A stretch of 37,161 bases of DNA from IMG/VR virus record IMGVR_UViG_3300041402_001383, positions 1 through 37,161 of that record, one strand, 5' to 3'. This stretch comes from a virus. Each line of letters starts with the position of its first letter. Within the stretch, counting starts at the first letter, position 1. The position numbers and the translations under genes are program-made. The notes beneath the pieces were generated by a model. That model made no database searches. It saw nothing but the letters and a program-made list of their open reading frames with translations, and was not told the origin of the DNA. Below are positions 1-37,161 of the stretch, one piece after another.

Positions 1-1983
1 CTGCCATGTACGGTCATTCCTTAAATTGTCCTCCACCGAAGTGAACACGGCTGCGTCGTCGAGTTTAGTTAACTGATTTTTGTACCACTTAATATTTTCC
101 TCATACTTCTTAACAAGTGCTTTGTCTGGCTTCCCTGTATTCAGTACCCCTTCGAGCTTTGAAGTGGAGCGACTTAGATTTTCCGTGACAATACGGCGCT
201 GATTAGTAACCGATTTCGCTGCTTTCGTATATGCCTTGTTATAACGCTGCACATTCATCGCCCAAAACTGGTTACCTATAGTCTCCAATCCTTTTTCGGC
301 TTCACCTTTCCAAAAGGCGTCAATCCTGTGAGAACCACGGCCATAATCGCGACCCTCATAATTGGTCATCCAGTTCCCTTTATAATACGCCCCATCGCCG
401 TTCGCATACACTCCCTTCGCACCATTGGTTTGTTTTACGAAAAACCCACGGAGCTTGTCGCGACTCTTCCACCCTGGTATGTTTCCTTCGTTAAGCCAAG
501 CAAGTCCTGTATCTCCGTACTTCGTAAGACCGTAACCACCTTGCGACATCATCGCATCAACGGCATGTGCGAGCTCGTGAGCTACAACGTCTCCAAAGTC
601 GTCGTTAATCCACATGGTACATTTACCCCTGTAGTAGTTGGCTCTAACTGGGGCGTTCTGCCATGCTATCTTAACACCGGTACGTTCGAGTTCGCTTATA
701 AGCCGGTAACTCATGTGCTGCGTACCATTGACGGTTCTGCCGATCGCCCTCGGAACGTCCCCAACTGCAAGAGCAACACCCTTCCGGCCTTTCACCATTC
801 CCTTTTCTCCACCCAACAATTTCATGAGGACTTTTTTGCGTTCTTCGACTCTACGCGGCTGAGTCAAGGTTTTATACCAGGTCATCCGGGATTCGAAGAC
901 TTCGTTATGCAAATTAAACGCTTCCACGAACTTTGGTTCAGCAGGGAAGTTCTTCCAGGAGTTCCCAGCGAATTGCCAACTTCCCATCCCCGGCAAATCA
1001 CCGCCCTTAGTGGTTCTACGCCTTAGTTCCTTCTCTTTTGATTTGAGGTTGGCGGAGGCGGTCTGTTCTGTTGTCTTCGCTGTCTTTTTACGAGTTGGTT
1101 GCTTCTTAACTGTTTTCTTCTTTGTTTTCGGGACCTTTTTTTCGAGCTCATCTTCAACCTCCACAGGATCCAAATCTTTTATGTGAACCGGAACCCAGTG
1201 ATGACGGCAGTTATAACCACCCCGGTTTGTTAACGGAGGGCCGCTCTTTCCCTGCCACGTCAGCGAGCCCATGGCTTCGATTTCGTCTTTCGTAAATGTC
1301 TTACCAACTCTGGCGATGCAGAAATCGCGAGAGGTGTTTATCAGGTTCCCATAATACAGGAAGTTCTCAACGCCGGCATCCTCGGCCTTTTTCAGGGTCA
1401 CTTGTTGGTGGAAGTTGCGAATGCCGTCATGTGCGTAGAGCTCCGCATACCGATCCATCGTATTGCCGCGTTTATCTTTGAAACCGGTGAGGGTCGCACC
1501 GATTTGGGCAGACATCGTCGCAAAATCGGTGCCGCCAATAATGGAGCTATACATAGTATCAGCGAGCTTTGTTTGTGCGTCTAAGCCGAACTGATTGAAC
1601 GTATTCCAGGTGTTATTCTGCAAAACCTCCATCATAGTTTCATCTACACTGGTGAAGGTGGTGGCGATATTAAGATCGGCGAAAGACTTCTCTATAAACT
1701 TAGCCGAGCCCGCATACCCCTTGACGATACGGCGAGCTTCGCGTCCATAGGTTTCGTCAAATAGCGTCTCCAGTTCTGAGTGGGTCTTTTGAGCGAGCTT
1801 CATGTTCGTCTTTGGCCCGAGCAACTTACCATCTGACGTTTTGAATTCCTTAACCTGGTTAATTACCTTCCGCTCCAGTTCCCGGATGGACTTGGTAAGT
1901 CGGCGTTGATGGTTCTTCACCGAATCTTCCAGGAACTGCTCGGTGTTCTCAGCGGATTGTATTACATCGGTAGTATAACTCAT
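1..1983 (-). CDS. MuF-like head morphogenesis protein fused to a zinc-metallopeptidase-like region (3' end cut by window)
   Basis: The frame is open from an ATG at 1983 to the window edge, giving 661 codons with no stop. The first ~265 residues look like the Mu gpF/SPP1 gp7 family: a helical region followed by the cysteine/histidine motif GGYNCRHHW near residues 254-262, which typically closes the MuF domain. A Lys/Thr-rich linker follows at about 285-315. Near residues 469-473 there is HELAH within VVAHELAHAVD, the HExxH signature of zincin peptidases; the third zinc ligand is not identified. MuF proteins sit inside phage heads and often carry C-terminal effector domains. It starts 2 bases after the portal stop with no clear Shine-Dalgarno, suggesting translational coupling. 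The peptidase could act in maturation or be delivered to the host. MuF call is firm; the peptidase role is inferred. Confidence 0.85.
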   Translation of the reverse strand, partial: MSYTTDVIQSAENTEQFLEDSVKNHQRRLTKSIRELERKVINQVKEFKTSDGKLLGPKTNMKLAQKTHSELETLFDETYGREARRIVKGYAGSAKFIEKSFADLNIATTFTSVDETMMEVLQNNTWNTFNQFGLDAQTKLADTMYSSIIGGTDFATMSAQIGATLTGFKDKRGNTMDRYAELYAHDGIRNFHQQVTLKKAEDAGVENFLYYGNLINTSRDFCIARVGKTFTKDEIEAMGSLTWQGKSGPPLTNRGGYNCRHHWVPVHIKDLDPVEVEDELEKKVPKTKKKTVKKQPTRKKTAKTTEQTASANLKSKEKELRRRTTKGGDLPGMGSWQFAGNSWKNFPAEPKFVEAFNLHNEVFESRMTWYKTLTQPRRVEERKKVLMKLLGGEKGMVKGRKGVALAVGDVPRAIGRTVNGTQHMSYRLISELERTGVKIAWQNAPVRANYYRGKCTMWINDDFGDVVAHELAHAVDAMMSQGGYGLTKYGDTGLAWLNEGNIPGWKSRDKLRGFFVKQTNGAKGVYANGDGAYYKGNWMTNYEGRDYGRGSHRIDAFWKGEAEKGLETIGNQFWAMNVQRYNKAYTKAAKSVTNQRRIVTENLSRSTSKLEGVLNTGKPDKALVKKYEENIKWYKNQLTKLDDAAVFTSVEDNLRNDRTWQ

Positions 1984-1985
1984 TA

Positions 1986-3539
1986 TTATTCAGTCCCGGT
2001 AAGTCCCTCGTCTTCATCCTCGTCTTCTTCGCTGCCACCAGGAGGTTCGCTTGTTGGCGCGATATCAATTACGGGAGGCTCGTAAGAGTCGATTTCATCG
2101 TCGATAACCTTCAGATCGGCATCGCTCTCACCCGGGAGCATGATTCGGGCGACCTTCTTCTGCGTCGTCTTCTTAAAGGTCTCGGACTTAACGATCGTAT
2201 TGGCCGTCATTATGTTCGCCAGGTCTTGAGCAAGGTTGGCAACGTCGTAACTTTCGGCACGCTCCACGGTAATCGGGTTATCTTCGATTTCCTGCCACTG
2301 CATCCAATACCGAATAACGGTTTCTTCCGCTTCCTTTAACCTTCGGCCTTTACCAACGAGCTTCGCGTTAAGCAACTGAAACTCGGCCTGTAGAGCAGCA
2401 CCCGATTTCGCTTGCGTCGATACTTCCATAGAGGCCATACCACCCACATTCGCGGTTCGATAGATCTCTTCGATCTTCTTCGCGATGTAATTCATAATGG
2501 CATCCATCGGTTCCTTCACAGCAGCCGTTAACCAGTCGGGCTTCGATTCCGGATGCTCCGGGTCAAACTCGAGTATGGCGGTGATCCCTGCTTCGTCGTT
2601 GGGCGTCTCACCCTTCTCTGGTTTGGGTTTTCTCATCATCGGGAAAGCGCCGTAATCAATAATTTCGTCAGCCTGCGATAGATTGCAGATAATCGACGCG
2701 TCAACGGGTGCTATGTCAGTGAGATCGGACTTCCCCAACGATCGCTTTGCGGTCTTCACATTATACAACCAGACAAACGGTATTTCACCAAGAGGATTGT
2801 CGCCTCCGCCCACCCACACGGCGTCCTGCTTCGGATCGATGCTCATTTTCTGGCCTTCAGTGGTCTTCAAGTCAACGCCGCCTGTGAGCTCCGGTTCTTC
2901 CCATATCTCCCACTTATTCGGCCACCACAGGCGATACTGCCTATCCTCGTCATCGTAAAGTTTGAGGTACTTTAGGAATGGACGATTGATCTTATCGCGA
3001 TCCCATTCCCAATCGAGTATGTTTAAAGCTCGATACAACGCGACGTAAGGATAGATCTTTTGTTCCTTCTCATCTGCCCTGGTCTTCACTTCTTCGTCCA
3101 CTTTTTCGGTATCAGCTTTATCCACGAGAATACCGACATGCCCTTCGATAGACGAGTCCTTCCCTGCACCGTTTAGGAAGTCATCCCAATCGGTGCCTTC
3201 CAGATCCGAGTCTTCGCTGAACATTTTCCACATATCTTCGTTGGCCAGTCTTCCAAGCTCCCGTTTGACGGGCTCTTTGAACAGATAGAAGTTGAACAGC
3301 TCGACAATGCTCCGAGAATAACCGAACCCGAACGCCTGAGCAACTCTACGCTTGTAGTTCTTCGGGCTCTCCCGTTCATGCCGTATTAAAACGCCGTAGT
3401 TTACAAGAGCTTTCGCTCCGTTATAAGCAGAGCGGTAGAACGTCCAGTCATTCTGAAGTGCTTTATAATACTTGTGCACTTCACGCAGATCACCGATATT
3501 CAACTGCTGTTTTTCTAAACCATTTCTATCAATTGCCAT
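1986..3539 (-). CDS. Phage portal protein
   Basis: A 517-residue protein directly upstream of the MuF gene, the usual portal-MuF order in SPP1-like head modules. The portal forms the dodecameric ring at one capsid vertex through which DNA is packaged. The N-terminus is helical and charged, the middle contains a long acidic insertion, and the last ~25 residues are very Asp/Glu-rich. The overall pattern resembles DUF4055/SPP1-type portals, but I cannot confirm the subfamily by eye. The start has a GGAGGG ribosome binding site. The length is in the normal range for portals. Alternative structural roles are unlikely given position and size. Confidence 0.8.
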   Translation of the reverse strand: MAIDRNGLEKQQLNIGDLREVHKYYKALQNDWTFYRSAYNGAKALVNYGVLIRHERESPKNYKRRVAQAFGFGYSRSIVELFNFYLFKEPVKRELGRLANEDMWKMFSEDSDLEGTDWDDFLNGAGKDSSIEGHVGILVDKADTEKVDEEVKTRADEKEQKIYPYVALYRALNILDWEWDRDKINRPFLKYLKLYDDEDRQYRLWWPNKWEIWEEPELTGGVDLKTTEGQKMSIDPKQDAVWVGGGDNPLGEIPFVWLYNVKTAKRSLGKSDLTDIAPVDASIICNLSQADEIIDYGAFPMMRKPKPEKGETPNDEAGITAILEFDPEHPESKPDWLTAAVKEPMDAIMNYIAKKIEEIYRTANVGGMASMEVSTQAKSGAALQAEFQLLNAKLVGKGRRLKEAEETVIRYWMQWQEIEDNPITVERAESYDVANLAQDLANIMTANTIVKSETFKKTTQKKVARIMLPGESDADLKVIDDEIDSYEPPVIDIAPTSEPPGGSEEDEDEDEGLTGTE

Positions 3540-3552
3540 GATCGGCCCTCCA

Positions 3553-3747
3553 TTAAGTCGTTGTTGTTGTGGTCGTTGTTGTGGTCGTTGTTATCGTCTG
3601 GGTGACGCGATGATCTCGCCATCTGCTCTTAAACGGTGGACCGCCACCATGCCCTACGGCTGCCGGACTCCGGCGTTGCGAAGACTTCTTCGCAAGGTTC
3701 CTGGTCGCCGTCTTCCGCTTTATTCTACGAGGTTTCTTTATAGCCAT
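3553..3747 (-). CDS. Small basic protein with a poly-threonine tail
   Basis: A 64-residue protein not recognised as a family. The first ~45 residues are strongly basic (many Lys and Arg), and the last 13 are nearly all threonine. The threonine codons come from a short ACN-rich tandem tract at about 3556-3595. The ATG at 3747 has a strong GGGGAGG ribosome binding site, and the gene lies just upstream of the portal gene in the same operon, so it is probably translated. A Thr-rich tail could be a surface or glycosylated segment, but this is speculation. Replication slippage may vary the tail length between relatives. Confidence 0.6.
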   Translation of the reverse strand: MAIKKPRRIKRKTATRNLAKKSSQRRSPAAVGHGGGPPFKSRWRDHRVTQTITTTTTTTTTTTT

Positions 3748-3748
3748 A

Positions 3749-3895
3749 TCAACGCCTCCCCTTCTTACGGGTTTTCTTCCCGGTTTTATACGACATACCG
3801 GTTTCCTGTTGACATATCTTTATTGCCGATACTTTGGACTTCCCCGAAGCCCGTACTTTACTGACTCAGCGAGCCACCTTTGTTCCTTTTGGCAT
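3749..3895 (-). CDS. Small basic phage protein with in-frame UGA at codon 10 (possible selenocysteine or nonsense mutation)
   Basis: The ATG at 3895 has a strong GGAGG site. The frame reads nine codons (MPKGTKVAR), a TGA at 3866-3868, then 38 more codons to a second TGA at 3749-3751. The downstream part reads like an intact protein: VSKVRASGKSKVSAIKIC then QQETGMSYKTGKK and a basic end. It fits a common small phage protein pattern, C-V-x-K-V-x-x-x-G-K-S-x-x-S-A-x-x-I-C, in which I expect the TGA position to be cysteine. A 7-bp hairpin with a GGG loop lies 20 nt after the TGA. Options are selenocysteine insertion, a cysteine-to-stop mutation, a sequencing error, or a real nine-residue peptide. 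The operon is translated on both sides. Confidence 0.5.
3836..3852 (-). promoter_or_regulatory. SECIS-like hairpin downstream of the in-frame UGA
   Basis: On the minus strand GGGCTTC (3852-3846), loop GGG (3845-3843) and GAAGTCC (3842-3836) form a 7-bp stem with one G-U pair. A further GUAC/GUAU helix can form below it across an AAA bulge. The apical loop begins 20 nt after the UGA and starts with G, which fits the general description of bacterial SECIS elements (short apical loop with an early G, roughly 16-37 nt from UGA). It lies inside a codon-constrained region, so chance formation is possible. Confidence 0.35.
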
Positions 3896-3911
3896 TCTAA
3901 CCTCCAGTTAT

Positions 3912-4490
3912 CTAAACAGAATTGGTGTGCTCGTACCAATCCAACAATACGTTAATTCGATTTCCATCAGTCCCGGAAGTAATACGGAGCAGGTATGCCG
4001 TGTTCTGCTTTAACACGATCTCGTCGCGTCCACCAGACTGGCCACCTCCAACTACCCGATTACCACCGACCCCGGTATCGGTTCCGAAGTTTACGACCGC
4101 GAGACTCGTCCCATCAGCGCCGGCTCCGGGAGTATGGCAAACCTCCATTACGGAAGCATCCGGGAAGTTGCGATTACGGTTTCTCGGCGTCAGGGCATTC
4201 GGAACGACGTGGGTCTTTACCGTTGTTTCAAACAGCTCAACATCGGTCTCTCCGGAACCATCGATAATCGCAACCCAATGGCCCCACTTTGTAGTATTCG
4301 GCGTTTTAAACCGCAACTCTGCAATGTTCCCGTCATCCACCTCAACCGGATACGTCAGCAAGTACCGGCCGCCCTCATGAATCTCCTTATGTGGGTATTC
4401 CAGGAACACCGCTGCCAGGGTAACTGGATCGAGCCGAAATTCCATGTATCCGGACTCGCCGACTTTTCCTTGAATTATAACTGTTTTCAT
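3912..4490 (-). CDS. Putative virion structural protein
   Basis: A 192-residue protein in the head-gene operon. The N-terminal part (EFRLDPVTLAAVFLEYPHKEI) and the C-terminal part (KQNTAYLLRITSGTDGN, then LDWYEHT) match a pattern I recognise from phage proteins encoded in head clusters and usually left as hypothetical. Predicted character is soluble and beta-rich, with no signal or membrane segment. The ATG at 4490 has a GAGGAGG site. A head decoration or head fibre role is plausible from position and composition but is inferred. The gene lies between the repeat array at 4511-5151 and the small genes before the portal. Confidence 0.6.
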   Translation of the reverse strand: MKTVIIQGKVGESGYMEFRLDPVTLAAVFLEYPHKEIHEGGRYLLTYPVEVDDGNIAELRFKTPNTTKWGHWVAIIDGSGETDVELFETTVKTHVVPNALTPRNRNRNFPDASVMEVCHTPGAGADGTSLAVVNFGTDTGVGGNRVVGGGQSGGRDEIVLKQNTAYLLRITSGTDGNRINVLLDWYEHTNSV

Positions 4491-4510
4491 TCTACCTCCT
4501 CACACCGTTT

Positions 4511-5151
4511 TGTCGTCTTTTCAATCCCGTTGATCGTAATTTATCACGTCATTGTCGTTGCTTACTTTTCTAAAACGTGTACTCGATGCTGCCGTGTTTC
4601 TCGGTCGTTTACGTAAAACGTTAACGACGATGTTTACGTCCTTAATCGAGTACACGTTTTACTTTCGTGTTTTGTTGCACTTTCCTTTCCCTCGTCGCTC
4701 CTCAACCACGTGTTTATCGTCATCTACGTTTCTAAAACGTGTACTCGATGCTGCCGTGTTTTGTAGGCTTCTACGTTTTACGTTAACGCCGATGTTTACG
4801 TCCTTAATCGAGAGCACGTTTTCTTTCCCGTTTCTTGTCAATCCCGTCGAGCGAAATAAACGACGTCATTACAGTTACTTAGTTTTTTAAAAACGACACT
4901 CGATGCCGCCGTGTTTTGTCGTCGTTTACGTAAAACGTTAGCGACGAGGTTTACGGCCTGCATCGAGTACACGATTTACTTTCGTCGTTTTTCGTCATCT
5001 TTTCAATCCCATCGTCGACAATATACCTCGTAATTGTAGATGCTTACTTTTCTAAATACGACACTCGATTAAGGCCTGTTTTGTCGGCGTTAACGTAAAA
5101 CGTAAACGCCGTAAAGTACGGCTTGCATCGAGTACACGTTTTACTTTCGTG
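4511..5151 (-). repeat. Array of four ~150-bp palindromic repeat units
   Basis: No gene is supported here. Four tandem units each contain a long inverted repeat. Unit 1: AAAACGTGTACTCGAT at 4572-4587 pairs perfectly with 4645-4660, enclosing an inner palindrome GTCGTT/AACGAC at 4604-4628. Unit 2: 4734-4749 with 4807-4822 (two mismatches). Unit 3: 4893-4904 with 4962-4973. Unit 4: 5058-5069 with 5127-5142. In transcription direction (minus) three of the four palindromes are followed by an AGAAAAGTAAG-like stretch and a GGGATTGAAAAG-like box (4513-4524, 4837-4846, 5000-5011); the second unit lacks a clear box. Units are diverged, so this is not a fresh duplication. Function unknown. Confidence 0.85.
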
Positions 5152-5421
5152 CTAAACGTCGGGCTTGTCGTCGTTTACCGCCGATCCGTTTGTAGGTTCT
5201 GCATCCGGTAATCTATCAGACTGTGGTTTATCAGACGGTAGTTTATCGGACTGTGGTTTCGCCGTCAGCGGCTTTTTAATAGATCGGACGGTAGTTTCCG
5301 GTATGTCCTTGTATGGACCTTCACTCTTCTTCCAACTTACGATGTTCCCAGTAGCTTTGTTGACTTTAACGAACGTTCCAGTTTCCGGGTTCCTTATTTG
5401 GACGATGTCTTCCTTGGCCAT
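5152..5421 (-). CDS. Small hypothetical protein with a Pro/Ser/Asp repeat tail
   Basis: An 89-residue protein, family not recognised. The first ~50 residues (IVQIRNPETGTFVKVNKATGN) read like a small folded domain found in short phage proteins. The tail contains tandem KPQSDKLPSD-type repeats and is acidic and probably disordered. The repeats are encoded by the DNA motif GGACKGTRGTTT (plus strand), which also recurs in non-coding DNA at 6770-7075. The ATG at 5421 is preceded by AAGAAGGG. The gene is bracketed by palindromic repeat arrays on both sides. Confidence 0.55.
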   Translation of the reverse strand: MAKEDIVQIRNPETGTFVKVNKATGNIVSWKKSEGPYKDIPETTVRSIKKPLTAKPQSDKLPSDKPQSDRLPDAEPTNGSAVNDDKPDV

Positions 5422-5429
5422 GTGGTTAA

Positions 5430-5893
5430 CCCTTCTTTCTTTCTTTTGTACGACAGTCGTTAGATGCCGTGTTTGTCCGGTTCTACGTTTTTGTAAACGA
5501 CGTACTTTACGTCGCGTTGACTGTCATACGTTTACTTTCTGTCGTTTTTAGCCGACTTTTCAAATCCCTTCGCGTCAAATAACGACGTCATTACAGTTGC
5601 TTAGTTTTCTAAAACGTGTACTCGATGCCGCCGTGTTTTGTCGGCGTTTACGTAAAACGTGAACGCTGTCTTCTCAGGCCTTGCGTACGAACGACGTTTT
5701 GCTTTATTTACTTTTTGTCGTTCAGTCAACGGTACGTGTTTGTCGGCGTTTACGATTCTGTCAATGCCGTTATTCACTGCGTCTTCGACTGAGCGCGTTT
5801 TCTTTCGTAAACTTTTGTCGTTCAGTCGTCAATGCCGACAAGTACACTGTTTACGATTCTGTTAAGGCCCGACTCTACGTCGCTTTGACTGAA
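5430..5893 (-). repeat. Diverged palindromic repeat array
   Basis: A gene-free stretch holding at least three diverged copies of the palindromic unit. In one copy the arms are GTACGACAGTC (about 5447) and GACTGTCATAC (about 5519) instead of the usual CGTGTACTCGAT pair. In another, GTTCAGTC (about 5819) pairs with GACTGAAC (about 5887). The arms have changed sequence but kept pairing, which points to selection for the fold. A copy with the standard left arm (5611-5626) has lost most of its right arm. The GGGATTTGAAAAG box is at about 5568-5580. Confidence 0.7.
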
Positions 5894-6724
5894 CTACATT
5901 TCGTTTATATGAGCCAATATCTCAAACGCCAATCGATGGGCTCTGAACCCCTGATTATACCATTTGCAACCATCGTTTATGAAGTTTACGAGCTCATCGT
6001 TCAGTGTGTCGTTTGTTTTCTCCAGGAGATTTAGGCGAATCACTTCTTCGGCGTTTATCAAATCGAATTGAGCCATCTTAGTCCCAGTTACTCGCTCCGC
6101 CACAAACGTCGCATCCTTGCCGTCGAGAAAATGAACATTTGCGGTAGCTGCATCGTTGATTCCATTCTTCGTCGAACTCAGAGACTTCGCTTCTATCCGG
6201 GAGGTCGGGGCTGTGATCAAACCCATCACCAAATCAAGGTCGTGAATCATCAGGTCTAAAACCACATCAGCCTCCGGACGTGAATAACCGGTGCCGTTAC
6301 TTCTGTAAACATTAATCGAATCGATCGAATATCCCGCTTGTTGAGCGTCGACATATACGCTATTGAACCGTTCCAGATATCCGACGTATAGGTTAGCCTC
6401 GTACTTTTCGGCGATCATTAAGAGGATATTCGCATCTCCCAGGTTCTGCGTCATCGGCTTCTCTACCAGGACGTTGCAGCCGGCCTCCAGGAAGAACTTG
6501 GTCATTTTGAAGTGATCTTCGTCCGGTGTCACTATGCTCACGTAATCCGCGTCTGCCGCCTTTCGATAATCGTCGATAAATCGACAATTGAACTTCTTCG
6601 CAACTTCAGCAGCCCTGGATCGGTTGCAATCAACCACGGTTAGATCGACTTCCTTCATTGCTGCGTACTTCTCGGCATGGAAGGCCCCGAATGTGCCTAC
6701 TCCTATGACAGCGACTTTCTTCAT
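5894..6724 (-). CDS. Gfo/Idh/MocA-family NAD(P)-dependent oxidoreductase
   Basis: A 276-residue protein. A Rossmann fold starts with GVGTFGAFH (residues 8-16), an acidic residue ends the second strand, EKP is at 88-90, and the catalytic region reads DLMIHDLDLV (about 157-166). These are hallmarks of Gfo/Idh/MocA enzymes, many of which oxidise the sugar ring of a nucleotide sugar. It is somewhat shorter than typical relatives (often 310-350 residues), so the C-terminal sheet may be reduced. With the DegT-type aminotransferase at 10528-11640 it resembles 3-oxidation/3-amination pairs such as GnnA/GnnB or WlbA/WlbE. The start has a GGGAG site. Substrate is not determinable. Repeat arrays flank it, consistent with a cargo gene. 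Confidence 0.85.
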   Translation of the reverse strand: MKKVAVIGVGTFGAFHAEKYAAMKEVDLTVVDCNRSRAAEVAKKFNCRFIDDYRKAADADYVSIVTPDEDHFKMTKFFLEAGCNVLVEKPMTQNLGDANILLMIAEKYEANLYVGYLERFNSVYVDAQQAGYSIDSINVYRSNGTGYSRPEADVVLDLMIHDLDLVMGLITAPTSRIEAKSLSSTKNGINDAATANVHFLDGKDATFVAERVTGTKMAQFDLINAEEVIRLNLLEKTNDTLNDELVNFINDGCKWYNQGFRAHRLAFEILAHINEM

Positions 6725-7080
6725 CTAAATCTCCCGTAGTCCGGTATAACCTGGTTCAACCCATCGAAAACGGACGGTGGTTTCGGGTGGAATGGGTACC
6801 ACCCAGAACAACCCACTTTAGCCGGCTCGTATATCCGGGTATCCTGGGTACTACCCATAACAACCCAGTTTAGCCGATCGGTCATTCTGCGTATCTTGCG
6901 TAGTACCCGAAATACCCTCAATAACGCATCGAGAACGGAGGGTAGTTTTGGGTGGAATGGGTACCACCCGGAACAACGGCGATTGGCGATCGGTTGTTTG
7001 GGGGTAATCTGGGTGGTACCCGTTAAACTGAGTGTTGTTTCGAACAGACTGTAGTTTCGAACGGACTGTAGTTTCATCGC
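6725..7080 (-). repeat. Operator-like repeat region upstream of the oxidoreductase gene
   Basis: No gene is supported. Two 48-bp direct repeats (6765-6812 and 6930-6977, five mismatches) each contain GGGTGGAATGGGTACCACCC, an inverted repeat. A weaker version (TGGGTACTACCCA) is at about 6844-6856 and GGGTGGTACCC at about 7011-7021. At the far end two copies of a GACTGTAGTTTC motif occur at about 7045-7075. Dense short palindromes upstream of a gene suggest repressor binding sites or a control region for the gene ending at 5894. An open frame across the repeats gives a repeated GCSGWYPFHPK peptide but has no good evidence of translation. Confidence 0.6.
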
Positions 7081-7570
7081 TTAAACTCCACTTTTCAAAT
7101 CTCTCATCGTGTGTAGATGCCGATAACCACGGCTTTCGTCGTTTCTTTTTGTTGCTCAGTCGTAAACGACGTGTTGGGGGTCGTTTGCTCGTATCGACCC
7201 TTCCCTCAATGCCACTAAACACCGATCAAATCGTGTCCTTGATTGTTTTTTGCTAATAAACGTCATCTTTTCAATCCCGTCGACGTCAAAAAACGTCGTC
7301 ATTGTCGTTGCTTACTTTTCTAAAACGTGTACTCGATGCTGCCGTGTTTTGACGTCGTTAACGTTTTACGTTAACGACGAGGTTTACGTCCTTAATCGAG
7401 TACACGTTTTACTTTCGTTTTCATCGTCTTTTCAATTCCATCGTTCGTCATTTATCACGTCATTACAGTTACTTAGTTTTCTAAAACGTGTACTCGATGC
7501 TGCCGTGTTTTGCCGTCGTTTACGTAAAACGTTAAGGCCGACAAACACGGCACGTTGACTGAACGACGTT
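7081..7570 (-). repeat. Palindromic repeat array downstream of terminase
   Basis: Gene-free. One perfect unit has arms AAAACGTGTACTCGAT at 7322-7337 and 7395-7410 with an inner GTCGTTAACG-type palindrome. A second has its left arm at 7483-7498, has lost the standard right arm, and instead can pair TGCCGTGTTT (7501-7510) with AAACACGGCA (7543-7552). GGGATTGAAAAG boxes (minus strand) are at about 7266-7278 and 7432-7443. The first part (7089-7143) also contains a separate ~55-bp element that recurs at about 22,250-22,308 in the opposite orientation. Confidence 0.8.
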
Positions 7571-8953
7571 TCATTTGTGGTACTTTTGTCCGGATGCCTC
7601 ATATCGCTTCTTCACCGGATACTCCTTCCAACAGTAATATCCAATGGCGTCAGTTAAGTGGGTTCGCTCCGAATTGCTCTTCTTATCGAGCTCGCCAGAA
7701 CCACCCTCAACCGTTACCGTGCCCTCGAAGTCTTCGATTATGTTCGGGCACTTTGCAGGATCGGCAAACATGCGAACTTCGCCACTCAAACTCTGTAGTC
7801 TCGAATTAACTGAGTTAATACGGTTCCGCTCTCTCGGGTTCGCCTTCGGCACTTTCAAATACACCCGTTCAGCGCCATAATGGGTGTAGAGCTTGCGTCT
7901 AATGAGCTCCCAGTCAGAACCCTCAACCTTGGCCGTCCCCCCTGCACCACCCGTCGCATCGCCGTAAACATAGATGTCACCCTTATGGTCCCCCCAGTCT
8001 CTGATAATACGATCGGTAATCAGGATCGTATTTGAACCTCTGGGAATCCACACCTCACCGATCCATGCCGTTGACCAGGTACTTGTAGACTGGTGTTTCA
8101 CTCGCATTTCCTGTCCGATAGCAGCACAACCGGGAGCTACGTTGAAATCATAACAGAGTATAAGGGGTTGTCGGGGATCGTACTTTTTGAAGAGGTGCCT
8201 GGTATGTGTGGTTTCCTCGAATGGCCAATATGCTCGACCCGTGAAGTTGATGAAACTTGCTTCGTATTCTTGTAGATAGGTGAGCTCGTCTAAATCATGC
8301 TTCGCTTCTTCGATCTCAGATGCCGGTAGTATGTCGGCTGATATCCAATGGAATGCTCGGCGGATGCCGGAGACGTCGCTGATTGCCTTCTTATATTCCT
8401 TGTAATAGTGGTTTCGACCTTCCGGGACACCAATCATGTCGCACCAACCATTACGATCGGAAAGAGCAGGGCGAACGTGCTCCGGCCAGGTTTCTTTCTT
8501 CATATTGCCGTACTCATCCAAGCCTCCGCCATCCCACGGCGTTCCCTCTATTCGCTCTGGTTTGTCCATCCCGAGTACATGGATTTCAGCGCCATTGACG
8601 AGGTAAACGCAAAGATGCGATTCACTGGGAGGTCGTGATTGTAGGTGTTTTGGAACCATCAGTTTGACGTCGTTCCAGAATATACGTTTCGCTTGATCAC
8701 GAGTGGGAGCTGCCAGGAAGTACTTGGGATCGGCGAAAAGAGAACCGCCGTATTTCGGCGGTGCCATCGCTCGAAGAACTGTCTTTCGCTTTAGTAGTTC
8801 CGTCTTTCCGGAACGCCTGCCGGCAGGAACGATGTTAAACCGAGCTCGGGATGCCCAGTATTGAGCTTGAACGGGATGAAACCGTAAGGGATACAAGCGA
8901 TTATCAGTTACCGGGATAACCGGTAAACTAAACGTCTCTTTCGGCTGAATCAT
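7571..8953 (-). CDS. terL: Terminase large subunit
   Basis: A 460-residue ATPase-nuclease that packages DNA into the prohead. Walker A is GRRSGKT (residues 45-51) and Walker B ends in DE (146-147, GGGLDEYGNM). The RNase H-like nuclease domain shows acidic residues in LCYDFN (D269), VYGDATGG (D332) and a late THLTDAIGY (about 438). The length is normal for TerL. The ATG at 8953 has a GAGG site and overlaps the end of TerS by 26 bases, so the two are translationally coupled. It ends in TGA at 7571-7573. Confidence 0.95.
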   Translation of the reverse strand: MIQPKETFSLPVIPVTDNRLYPLRFHPVQAQYWASRARFNIVPAGRRSGKTELLKRKTVLRAMAPPKYGGSLFADPKYFLAAPTRDQAKRIFWNDVKLMVPKHLQSRPPSESHLCVYLVNGAEIHVLGMDKPERIEGTPWDGGGLDEYGNMKKETWPEHVRPALSDRNGWCDMIGVPEGRNHYYKEYKKAISDVSGIRRAFHWISADILPASEIEEAKHDLDELTYLQEYEASFINFTGRAYWPFEETTHTRHLFKKYDPRQPLILCYDFNVAPGCAAIGQEMRVKHQSTSTWSTAWIGEVWIPRGSNTILITDRIIRDWGDHKGDIYVYGDATGGAGGTAKVEGSDWELIRRKLYTHYGAERVYLKVPKANPRERNRINSVNSRLQSLSGEVRMFADPAKCPNIIEDFEGTVTVEGGSGELDKKSNSERTHLTDAIGYYCWKEYPVKKRYEASGQKYHK

Positions 8954-9704
8954 TCCGTTCCTCTATGTCCTTTAATCGTTTATCAAACCTCTTCACGTTA
9001 TCCGGGAGTTCGTCCGGATTTACGGGGACCGAGCCATATAACCTATCGACGGCCTCCTTGATTTCTCGTGCTGCGGTTTCCTTGTCCTTTGGATCGGCGT
9101 CTTTTCGGTCGAGGATGCCCAGGTACCGGCAGAGTGTGATTAACGCTTGAGGTTTGTCGTAGAGTTTGATCTTCACGTTTGTTGTCTTCGGCGTAACCGT
9201 TTCCGAAACTTCTTTCACCACGGCTGTGTCCGTGCGAGAGAGAAGGCGGCTGCTGACGAGTGTGACCCCGTCTTCTCCCCATCTGACGAAATCGCCAATG
9301 TTTGAGTAGGCGATCCGGGCCAGTTCTGACACGACCTGGTCCTGCTCAACACGATTCCGTTTGGTTATCCGATTGTACTCTTTTCTCAACGCTCGGACAA
9401 CTTTACGTTTGCCTAATAAAACGGCGGCTCGCACTGAAGCCCCCTTTTCACTGTACCCTGCACGAACTACAGATTTGGTTCCATTTAAGTCTTTCGGATA
9501 CTCCTGGACAAACCGTCGTTCTAACGGTGTCAAGCCCTCGTCGTCTTTTCGCCATGAGAACCTACGGTCATAAGCGAATCCCGTTCTGAGGGCTGATGTC
9601 ACCCTGCCGGTTATTTGCTTTTCGAGCTTATTGATTTCTCGGTTCAGCTCGAACAAACGTTCCAACAGTATTTTCTTTCGTTCATCGTAATTAGCGTCTG
9701 CCAT
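8928..9704 (-). CDS. terS: Terminase small subunit
   Basis: A 258-residue DNA-recognition subunit of the packaging motor. After a coiled-coil-like N-terminus (EINKLEKQ), residues ~58-110 carry the Terminase_2-type helix-turn-helix: LTPLERRFVQEYP, then GTKSVVRAGYSEKGASVRA. The remaining part is helical and charged, suited to oligomerisation and TerL contact. The start at 9704 follows an AAAGGC site. It directly precedes and overlaps terL. Confidence 0.85.
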   Translation of the reverse strand: MADANYDERKKILLERLFELNREINKLEKQITGRVTSALRTGFAYDRRFSWRKDDEGLTPLERRFVQEYPKDLNGTKSVVRAGYSEKGASVRAAVLLGKRKVVRALRKEYNRITKRNRVEQDQVVSELARIAYSNIGDFVRWGEDGVTLVSSRLLSRTDTAVVKEVSETVTPKTTNVKIKLYDKPQALITLCRYLGILDRKDADPKDKETAAREIKEAVDRLYGSVPVNPDELPDNVKRFDKRLKDIEERNDSAERDV

Positions 9705-9823
9705 TCATAATATGCCTTTATTCAAATTTTATTAGGTTGAAATAGAATGAGAGAATTGTAGTAGAGGTCGTACCGGATAATGCAAGAAAAGAGACTTGGT
9801 GGTGTGAGGAAGTTTTAATGAGG

Positions 9824-9860
9824 AGTGCCTAAACGACGTTAAGATCTACGATTAGGCACT
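9824..9860. terminator. Hairpin downstream of a small membrane-protein gene
   Basis: AGTGCCTAA (9824-9832) pairs perfectly with TTAGGCACT (9852-9860) across a 19-nt loop. It lies between the stop at 9876 and the terS start at 9704 on the minus strand. There is no clean T-run on either side, so it may be a weak terminator, a processing site or a binding site rather than an intrinsic terminator. Confidence 0.4.
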
Positions 9861-9875
9861 TTGAGGTTTGTGGTG

Positions 9876-10016
9876 TTAGTTCCACAGTAGGGCAACGCCC
9901 CAAATAATGGCCAGAATAAAAAGCATTACATCGTCTTGTTTTTTATACCTGCGTTGTGCTTCATCTTCCGGACCCCTGCGTTTATAATATGCTCTTACTT
10001 TTTTTCTACTTGCCAT
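9876..10016 (-). CDS. Small membrane protein
   Basis: A 46-residue protein starting at the ATG at 10016, chosen over an upstream in-frame ATG at 10070 because CAGGAG lies seven bases before it. The N-terminal 28 residues are very basic (KKVRAYYKRRG), and the last 17 (VMLFILAIIWGVALLWN) form one membrane segment. Topology would be a cytoplasmic basic head with a C-terminal anchor. Function unknown. A holin-accessory role cannot be excluded but is not supported. Confidence 0.6.
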   Translation of the reverse strand: MASRKKVRAYYKRRGPEDEAQRRYKKQDDVMLFILAIIWGVALLWN

Positions 10017-10020
10017 ACAC

Positions 10021-10317
10021 CTACTCCTGTTTGAGTTCGTTAGCATAGTGTGGGGGACGCTCGTTTGCACACGACGTGCACATGTCGCCCTTGATTGATG
10101 GGAACCCAGGTTGTTCGCACTTGGGACAAACGTAATCTGTTTTGAGAATCAATGCCCTGGTACCCATCTGTATAACACGGGTTTGGAAGTTAATGACCTC
10201 ACGCCGAAGTTGGCCGAGCTCGGTTAGTATATCGTTTCCCTGGAATAACCTCAGAAGGGCGGCGATTGCGATTATAAGTAAAAGCAATACGATGATGACC
10301 AGGCCAATAGTGCTCAT
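10021..10317 (-). CDS. Membrane-anchored zinc-ribbon protein
   Basis: A 98-residue protein. The ATG at 10317 has an AGGAG site and overlaps the upstream stop as ATGA, so I prefer it to the longer frame from 10419. An N-terminal membrane segment (IGLVIIVLLLLIIAIAALL) is followed by a short helical, coiled-coil-like region and a C-terminal zinc ribbon, CPKC and CTSC. Unknown function. The domain order suggests a membrane-tethered nucleic-acid- or protein-binding module. Confidence 0.7.
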   Translation of the reverse strand: MSTIGLVIIVLLLLIIAIAALLRLFQGNDILTELGQLRREVINFQTRVIQMGTRALILKTDYVCPKCEQPGFPSIKGDMCTSCANERPPHYANELKQE

Positions 10318-10553
10318 TTTTGAGTCTCCTGTTTCTTCTTCAATATAGCCAAGTATTTGTCGCGCTCTTTTGACACCGGATTGTCTGTTTTGAAGGTACC
10401 ACGAAAGCACCTGGGACATAGTATAATAGCACCGATCGCTACCATTTCGCGGTGAGTATCAAAGCATTCATCGCAGTGTTGATTGTAATAAACGCGGATT
10501 GGAGGACCAAAGGTGGAAAACTCTTTTTCAAGATCGTGCGTCTTCTTCGACAT
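10314..10553 (-). CDS. Small zinc-ribbon protein
   Basis: A 79-residue protein with CDEC (about residues 28-31) and CPRC (about 46-49), a two-knuckle zinc ribbon, followed by a basic helical tail. The start at 10553 follows an AGGAGT site that lies in the end of the upstream aminotransferase gene (26-base overlap). It ends in an ATGA overlap with the next gene. Function unknown; it is part of the tightly coupled leftward operon. Confidence 0.65.
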   Translation of the reverse strand: MSKKTHDLEKEFSTFGPPIRVYYNQHCDECFDTHREMVAIGAIILCPRCFRGTFKTDNPVSKERDKYLAILKKKQETQK

Positions 10554-11640
10554 TATTTAGCACTCCTATTATGTTGTTCGTTTCCCTCTCCGACATGTAC
10601 GGGTTTAAAGGTATCTGCAATATACGATTACAAAGTTCCTGAGTTACGTCCGTTCGAAAGTCCTCATCTACGTCGATTACAAACATTTCCAATTCGTGAA
10701 GCGGCTGCGGATAGTAGATCTCACTTGGATACCCTGCTCTTGTCAAAGCTTGTTGAACGAAGTCGCGACTCACGCAATTGCATAAAATGGAAAACACTGC
10801 CCAATTACTGAATCCGGGTGATAGTTGAAAAGCGTACGCGTCTTTATCTAAGTACTCACGATACTTGTGAGCCACGTGTTTTCGGATGTTCACGCTCTCT
10901 TCGAAATCGGTAAACTTTTCGAGTAGGATAGCTGCTGTCATTGTATCCATTCTAAAGTTGTATCCCATTACATAAGCATAATTGTCGCCCCTCAAGCAGT
11001 GGTTTCTCAGGGATCGCACCGCATCGCTCATTTCAACATCGTCACAAAACACCATACCGCCGTCACCGAACGCACCGAGCGGTTTAGTCGGATAAAATGA
11101 GGTGAACGCGTAATCGCCAAAACTCAACGCTTCCTTATGTTCCAATGTAGAACCTAACGAATGGCATCCGTCCTCAATGACCGGGATGCCGAACTTGTCG
11201 GAGATCTGGTTTATTGAATACTCATCGTAAATAACGCCAAACAGATCTACGGGGACGATTGCCTTCACAGCCCCCTCTGGTTGTTTGCTGATTTCCAGAA
11301 GCAGATGGGCTGCCGACATTGTAAAGGTATCAGGGTCAACTTCGATGAAAAGCGGTGTGGCGCCTGTCATTAGAACGGTGGTGGCTGTTGACAAGAAGGT
11401 GAAATCGGGTACTGCCACGACATCACCAGGGCCGATGCCTAACCCTCTCATAATGAGGAACTGAGCTGCTGTTCCGGAAGATACGGCGATTGCATATTTC
11501 CGACCAACGTATTCAGCCAACATGGTTTCAAGCTTTCGAACCTCTTCGCCAAGTATGAAGTCCCTGCGTTCCATTACAGTTCGTACAGCTACATGGCAGC
11601 CAGATATCGGTTGCCGTTCGATTGCATAAATTGATCTCAT
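10528..11640 (-). CDS. DegT/DnrJ/EryC1/StrS-family PLP-dependent sugar aminotransferase
   Basis: A 370-residue enzyme of aspartate aminotransferase fold. The PLP lysine is K186 in SFYPTKPLGAFGDGG, with the cofactor-contacting EDGCHSLG at 156-163 and an SSGTAA phosphate-binding region at 54-59. This family transaminates keto-sugars of nucleotide sugars. The start at 11640 is chosen because GGAGG precedes it and it overlaps the upstream stop as ATGA; an upstream ATG at 11706 lacks this. With the Gfo/Idh oxidoreductase it would make an aminated sugar nucleotide, perhaps for virion, DNA or host surface modification. The two genes are separated by the terminase genes, which is unusual. Confidence 0.88.
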   Translation of the reverse strand: MRSIYAIERQPISGCHVAVRTVMERRDFILGEEVRKLETMLAEYVGRKYAIAVSSGTAAQFLIMRGLGIGPGDVVAVPDFTFLSTATTVLMTGATPLFIEVDPDTFTMSAAHLLLEISKQPEGAVKAIVPVDLFGVIYDEYSINQISDKFGIPVIEDGCHSLGSTLEHKEALSFGDYAFTSFYPTKPLGAFGDGGMVFCDDVEMSDAVRSLRNHCLRGDNYAYVMGYNFRMDTMTAAILLEKFTDFEESVNIRKHVAHKYREYLDKDAYAFQLSPGFSNWAVFSILCNCVSRDFVQQALTRAGYPSEIYYPQPLHELEMFVIDVDEDFRTDVTQELCNRILQIPLNPYMSERETNNIIGVLNNVEEDARS

Positions 11641-11822
11641 TCTTTGTCCTCCGGTTTCCAGGGTATAAACGGTTTGAAGCGAATAACGGAAATGCCGTTG
11701 ACGCAAATCCAGACTCTTCCGTCGTCTGCAACTTGGAACCCGAATTCGCCTTTCAACATTCCGGCTCTCATATCTTCCTCAACGCTGATATAACCTGACT
11801 GGGTGGTTTGTGGATATTCCAC
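11637..11822 (-). CDS. Small hypothetical protein (GTG start)
   Basis: A 61-residue protein beginning at a GTG (11822-11820) with an AGGAGG site five bases upstream. The sequence (LKGEFGFQVADDGRVWICVNGISVIRFKPF, in two parts) looks like a compact beta-rich domain. No family recognised. Its stop overlaps the aminotransferase start, so the two are co-translated. Confidence 0.6.
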   Translation of the reverse strand: MEYPQTTQSGYISVEEDMRAGMLKGEFGFQVADDGRVWICVNGISVIRFKPFIPWKPEDKE

Positions 11823-11845
11823 GCTCGCCTCCTATTGTATTCTTC

Positions 11846-12121
11846 CTATCCGTAGTCCATCTCGGCCTTTACGACTGGACATAAATTGCAAGTGCCGTAA
11901 TTCCACTCTGCCAACCTTCTAATCATAGCCAAATAATCGCCATAACGCTTCGGGGTGAAGATTTTTATAACCTCACCGCGGCTGTCGTGGTCGTCATAGT
12001 ACACAGCGAGCCACCCCTTTGAAGATCGCATTAAATTAATCCTACAAGACGTCCCGAACGGCTTTCCATTCTTTAAAGCAGGCTCGTATAGTCCCCACGA
12101 GTATCCAGGTTTATTTTCCAT
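11846..12121 (-). CDS. Hypothetical protein
   Basis: A 91-residue protein with mixed beta and helical character, a CxxC near the C-terminus (TCNLCPVVKAEMDYG) and a single cysteine near residue 26. No known domain is evident. The ATG follows the upstream stop as TGAAATG with no strong ribosome site, so it is likely translated by re-initiation. Confidence 0.6.
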   Translation of the reverse strand: MENKPGYSWGLYEPALKNGKPFGTSCRINLMRSSKGWLAVYYDDHDSRGEVIKIFTPKRYGDYLAMIRRLAEWNYGTCNLCPVVKAEMDYG

Positions 12122-12122
12122 T

Positions 12123-12404
12123 TCATAATTCGTCTTGCTTCGTCATGCCCCGGAGCGTGCCGACCTGCTTCTCAGTGAGCTCGCCGGCTTCTTTCGCAAT
12201 AGCGGATTCCACCTTCTCTGCAACTCGTGCAGATGGGAGCAGTTTCAGAATCAATCGTTTCGGGCGAATACCCTGCACTTTGAAATGGCTCCCTTTGATA
12301 ACCAGTTCTTCGCCAACTTTGAAAAAGCCCATTACGCCTTGCTTTTGTAAATAGTCGGCCTTCGCGTCCTCTACCTCTTCAAACTCGCCTTTACCTGTAT
12401 CCAT
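12123..12404 (-). CDS. Hypothetical protein
   Basis: A 93-residue protein. The centre (FKVGEELVIKGSHFKVQGI then RLILKLLP) looks like a small SH3-like beta barrel seen in many short phage proteins, followed by a helical, charged tail. The start has an AGAAGGTG site and lies one base after the RuvC-like gene stop. Function unknown. Confidence 0.6.
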   Translation of the reverse strand: MDTGKGEFEEVEDAKADYLQKQGVMGFFKVGEELVIKGSHFKVQGIRPKRLILKLLPSARVAEKVESAIAKEAGELTEKQVGTLRGMTKQDEL

Positions 12405-12405
12405 A

Positions 12406-12954
12406 TTACACCTTCTTTCTGTTTTCCCTCCAGTTCTCCCGGAGCTTTGATGAGTTTTTGATCGCGTACCTTGCGAGACAATACGCGTCGCATATGTTGT
12501 TATCTTCGAATTCTTGCTTGAATTTTAATGCACACCTCATGAGCATCAACTCTTTCTTCGCCTTTCCCTTTCCTCGTCCACATACGAAGGTCTTCAAAGT
12601 TGAGGGCGATACAACGTACATGGGTTTGTTTGGGTACAGTCTTGCGAGCTCGATCCGGATGAAATAGTGTAATCCTGCGAGCTGCGAGCCCTTTTGTCCT
12701 CTGGAACCGAAGGCGATTTGTTCGATCGCTATCGGCCCGAGATTACGAGAATATGTTTCAAGGAATACTTTGATTTGGGTCCAAATGTACAGAATTCGGT
12801 CCTCAATAGCGGTATTTGGACGAGAAGTGATTAGGTGGGTGATTACTCGATCATAGGTACGATTAATGAGTGCAATTCCGGTCGCAGTCAGGCTTGGGTC
12901 GATTCCAACGAAAAGTTTCTCCGTAGTCGTGGGCTTACTCGGTTTCTTCGTCAT
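12406..12954 (-). CDS. ruvC: RuvC-like Holliday junction resolvase
   Basis: A 182-residue nuclease of the RNase H fold. Acidic residues appear in order: VGIDPSLTATG (D19), AIEQIAF (E76), and NNICDAYCLARY (D about 156), the pattern of RuvC. RuvC cleaves four-way junctions. In phages this resolves branched replication products before packaging. The length is close to bacterial RuvC (about 170). The start has an AAGGAG site, and it is the first gene of the leftward operon, next to the divergent control region. Confidence 0.88.
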   Translation of the reverse strand: MTKKPSKPTTTEKLFVGIDPSLTATGIALINRTYDRVITHLITSRPNTAIEDRILYIWTQIKVFLETYSRNLGPIAIEQIAFGSRGQKGSQLAGLHYFIRIELARLYPNKPMYVVSPSTLKTFVCGRGKGKAKKELMLMRCALKFKQEFEDNNICDAYCLARYAIKNSSKLRENWRENRKKV

Positions 12955-13449
12955 TATCAGTTCTCCTTTTTGTAATATACGAGGTCATAGAGGTATACAA
13001 TACATGGGACATAAACACTTTTGTTTCGATAATCATCGACTCATCGAGTAAAATCGCAATTGTTTTTCGTTCTTAAGTACGTGACATAACACACGAATTC
13101 CAGAAATCGGTGAAAATCGTCGAAGATGTGCAGATCCGTTTTTTCCCGAAAATCGGCGATTTTTCACGTATTCGCCGTCATTACGTATGCTTACGATACG
13201 CGAAATCGTCGAAATGAGTCAGAAACGTTAAAAAACAATTTCTCGGATAGCCGTTCTTGTAAACGTCGAGTTGACACACGTTTAAGGTTGGCCTGTGCCA
13301 AAGTAAACCGGTGTTCTATACGCATTCGAAGAATCGTCGAATATTCTCGAATAATGACGTGTAATTTGCGTAGACCGCATTCAAGTATACCTATCTTATA
13401 CCCGATACTATGGATGCACCATGGTTCTTTGACATTATTGAGTTGTTTT
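12955..13449. promoter_or_regulatory. Divergent intergenic region with many short inverted repeats
   Basis: About 495 bases with no convincing gene, lying between the leftward and rightward operons. It is AT-rich and carries repeated AATCG/CGATT-type words, including AAAATCG-G-CGATTTT (13149-13163), AATCGTCGAA twice (13204-13213 and 13331-13340), and TCGAATATTCTCGA (about 13337-13350). A TTGACA at 13429-13434 could be a -35 element for rightward transcription, but the -10 is poor. The leftward promoter presumably lies in 12960-13060. The region may hold operators or an origin. No site is proven. Confidence 0.5.
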
Positions 13450-13785
13450 AGAAAGCAAGTCTAAGCCGGCAGCGAAAAGCGGCCCCCAACGGGGAGAAGA
13501 GAAAAGCGGAACGACCGGATAAGGGCGGGTAAGTAAAAAGCAGCTCAGAAAATATGAATGATGAAATTGAGGTCAGCGGTCCTTAACCGGGAGACCGGAC
13601 CGAAGCCTGAGCAGCGATCGCATCAAAGCTCTACCAGTAAGTCTGCACGTGGTGATCACAACCCAGTCGCTGATTCTCAATTTGGAACCTCCTAAGGATC
13701 CAAGCTTTATTGGATCCACTAAACACGTCCTCTGGGCGTGCTTAGTGGAACTAATAACCATAAACTACGACATGGAGGTCATAAA
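13450..13785 (+). ncRNA. Candidate structured leader RNA of the rightward operon
   Basis: About 335 bases, richer in GC than the DNA before it, with no gene. It can form several hairpins: CCCC-CAAC-GGGG near 13482-13494; CCGG-GAGA-CCGG (a GNRA-type loop) near 13588-13600; GGATCCAA (13696-13703) with TTGGATCC (13710-13717); and ACTAA/TTAGT plus CACGTCC (13724-13730) with GGGCGTG (13734-13740), loop TCT. ACCTCC at 13687-13692 is complementary to the ribosome binding site GGAGGT at 13774-13779, so the last two hairpins could sit inside a helix that hides the start of the first gene. This could be a cis-regulator or a larger phage RNA. Confidence 0.5.
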
Positions 13786-14040
13786 ATGAAAGCAAAAATT
13801 GAGTTAAAACGTTATCAAACACATTTGTGGGTTGTCCTGGTGGACGGAATGTTCATTAACACCGGCATTATTGAGAACGGGAAGTATCAGATGGTAAAGG
13901 ACCTGCAATATGGGAAGCGGTTCACCACTTATAAAGGGTCGAAAGGCTGCTCTAACAAATGCGAAAAGATGTATCCGAAGCACCATGTAATGATCGTTAA
14001 ACTCGAAACCATCCTTGGTGAGATCATTTACACCACGTAA
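13786..14040 (+). CDS. Small hypothetical early protein
   Basis: An 84-residue basic protein, first gene of the rightward operon. The ATG at 13786 has GGAGG seven bases upstream; a longer frame from 13738 would begin inside a strong RNA hairpin and is rejected. The sequence has beta-rich character (HLWVVLVDGMF, then YQMVKDLQYGKRF) and two cysteines. No known family. It probably acts early in infection, judged only by position. Confidence 0.6.
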   Translation: MKAKIELKRYQTHLWVVLVDGMFINTGIIENGKYQMVKDLQYGKRFTTYKGSKGCSNKCEKMYPKHHVMIVKLETILGEIIYTT

Positions 14041-14054
14041 GATTGGAGGCAAAC

Positions 14055-14177
14055 ATGACCGGCGTAATTACAAAAAAACACTTCCTGGAAGTTGCGAAAA
14101 CGTTTGGATGGAGGAAAGCAATTAAGCTTCTGTTCAGCAGCGAGACCGCAGCACTCCGGGTACTAATGGAGGGTTGA
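14055..14177 (+). CDS. Very small hypothetical protein
   Basis: A 40-residue frame from the ATG at 14055 to TGA at 14175-14177, with a GGAGG site five bases upstream. It reads MTGVITKKHFLEVAKTFGWR followed by a helical region ending LRVLMEG. It is basic and helical, with tight spacing to both neighbours. No family is recognised. Translation is likely because of the ribosome site and the operon spacing. Confidence 0.55.
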   Translation: MTGVITKKHFLEVAKTFGWRKAIKLLFSSETAALRVLMEG

Positions 14178-14180
14178 AAA

Positions 14181-14417
14181 ATGATTGATCAAATAGACGG
14201 GAAGAACGTTCCAAACTTTACCTGGATTTGTTGTAGCTTTAAAGACTACCATTTTCATGGCGAGACCGTTGAACCGGAAGCAGGGTTCAGCTCTGAAGGC
14301 GATGTTGCAGAATTCATACGGGCCGTTGAGATGAGCGAAGGTTATACCCCGGTAGTATTTGAATGGGATAGCGAAAAGGACCTTTATTACAAAACCGATA
14401 AATTCAACGAACTATAA
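14181..14417 (+). CDS. Small hypothetical protein
   Basis: A 78-residue acidic protein with a GGAGGG site. It includes WICCSFKDYHFHGE and a helical DVAEFIRAVEMSEGY region. No motif allows assignment. It lies three bases after the previous gene in the operon of small early genes. Confidence 0.55.
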   Translation: MIDQIDGKNVPNFTWICCSFKDYHFHGETVEPEAGFSSEGDVAEFIRAVEMSEGYTPVVFEWDSEKDLYYKTDKFNEL

Positions 14418-14430
14418 AGGAGAATGAAAA

Positions 14431-14715
14431 ATGGGAGACAAGAAAAAATTAGCAAAATTTGTAGAGGATTTTTCAACGGCGGTTAATATGTTTATGGGTA
14501 AAGAAGAATTGAAAGCGACCGCATCGGCTTGTTGTAGCGACCATAGAACATTGCAGCAAAACAAAATGCGATTAATAATGGAAATGTTGAAAGTGTGGGA
14601 CAATGATTTTGTTAATGGCAATTATGATATGAGAAACGAGCAAACTTGCAGGGTGGCGAATAAAATTATGGGTTGCTTAAACGAGTATGAGGACACTGTT
14701 TTTCCCACTGTATAA
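14431..14715 (+). CDS. Small helical hypothetical protein
   Basis: A 94-residue protein with AAGGAG upstream. It is mostly helical, with internal CC and a KMRLIMEMLKVWDND helix. There is no recognisable domain. It is followed by a perfect 10-bp hairpin at 14722-14745. Confidence 0.55.
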   Translation: MGDKKKLAKFVEDFSTAVNMFMGKEELKATASACCSDHRTLQQNKMRLIMEMLKVWDNDFVNGNYDMRNEQTCRVANKIMGCLNEYEDTVFPTV

Positions 14716-14721
14716 CAGCGA

Positions 14722-14745
14722 GGGTATATAGGAAACTATATACCC
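14722..14745 (+). terminator. Perfect RNA hairpin with GAAA tetraloop
   Basis: GGGTATATAG (14722-14731), loop GAAA (14732-14735) and CTATATACCC (14736-14745) form a perfect 10-bp stem just after a stop codon. Only a short TTTT follows, eight bases later, so it may stabilise or punctuate the transcript rather than terminate it. It is not a pistol ribozyme, because the other helices are missing. Confidence 0.45.
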
Positions 14746-14784
14746 GAACGGTTTTGCAGTTAACCTATAAAGGGAGAATGAAAA

Positions 14785-15006
14785 ATGAAAGAATGTATAA
14801 AATGGGACGAAGAGGATAGCAAGTTTGATGAGCTTGACGAAATGTCAGACAAGCTCCGGGCCCTGCGAGACCGGGTAGAGGTGATGGGGTTAAAGCGGAA
14901 CCCGAAATGGGATTCGCTCGATTCAGGCAAGGAAGAACCGCACATCCTGGATTTGTTTGATGAGCTTGTTTCAACGATCGAAAATGAATTCGATGAAGCA
15001 GCGTAG
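14785..15006 (+). CDS. Small acidic protein, paralogue of the 15123-15332 gene
   Basis: A 73-residue acidic, helical protein with a GGGAG site. It shares its layout with the gene at 15123: KW near the start, a central MGLK, then K-x-D, ILD and a closing I-x-NE-x-x-E-x-A. The pair look like tandem duplicates, each followed directly by a pistol ribozyme. Its TAG stop (15004-15006) overlaps the first bases of the ribozyme. Function unknown. Confidence 0.6.
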   Translation: MKECIKWDEEDSKFDELDEMSDKLRALRDRVEVMGLKRNPKWDSLDSGKEEPHILDLFDELVSTIENEFDEAA

Positions 15007-15083
15007 TCGTCTGAGCGACGTTAAACAGTGTCATTAGGCTCAGAGCGGTATCCGGGTTGTTGTGAACGCCCGGATACGTTGAC
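15005..15083 (+). ncRNA. Pistol self-cleaving ribozyme, copy A
   Basis: Stem P1 GTCG (15006-15009)/CGAC (15016-15019) encloses loop TCTGAG (15010-15015), which pairs perfectly with CTCAGA (15039-15044) as the class-defining pseudoknot. The linker TTAAACAG is next, then GTCA (15030-15033), which pairs with TGAC (15080-15083). The conserved GCGG (15045-15048) precedes stem TATCCGGG/CCCGGATA (15049-15056/15069-15076). The expected cut is the G-U step 15078/15079, 44 nt before the next start codon. This matches the known pistol layout element by element. Confidence 0.9.
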
Positions 15084-15122
15084 TTTAATTGAACGTTAAC
15101 TTATAAATTGGAGGGATAAAAA

Positions 15123-15332
15123 ATGAACGAAACGACAAAATGGAATGACAAAAAAGTTGAGAGGTTGGCGGACCTTTTGTCCGGGGTTGAAAGCACCATT
15201 GATGAGTTGAAAAAAATGGGGTTGAAGTTCAGCGAGAAGTTCGATGGTAGCGATATGGACGAAGCGAACATCCTGGATTGCTTAACCGGAGCAGTTGACA
15301 AAATTTATAACGAGTTGGAAGAAGGGGCGTAG
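15123..15332 (+). CDS. Small acidic protein, paralogue of the 14785-15006 gene
   Basis: A 69-residue helical acidic protein with a GGAGG site. It aligns by eye with the 14785 gene over its whole length (KW, MGLK, ILD, NELEEGA end), so gene plus ribozyme may have duplicated as a unit. The TAG stop (15330-15332) overlaps the start of ribozyme copy B. Function unknown. Confidence 0.6.
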   Translation: MNETTKWNDKKVERLADLLSGVESTIDELKKMGLKFSEKFDGSDMDEANILDCLTGAVDKIYNELEEGA

Positions 15333-15402
15333 TCGTTCGAGCGACTTTAAATAGGCCTTAGGCTCGAAGCGGTACCTGGGTGGTAGCACCCGGGTACATG
15401 GC
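15331..15402 (+). ncRNA. Pistol self-cleaving ribozyme, copy B
   Basis: P1 is AGTCG (15331-15335)/CGACT (15342-15346). Loop TTCGAG (15336-15341) pairs with CTCGAA (15363-15368), followed by conserved GCGG (15369-15372). The third stem is TACCTGGG/CCCGGGTA (15373-15380/15389-15396) and the closing helix is GCC (15355-15357)/GGC (15400-15402). The linker TTAAATAG matches the canonical pistol sequence. The scissile position here is A-U (15398/15399) instead of the usual G-U, so activity needs testing. The cut would lie 56 nt before the next start. Confidence 0.88.
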
Positions 15403-15454
15403 AAGTGCGAAAGACAAAAATAATTGTAGAACTTCAAACATGGGAGGAACTAAA

Positions 15455-16033
15455 ATGGAGCTATTTATTGGAGCGTTAAAGCACGTAGTTGTCGTAGATG
15501 GCGTTGAGTTGGCTGCATTTCGAGAGCTCGGCGAAGCTCGCCAGTATGAAGAGATGGTCGAGAAGACGGGCACGCAGCCGGAATTGATTAAAATTATGAC
15601 AGCGAAGGATTTCAAAGAGCAGTTCGTCGAAGAACCGCTACTTAAGAAGGACGAAGAATTCGAAAAGGTCGCAGATGCTATTTCTGCGCTTGAGAACTGT
15701 TTGGAGATTATGGGCGATCTCGGGTTCACGCCGCAGACCGAAATAGCGACCCAGGGCGACGAGCTGCTATCAAACCTCTACCGTCTAACCGAAATAGCGG
15801 CGGAAGACATGGAAATGTTCAAATTGAAATCGGTCTTGTTAGTGTTGGTTCGGCGCCAGTATGGGGCCAAGAACATCGGGTATGCAGCGAACAAACAATC
15901 GTGGGACGAATGCTTCACCATCTTCGAAGGCAAATTGTTCCTATGGTTTAATGATTTAACCGGAACCACAAAAGCAGAATCAATCAAATTGACTGGAGGT
16001 GATTATAGTGGCACGACAAAATCTGCGTCGTAA
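15455..16033 (+). CDS. Hypothetical protein
   Basis: A 192-residue protein. The ATG at 15455 has GGGAGG; an in-frame upstream ATG at 15380 lies in the ribozyme and is rejected. It begins MELFIGALKHVVVVDGVELA, then is mostly helical and acidic. No known domain is recognised. Its last 26 bases overlap the start of the next gene. Confidence 0.6.
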   Translation: MELFIGALKHVVVVDGVELAAFRELGEARQYEEMVEKTGTQPELIKIMTAKDFKEQFVEEPLLKKDEEFEKVADAISALENCLEIMGDLGFTPQTEIATQGDELLSNLYRLTEIAAEDMEMFKLKSVLLVLVRRQYGAKNIGYAANKQSWDECFTIFEGKLFLWFNDLTGTTKAESIKLTGGDYSGTTKSAS

Positions 16034-16199
16034 GACAATAACGAAAGAAATCCTGGAAGCGATGGAACCGAATCTTTACGATGGAGACTGCGTCCAATGG
16101 ATGAGGGTTGAAAAAGCACTAAGCAAGTTTAACATGGAAGAGCTCGGTGCCATGTGGTGTTTGGTTACAAACGTTCGTCGTCCGAGCGACGTAAAATAG
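16008..16199 (+). CDS. Small basic hypothetical protein (GTG start)
   Basis: A 63-residue protein. The GTG at 16008 is eight bases after GGAGG, which itself overlaps an earlier in-frame GTG (15999), so 16008 is preferred. The N-terminus is basic (ARQNLRRKTITKE), and the rest is helical. The last eight codons lie inside ribozyme copy C, so the protein end (NVRRPSDVK) and the RNA fold share sequence. Function unknown. Confidence 0.55.
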   Translation: MARQNLRRKTITKEILEAMEPNLYDGDCVQWMRVEKALSKFNMEELGAMWCLVTNVRRPSDVK

Positions 16200-16249
16200 G
16201 TCATTAAGCTCGGAGCGGCCGGCTTGACTACGGTCAAGTCGGCATTGGC
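16176..16249 (+). ncRNA. Pistol self-cleaving ribozyme, copy C
   Basis: P1 is CGTCG (16176-16180)/CGACG (16187-16191). Loop TCCGAG (16181-16186) pairs with CTCGGA (16209-16214), followed by GCGG (16215-16218). The third stem is an 11-bp helix (16218-16228/16233-16243, one G-U) capped by TACG. GTCA (16200-16203) pairs with TGGC (16246-16249). The scissile step is A-U (16244/16245), 39 nt before the next start. The 5' half overlaps the end of a coding region. Confidence 0.88.
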
Positions 16250-16283
16250 AACAATTTATTAACTATCATATAGGAGGATAATT

Positions 16284-16817
16284 ATGCCACGAGTAACTCA
16301 TGTGAAAAAAGCTCGCAAGGACAATCCGGCCGTAAAGAAGGGTGAACCGTACTATTGGTGGGCCTTCCAGTTCGCAGGGAAGCGGTATTCGAAAACCTAT
16401 CCTAAACGGTCCCAGTTGACGCAAAGTTCGTTTTTGAGCACTTTGTGGGACATGGAAGACGGTATGCACGATAGGTTCAAGGGTTGTGCCGATCAAGGCG
16501 ATTTCGAATCCGCTCGGGATGATTTGGTTAGCGAAATTACCGAACTTGCCGACGAAACGCAGGGAAGCCTTGACAACATGCCGGACCAGTTACAAGAAGC
16601 AGATACCGGCCAGATGCTCCAGGAAAGAATCGAAGCTCTGGAAGGATGGGCCAACGAATTGGAAGGCGTTGATTGCACCATTGACATTGACGACGAAGAT
16701 GAAGAGGGGCCTGCGGATGCCGATGAAGAACTGGATGAGAACGATCCGGACCAAGAGTTAAAGGATCGGATCGAAGAAATTTGCAACGAACTTACGTCAT
16801 ACACAGCCGAAGTATAG
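16284..16817 (+). CDS. Phage hypothetical protein with acidic helical tail
   Basis: A 177-residue protein with an AGGAGG site. The N-terminal ~55 residues are basic and aromatic (PRVTHVKKARKDN, then YYWWAFQFAGKRYSKTYPKRSQ), a pattern I recognise from unassigned phage proteins. The remainder is strongly acidic and probably coiled coil. It may bind nucleic acid with the N-terminus, but that is inferred only from charge. Confidence 0.6.
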   Translation: MPRVTHVKKARKDNPAVKKGEPYYWWAFQFAGKRYSKTYPKRSQLTQSSFLSTLWDMEDGMHDRFKGCADQGDFESARDDLVSEITELADETQGSLDNMPDQLQEADTGQMLQERIEALEGWANELEGVDCTIDIDDEDEEGPADADEELDENDPDQELKDRIEEICNELTSYTAEV

Positions 16818-16829
16818 GAGGAACGAATT

Positions 16830-17426
16830 ATGAATTGCAAACAATTTTGTACGTTAGAACTTTCTGCCCAAAGAGACCGTTTAAATAAAATTCCCGATCT
16901 CAAAGTGAAGCTGAAAGGGATGTATATTGATCCGCCTTCAAAGGGAGCAGGGAAGGAAAAGTATTTTTTCGTTAGGTTGAAAGACTCGACGGTACTGTGG
17001 GAAGGCTACACCTGTTGTGCTTACAGTGCCCGAAGCAAGGCAATCGAGCGACTAATTGAAAAGCATAAAGTGGAGGTTATGGAAATCAATAAAATGTTCA
17101 ATATTAACCACCTTCTCAAGAGGGGCGGCAGGGTAAGACGGCACGAAATGAAATCTAATCGGTATGATATTATTTTCGGCGACACCGTAATTGGGTACAG
17201 CGTACGGGTTGGCCACGGTTTTGAAATCCAAGTTGTTGTAACAGCCAACAAATACGTGTACCACGAATGCAAGTTGACGCCGCAAATCGAAACTTTCTTC
17301 CGGGAGCTCGGAGACCTTGCGTTCGAAGCGAATGAAGAGAGGTGCAAGTTGGCTCGGATCTCAGCCGGCAAGGTATTTGATCACGATCAGTTAAATGAGT
17401 TACACGATTTGATTGGAGGCGACTGA
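16830..17426 (+). CDS. Hypothetical protein
   Basis: A 198-residue, slightly basic protein with GGAGG upstream. Segments KYFFVRLKDSTVLWEGY and SVRVGHGFEIQVVVTANKYV suggest alternating strands. No family is recognised. Its TGA overlaps the next ATG (TGATG), so the two genes are coupled. Confidence 0.6.
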   Translation: MNCKQFCTLELSAQRDRLNKIPDLKVKLKGMYIDPPSKGAGKEKYFFVRLKDSTVLWEGYTCCAYSARSKAIERLIEKHKVEVMEINKMFNINHLLKRGGRVRRHEMKSNRYDIIFGDTVIGYSVRVGHGFEIQVVVTANKYVYHECKLTPQIETFFRELGDLAFEANEERCKLARISAGKVFDHDQLNELHDLIGGD

Positions 17427-17599
17427 TGGACCTCATATCAACCTGGTGTAGCAAGTGCGAGAGCTATACCGAACAAGAAATTCTGGTAGATGTACCGGTC
17501 GATATTCCACCAGGCGAACATCATTGCGAAACAAAGTGTTCGGTATGCGGTGATATATCGGATTTTACAAACGTTGGTCCTCTGAGGGACGATAAATAG
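17426..17599 (+). CDS. Small zinc-ribbon protein overlapping a ribozyme
   Basis: A 57-residue protein from the ATG at 17426. WCSKC near the start and CETKCSVCG in the second half give five cysteines suited to one zinc ribbon. GGAGG lies seven bases upstream. The final codons (NVGPLRDDK, stop TAG at 17597-17599) overlap ribozyme copy D, as in the 16008 gene, whose end (NVRRPSDVK) is similar because of the shared RNA sequence. Function unknown. Confidence 0.6.
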   Translation: MDLISTWCSKCESYTEQEILVDVPVDIPPGEHHCETKCSVCGDISDFTNVGPLRDDK

Positions 17600-17644
17600 T
17601 GCCGTTAAGCTCAGAGCGGCTGCCCGGAAACGGGCAGCGTCGGC
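17577..17644 (+). ncRNA. Pistol self-cleaving ribozyme, copy D
   Basis: P1 is GTCC (17577-17580)/GGAC (17587-17590), a compensatory change from GTCG/CGAC in the other copies. Loop TCTGAG (17581-17586) pairs with CTCAGA (17610-17615), followed by GCGG (17616-17619). The third stem is GCTGCCCG/CGGGCAGC (17619-17626/17631-17638) with a GAAA loop. GCCG (17601-17604) pairs with CGGC (17641-17644), again compensatory. The expected G-U cut is at 17639/17640, 34 nt before the next start codon. Confidence 0.9.
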
Positions 17645-17673
17645 GAAAATACAATTGTAAGGGAGGTGGTTAT

Positions 17674-17934
17674 TTGAAACGTAAAGGAATGAAGAAGCCT
17701 AAGCGAACAGCAATTAAGCAGCCTAAACGAACGGCAATCAAGTATGGCCGGAACCACTTGGGTATCCGGATGTTTGAATGTTTCGGGCGTTGGCATGGTC
17801 GCGAGTTAACGCCGAAAGAGACGATGATTGCGAAGAAGCGTAGGCGTAAATACCTGTTAAGGTACGGTAAAAAACTGGACCTTAGAAAACAAACCTTATC
17901 ACAGGAGGACAAAGAATGCCTTGCTATCAAGTAA
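17674..17934 (+). CDS. Small basic protein with internal repeat (TTG start)
   Basis: An 86-residue, very basic protein. The TTG at 17674 is seven bases after GGGAGG; the frame is open further upstream into the ribozyme, which is rejected as a start. It carries a tandem PKRTAIKQPKRTAIK repeat and a later Arg/Lys-rich helix. Likely nucleic-acid binding from charge alone. It overlaps the next gene by 19 bases. Confidence 0.55.
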   Translation: MKRKGMKKPKRTAIKQPKRTAIKYGRNHLGIRMFECFGRWHGRELTPKETMIAKKRRRKYLLRYGKKLDLRKQTLSQEDKECLAIK

Positions 17935-18224
17935 GCTTGATGACAGTGGAATTCAACGTTTCCCGGATAGACCTATTAGAACGGTCGCTCCAGGAACTGC
18001 GACTTCAGTACATTAAAAGCGAAGTCGCAAACCTGATTCGCCTGGAAAATGGAATCGAAATCGACCTGGACAACAAACAGGTCGTAGCTACCCGGTATGA
18101 AATGGGTACGGTCAATGAGATTAAAAGGACGTACGCAGAAGTCGCGTTGGCTGAGGTAGCGAAGAAGAAGCGATGGGCGATGAAGAAAACCTCTAACCGG
18201 ACCTTTGAATTGAGGAGGTACTAA
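17916..18224 (+). CDS. Ycf35-like (DUF1257-type) protein
   Basis: A 102-residue protein beginning MPCYQVSLMTVEFNV and containing LENGIEIDLDNKQVV, ending with a helical region rich in A and K. This matches my memory of short DUF1257/Ycf35-type proteins, which commonly sit beside a DUF2997-type protein and a Ycf46-type AAA ATPase. All three occur here in order, which supports the call. Biochemical role is unknown. Confidence 0.6.
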   Translation: MPCYQVSLMTVEFNVSRIDLLERSLQELRLQYIKSEVANLIRLENGIEIDLDNKQVVATRYEMGTVNEIKRTYAEVALAEVAKKKRWAMKKTSNRTFELRRY

Positions 18225-18431
18225 ATGGATATCATGAAAGTTGAAATCCTGGAAGATGGTGTGGTTAGCGTTACAACCACCGATTTCAAAGATTCGAACC
18301 ACATGAGCGCCGATCAGCTCTTAGATGAGGTACACGAGCTGTTAGGCGGTGACCGGAAGATCGAAGCGAACGAGCAGCCGAAAAAGAAGTCGCGGCTGCA
18401 CGTCCACAAGCACGTTAAAGCAGGTAGGTAA
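18225..18431 (+). CDS. DUF2997-like small protein
   Basis: A 68-residue protein directly after the Ycf35-like gene, with GAGGAGG upstream. VEILEDGVVSVTTTDFKDSNHMSADQLLDEV fits (in two short parts) the strand-turn-strand plus helix of DUF2997-type proteins; the tail is basic and His-rich. Function unknown. The pairing with a Ycf35-like protein is the main support. Confidence 0.55.
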   Translation: MDIMKVEILEDGVVSVTTTDFKDSNHMSADQLLDEVHELLGGDRKIEANEQPKKKSRLHVHKHVKAGR

Positions 18432-18432
18432 A

Positions 18433-18699
18433 ATGAAAGACGATACCTTCTTAAAGTATGCTAAAAAATTAGGTCTGCGAGACGGGATGTATTCTCGGAA
18501 GTTGAAAGACGGGACCATTTATTGGTTCTTCTATGCCGGCAAGAGCGTCAGTTCTTCGCGGCACAAACCCGGGTCGCATGAGTATAACGGAATCCTTATG
18601 GCCAGAAGCTTTCATCTAAAGCTCGACAAAAAGGATGGTCGCAAGAATATGAAAGATATTATTCGGGCGATTAAAAAAGCCAAAGCAGAGAGACGGTAA
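18433..18699 (+). CDS. Small basic hypothetical protein
   Basis: An 88-residue basic protein starting at the ATG at 18433 (AGGTAGG upstream) rather than at an upstream ATG in a region used by the previous gene. The sequence KDGTIYWFFYAGKSV suggests two strands, and the C-terminus is a Lys-rich helix. It lies inside the Ycf-type module. No family recognised. Confidence 0.55.
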   Translation: MKDDTFLKYAKKLGLRDGMYSRKLKDGTIYWFFYAGKSVSSSRHKPGSHEYNGILMARSFHLKLDKKDGRKNMKDIIRAIKKAKAERR

Positions 18700-18727
18700 T
18701 GCTCGGGAGACATGAAAATCCCGAGCA
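18700..18727 (+). terminator. Intercistronic hairpin
   Basis: TGCTCGGGA (18700-18708) pairs perfectly with TCCCGAGCA (18719-18727) across a 10-nt loop, directly after the stop codon at 18699. No T-run follows, so readthrough into the AAA gene is likely and the hairpin may act in mRNA stability or attenuation. Confidence 0.4.
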
Positions 18728-18746
18728 CCCGTCGCGATGCAGAATC

Positions 18747-18764
18747 TGAGAATGGAGGTTCTCA
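18747..18764 (+). promoter_or_regulatory. Hairpin presenting the ribosome binding site of the AAA ATPase gene
   Basis: TGAGAA (18747-18752) pairs with TTCTCA (18759-18764), leaving TGGAGG as the loop. The ribosome binding site is therefore displayed in the loop, and the A of the start codon is in the stem. It could tune translation of the following gene. Confidence 0.4.
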
Positions 18765-20239
18765 TGAATGGAATACAAGAATTAATATTTTCTTTACGTG
18801 CAGGTTATTCATTTTTCTACTGTCAAACGGAGGAGTTTGACAGAACATTGGATGCAATTCGTGTAGGGATCGATGAATACAACGCTCAGACGGACAAGCA
18901 AAATTACAAACTTTCGTTTTGGGATTTTGAATCAGATCAGGATCCCGAAATTGTGCTTAGTAAGCTTGACGATGAGAGCGCCGAGCCCGGAACTGTAATG
19001 GTAGCCAAAAATTGGAATTGGTTTTTGTGGGACGACTACAAAGAGGTGGACAAAAACTTTGCCTCATCGATCATAAACCGCTTCCCGATTTGGTCTACAA
19101 AAGAAGTGCGGCGAGTGCTTATAATCGTCGGCAGTCTACCATTTGACAAAGCTATACCACCAGTGTTGCAGCGTGGGTTTCTTCCCATTTCATTTTCGCT
19201 CCCTGGTGAAGCAGAAATCGAAAAAGAGCTCGACAAAATCATATTCTCTGCGAGAGGGAACCCGAAATTCGAGGAGCCCGATGATGATATGAGGGTCGAG
19301 TTGATCACGGCTGCGAAAGGTATGACGCGCCAAGAAATTGCGAACGCCTTCTCGTATAGCCTTGTAAAGACCGGCGGCAAGTTGGATCCGGTCATTGTCA
19401 GCGAGAGAAAAGCTCGGGAGGTTGAAAAAACCTCCGGTATTAAGATCGGTAAGTACGAGCAGAACCTGGAAGACCTAATCGGGTACGATAACATGAAAGA
19501 ATTTGTCCTGATGAACATTGGCGACCCGGAAGCCAAAGGCGTTATATTGGTTGGCCCTCCAGGTACCGGCAAGACGACGTTTGCACGGGCCATTGGTAAG
19601 GCGGCCGGCAAGATCGTGTTTGAGATGGAGTTGGCTGAAATGTTTGGAGGTCTGGTTGGTGATACCGAGCAGATGGTCAAACAAGCTTTAGACGTGATTC
19701 GCGTGAATGCACCGTGTATATTGTTCGTGGATGAAATCGAAAAGGGTTTGGCCGGTGCATCAAGCGGAGCCAGTGGCAGCACGGATGGCGGTACAACCAA
19801 GCGTGCTATGTCGCAGTTCCTCAAGTTCCTCAGCGATACGCGTCCTCCGGGTGTGTATGTTATTGCGACCTGCAATGATATCGATTCAATGGACCCGGAA
19901 TGGTTAAGAGCCGGTAGATGGGATAGCGGAGCGTTTTATGTTGGGCTCCCGGACCTGGATACCAGAAAAGGAATCATCAAACGTTATTCAAAACTATTTG
20001 GCGTCACGTGGGACAAAGATATTGACGATGCGAAATGGACCGGAGCTGAAGTTGAAACCTGCTGTAGATTAGCGAAGCGGATGGGTACTACTAAGGTCGC
20101 AGCCGAATACATTATCCCTATTGCAAAAACGAAAGAAAAGCAGATCAAACGGTTGGAAGACTGGGCGAAGCTCAATACCATTTCAGCCGCGAAAAAGTAC
20201 ACTGGCAAGAAACCATCAACACGTGCATTAGACATTTAA
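18764..20239 (+). CDS. Ycf46-like AAA+ ATPase
   Basis: A 491-residue protein with a ~230-residue N-terminal domain typical of Ycf46 (a degraded ATPase-like fold) and a C-terminal AAA+ module: Walker A GPPGTGKTT (about 264-272), Walker B ILFVDEIEK (about 320-328), sensor ATCND and an arginine-finger WLRAGRWD. Start M at 18764 chosen for the GGAGG upstream. AAA+ proteins of this group are probable remodelling ATPases; the substrate is unknown. It is third in the Ycf35-like/DUF2997-like/Ycf46-like neighbourhood. Confidence 0.85.
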   Translation: MNGIQELIFSLRAGYSFFYCQTEEFDRTLDAIRVGIDEYNAQTDKQNYKLSFWDFESDQDPEIVLSKLDDESAEPGTVMVAKNWNWFLWDDYKEVDKNFASSIINRFPIWSTKEVRRVLIIVGSLPFDKAIPPVLQRGFLPISFSLPGEAEIEKELDKIIFSARGNPKFEEPDDDMRVELITAAKGMTRQEIANAFSYSLVKTGGKLDPVIVSERKAREVEKTSGIKIGKYEQNLEDLIGYDNMKEFVLMNIGDPEAKGVILVGPPGTGKTTFARAIGKAAGKIVFEMELAEMFGGLVGDTEQMVKQALDVIRVNAPCILFVDEIEKGLAGASSGASGSTDGGTTKRAMSQFLKFLSDTRPPGVYVIATCNDIDSMDPEWLRAGRWDSGAFYVGLPDLDTRKGIIKRYSKLFGVTWDKDIDDAKWTGAEVETCCRLAKRMGTTKVAAEYIIPIAKTKEKQIKRLEDWAKLNTISAAKKYTGKKPSTRALDI

Positions 20240-20284
20240 CTTAACCCAAACGTAGTAAAATACACCTATTAGGAGGATGTAAAA

Positions 20285-21388
20285 ATGAAAAAATCTACTA
20301 TCATGAAAAATTGGAGAATCGATGAACTTCGCAAGGAACTGACTCGCCGGAAGAAAGGTTGGAGCAAAGACAGCAGCAAGTCAAACCTGGTCGACGTTTA
20401 CATGAGGGCTTTAGATGATGAAAAAGCCGTTGATGTTAAAAAGGGCATTAAGAACATCGTTAAGAAGACCCTGGAGACCGGTTCTAACGGCGATTATGGC
20501 GACGATGTGCTCGATTACGTGTTCAAAGAAGGCATATTGTACCGGATCGATTCTCACTGTTGGTGGGGTAAATCGTCAAGGGTTGATGAGGAAGAAATCA
20601 ACGCTCCGAAGGAAATTTTGTCAGGCGTCAAAACGCTTGTTGACCCGAATACTTTGGCCACCCTGCGATCCTATAAATCTTACGGCGAGCGTATCATTAA
20701 AAAGCGTTCCTACCCGTTTCTCGGACTTCGCGGTGTTTATTACGTACCGAAAGCTTTCATCAGCGGATGCGAAGAGGAACTAAAAGAAACGCAGGGAAGG
20801 GTGTATGGTGAACGCGATTTCTTTATGAAAAATCTACCGAAGTATAAGAAGGAATGGGCTGCGGTATGTAAAAAAGGAAAAGTTGAACCGCCGGCGCCCG
20901 AGTTGTACCCTTCTAAAGACGAGCTCAATGGAAAGTTCGTATTTGAGTGGACCAAGTTCGCCATCACGCTGCCGAATTCGAGCATGAAAATTTTGAATGA
21001 GGCGGAGTTGAAAGAGGAAGCCGAAAAGCAGAAGAAGCAAATGTTCGAATTCCTGGACGGTTCGCTTTCGATGCTCGCCGGCAAGTTCTACAAGGCCATC
21101 AACAACTTGGCTGAAAAGCTGAGTTCTGGTGACCCTATGAAGCCCAAAACCTTGTCATCTGTTCGCGATTTCATTGAAACGTTCGATGCGATGAATGTCA
21201 CGAATAACGCGAAGCTCCAGGACCTTGTCGGTAAAGTGGACAAGCTCGTGGGCACCGCAAGTGTCAAGGATTACAACGCTGACGAGAAGCTGCGAAAGGA
21301 TACCGAAAAAAGAGTTACGCAGATGGTCAGCTCGTTCAAGAAGATTTCTGAATCCGACCAAAGATTTAAACGTGATTTGGACTTCTAA
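20285..21388 (+). CDS. Hypothetical protein next to the AAA ATPase
   Basis: A 367-residue, charged, mostly helical protein with AGGAGG upstream. The N-terminal ~40 residues (MKNWRIDELRKELTRRKKGW) look like a SAP-type short DNA-binding helix pair. The middle is beta/alpha mixed and the C-terminal half is long helix. It resembles DUF3150-type proteins, which can sit beside AAA ATPases, but I am not sure. It is followed by a strong terminator, so it closes this transcription unit. Confidence 0.55.
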   Translation: MKKSTIMKNWRIDELRKELTRRKKGWSKDSSKSNLVDVYMRALDDEKAVDVKKGIKNIVKKTLETGSNGDYGDDVLDYVFKEGILYRIDSHCWWGKSSRVDEEEINAPKEILSGVKTLVDPNTLATLRSYKSYGERIIKKRSYPFLGLRGVYYVPKAFISGCEEELKETQGRVYGERDFFMKNLPKYKKEWAAVCKKGKVEPPAPELYPSKDELNGKFVFEWTKFAITLPNSSMKILNEAELKEEAEKQKKQMFEFLDGSLSMLAGKFYKAINNLAEKLSSGDPMKPKTLSSVRDFIETFDAMNVTNNAKLQDLVGKVDKLVGTASVKDYNADEKLRKDTEKRVTQMVSSFKKISESDQRFKRDLDF

Positions 21389-21408
21389 TTGACCACCTCC
21401 CATGTAAG

Positions 21409-21439
21409 AGGCCGGGAACGAAAGTTCCTGGCCTTTTTT
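21409..21439 (+). terminator. Rho-independent terminator
   Basis: AGGCCGGGAAC (21409-21419) pairs with GTTCCTGGCCT (21424-21434) with one G-U pair, GAAA loop, then a run of six T (21434-21439). This is a textbook intrinsic terminator at the end of the Ycf46-type unit. Confidence 0.9.
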
Positions 21440-21521
21440 CTCGCTAAATCTTGTAGTACTCGTCATATGTAAATGGCCGTCAATAACGCCGGTCAAAACG
21501 AACCGAAAGGAGAGCTTGAAA

Positions 21522-22124
21522 ATGGGAATAACATTAAAACAAAAAGTTATTAAGGCCATTCAAGCCCGTAAAGACACGTGTTTTACAACGAACGACATTT
21601 ATAACGATCTGGGTGGAGAGAAGAAGGGAGTTAACAAAGCGACGTTGAGCGTCACGATTACCAGGGATTTGAAAAAAGAAGGGATTATTAAGCCGTTCGA
21701 AACAGGCCCTGGTGGTCGGGCAAAGAGCTACATTCAAGCCAACGTTACACGGAAACCGAAGGTGAAGATGGTGAAGACGAAACCGGTTGAAACCGCGAAT
21801 ATAGTGGATGCAGCCGAATTCGGCGAAGCAATCATCCAGTATCTCACCGATCTCAAAAAGAAGATTGCAGGGCTCGAATTCGGGTTTGAGGACGAAGCCC
21901 GGAAACATCAGGCTGCTCTGACGAAGAAGGATGACGTTATTAAAGAAAAGAACCGGGACATCGAGCGGTTAAACAGCCAAATGGTTTCGTCTAACGACCG
22001 AATCAGGGAACTCAATGAAGAGAACGAACGTTTGGCACGTAACGCCAAACGGGCCAAATCAAGTACCTTCAACCTGGGCGAGCTCAGTCACAAAAAGCAG
22101 AAACAAGAAGCCTCACCAATTTGA
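21522..22124 (+). CDS. Winged-helix protein with coiled-coil tail
   Basis: A 200-residue protein. Residues ~1-65 look like a winged helix-turn-helix (KQKVIKAIQARKDTCFTTND, then ATLSVTITRDLKKEGII). A central linker is followed by a long coiled coil (about 130-185) rich in Glu, Arg and Leu. This suggests a dimeric DNA-binding regulator. The ATG at 21522 is preferred to an in-frame TTG at 21516, which is too close to the AAGGAG site. It is the first gene after the terminator, so it may have its own promoter. Confidence 0.65.
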   Translation: MGITLKQKVIKAIQARKDTCFTTNDIYNDLGGEKKGVNKATLSVTITRDLKKEGIIKPFETGPGGRAKSYIQANVTRKPKVKMVKTKPVETANIVDAAEFGEAIIQYLTDLKKKIAGLEFGFEDEARKHQAALTKKDDVIKEKNRDIERLNSQMVSSNDRIRELNEENERLARNAKRAKSSTFNLGELSHKKQKQEASPI

Positions 22125-22296
22125 AAATACGACGATTATTGGCAGAAAAAGATCTGGTTCACGATTTGGCTCGTGTTTAACGGCCTTAACAGAAGGGTAC
22201 CTACCTGTTAAGTACGTTAAACGGGTCGTTTACGACTGAGACGTAAAAAGAAACGACGAATGCCGTGTTTATCAACGTCTACACACGAGGAAAGAT
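22125..22296 (+). promoter_or_regulatory. Short intergenic region with a box shared with 7089-7143
   Basis: The segment from about 22,250 to 22,308 (AAACGACGAATGCCGTG, then CTACACACGAGG and GATTTGAAAAG) is nearly the same as the minus strand of 7089-7143. It ends in the TTG start of the helicase gene. ACCTACCTGTTAAG and GTTAAACGGGTCG upstream add other short inverted words. It probably carries a control element shared by two operons. Confidence 0.45.
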
Positions 22297-23790
22297 TTGA
22301 AAAGTACGAAAAAACGAAAAAAAGCCACCATAGTAGAAGGCATACTCAGGTCACGGGTATACGGGAACATCCCGTTCGCACGATTCATCAAAATGTGCAG
22401 CTACCATCCGACTGGATATCAGTTCTCCCCAAAGTTCCAGGAAGGCACCTGGGACGGCCTCATATATCTCGCGTATAAACTCAAGTATGGTGGCTTTTCG
22501 TTCCCCTCTGGTCTAATCAATTCCGTCGTATCCTTCCTGGTAGCCGAAGACTTCAAGGTTCACACCGAATACAATTACGAACTTCCCAAACCAAACAAAA
22601 TCCGGCAGCCGAAGGTTTCAACATTAAGGGATTATCAGCTCGAAGCGGTCCAAGCGTGCCTCCGCCAACGTAGAGGAATCTTGAAGTTGCCGACGGGCTC
22701 CGGGAAGACTAAGATTGCCGCCGCACTAATACGAACCCTCAAGCGATACACAATCTTTCTGACGCACAAAAAAGACCTGCTATACCAGACTCGCGATGTG
22801 TTTCGTAAGGAAATCGGCGACTTTGTCGGCATTGTAGGAGATGGTAAACGCGAGCTCGATGCTCCCATCGCCATAACATCGGTACAAACGTTAGCAAGGA
22901 ACCCGGACCTTCTCAAGTCGTGGGCTAAACAACGTAAAGTCCTGTTCGCAGACGAAGTCCATCATGCCGTAGCGAAGACGTGGTACAAGTCAATGCAGAG
23001 GATACCGGCGTATTACCGGATCGGCCTTACCGCTACACCCATAACGGGCGAAGGGAAGATTCTCCTGGAGGCTTCCACCGGTCCTATCATATACACAGCC
23101 CCTGCTCAACAGCTTATAGACGACGGATGGTTATCGCAGCCCATCATCAAAATGATCACCGTAAAGACACCGGTTCTTCCGGAACGATGGGACTACGATA
23201 AGTCGTACTATAGAGGGATTACAATAAGCAAAACCCGCAACACCAAGATTCTCAGGGTTTGCCAGTTTCTCATTAAACACAAAAACTACAAACCTATTGT
23301 AGTGCAAGTGCGGTACCTGGACCATTTAAAGAGGCTGCAAACCAAGTTCGAGCGCCACGGGTTAAACTTCGAAGTTCTCCAGGGCTCGGATACGGCTGAC
23401 CGGAGAAATCGTGTCTTCGGTGAAATAAACGACGGCAAATTAGACGTGCTTCTCGTTTCCGGTATATTTGACGAAGGAATCGACCTACCAAACATCCGGA
23501 CTTTAATAATCGGAGCAGGCGGGAGCTCTGATGTACGTACAATTCAGCTTATGGGACGCGGTATGAGGCGGACGAAGGACAAAGACGAAGTGCTAATCGT
23601 TGACTTCTTCGACTATACTCACGAATACCTGGAACGGCACTCTAAACGCCGGAGGCGCACGTACAAGCGTGAAGGGTATGAAGTGGAAACCATGACATTG
23701 AAAGGATTAAAGCGATGGGTAACGTCTGGAAAAAAGTTATACCCGAAGGGAAAACAATTAAACCTTCCTGTTTCCAGTACGGCAAAGTAA
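22297..23790 (+). CDS. SF2 DNA/RNA helicase (UvsW/XPB-like)
   Basis: A 497-residue superfamily 2 helicase. Motifs in order: Q-like RDYQLEAV, I PTGSGKT, Ia LTHKKDLL, II DEVHH (DExH), III TATP, IV/V GIFDEGIDLP, VI QLMGRGMRR. The N-terminal ~100 residues (FIKMCSYHPTGYQFSPKF then GTWDG) resemble the substrate domain of T4 UvsW-type helicases, which act on branched DNA. The start is TTG at 22297, after GAGGAAAG. No better ATG precedes the conserved N-terminus. It overlaps the next gene by 76 bases. Confidence 0.9.
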   Translation: MKSTKKRKKATIVEGILRSRVYGNIPFARFIKMCSYHPTGYQFSPKFQEGTWDGLIYLAYKLKYGGFSFPSGLINSVVSFLVAEDFKVHTEYNYELPKPNKIRQPKVSTLRDYQLEAVQACLRQRRGILKLPTGSGKTKIAAALIRTLKRYTIFLTHKKDLLYQTRDVFRKEIGDFVGIVGDGKRELDAPIAITSVQTLARNPDLLKSWAKQRKVLFADEVHHAVAKTWYKSMQRIPAYYRIGLTATPITGEGKILLEASTGPIIYTAPAQQLIDDGWLSQPIIKMITVKTPVLPERWDYDKSYYRGITISKTRNTKILRVCQFLIKHKNYKPIVVQVRYLDHLKRLQTKFERHGLNFEVLQGSDTADRRNRVFGEINDGKLDVLLVSGIFDEGIDLPNIRTLIIGAGGSSDVRTIQLMGRGMRRTKDKDEVLIVDFFDYTHEYLERHSKRRRRTYKREGYEVETMTLKGLKRWVTSGKKLYPKGKQLNLPVSSTAK

Positions 23791-24347
23791 GCACGCTCAA
23801 TAAAACCGTGTGGGAACAGGCGTCAAAGCCGAACCAAGAAATAAACGTGTTTGTTCCTCGTTCCCGGACAAAGAATGACAAGTACTTCATGCAGATGAGC
23901 TCCAACCATCGTCATATCAAACTCAGGGCGTTGAGGAATAAACGTTTGGTCGCAGAAACTGTAGACCATAATACAAGCACTTATACGCTGCACCTGGTAA
24001 ACAATTCCAAAATCCATTACATCCACGTTCAGAAATGGGAGGAAAAAATGAAGGTAAACACGCTTTACGACAACGTTATGCTACTCGTAACCATTAAAGG
24101 GGTGGCAACTATGGACCAGGACGAAGGCGCCACAAAAGCCGTTATGGCGGAGGAACAGTTAAGTGCCGGGTTTGCAGACATGCAAATCACAGACCACGAA
24201 TTGTCGCCAATGTTCTCCAACGATTTCTTGGAGAAATTGGGCGATGTATTTACGGACGTTGCACACAAAGTGGAAACAGAATTCATTGCTGAAGGCGTGG
24301 TAGTACTGCCGAAAGCGGAAGGAGAAAAAGATGGCGATAACAGTTGA
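23715..24347 (+). CDS. Hypothetical protein with a possible second internal start
   Basis: A 210-residue frame starting inside the helicase gene (AAAGGATTAAAGCG upstream). The first half is basic; the second half is acidic. An in-frame ATG at 24048 has an excellent GGGAGG site and would make a 99-residue protein from MKVNTLYDN on. Both products may exist, or only the short one may be strongly translated. No domain is recognised. It overlaps the next gene by 17 bases. Confidence 0.55.
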   Translation: MGNVWKKVIPEGKTIKPSCFQYGKVSTLNKTVWEQASKPNQEINVFVPRSRTKNDKYFMQMSSNHRHIKLRALRNKRLVAETVDHNTSTYTLHLVNNSKIHYIHVQKWEEKMKVNTLYDNVMLLVTIKGVATMDQDEGATKAVMAEEQLSAGFADMQITDHELSPMFSNDFLEKLGDVFTDVAHKVETEFIAEGVVVLPKAEGEKDGDNS

Positions 24348-24528
24348 ATTCACGAAGCACAATGTGATCGAGCTGCTCAAGGAAATTAAGCAATCCGCAC
24401 CAACGCCTCAAGACGACGACCATCCTGCTCATTGGTGGAACGAAAATTTCGGGATGCGAATTAAGAACGAACTCGCAGTCATCGTAGATAACGCCATTGA
24501 CAGGGTTGAGCAGATGAGGTTAATCTAA
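24331..24528 (+). CDS. Small hypothetical protein
   Basis: A 65-residue protein with GGAAGGAG upstream. It has a helical N-terminus and a DDDHPAHWWNENFG segment. No known family. Its stop overlaps the next start (TAATG). Confidence 0.55.
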   Translation: MAITVEFTKHNVIELLKEIKQSAPTPQDDDHPAHWWNENFGMRIKNELAVIVDNAIDRVEQMRLI

Positions 24529-24785
24529 TGGACGTGCTAATCGACGTAAAGTTCTGCAATATCACAGACCTGAAAAAAGAACCGGATGAAGATAAGGTAT
24601 GGCGGCAACATACGCTCATATTCAAGGATGTTATCAAGTTCCCGGAAATCCCGACTTCAACTGAAACACCAGGTTTCGTTCCAGAGTTTGATAGGATACT
24701 TTCTGAAGCTATTGGCGAAGTACTGGGATCGGTTGAAAAAGAGTTACACGCGATGCACGTTCAACTACAAGCTAAACACAATTAG
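24528..24785 (+). CDS. Small hypothetical protein
   Basis: An 85-residue acidic protein coupled to the previous gene (TAATG). The N-terminus is strand-like, the C-terminus helical (DRILSEAIGEVLGSVEKEL). No family recognised. It is the last gene before the AT-rich region at 24,786-25,081. Confidence 0.55.
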   Translation: MDVLIDVKFCNITDLKKEPDEDKVWRQHTLIFKDVIKFPEIPTSTETPGFVPEFDRILSEAIGEVLGSVEKELHAMHVQLQAKHN

Positions 24786-25081
24786 TCCGGATCGTTCTTC
24801 TTCCTCGTGACGTAAAGTACGTACTCTACGTACTTACTAAAGGGACTACACACAGACAGGACAGAATTTTCAACAGGGGCAGGCTGAAGATACTTCAGCC
24901 ATACAATATTTCCGCTCAAAATAGTTTTACTTTTTTAAATCTTTTTTAGCTTGTTATAAACCCAGTAGAATCGGGCATCAAAAAACATTTCTTGATTTTT
25001 TATTTTTATTAATTTAAGCTTGTTTCTGTTTGCAAATCTAAAATCGTTGTGGATTTTCATAGTGGTTGAGCTCGTGGGACC
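24786..25081 (+). promoter_or_regulatory. AT-rich intergenic region with two strong hairpins
   Basis: No gene. AAGTACGTA (24815-24823), CTC and TACGTACTT (24827-24835) form a perfect 9-bp hairpin, extended by GTAA/TTAC with one bulge. GGCTGAAG (24882-24889) and CTTCAGCC (24893-24900) form another with loop ATA. From 24,905 to 25,030 the strand is T-rich with several T5-T6 runs. The position, just before the primase-helicase genes, fits a terminator-promoter junction or a replication origin with an unwinding element. Neither is proven. Confidence 0.5.
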
Positions 25082-25654
25082 ATGCCTAAAAAGAGAAACC
25101 CGAAAAGTACGGCGAAGGATTTTTGTTTCCTTTGGAAGTGGACGTATGAACAAGTTATTGGGTCAAAGTTCGTAATACACTGGGCTGCGGACGGTAGCAT
25201 ATTTAGACGGTTGATATCGAACCTTACAAACAAGCAGATCCGGGACGTTGTTGATTTTGCGTTTAGCGGCCACCCAAGTACTGAGTATATACGGAAGCAG
25301 GGATTCCCAATACGCCTTCTACCCTCCCAAGTGCAGCTCTACCTCTCCATCATTGAAAACCCCGGTATAACAATACCAGAAGAAGATTTGGACCTCGAAA
25401 TACCGTATTGGAACGACGTTAGGTTGTCATACCTATGGTCGTGCGTTAGAGAGAGCGACATAAATTCGCTAATTTGCAATGTAACCGACGAGTATTATTG
25501 GGAGCTACTATTCGCGAAGATGCGAAGACAGCAGGGTTATATCACGACAAAAGCGAAAGTTTTTTTTGAACATTGGAAGGACAAACGAATGTTAAAAAGG
25601 ACCGCGATAAAGTATGAAAATAGACCCTGCTGTAGAGGCGTATCTGACACGTAA
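25082..25654 (+). CDS. Hypothetical protein upstream of the primase-helicase
   Basis: A 190-residue protein that overlaps the primase-helicase gene by 41 bases. No domain recognised. It contains a basic N-terminus, a helical middle (KQIRDVVDFAFSGHPS, then LPSQVQLYLSIIE) and a basic C-terminus. Position suggests a replication accessory protein such as a helicase loader or origin factor, but the sequence itself does not show this. The ribosome site is weak. Confidence 0.55.
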   Translation: MPKKRNPKSTAKDFCFLWKWTYEQVIGSKFVIHWAADGSIFRRLISNLTNKQIRDVVDFAFSGHPSTEYIRKQGFPIRLLPSQVQLYLSIIENPGITIPEEDLDLEIPYWNDVRLSYLWSCVRESDINSLICNVTDEYYWELLFAKMRRQQGYITTKAKVFFEHWKDKRMLKRTAIKYENRPCCRGVSDT

Positions 25655-27398
25655 GAAGTGGTCGTATTCCGATAAAAGCCCGTCTCAGTACGTAGTAAAG
25701 GTGTGCCCATTCTGCGGTGACAGGGGTAGTCATTTTTATGTGAACAAAGTTACCGGACAATTCCTCTGTTGGAAGTGCGATGAAGAGGGTAACCAATACC
25801 TGCTCAAGAAAAAGCTCGGCGACATTTCAGAGCTCAAGAAATTAACTCCGACAAAGTCGAAGCTCACCAAAAAAGCGTATAACCGCTTACGACGTAGAGT
25901 ACTGGGTTATCACAACTCATTAAAAGCAGATAGGAAAGCACAAAAGATCGTAAAAGCCGAATGGGGTTTTGGTCTTCGTGCTATTAAACGGTTTAAACTG
26001 GGTTTGCAGCGAAAGGGTAAAGTTAATTGGCTTGTAATGCCACAGTTTGAGCAGAAGAAGCTCGTTAACGTCAAATATAGAACCCTGCCACCAACTCCAA
26101 AACGATTTCGCAGAGAAGAAGGTCTTAAAAGCGTGTTATACAATGCCGACAATGTCGATGGTAGCAAGAAGTTCATCAATTTGTTTGAGGGTGAATCCGA
26201 TACGATTACCGCCGACACTTATTTAGGTATCAAAAATGCCGTGGGAGTTACGGTTGGAGCTCGAGGTTTCAAGCCTGAGTGGAAAGACTATTTAGACCAG
26301 TTCGAAGAAATTTACATCTGCTACGACAACGATGTGGTGGGACAAGAAGGTGCCAATAAACTTGCACATCGGCTCGGCATCCACAAGTGTAAAAACATTG
26401 AATTACCACATGATGAAGACGACGAAACGGAGTCAATCGACCTAAACGCGTGGTACCAGTTAGGAAACACAGAAGAAGATTTTAAAACAATTGTTGATCT
26501 TGCTAACCCTTTTGATGTAGAAGACGTAAGTAATTTTGCTACTGTTTTGGACGACCTGGAAGCCGAACTCTATTTTTCAAAGAAGCTCGACCAACATGGC
26601 TTTTTAACACAATGGGAGAACGTGAACAGATTAGTTGCAGGGTTCATGCCCGGAGACCTTGTTGTATTATCCGGACCTGCTAAAATCGGCAAGACTACGT
26701 TTGCGCTCAACATACTTCTTCATCACGCGATGCAGGGGATACCAGTGTTAGATTATTGTTTAGAAATGCGACCCGAAAGAAAAGGGGTCAAGGTAATCGA
26801 GTATCTTCGCGGCATTGAGCGGAGTCAGATAAGCCGCGAAGATGTAATCGTCGTCAAGTCACGGTTTGGCCGTAAGCCGTTTTACATGGCTCATTCATAC
26901 CGCTTTAAACCGGAAGACGTATTCGAAACAATCCGAGAATCGGTTAAGAGATATGGAATCGAGTTCATGGTTTTCGACCACCTGCACTTTCTAATCCGCG
27001 AAATAAAAAACCTCACCGCCGAAGTTTCTGCAACAGTCCGAGAATTCAAACTCATGGCGGAGGAGCTCAAAATACCCATCGTACTGATCTGCCAACCACG
27101 TAAAATAGGTACCGCCCGGATGACGTTCAATGATTTGCGTGATAGCTCGTCAATTGGACAAGATGCAGATACCGTTATACTACTTCACCGGGAGCGGATT
27201 CAGCAGGATGAAAACCCGAACTCGGAAACAAGGGAATCAACGCGACCGGTATACAAAGCAAAAACAGAAATCATTGTAGACGCCACCAGATACAACCCTG
27301 GTGGCGTTACCACTTTGCAGTACAACGGCGCGATTAGCAGATATTTTAAAAACGTTTCAGAAGAGAGGAGGTTCTTGGATGGAGGACGCAACTTCTAA
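25614..27398 (+). CDS. Bifunctional DNA primase-helicase (T7 gp4-like)
   Basis: A 594-residue protein. A zinc-binding domain has C31, C34, C52 and C55 (CPFC and CWKC). The Toprim fold has NLFEGESDTITA (glutamate motif) and ICYDNDVVGQEGA (acidic DxD-type motif) at about 190-250. The RecA-type helicase has Walker A SGPAKIGKTT (about 353-362), Walker B MVFDHLHFL, a CQPRKI sensor and a closing DSSSIGQDAD motif. It unwinds DNA at the fork and makes primers. Order and spacing are as in T7 gp4 and Twinkle. Confidence 0.93.
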   Translation: MKIDPAVEAYLTRKKWSYSDKSPSQYVVKVCPFCGDRGSHFYVNKVTGQFLCWKCDEEGNQYLLKKKLGDISELKKLTPTKSKLTKKAYNRLRRRVLGYHNSLKADRKAQKIVKAEWGFGLRAIKRFKLGLQRKGKVNWLVMPQFEQKKLVNVKYRTLPPTPKRFRREEGLKSVLYNADNVDGSKKFINLFEGESDTITADTYLGIKNAVGVTVGARGFKPEWKDYLDQFEEIYICYDNDVVGQEGANKLAHRLGIHKCKNIELPHDEDDETESIDLNAWYQLGNTEEDFKTIVDLANPFDVEDVSNFATVLDDLEAELYFSKKLDQHGFLTQWENVNRLVAGFMPGDLVVLSGPAKIGKTTFALNILLHHAMQGIPVLDYCLEMRPERKGVKVIEYLRGIERSQISREDVIVVKSRFGRKPFYMAHSYRFKPEDVFETIRESVKRYGIEFMVFDHLHFLIREIKNLTAEVSATVREFKLMAEELKIPIVLICQPRKIGTARMTFNDLRDSSSIGQDADTVILLHRERIQQDENPNSETRESTRPVYKAKTEIIVDATRYNPGGVTTLQYNGAISRYFKNVSEERRFLDGGRNF

Positions 27399-28125
27399 AT
27401 TGACGGGTATGATAACCGATTTGGAGAAACGAGTGAAGGAAGCCGAGTTGTCCTATCTTATCGCGAAGATAGACGAGCTTGACGAAGAGGTGACCAAACT
27501 CGAATTCGATTTAAACTGTGGTACTACTGAGGAAATAGCGAACATGTTCGTAAATAAAATTCTTACAAAATATTGGCGGCTGCTCAATTCACAATGCAAA
27601 CATATGAACCAACGGATCAACGCAACGTACATGGATGAAGACGACTACAAACAGGAATCGTTTGAATACCTGTTAAGACACTGCTTGCCGCGTGTCGTAC
27701 AATTTAGTACCCGAGATAACCTATGGCTCCCCTTCATTAAAAAATCCCTTCACAACTGCTACGTAAATTTGCTGAAAAAGCATCTCACCCAGTCCAGGAA
27801 AGCGGACTTAGTCGAGCTCACCGATGAAATTATAAGTAATGAACCAGATTTGCAAATGGACGTTCATTCAGAATACGAGTTTAAAGAGCTGGTTTCTCGG
27901 GTACTAATTAAACTGTCAAACCGTGACCAAACGATATTTATGGACGTTGTAGATCCGCCAATAACCCTGCGAACATTTATCACGTTGAAACAGAAGGAAT
28001 TGAAAAGCAAAAAGTATTCAGCCCGACAACTAATGGCTGAATACTACAAGCTTCCCATAACTACGATAAACTCTGTGTTTAGCAGGTTTAGAAAAATACT
28101 ATTTGAGGTGTGCGAGAATATGTAA
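27379..28125 (+). CDS. Putative sigma-70-like RNA polymerase sigma factor
   Basis: A 248-residue protein from the ATG at 27379 (AGGAGG upstream; overlaps the primase gene by 20 bases). After a coiled-coil-like start, MDEDDYKQESFEYLLRHC followed by an FIKKSLHNCYVNLLKKH helix resembles sigma region 2. Residues from LSNRDQTIFMDVV to ARQLMAEYYKLPITTINSVF and SRFRKIL resemble region 4 with a helix-turn-helix. The similarity is one of pattern, not exact motifs. If real, it could direct host polymerase to phage middle or late promoters. Confidence 0.6.
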   Translation: MEDATSKLTGMITDLEKRVKEAELSYLIAKIDELDEEVTKLEFDLNCGTTEEIANMFVNKILTKYWRLLNSQCKHMNQRINATYMDEDDYKQESFEYLLRHCLPRVVQFSTRDNLWLPFIKKSLHNCYVNLLKKHLTQSRKADLVELTDEIISNEPDLQMDVHSEYEFKELVSRVLIKLSNRDQTIFMDVVDPPITLRTFITLKQKELKSKKYSARQLMAEYYKLPITTINSVFSRFRKILFEVCENM

Positions 28126-28194
28126 AGTTGTCGTGCTTATTGTATACTCGTACATGAACGTATATACGACAATAGCAGATAAGGGAGGTGGTTG

Positions 28195-29010
28195 ATGCCG
28201 GAGAAAAAAGGTAAGAAGAAGTTTAATGATTACTGTGAGGCATTTGGCATCGCGTATTATAGTGAAGATAGGGAATGTACGACATGCGATGAAGCCACCA
28301 AATGTAACCAACTAACAAATCAAAACTTAGAAGGAGGCACCATGGCTAAATTAAAAGATCTATTGGCAGAGTTGAAAGGGCTGAAAAAGAAGGCCGACAT
28401 TGAAGAATTCATCGAGGAAAATTCCCTCACCGTTAAAGTCCTTAAAAAGGACACCGTCACGGGTCTGAAGAAGAAGGTCGAAGCGGCCCTGAAGAAAAAA
28501 GCAGCCGCAGCCAAGAAAAAAGCAGCCGCAGCCGCCGCAGCCGACGAAGACGAAGACGAAGACGGCGATGAAGACGGTGATGAAGACGCCGATGAAGACG
28601 CCGATGAAGACGCCGATGAAGACGCCGATGAAGACGAGGATGAGGACGAAGATGACGACGGCGACGTTGACCTGGATGATGAAGATGAAGAAGGCGAGGA
28701 CGATGAAACGGACATGGGTGAATTGGAACAGCGTGTAAAGGCCCTGGAGTCGCGGGTTGAAGAACTTCATGCGAAACTGGAATCCATGCCGGCCAAACCG
28801 GCCAGAGGTGCAGGGAAGGAAGAGAAGGAAAAAATCAAGGCCAAATTGCTGAAAGGCGTTCCCTATACCAAGGCCAAACTGTCCGATATGAATGCTCGGG
28901 AGCTCAAACAACTCGGCTCCGCCATGGGCATCAATACCTTCGGCAAAAAAGCCACCGCAGTCGTTTCGTTGGTTCTCAAAGAGCAGAAGAAAAAGAAATG
29001 GAATAAATAA
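28195..29010 (+). CDS. Acidic protein with SAP/HeH-like modules; two in-frame starts
   Basis: Up to 271 residues from ATG 28195 (GGGAGG site), or 222 from an in-frame ATG at 28342 (AAGGAGG site). The long form has an extra N-terminus with cysteines (ECTTCDEATKC). The common part has a helical module (ADIEEFIEENSL then VTGLKKKVEAAL), an Ala/Lys tract, a ~55-residue Asp/Glu repeat, a coiled coil, and a C-terminal SAP-like helix pair (KLSDMNARELKQLGSAM). It resembles chromatin-like or DNA-binding phage proteins. The acidic tract could be a DNA mimic or an interaction tail as in SSBs. Confidence 0.6.
   Translation: MPEKKGKKKFNDYCEAFGIAYYSEDRECTTCDEATKCNQLTNQNLEGGTMAKLKDLLAELKGLKKKADIEEFIEENSLTVKVLKKDTVTGLKKKVEAALKKKAAAAKKKAAAAAAADEDEDEDGDEDGDEDADEDADEDADEDADEDEDEDEDDDGDVDLDDEDEEGEDDETDMGELEQRVKALESRVEELHAKLESMPAKPARGAGKEEKEKIKAKLLKGVPYTKAKLSDMNARELKQLGSAMGINTFGKKATAVVSLVLKEQKKKKWNK
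28579..28626 (+). repeat. Tandem 12-bp coding repeat
   Basis: Four perfect copies of GATGAAGACGCC encode DEDA repeats, within a larger Asp/Glu tract. This is prone to slippage, so tract length may vary. Confidence 0.9.
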
Positions 29011-29037
29011 GACTGCTGTGATTTCGCAATTAAACAT

Positions 29038-29076
29038 AAAAGGGAGCATTCTCCGGTGGAGGGTGTTCCCCTTTTT
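29038..29076 (+). terminator. Rho-independent terminator
   Basis: GGGAGCATTCTCC (29042-29054) pairs with GGAGGGTGTTCCC (29058-29070) with three G-U pairs and a 3-nt loop, preceded by A-rich and followed by CTTTTT (29071-29076). Because the next ribosome site follows at once (GGGAGG at 29080-29085), the next gene may have its own promoter or be reached by readthrough. Confidence 0.8.
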
Positions 29077-29091
29077 CTCGGGAGGTGATCA

Positions 29092-29691
29092 ATGTTCAGA
29101 AATATAATTATGGATTTCGTAGGCTCCCATTCGACCGGCAAGACGACCATCATACAACAAGCTCTGAGTTTGTTGCGAACTCACAAGTTAGACGTAAACC
29201 TTGTTGAATCTGTTTCAAGAACGGAATTAGAGGGATTCGGGTTAAAGCTCTATGATGAAACCGACGATTTCATGCAGTCCTGGATATCGTTAAATAACTG
29301 GTCCAGGATTCTCGAGTCTGCCATGAAGCATCAAGTCACACTTTGCACGGACTTTATTGTCCGATCCATGGCTTATACGCTATCGTCACCTCATATAAAA
29401 CCAGAGACCGTACAAGTTCACAAGCGATGGTTAGATTACATATCTTCGAAGTGCTTTCGCTGCTCGTTTGACGTCCTCTGGTTCTACCTACCCATTGAAT
29501 TTCCGCTTGAAAAAGACGGCGTTAGGAAGGAAGACGAAAATTTTCGCAAACTGGTAGATCAACATGTTAAGTACGTTTTTTCGTCATGTAAGCTCCCGGC
29601 TATCACTTTATCGGGGGATAAATCGAAACGGTATGTCAAACTTTCCGAAACCGTCGAACACATGTTGCACAATCGCATCTACTTGAAATAA
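29092..29691 (+). CDS. P-loop ATPase/kinase (AAA_28/NadR-like)
   Basis: A 199-residue protein. The Walker A is GSHSTGKTT (about residues 11-19) after a hydrophobic strand, which is the form of AAA_28 and NadR-type kinases. ESVSRTE and CTDFIVRSMAY match the later acidic and arginine regions of such small kinases. Substrate unknown; nucleotide or nucleotide-sugar phosphorylation are options. It is the last gene before the repeat array at 29,692, with a GGGAGG site. Confidence 0.7.
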   Translation: MFRNIIMDFVGSHSTGKTTIIQQALSLLRTHKLDVNLVESVSRTELEGFGLKLYDETDDFMQSWISLNNWSRILESAMKHQVTLCTDFIVRSMAYTLSSPHIKPETVQVHKRWLDYISSKCFRCSFDVLWFYLPIEFPLEKDGVRKEDENFRKLVDQHVKYVFSSCKLPAITLSGDKSKRYVKLSETVEHMLHNRIYLK

Positions 29692-30145
29692 ACAAAACGT
29701 GCTCTCGATTAAGGACGTAAACCTCGGCGTTAACGTAAAACGTAAACGACGTCAAAACACGTCAGCATCGAGTACACGTTTTAGAAAAGTAAGTAACTAC
29801 AATGACGGCGTTTTTTGTCGACAACGGGATTGAAAAGTCGAGAAAAAACGGCAAAAAGTACATCGTGTACTCGATTAACTACGTAAACCTCGGCGTTAAC
29901 GTTTTACGTAAACGACCGAGAAACACGGCAGCATCGAGTACACGTTTTAGAAAAGTAAATAACTACAATTACGGCGTTTTTTGACGTCAACGGGATTGAA
30001 AAGACGGCAAAAACACGAAAGTAAAACGTGTACTCGATTAAGTACGTAAAACACGGCGTTTACGTAAAACGTTAACGCCGACAAAACACGGCAGCATCGA
30101 GTACACGTTTTAGAAACGTAATAAACGCCGACAAACACGTAGTTG
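29692..30145 (+). repeat. Array of three palindromic repeat units before the DpdA-like gene
   Basis: Three tandem units in the orientation of the right arm: arms 29694-29709/29767-29782 (two mismatches), 29864-29875/29933-29944 (perfect) and 30023-30038/30096-30111 (perfect, inner GGCGTT 30055-30060/AACGCC 30074-30079). GGGATTGAAAAG boxes end the first two units (29826-29837 and 29991-30002). The DNA matches the arrays at 4.5-7.6 kb when those are read on the minus strand. There is no gene here; an open frame at 29802-29984 is an unlikely gene. Confidence 0.85.
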
Positions 30146-30175
30146 AGGACTAACAACAAAAAGGAAGGTAAACGT

Positions 30176-31609
30176 ATGCTCTCTTTTAATCCGCTCTTAT
30201 GGTATGCAGGTGATCGCGTTGATGTTGGGTATGATTTCGACAACGAAAAAAACTCGTTTGACGGGAACATGCGAGAGGTCGCAGCCTCTAAACAGTGTGG
30301 TTACGCGGCGTGGGATGACCCTATGTGTGACGGAATCCTGGTTTCCAGGACAATGCTTGAGGTTACGACAACTCTGAAGAAGAACGATGCAAACGTGTAT
30401 AAAATCAACACCTATCGAAACGTACATTACAACGTTTTGGAATACTGCCAAACCAAAGGTCTGTTTCTACCGACGTTAGCAGACCCGGGTACTTGGTCAT
30501 ACCACAACCTGTTTGAGCTACCAGAATACCTATACGATACCGAAGACCTAATTAACTACTACAACAACATGCAGTTCGACCTGGCAGGGAGCGTAGATTG
30601 GCCCATTATTGACCGGATAGTACAAGTTCAAGATGGGAAGCGTAAGTTCATCGATCTTGATTTCAAAACGAAAGAGCATCGGCGCCAACTCACCTTAGAA
30701 CTCGCAGCCGATTTCATTAAGAAGTGCAATAAACGGAAGAAGCTAAACTTCATGCCCTTCGGCACTATACAGGGGTACAGCCCTAAAACCTACCAGGAGT
30801 CGTTACGAGCCATTCTGAAAATGGGATATGAATACATCGCGATAGGTGGTCTCCCTGCATACTCAGAGAAGCACGTAGTTGAGCTGCTTCCGATGATATT
30901 GAAAGAAGTTCAAAAAGTCGGGTATGAAGGCGGTATGCACCTATACGGCAGGTTTCCAAGCCCACGGTATGTTGCTTATTACATGGAACATCATGTTTCT
31001 TCGTTCGACAATAATAGCTCCCACATCGCAGCCTGCGTCAGTCCTTGTTCTTACTACGACCCGGATTTCAAATTTCGCGAAGAGGTACCAACGTTTCGCT
31101 GCTACGGCATTAAAATACCACCATTGACAGGCCCTATGTTGGCGAGATTGAAACGGCGGGATTTCGAATTGTGGGAAAAGGTGTCTAAACTGTGTACTGA
31201 CACGTTCCACCTGTTCTGCAACTTCTCAAACTCCGGGAAGAATTCGGATCTCGAAGTTTTTCTCAGAAGCTACAAAAAAATGGATAAGGTTTTAAACACT
31301 GCCAGAATTAACCCGAAGTCCAATTCCTTTTTAAGCGACAGCTTGGAACGCTGCAAAACCGCTCTAAAACTAAAAGGATGGGAACGCTGTGGCTGTACGG
31401 CCTGCCGGAAAGCCAAGGCTCACATAATGATGGTACGCGGACACCGTATCAGATACCTGTTTAACCATAACACCCACGTTCAGTATGTACGCTATCAGCG
31501 CGAATTGAAAAAGGCTAAAAAAATTGTAGACTATCCTCAATACGATTGGTCAAAAATCCGCGAAATTAACCGCTTAAAAAATATCCGAAAAGCTATAAAG
31601 AGGAGGTAA
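30176..31609 (+). CDS. dpdA: DpdA-like tRNA-guanine transglycosylase-fold protein
   Basis: A 477-residue protein. TIM-barrel features of the TGT family include SVDWPIIDR, FMPFGTIQGYSP and the zinc site CGCTAC with a downstream histidine (near residues 404-420). DpdA proteins replace guanine in DNA with 7-deazaguanine derivatives, protecting phage DNA from host nucleases. No preQ0 synthesis genes occur in the window, so the base may come from the host or from genes outside. The start M at 30176 has GGAAGG. It follows a palindromic repeat array. It could instead act on RNA. Confidence 0.7.
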   Translation: MLSFNPLLWYAGDRVDVGYDFDNEKNSFDGNMREVAASKQCGYAAWDDPMCDGILVSRTMLEVTTTLKKNDANVYKINTYRNVHYNVLEYCQTKGLFLPTLADPGTWSYHNLFELPEYLYDTEDLINYYNNMQFDLAGSVDWPIIDRIVQVQDGKRKFIDLDFKTKEHRRQLTLELAADFIKKCNKRKKLNFMPFGTIQGYSPKTYQESLRAILKMGYEYIAIGGLPAYSEKHVVELLPMILKEVQKVGYEGGMHLYGRFPSPRYVAYYMEHHVSSFDNNSSHIAACVSPCSYYDPDFKFREEVPTFRCYGIKIPPLTGPMLARLKRRDFELWEKVSKLCTDTFHLFCNFSNSGKNSDLEVFLRSYKKMDKVLNTARINPKSNSFLSDSLERCKTALKLKGWERCGCTACRKAKAHIMMVRGHRIRYLFNHNTHVQYVRYQRELKKAKKIVDYPQYDWSKIREINRLKNIRKAIKRR

Positions 31610-31614
31610 AAACC

Positions 31615-31890
31615 ATGGCACTATCAAACGTGTTTGTTGCCAGGAATGATGGGAGCAAGAAACCACCATTGATCGTATGTCCCAAGTGCAAGAGAGAAAA
31701 TTTGGTTATGATGACTGAGTTCGAAAAGGACATTTCAAAAATCGTTGCGGACAAGTGTCTTGGTTGCGGCTGCATACTTTACGTTGGCTGCATGTTGATA
31801 GGACACGTGGATATACGGTCACTTGCGGCGGCCATACAAGAAGTCATCGCAGCTATTCGGCTCCAAGAATCGCCAATCCTTAAATCATAA
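31615..31890 (+). CDS. Small zinc-ribbon protein
   Basis: A 91-residue protein with AGGAGG upstream. CPKC (about residues 22-25) and CLGCGC (about 48-53) form a likely zinc ribbon; the tail is helical. It lies between two TGT-type genes, so it may assist DNA modification, but this is only proximity. Confidence 0.6.
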   Translation: MALSNVFVARNDGSKKPPLIVCPKCKRENLVMMTEFEKDISKIVADKCLGCGCILYVGCMLIGHVDIRSLAAAIQEVIAAIRLQESPILKS

Positions 31891-31901
31891 GGGAGACTAC
31901 C

Positions 31902-32213
31902 ATGCCTAAAATCGAATTGACACCAAAACAAGTTTTGGAGTATATTATTGTTGGTATTAGGAATACTAATTATCAGGCTTCTATTGATATAGCCCAAGAC
32001 TGTATAGATGAATTAGAGATACGTGAAAAGGCTGAGGCGATGGAGCCAAGTGGTAATGGGTTGAATAAAACGGAGAAGAAACTTGCCGAATATTTGGAAT
32101 GGGCTTTGTCTATGATCGATGAAAACTTTAAGGACACTGGAAAGATAGGTGTGGCGGAGGTGGTGGTTTACAAGGCTGCACAACGTTTTTTAAAAGATAT
32201 TAAACCAAATTAA
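31902..32213 (+). CDS. Hypothetical helical protein
   Basis: A 103-residue acidic, helical protein with GGGAG upstream. It has higher A+T and simpler codon use than its neighbours, which may mean recent acquisition. No family recognised. It sits between the two DpdA-like regions. Confidence 0.55.
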   Translation: MPKIELTPKQVLEYIIVGIRNTNYQASIDIAQDCIDELEIREKAEAMEPSGNGLNKTEKKLAEYLEWALSMIDENFKDTGKIGVAEVVVYKAAQRFLKDIKPN

Positions 32214-32228
32214 AAGAGGAGGCAAAAA

Positions 32229-33122
32229 ATGGATTTAGGTTTTATTGTTCCGGTTAAACACCTGGAAAAGTACGCCTCACAATCGCGATATCACTTGGTA
32301 CTCGCTCACATGGTTGACCAGAACGAAGTTTATCGCAACTTCTACAGGCGATGTGCAGAGGACGGTGATTACCTGACTTTAGACAATTCATCTTTCGAAA
32401 TCGGCGACGGGGTTTACTCGCCTGAGCAGCTAATCGATTTCGCCCTTGACGTTGGAGCCACAGAAGTCATGGCTCCGGAGGTTTACTTAAAAGCCGAAGA
32501 AACCGTGAAGGCGGTGGAAGCCTTTATTGACGAGTTTAATGGATTCGATAAAGCGAACGAGCTGAAAATCTTCGCTACAATACATGGCAAATCGTGGCCG
32601 GCTGCCAAGTGGTGTTTTGAACGGTGTCTACGGGCCGGCGCAACAACCATCGGGCTCTCATGCAGGTTAGACTTCCCGTATCCAACATTCGAATTCCAGA
32701 ACCACTATAATGAAGCGTGGCGCCGATCGTTGGTACGAATGAACTTCGCAAGGAAGGTTTATCACAACCTTAAACCAAAACACCGGATTCATTTATTGGG
32801 TATGAACCACCCATACGAAATCTCGTTTTACCACGACATGCCACTGGTTAAGAGCAACGATTCGTCTGCCGCGTGGTTAAACGGTATTGAACTCAATCCG
32901 CTCGACATTTGCAATTACAGAAAACCGGAAGCCAAAATGGACTTCGACTGGGACGGTGTTTTGACAGAGGCCATGGAAGACATGGTGGATTACAACATTA
33001 ACTTTTTAATGGGAATTGTTAACTGGGAATTACACAATGATATTAAATCCGCAGAAGGCGATAGACAACGGGTGGATTTCGTTTCCGGAAAAAGCGATGA
33101 CTCCGGAGCAGCTACAACCTAA
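32229..33122 (+). CDS. Second TGT-fold DpdA-like protein
   Basis: A 297-residue single-domain TIM-barrel protein. YLTLDNSSFEIGDGVYSPEQ, EVMAPEVY, FATIHG, TIGLSCRLD and HLLGMNHPYEI are strand-end motifs of the short DpdA-type TGT relatives found in phages (the DNS/DSS region and LLG motif). It lacks the zinc site of tRNA-type TGT. With the larger DpdA-like protein at 30176 it may form a two-protein base-exchange system for DNA. AGAGGAGG precedes the start. Confidence 0.7.
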   Translation: MDLGFIVPVKHLEKYASQSRYHLVLAHMVDQNEVYRNFYRRCAEDGDYLTLDNSSFEIGDGVYSPEQLIDFALDVGATEVMAPEVYLKAEETVKAVEAFIDEFNGFDKANELKIFATIHGKSWPAAKWCFERCLRAGATTIGLSCRLDFPYPTFEFQNHYNEAWRRSLVRMNFARKVYHNLKPKHRIHLLGMNHPYEISFYHDMPLVKSNDSSAAWLNGIELNPLDICNYRKPEAKMDFDWDGVLTEAMEDMVDYNINFLMGIVNWELHNDIKSAEGDRQRVDFVSGKSDDSGAATT

Positions 33123-33543
33123 CGGCATTGACCTCCGTCTGAAAAAAGGTATCAAGCTCCCTATTCACAAGGCATTCAAGCTCCTACACGACGACACGCA
33201 ACACCTGGATTGGTATATCCCGGAAGGCTCATATTGTAAAGAATGCTTCTCAGTTCTCTTCGAACGTGGGAAGCCATATCTTATCGAAACCTTTGAGTAT
33301 GTAAAGATTCCTCCGAATGTTGTAGCTATAGTTTACGGCCGTAGCAGCCTCAACAGAAACGGCATTTTGGCAAGGTCGTCCCTTTATGATTCTGGTTTCG
33401 AAGATTACGTAGGGTTCACCCTTTATCCGTGGGTTCCGTTTGAAGCTCACATTGGTGTGCGTATAGCACAAATCGTTTTTTATTCAGCAGAATCAAGGGG
33501 TTTATATGCCGGCCAGTACGGTATTGAAAATAAACAAGTGTAA
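33037..33543 (+). CDS. dcd: dCTP deaminase/dUTPase-family protein
   Basis: A 168-residue protein from the ATG at 33037 (beginning MILNPQKAIDNGW), overlapping the previous gene by 86 bases. QPNGIDLRL, VYGRSSLNRNGI, and GVRIAQIVFY are the family motifs of dCTP deaminase and dUTPase. These enzymes supply dUMP or remove dUTP, feeding thymidylate synthesis. Deaminase versus dUTPase cannot be decided by eye. It precedes a UDG-polymerase fusion, which fits a common theme of uracil control. Confidence 0.75.
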   Translation: MILNPQKAIDNGWISFPEKAMTPEQLQPNGIDLRLKKGIKLPIHKAFKLLHDDTQHLDWYIPEGSYCKECFSVLFERGKPYLIETFEYVKIPPNVVAIVYGRSSLNRNGILARSSLYDSGFEDYVGFTLYPWVPFEAHIGVRIAQIVFYSAESRGLYAGQYGIENKQV

Positions 33544-36043
33544 TCGCTGCGAGTTTTGGCATGACAAGGATCGCGTACTAAACGGCTATGGCAATCCAAA
33601 CGCCGACATAATGGTACTTGGCGAGAGCCCAGGTAAACTCGAAGTTCATCCGGAATTAGAACATGAACCATTGATAGGCGAGACCGGTGCCGTGCTAAAC
33701 TGGGGTATGAGAGCAGCCGGCTTGATTACATATGGAAACCGGTACAAGAAAATCTTCTTCACCAACGCCCTCAAGTGCTATCCATCCGTAGGAGACGAGC
33801 TCCAAAAGACTGTTGACATTTCAACAAAGCACACAAAACTTTGCAAGGGTTGGCTGCATAAAGAATTCCAACGCGTCAAGCCAAAGTTCGTGTTGGTACT
33901 GGGTAAACATGCACTTCACCAGATGACCGGTAACTACTCGGCATCTATAGAGGACATGAGAGGGTTCTGGTATTGGTCGGACGAATTCAATTGTTGGTAT
34001 TATCCAACTAAGCATCCGGCCGTGATACTACGGAACTGGGGCGACACCTCCGCCTTTCTTCGCGATATGGAACGGTTTACAAACGGTGTAAAGAACGGCG
34101 TCCCGGAACAAAAGATCGGCAAACATTATAAGACGATAAAAACCATCGCCGGTGTAAAAGCCGTAATCAAACGTCTCAAGCGAACAAAGCGATTCGCATG
34201 GGATTTGGAAACTTCGTCGCTCAAGTCGTGGGACAAGAATGAAGAAATTCTTGGAATCTCGTTTGGTTGGAAGCCCGAATGGGCTGCGTATATACCACTT
34301 GTTAAGGAAGGACGAAAGAAAATATGGACGGCTAAACAGCGGCGTATTATCATACGGCTCGTTAAAAGCGTATTGGAAGACTCTGCTATAAAGAAGGATG
34401 GGCAGAACACCAAGTTTGACATCAACTGGATAAAGACAGAGGGCATCGATGTTAAGAACGTTAGTTGGGACACCATGCAATTTCATCATCTGGTTGACGA
34501 GAACACCCCTGCAAACCTCACCTATCTCACTACATACTACGATCTCGATTTTCCACGGTATGAAAACGAAATAAAACCATACATCAAAAAACGGGACGGA
34601 AAAAAGACCTACGAATTCATACCGGTGGAACTTCTGTCAAAGTACGCCTGTGCGGATGTGGATGCAGTATGCAGGATCGGTCGGCTACAACGAAAGTTCG
34701 CTACCAAAAGACAGCTCAAGGTTTACAGAAGAAACTCGGTTCCAATTTCCAAATTCACTTCGGTGATGGAACAAAAGGGTGTATTGATCGACGTTAGCCG
34801 GATCAAGGAAATGGAAGGCGAGTATCAGAAGAAGATTGATGCAGTTAATATAAAATTGTCGCGTTCGGTAAAACGTGACTACTTCAACGTTGCATCAAAT
34901 CCTCAGGTGCAGGCCGTATTGTTTGGCGACGAGCCCGGATGCCTAAAACTTCGAAGCAACAAAAAGACTAAAACCGGGAAATGGTCAACAGATAAAGATT
35001 CGTTCGAGTACATGAAGCGGAAGTATGCCCGTAAAAAACGAGTTATCACGGTTTTAAGCATGATTCAAGAGGTACGGCGGATGCGTAAGATGAAATCCAC
35101 GTATCTCACTGGGTTTATAAAGCTTGTTGATGAGCTCAATCGCATACACACATCATACCTATCCACCGGAACCGTGACTGGCCGACTTGCAAGTGAAGGT
35201 CCGAACCTGCAAAACATACCAAAAGACCCGATTTTCAGGTCCTTGTTCATTGCCGGCCCTGGACGAAAACTTATAGCTGCTGATTATTCGCAGATAGAAG
35301 CTCGGCTATTAGCATGGCTCGCTGTAGAACTCGACCTTATACAGCTTTTCGCGGACACGAATTTTGACCCTCACTACTATAACTCGTCTATTTTCCGTCA
35401 AAAGCCAATATCCGAAGTCACTAAAGAAGAAAGATCGATAGATAAAGCGGTGACTTTCGGCATTAACTACGGTAGGTCTGCAAAATCTATCGCAGATGAA
35501 TATGAATTGGATCTGGATTTCGTTAAAGGCCATATTGCACAGTTCTTCCAGACGTTTAGGAAAATCAAAGCGTGGCGGAACCGTCAAATCACGGTATCAA
35601 AAAAGCAGGGTTGGATCGAAAATAAATCCGGCAGGCGTCGACATTTCATGGCGTATGAATGGATTTACAGCGATGAGATGGAGGAGGTAAAGGACCGTAG
35701 GTACAAGGTTGACGAAGAGACCTGGTTAATCCAAGGCATCATCGGCAACATGGAAAGACAAGCAATCAACTTTCCAATTCAATCGTACGCGTGGGACCTG
35801 CTTACGCTATCTACTGACCGGGTTTTAAAGAGAATTAAAGATGAAGGTATAGACGCATACCTTGTACTCTCAGTACATGACATGATTGGAATTGATGTAG
35901 CGGATGAAGACGTTGACGTTGCACTAAAAATCTTAGACGAAGAAATGCCATTGAACTTTTCTAAAACCAGTAAAGTCACTGGTAAAGAAATATCAATGGA
36001 ATTCCCTATTGACAGGGAAGCAGAAAATTGTTGGACACAATAA
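33506..36043 (+). CDS. Uracil-DNA glycosylase-like domain fused to family A DNA polymerase
   Basis: An 845-residue replicative polymerase. Residues 1-~210 are Udg4-like: cysteines 12, 15, 91 and 113 could bind an iron-sulfur cluster, with GESPGKLE at 39-46 and HPAVILR near 171. A 3'-5' exonuclease starts at FAWDLETSSL (about 230). The polymerase has motif A DYSQIEARLL (about 591), motif B KAVTFGINYG (Phe at the sugar-selecting position) and motif C VHDMIGID (about 790). Fusion of a uracil reader to a phage polymerase suggests direct uracil handling during replication. It overlaps the dcd-like gene by 38 bases. Confidence 0.92.
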   Translation: MPASTVLKINKCNRCEFWHDKDRVLNGYGNPNADIMVLGESPGKLEVHPELEHEPLIGETGAVLNWGMRAAGLITYGNRYKKIFFTNALKCYPSVGDELQKTVDISTKHTKLCKGWLHKEFQRVKPKFVLVLGKHALHQMTGNYSASIEDMRGFWYWSDEFNCWYYPTKHPAVILRNWGDTSAFLRDMERFTNGVKNGVPEQKIGKHYKTIKTIAGVKAVIKRLKRTKRFAWDLETSSLKSWDKNEEILGISFGWKPEWAAYIPLVKEGRKKIWTAKQRRIIIRLVKSVLEDSAIKKDGQNTKFDINWIKTEGIDVKNVSWDTMQFHHLVDENTPANLTYLTTYYDLDFPRYENEIKPYIKKRDGKKTYEFIPVELLSKYACADVDAVCRIGRLQRKFATKRQLKVYRRNSVPISKFTSVMEQKGVLIDVSRIKEMEGEYQKKIDAVNIKLSRSVKRDYFNVASNPQVQAVLFGDEPGCLKLRSNKKTKTGKWSTDKDSFEYMKRKYARKKRVITVLSMIQEVRRMRKMKSTYLTGFIKLVDELNRIHTSYLSTGTVTGRLASEGPNLQNIPKDPIFRSLFIAGPGRKLIAADYSQIEARLLAWLAVELDLIQLFADTNFDPHYYNSSIFRQKPISEVTKEERSIDKAVTFGINYGRSAKSIADEYELDLDFVKGHIAQFFQTFRKIKAWRNRQITVSKKQGWIENKSGRRRHFMAYEWIYSDEMEEVKDRRYKVDEETWLIQGIIGNMERQAINFPIQSYAWDLLTLSTDRVLKRIKDEGIDAYLVLSVHDMIGIDVADEDVDVALKILDEEMPLNFSKTSKVTGKEISMEFPIDREAENCWTQ

Positions 36044-36060
36044 CGAAAGGAGAATAAAAA

Positions 36061-37161
36061 ATGCCGTACGGACAAACTAATGCAGCTAAATCGCGTAAAG
36101 AAGCGGACGAAGCAGGACGGGGGGAAAAACCAACCGTCTGTAAACAACGGTGGGAGGGTAAGGCCTGCAAGTGGTGTAAGGAAGCAGAGAAACTTCGCAT
36201 AAGCGAAGAAGAAGCCGACAATAACATGTACCAAGAAGTTCGCGCTAAACCCACGTTCTACATGGTTATAGTAGACATGAAAGACAAAGCGTCAGGGAGA
36301 CAGCTTTACGGCTGTCCGATTACTAACTGGAAAACGTTGAACGACCTGCTCCCCGACAAGGGGGACCCTGATGACACCAATGTAGATTTCACAAACTTCA
36401 AAACGCCGCACATGGTCACCATTAAAAAGACTGGTAAAGGCCGGCGTACCAGATACACCCTTTCAGTATCGCCGCAGCCATCCAAGTTCCCGCCGGCCCT
36501 TACGAAGAAGAAGCCAATCGACCTTAACAACATTCTTGATATTCTGGATGATGGTAATACCGATTTATGGATACCAGATAAAGGCGTTAACAAGATTCTC
36601 ATTTTCCCGCCGTGGGGTAAAGATCAGGACCTCTTCTACAAGGAAGTCAATTATCATTGGAGCGTGAATAGACTGGGTTTAGGGGATACCGATGAAGAAG
36701 AGGACGAAGAATACGAAGATGATGTGGATACCGGCGACGACGAAGATTTCGACGAGGAAAAAGGTGAAGAAGACGAAGATGAGGACGAAGACGAAGACGA
36801 AGATGAGGGCGAAGATGAAGACGACGATTTAGCAGACCAATTAGAAGAAATGAATCGTAAGAAGCTCAAAGTCTACATCCGGGAAAACGACGTAGATGTC
36901 ACGGTTAAGAAGTCTTGGAGCGATGAGGATATTCGAACAGCGATTATGGAAGCAGTAAGCGAAGGCGGTGAAGAGGACGATGAGTCTGGCATTGACGACA
37001 CGGACAGCATTCCAGAATTTGAGGATATGGGAGCAGCCGAACTCAAGAAATTCGTCAAAGAAAAGAAACTCAAAATCAAAAACATCGCGTCCCTCAAAGG
37101 CTCCAACCTACGGGCTGCGGTGGAAAAAGCGTATAGGAGAAAGTACGATATAGACTACTAA
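36061..37161 (+). CDS. gp32-like candidate single-stranded DNA-binding protein with acidic tail
   Basis: A 366-residue protein; its TAA is the last codon of the window. A zinc-type CxnCxxC (C27, C36, C39) follows a basic N-terminus, then an OB-like core with YMVIVDMKDKASG and TRYTLSVSPQPSKFP. A ~60-residue Asp/Glu tract is followed by two tandem SAP/HeH-like helix pairs (NRKKLKVYIRENDVDV, and AAELKKFVKEKKLKIKN). Acidic tails on SSBs recruit partners. The position after the polymerase supports the role. An AAGGAG site precedes the start. Confidence 0.65.
   Translation: MPYGQTNAAKSRKEADEAGRGEKPTVCKQRWEGKACKWCKEAEKLRISEEEADNNMYQEVRAKPTFYMVIVDMKDKASGRQLYGCPITNWKTLNDLLPDKGDPDDTNVDFTNFKTPHMVTIKKTGKGRRTRYTLSVSPQPSKFPPALTKKKPIDLNNILDILDDGNTDLWIPDKGVNKILIFPPWGKDQDLFYKEVNYHWSVNRLGLGDTDEEEDEEYEDDVDTGDDEDFDEEKGEEDEDEDEDEDEDEGEDEDDDLADQLEEMNRKKLKVYIRENDVDVTVKKSWSDEDIRTAIMEAVSEGGEEDDESGIDDTDSIPEFEDMGAAELKKFVKEKKLKIKNIASLKGSNLRAAVEKAYRRKYDIDY

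Follow-up and report, generated by a model that had tools for sequence, protein, structure and literature searches.

Four pistol ribozymes at gene boundaries in a phage genome, probable cutters of one long transcript

Pistol ribozymes (RF02679) are defined by a sequence and structure model comprising a pseudoknot, catalytic residues and a 2-nt junction, and are associated with phage genes (Weinberg 2015; Harris 2015, PMC4604425). The published consensus has ten highly conserved nucleotides (PMC4604425). Pistol self-cleavage depends on Mg2+ and leaves a 2′,3′-cyclic phosphate and a 5′-OH. Roles have been described for their active-site residues, and active-site mutation impairs cleavage (PMC6154101). 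The literature that we found sets out no established biological role for them. Among hammerhead ribozymes, prophage clusters flank single genes and cleave in vitro, one array also cleaves in E. coli, and processing of a long phage RNA into gene-length mRNAs has already been proposed for such arrays (Perreault 2011, PMC3088659). HDV-like theta ribozymes of gut phages are found beside tRNAs (PMC10879173).

The window considered here is a 37,161-nt stretch of viral DNA (record IMGVR_UViG_3300041402_001383). It carries four pistol copies, named A to D, which span 2.6 kb. Model, pseudoknot, catalytic residues, junction and association with phage genes are those of the described pistols; the difference lies in the occurrence of four copies within such a distance, on or just past stop codons. 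In the pistol literature other than Weinberg 2015, we found no description of stop-codon placement or of pistol arrays. As in the clustered hammerheads, several self-cleaving ribozymes on one strand flank single genes or short gene blocks. However, the ribozyme class is different, and no hammerhead core was matched in the window up to E<=5. The theta systems likewise employ self-cleaving ribozymes for RNA processing in Caudoviricetes, but these are tRNA-adjacent whereas the window contains no tRNA, and a role in tRNA processing was rejected for that reason. Both the ribozyme class and the idea of transcript splitting are already known, and the window is a rare, clean case. The features of the region are as follows.

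14785–15006, + strand: 73-aa gene from the ORF list, paralogous to the gene at 15123–15332 and unmatched in Pfam and PHROGs; stop TAG (15004–15006) overlapping the first bases of ribozyme A
15005–15083, + strand: pistol ribozyme A; RF02679, 59.4 bits; P1 4/4, pseudoknot 6/6, P3 10 bp, P2 4 bp; predicted cut 15078^15079 (GU)
15123–15332, + strand: sole gene of the A-B segment, encoding 69 aa; start with ribosome-binding site, preceded by a 44-nt leader from cut A; stop TAG (15330–15332) overlapping the first bases of ribozyme B
15331–15403, + strand: pistol ribozyme B; RF02679, 60.6 bits; P1 4/4, pseudoknot 6/6, P3 11 bp, P2 3 bp; predicted cut 15398^15399 (AU)
15455–16033, + strand: 192-aa gene following cut B with a leader of 56 nt; no PHROGs match, one weak Pfam match below cut-off
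16011–16199, + strand: 62-aa gene; GTG start at 16011 behind GGAGGTGATTATA; its last codons run into ribozyme C, and the linker UAG there is its stop (TAG 16197–16199, +23 from P1)
16176–16249, + strand: pistol ribozyme C; RF02679, 52.6 bits; P1 4/4, pseudoknot 6/6, P3 12 bp, P2 4 bp; predicted cut 16244^16245 (AU)
16284–16817, + strand: 177-aa gene following cut C with a leader of 39 nt; PHROG 4068, function unknown (E=2e-7)
16830–17426, + strand: 198-aa gene from the ORF list, second in the C-D segment; no Pfam or PHROGs family match
17426–17599, + strand: 57-aa gene, product with paired Cys motifs; its last codons run into ribozyme D, and the linker UAG there is its stop (TAG 17597–17599, +23 from P1)
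17576–17644, + strand: pistol ribozyme D; RF02679, 49.6 bits; P1 4/4, pseudoknot 6/6, P3 8 bp, P2 4 bp; predicted cut 17639^17640 (GU)
17674–17934, + strand: 86-aa gene following cut D with a leader of 34 nt; start codon TTG, preceded by GGGAGG

By every computable test, the four copies are pistol ribozymes. An initial annotation had recognized them from the sequence alone and had proposed a search with the Rfam pistol covariance model. With cmscan, RF02679 gives four full-length matches in the window, all on the + strand and all, at 49.6–60.6 bits, above the curated gathering score of 34.5 bits; the coordinates first assigned were off by one base at most. The same four copies, and none on the other strand, are recovered by an independent structural descriptor (4-bp P1 with a six-base loop, then TTARG, the pseudoknot partner and GCG), which has a single match in 300 dinucleotide shuffles of the window. 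A permissive covariance-model search, extended to E<=5, revealed no fifth pistol or any other ribozyme in the window.

The structure is intact in each copy. According to the descriptor, P1 is GTCG/CGAC in three copies and GTCC/GGAC in one, and P3 varies from 8 to 12 bp. The 6-bp pseudoknot, in which the P1 loop pairs with the P2-P3 junction, is TCTGAG/CTCAGA in A and D, TTCGAG/CTCGAA in B, and TCCGAG/CTCGGA in C, and P2 is GTCA/TGAC (A), GCC/GGC (B), GTCA/TGGC (C), or GCCG/CGGC (D). P1, the pseudoknot and P2, the last helix, thus show compensated changes among the window copies, as initially described. Across 41 distinct P1/pseudoknot types, covariation is found at pseudoknot pairs 2, 3, and 5, with none of 2000 shuffles as good; these pairs are left free by the search pattern. 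Energy folding of single copies pairs the pseudoknot strands rather than P1 because the program cannot represent pseudoknots, and this fold is given no weight. A 3-bp P2 as in B also occurs in other pistols.

In pistols, the junction between the P3 and P2 3′ strands is strictly 2 nt long and modestly conserved as GU. It measures 2 nt in all four copies, so that cuts are predicted at 15078/79, 15398/99, 16244/45, and 17639/40, in agreement with the positions first proposed. The scissile dinucleotide, which the initial annotation did not give, is GU in A and D and AU in B and C; AU is found at 9 of 68 resolved phage pistol sites, GU being commoner. Equivalents of purine 32, G33, G40, C41, and G42 are present in the TTARG and GCG blocks of all four copies, in the numbering of env25.

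All four ribozymes are located at gene boundaries, the upstream stop codons ending at +1 (A), +1 (B), +23 (C), and +23 (D) of P1. A and B start on the stop codons of paralogous genes (34% protein identity, pairwise E=2e-9), and the genes before C and D have as their stop a conserved triplet of the ribozyme itself. Because the paralogues have diverged to 34% and yet every pairing has been kept, both A and B are under selection. Starts preceded by ribosome-binding sites lie 44 (A), 56 (B), 39 (C), and 34 nt (D) past the cuts, and the copies enclose one (A-B), two (B-C), and three (C-D) genes. The small ribozyme-adjacent genes have almost no Pfam or PHROGs matches. Further along, the + strand carries replication genes (AAA ATPase, UvsW-like helicase, primase-helicase, PolA), and calling the ribozyme region early is an extrapolation from these downstream same-strand genes.

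In our preferred reading, which we hold to be very probable, four active ribozymes divide a single long phage transcript at the boundaries between genes. As promoter and terminator signals do not stand out in the region, the assumption that one transcript covers it is based on the direction and tight spacing of the genes. Each ribozyme would fold while being transcribed and cut between P3 and the P2 3′ strand. The upstream message would then end just past its stop codon in a folded ribozyme with a 2′,3′-cyclic phosphate, and the downstream message would begin with a 5′-hydroxyl and a 34–56-nt leader that contains the next gene's ribosome-binding site. Predicted products are 320 nt (A-B, one gene), 846 nt (B-C, two genes), and 1395 nt (C-D, three genes). 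The likely benefit would be small messages, each with its own stability and translation, helped by a structured 3′ end and by a 5′-OH, a poor substrate for 5′-phosphate-sensing RNases. Of the staged mRNA processing initially suggested, the processing agrees with the placement between co-directional genes and with the hammerhead-array precedent, and nothing was found that would time the four cuts differently; the words staged and early go beyond the evidence. Points against this reading are the AU cut dinucleotide of B and C and the P2 of only 3 bp in B, both known elsewhere, and a downstream anchoring across phages that is much weaker than the upstream one.

Two other arrangements were considered and rejected. 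Separate promoters or terminators between the genes were rejected because such signals are no more frequent in the ribozyme region than in shuffles. A phage RNA-repair enzyme rejoining the cut ends was set aside as well, since none occurs among the subset of ORFs scanned with Pfam.

Beyond the window too, the usual place of a pistol ribozyme is on the stop codon of the gene before it. An upstream stop lies within −15 to +23 of P1 in 71–75% of phage pistols, against 10–11% by chance, at sites collected with DNA patterns, a source of bias; the figure holds in an independent set. Among 63 resolved sites of other phages, the stop falls at −15 to +1 in 27 (chance 4%) and at +2 to +23 in 19 (chance 6%). 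Downstream, an ATG is found 15–60 nt past the cut at 41% of resolved phage sites, against 21% by chance. This asymmetry bears on the most serious alternative, a possible though less favored one, that the main task of the ribozymes is to form or shield the 3′ end of the mRNA of the upstream gene, release of the downstream gene being incidental. It agrees with the far stronger upstream anchor (73% vs. 11% by chance at the resolved sites) and with many single-copy pistols that have no start near downstream. However, in the window as in three arrays from other phage records (L175, L082, and L083), a start codon follows every ribozyme within about 20–60 nt.

The stop codons inside the ribozyme suggest a link between cutting and translation. 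A ribosome at the ribozyme's own stop (C and D, +23) would cover P1 and the linker and delay folding, such that upstream translation would decide on the timing of the cut or on whether it happens at all. The linker UAG is indeed the upstream stop for C and D, and 32 of 38 long ORFs running into phage pistols end at the conserved UGA (+9), UAA (+19), or UAG (+23); where the three triplets are all present, the three frames are all closed. But closure of all three frames is seen at just 42 of about 158 sites, these stops belong to conserved ribozyme sequence, where an overlapping ORF would end with or without coupling, and the genes before A and B end ahead of the ribozyme; we regard such coupling as unlikely. 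A broader version makes pistols combined stop-and-cut elements, in which UGA (P1 loop), UAA, and UAG (linker) serve in three frames as stops of the preceding gene and set translation against RNA cutting, arrays then allowing a phage to express small genes of a cluster from separate messages, each released in dependence on translation of the preceding gene. This version appears just as doubtful.

Still less probable is a selfish or passive spread of the ribozyme by duplication with neighboring DNA, of no benefit to the phage. Paralogous genes precede A and B, and C and D have about 12 upstream bases in common (TTACAAACGTT and the following bases) despite unrelated host genes, so that the motif has been copied as a unit. 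However, the copies are only 64–71% identical overall, and pairings and catalytic residues are all kept with compensating changes where neutral copies would decay. Finally, pistol-like hairpins that no longer cleave and serve only as 3′ structures are highly improbable, for despite the AU dinucleotide of B and C and the 3-bp P2 of B, the catalytic residues, which would drift freely in a dead copy and whose mutation impairs cleavage (PMC6154101), are kept in 4 of 4.

The arrangement seen in the window also has parallels elsewhere. Arrays are uncommon, at least two copies being present in 10 of 80 pistol-bearing phage records, with five copies in G008/L175, four in G079/L083, and three in G078/L082. 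L175, from a record unrelated to the window, has the same arrangement. These arrays share with the window one ribozyme per one to three genes, a stop at the ribozyme start, and a start codon about 25–40 nt past the cut; their genes are absent from the window. L082 and L083 copies are nearly identical to one another, in contrast to the diverged window copies. The placement rule, with a stop codon at the 5′ edge of the ribozyme or inside it, upheld in the independent phage set, replaces a loose link to phage genes by a claim about mRNA 3′ ends that can be tested. The window phage offers a compact natural test, in that a single operon holds four copies that have diverged, every one of them at a stop codon, and the predicted products have definite sizes.

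The ribozyme region gave no blastn match among phages, and no viral contig was found with the AAA ATPase as query. With PolA, one relative was found at 44% identity; its record contains no pistol but stops short of where the ribozymes would lie, so that this absence carries no weight. By tblastn, PolA and the terminase have matches in many distant phages of different hosts.

The initial annotation had claimed four pistol ribozymes in the window and proposed a search with the Rfam pistol model. In that search, RF02679 matches the window (a complete virus record, 37,161 bases long) at four places on the + strand, over its full length and with 49.6-60.6 bits, all above the gathering score of 34.5 bits:

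15005-15083, + strand: pistol ribozyme A
15331-15403, + strand: pistol ribozyme B
16176-16249, + strand: pistol ribozyme C
17576-17644, + strand: pistol ribozyme D

A structural descriptor built independently of the Rfam model recovers the same four, has zero matches on the opposite strand of the window and matches once in 300 dinucleotide shuffles. Neither a fifth pistol nor another ribozyme was found in the window down to E<=5. The four pistols are borne out by both methods, and the coordinates, helices and cuts first predicted are correct within one base.

According to the descriptor, all four carry a 4-bp P1 stem, an AAA-containing linker, P2, TTARG, GCG and a perfect 6-bp pseudoknot. The Rfam model does not score the pseudoknot, which is therefore an independent test. 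Each copy also has a 2-nt junction and a P3 of 8-12 bp, as well as the residues known to be essential in pistols, purine 32, G33, G40, C41, and G42 (PMC6154101). A and D are predicted to be cut at a GU dinucleotide, B and C at AU; the latter is found at 9 of 68 resolved pistol sites outside the window, and GU at the junction is only modestly conserved (PMC4604425). Covariation is seen at P1 pair 1 and at pseudoknot pairs 2, 3, and 5 when 41 distinct P1/pseudoknot types, drawn from phages and genomes, are compared; none of 2000 shuffles does as well. As far as sequence can tell, membership of the pistol family holds for every computable feature. A-D are real, their identification is right, and their placement makes functional sense; in kind they are ordinary.

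The four ribozymes lie at gene boundaries. The stop codons of the genes preceding A and B end at 15006 and 15332, respectively, the first base of P1 in each case. At C and D, the upstream gene extends into the ribozyme and stops at the linker UAG (16197-16199 and 17597-17599), so that the 5' part of the ribozyme encodes the last protein residues. The predicted cuts, at 15078, 15398, 16244, and 17639, would leave leaders of 44, 56, 39, and 34 nt, every one of which has a ribosome-binding site and a start, and would delimit products of 320 nt (one gene), 846 nt (two genes), and 1395 nt (three genes). The surrounding genes are co-directional, on into those for an AAA ATPase, DUF3150, a UvsW-like helicase, a primase-helicase, and PolA.

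Most likely, each ribozyme would fold during transcription and then cut between P3 and P2, leaving an upstream mRNA that ends in the folded ribozyme and a downstream mRNA that begins with a short leader bearing a 5'-OH. For other pistol members, the chemistry of cleavage and its rate (near 10 per minute) are known (PMC4604425). The cut products may gain in stability or be better translated. For the "staged" processing by four cuts suggested in the initial annotation, there is no evidence.

The pistol pattern matched 109 viral contigs. Across the 80 records to which the Rfam model was applied, a single copy occurs in 70 and two in seven; three, four, and five copies occur in one record each. 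These counts are minimum figures, because the records can be fragmentary and the pattern favors one pseudoknot type. In the five-copy record (L175), ribozymes are one to three genes apart and follow the stop-ribozyme-leader-start order of the window. Placement was scored by whether an ORF of 50 codons or more on the same strand ends within -15..+23 of P1, with random positions in the same loci as baseline. The stop-codon rule, first noticed in a discovery set (56 of 75 viral sites vs. 10% at random), was then checked on newly fetched viral loci, where it holds for 29 of 41 (71% vs. 10%). The effect is weaker in bacterial genome contigs (13/44, 30% vs. 8%). ORF ends concentrate at -12..+1 and at +9, +19, and +23, the latter being the pistol's own UGA, UAA, and UAG, where 32 of 38 long ORFs running into a pistol end. 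This second cluster is in part a mechanical effect, since these stops lie in the path of every ORF that overlaps the motif. At C and D, where the linker would be covered by a ribosome at the stop, translation and cutting may be linked, but this arrangement could be incidental. The -12..+1 cluster, with 45% and 37% of sites vs. 4%, is not mechanical. Downstream, an ATG lies 15-60 nt past the cut at 41% of resolved sites vs. 21% by chance, a weaker anchor than the upstream stop. The stop-codon anchor is the one general regularity, and it deserves a proper test.

Arrays of ribozymes flanking genes are, in principle, nothing new. In prophages, multiple hammerheads flank single genes or short blocks, and Perreault and colleagues proposed that they convert long phage RNAs into operon- or gene-length mRNAs; three arrays cleaved in vitro and one in E. 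coli (PMC3088659). The pistol counterpart of these arrays is found in the window, with cleavage predicted. A-D are new members of the pistol family in an already known type of arrangement. No report of pistol arrays or of their stop-codon placement was found in the literature searched, which did not include the discovery paper, and priority is not claimed.

The four copies are 64-71% identical. The genes preceding A and B are paralogues (34% protein identity), which suggests that gene and ribozyme were duplicated together; the ribozymes would have stayed intact while the proteins diverged. The genes preceding C and D are unrelated, yet about 12 bases directly upstream are common to both, as if the ribozyme and a short flank had been copied onto another gene end. 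This history is drawn from short matches.

Other pistols have unusual P3 domains and flanks. P3 domains of at least 50 nt, well beyond the length of the Rfam consensus hairpin, are found in 44 of 109 phage pistols with measurable P3 (L005-L084, L245-L292), the longest being uncertain. Nine (L016, L017, L021, L032, L038, L046, L063, L069, L077) have a conserved three-way junction within P3 (GYGCTAR ... YTACWGTCTG ... GTCAGRCCRC), with 18 invariant columns and 8 pairs changed on both sides in 8 sequences. Rfam has no model of it, and the pistol 3' half is misplaced in those nine. The junction resembles a peripheral or ligand-binding domain inserted into the ribozyme. Within P3 of the L034 pistol (1684-1733, minus strand) lies a tRNA-like cloverleaf of 82 nt, whose T arm (GTGGGGTTCGATTCCCAC) is perfect but whose anticodon loop has 4 nt, in which ARAGORN called no tRNA. 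Directly 3' of the ribozyme, an AAGG-loop hairpin (CTGTGAAGGACACACAG or CGGAGAAGGTACTCCG) recurs in ten loci (L034, L038, L050, L056, L063, L073, L077, L016, L020, L021), followed in several by TTTAGGTAAACAAAAAACCGC. In L011, L045, and L051, clusters of phage tRNA genes follow the pistol on the same strand, a few hundred bases downstream. Three AT-rich viral contigs (L082, L083, L052) carry arrays of near-identical copies, with a start codon 25-27 nt past each cut and no Shine-Dalgarno-like motif.

Other genes of the window include:

5894-6724, - strand: Gfo/Idh oxidoreductase-like protein, judged by eye
6721-7077, - strand: ORF whose translation repeats the peptide CSGWYPFHPKxPSV; it may be a non-coding repeat
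10528-11706, - strand: DegT/DnrJ-type sugar aminotransferase, among structural and packaging genes
30143-31609, + strand: 488-aa protein matching queuine tRNA-ribosyltransferase (PF01702, E=5e-7), possibly a DpdA-like enzyme for 7-deazaguanine in DNA
33016-33543: dCTP deaminase-like gene
33506-36043, + strand: one 845-aa protein with uracil-DNA glycosylase, 3'-5' exonuclease, and family A polymerase domains

In view of the aminotransferase and the Gfo/Idh-like protein, the phage may modify sugars.
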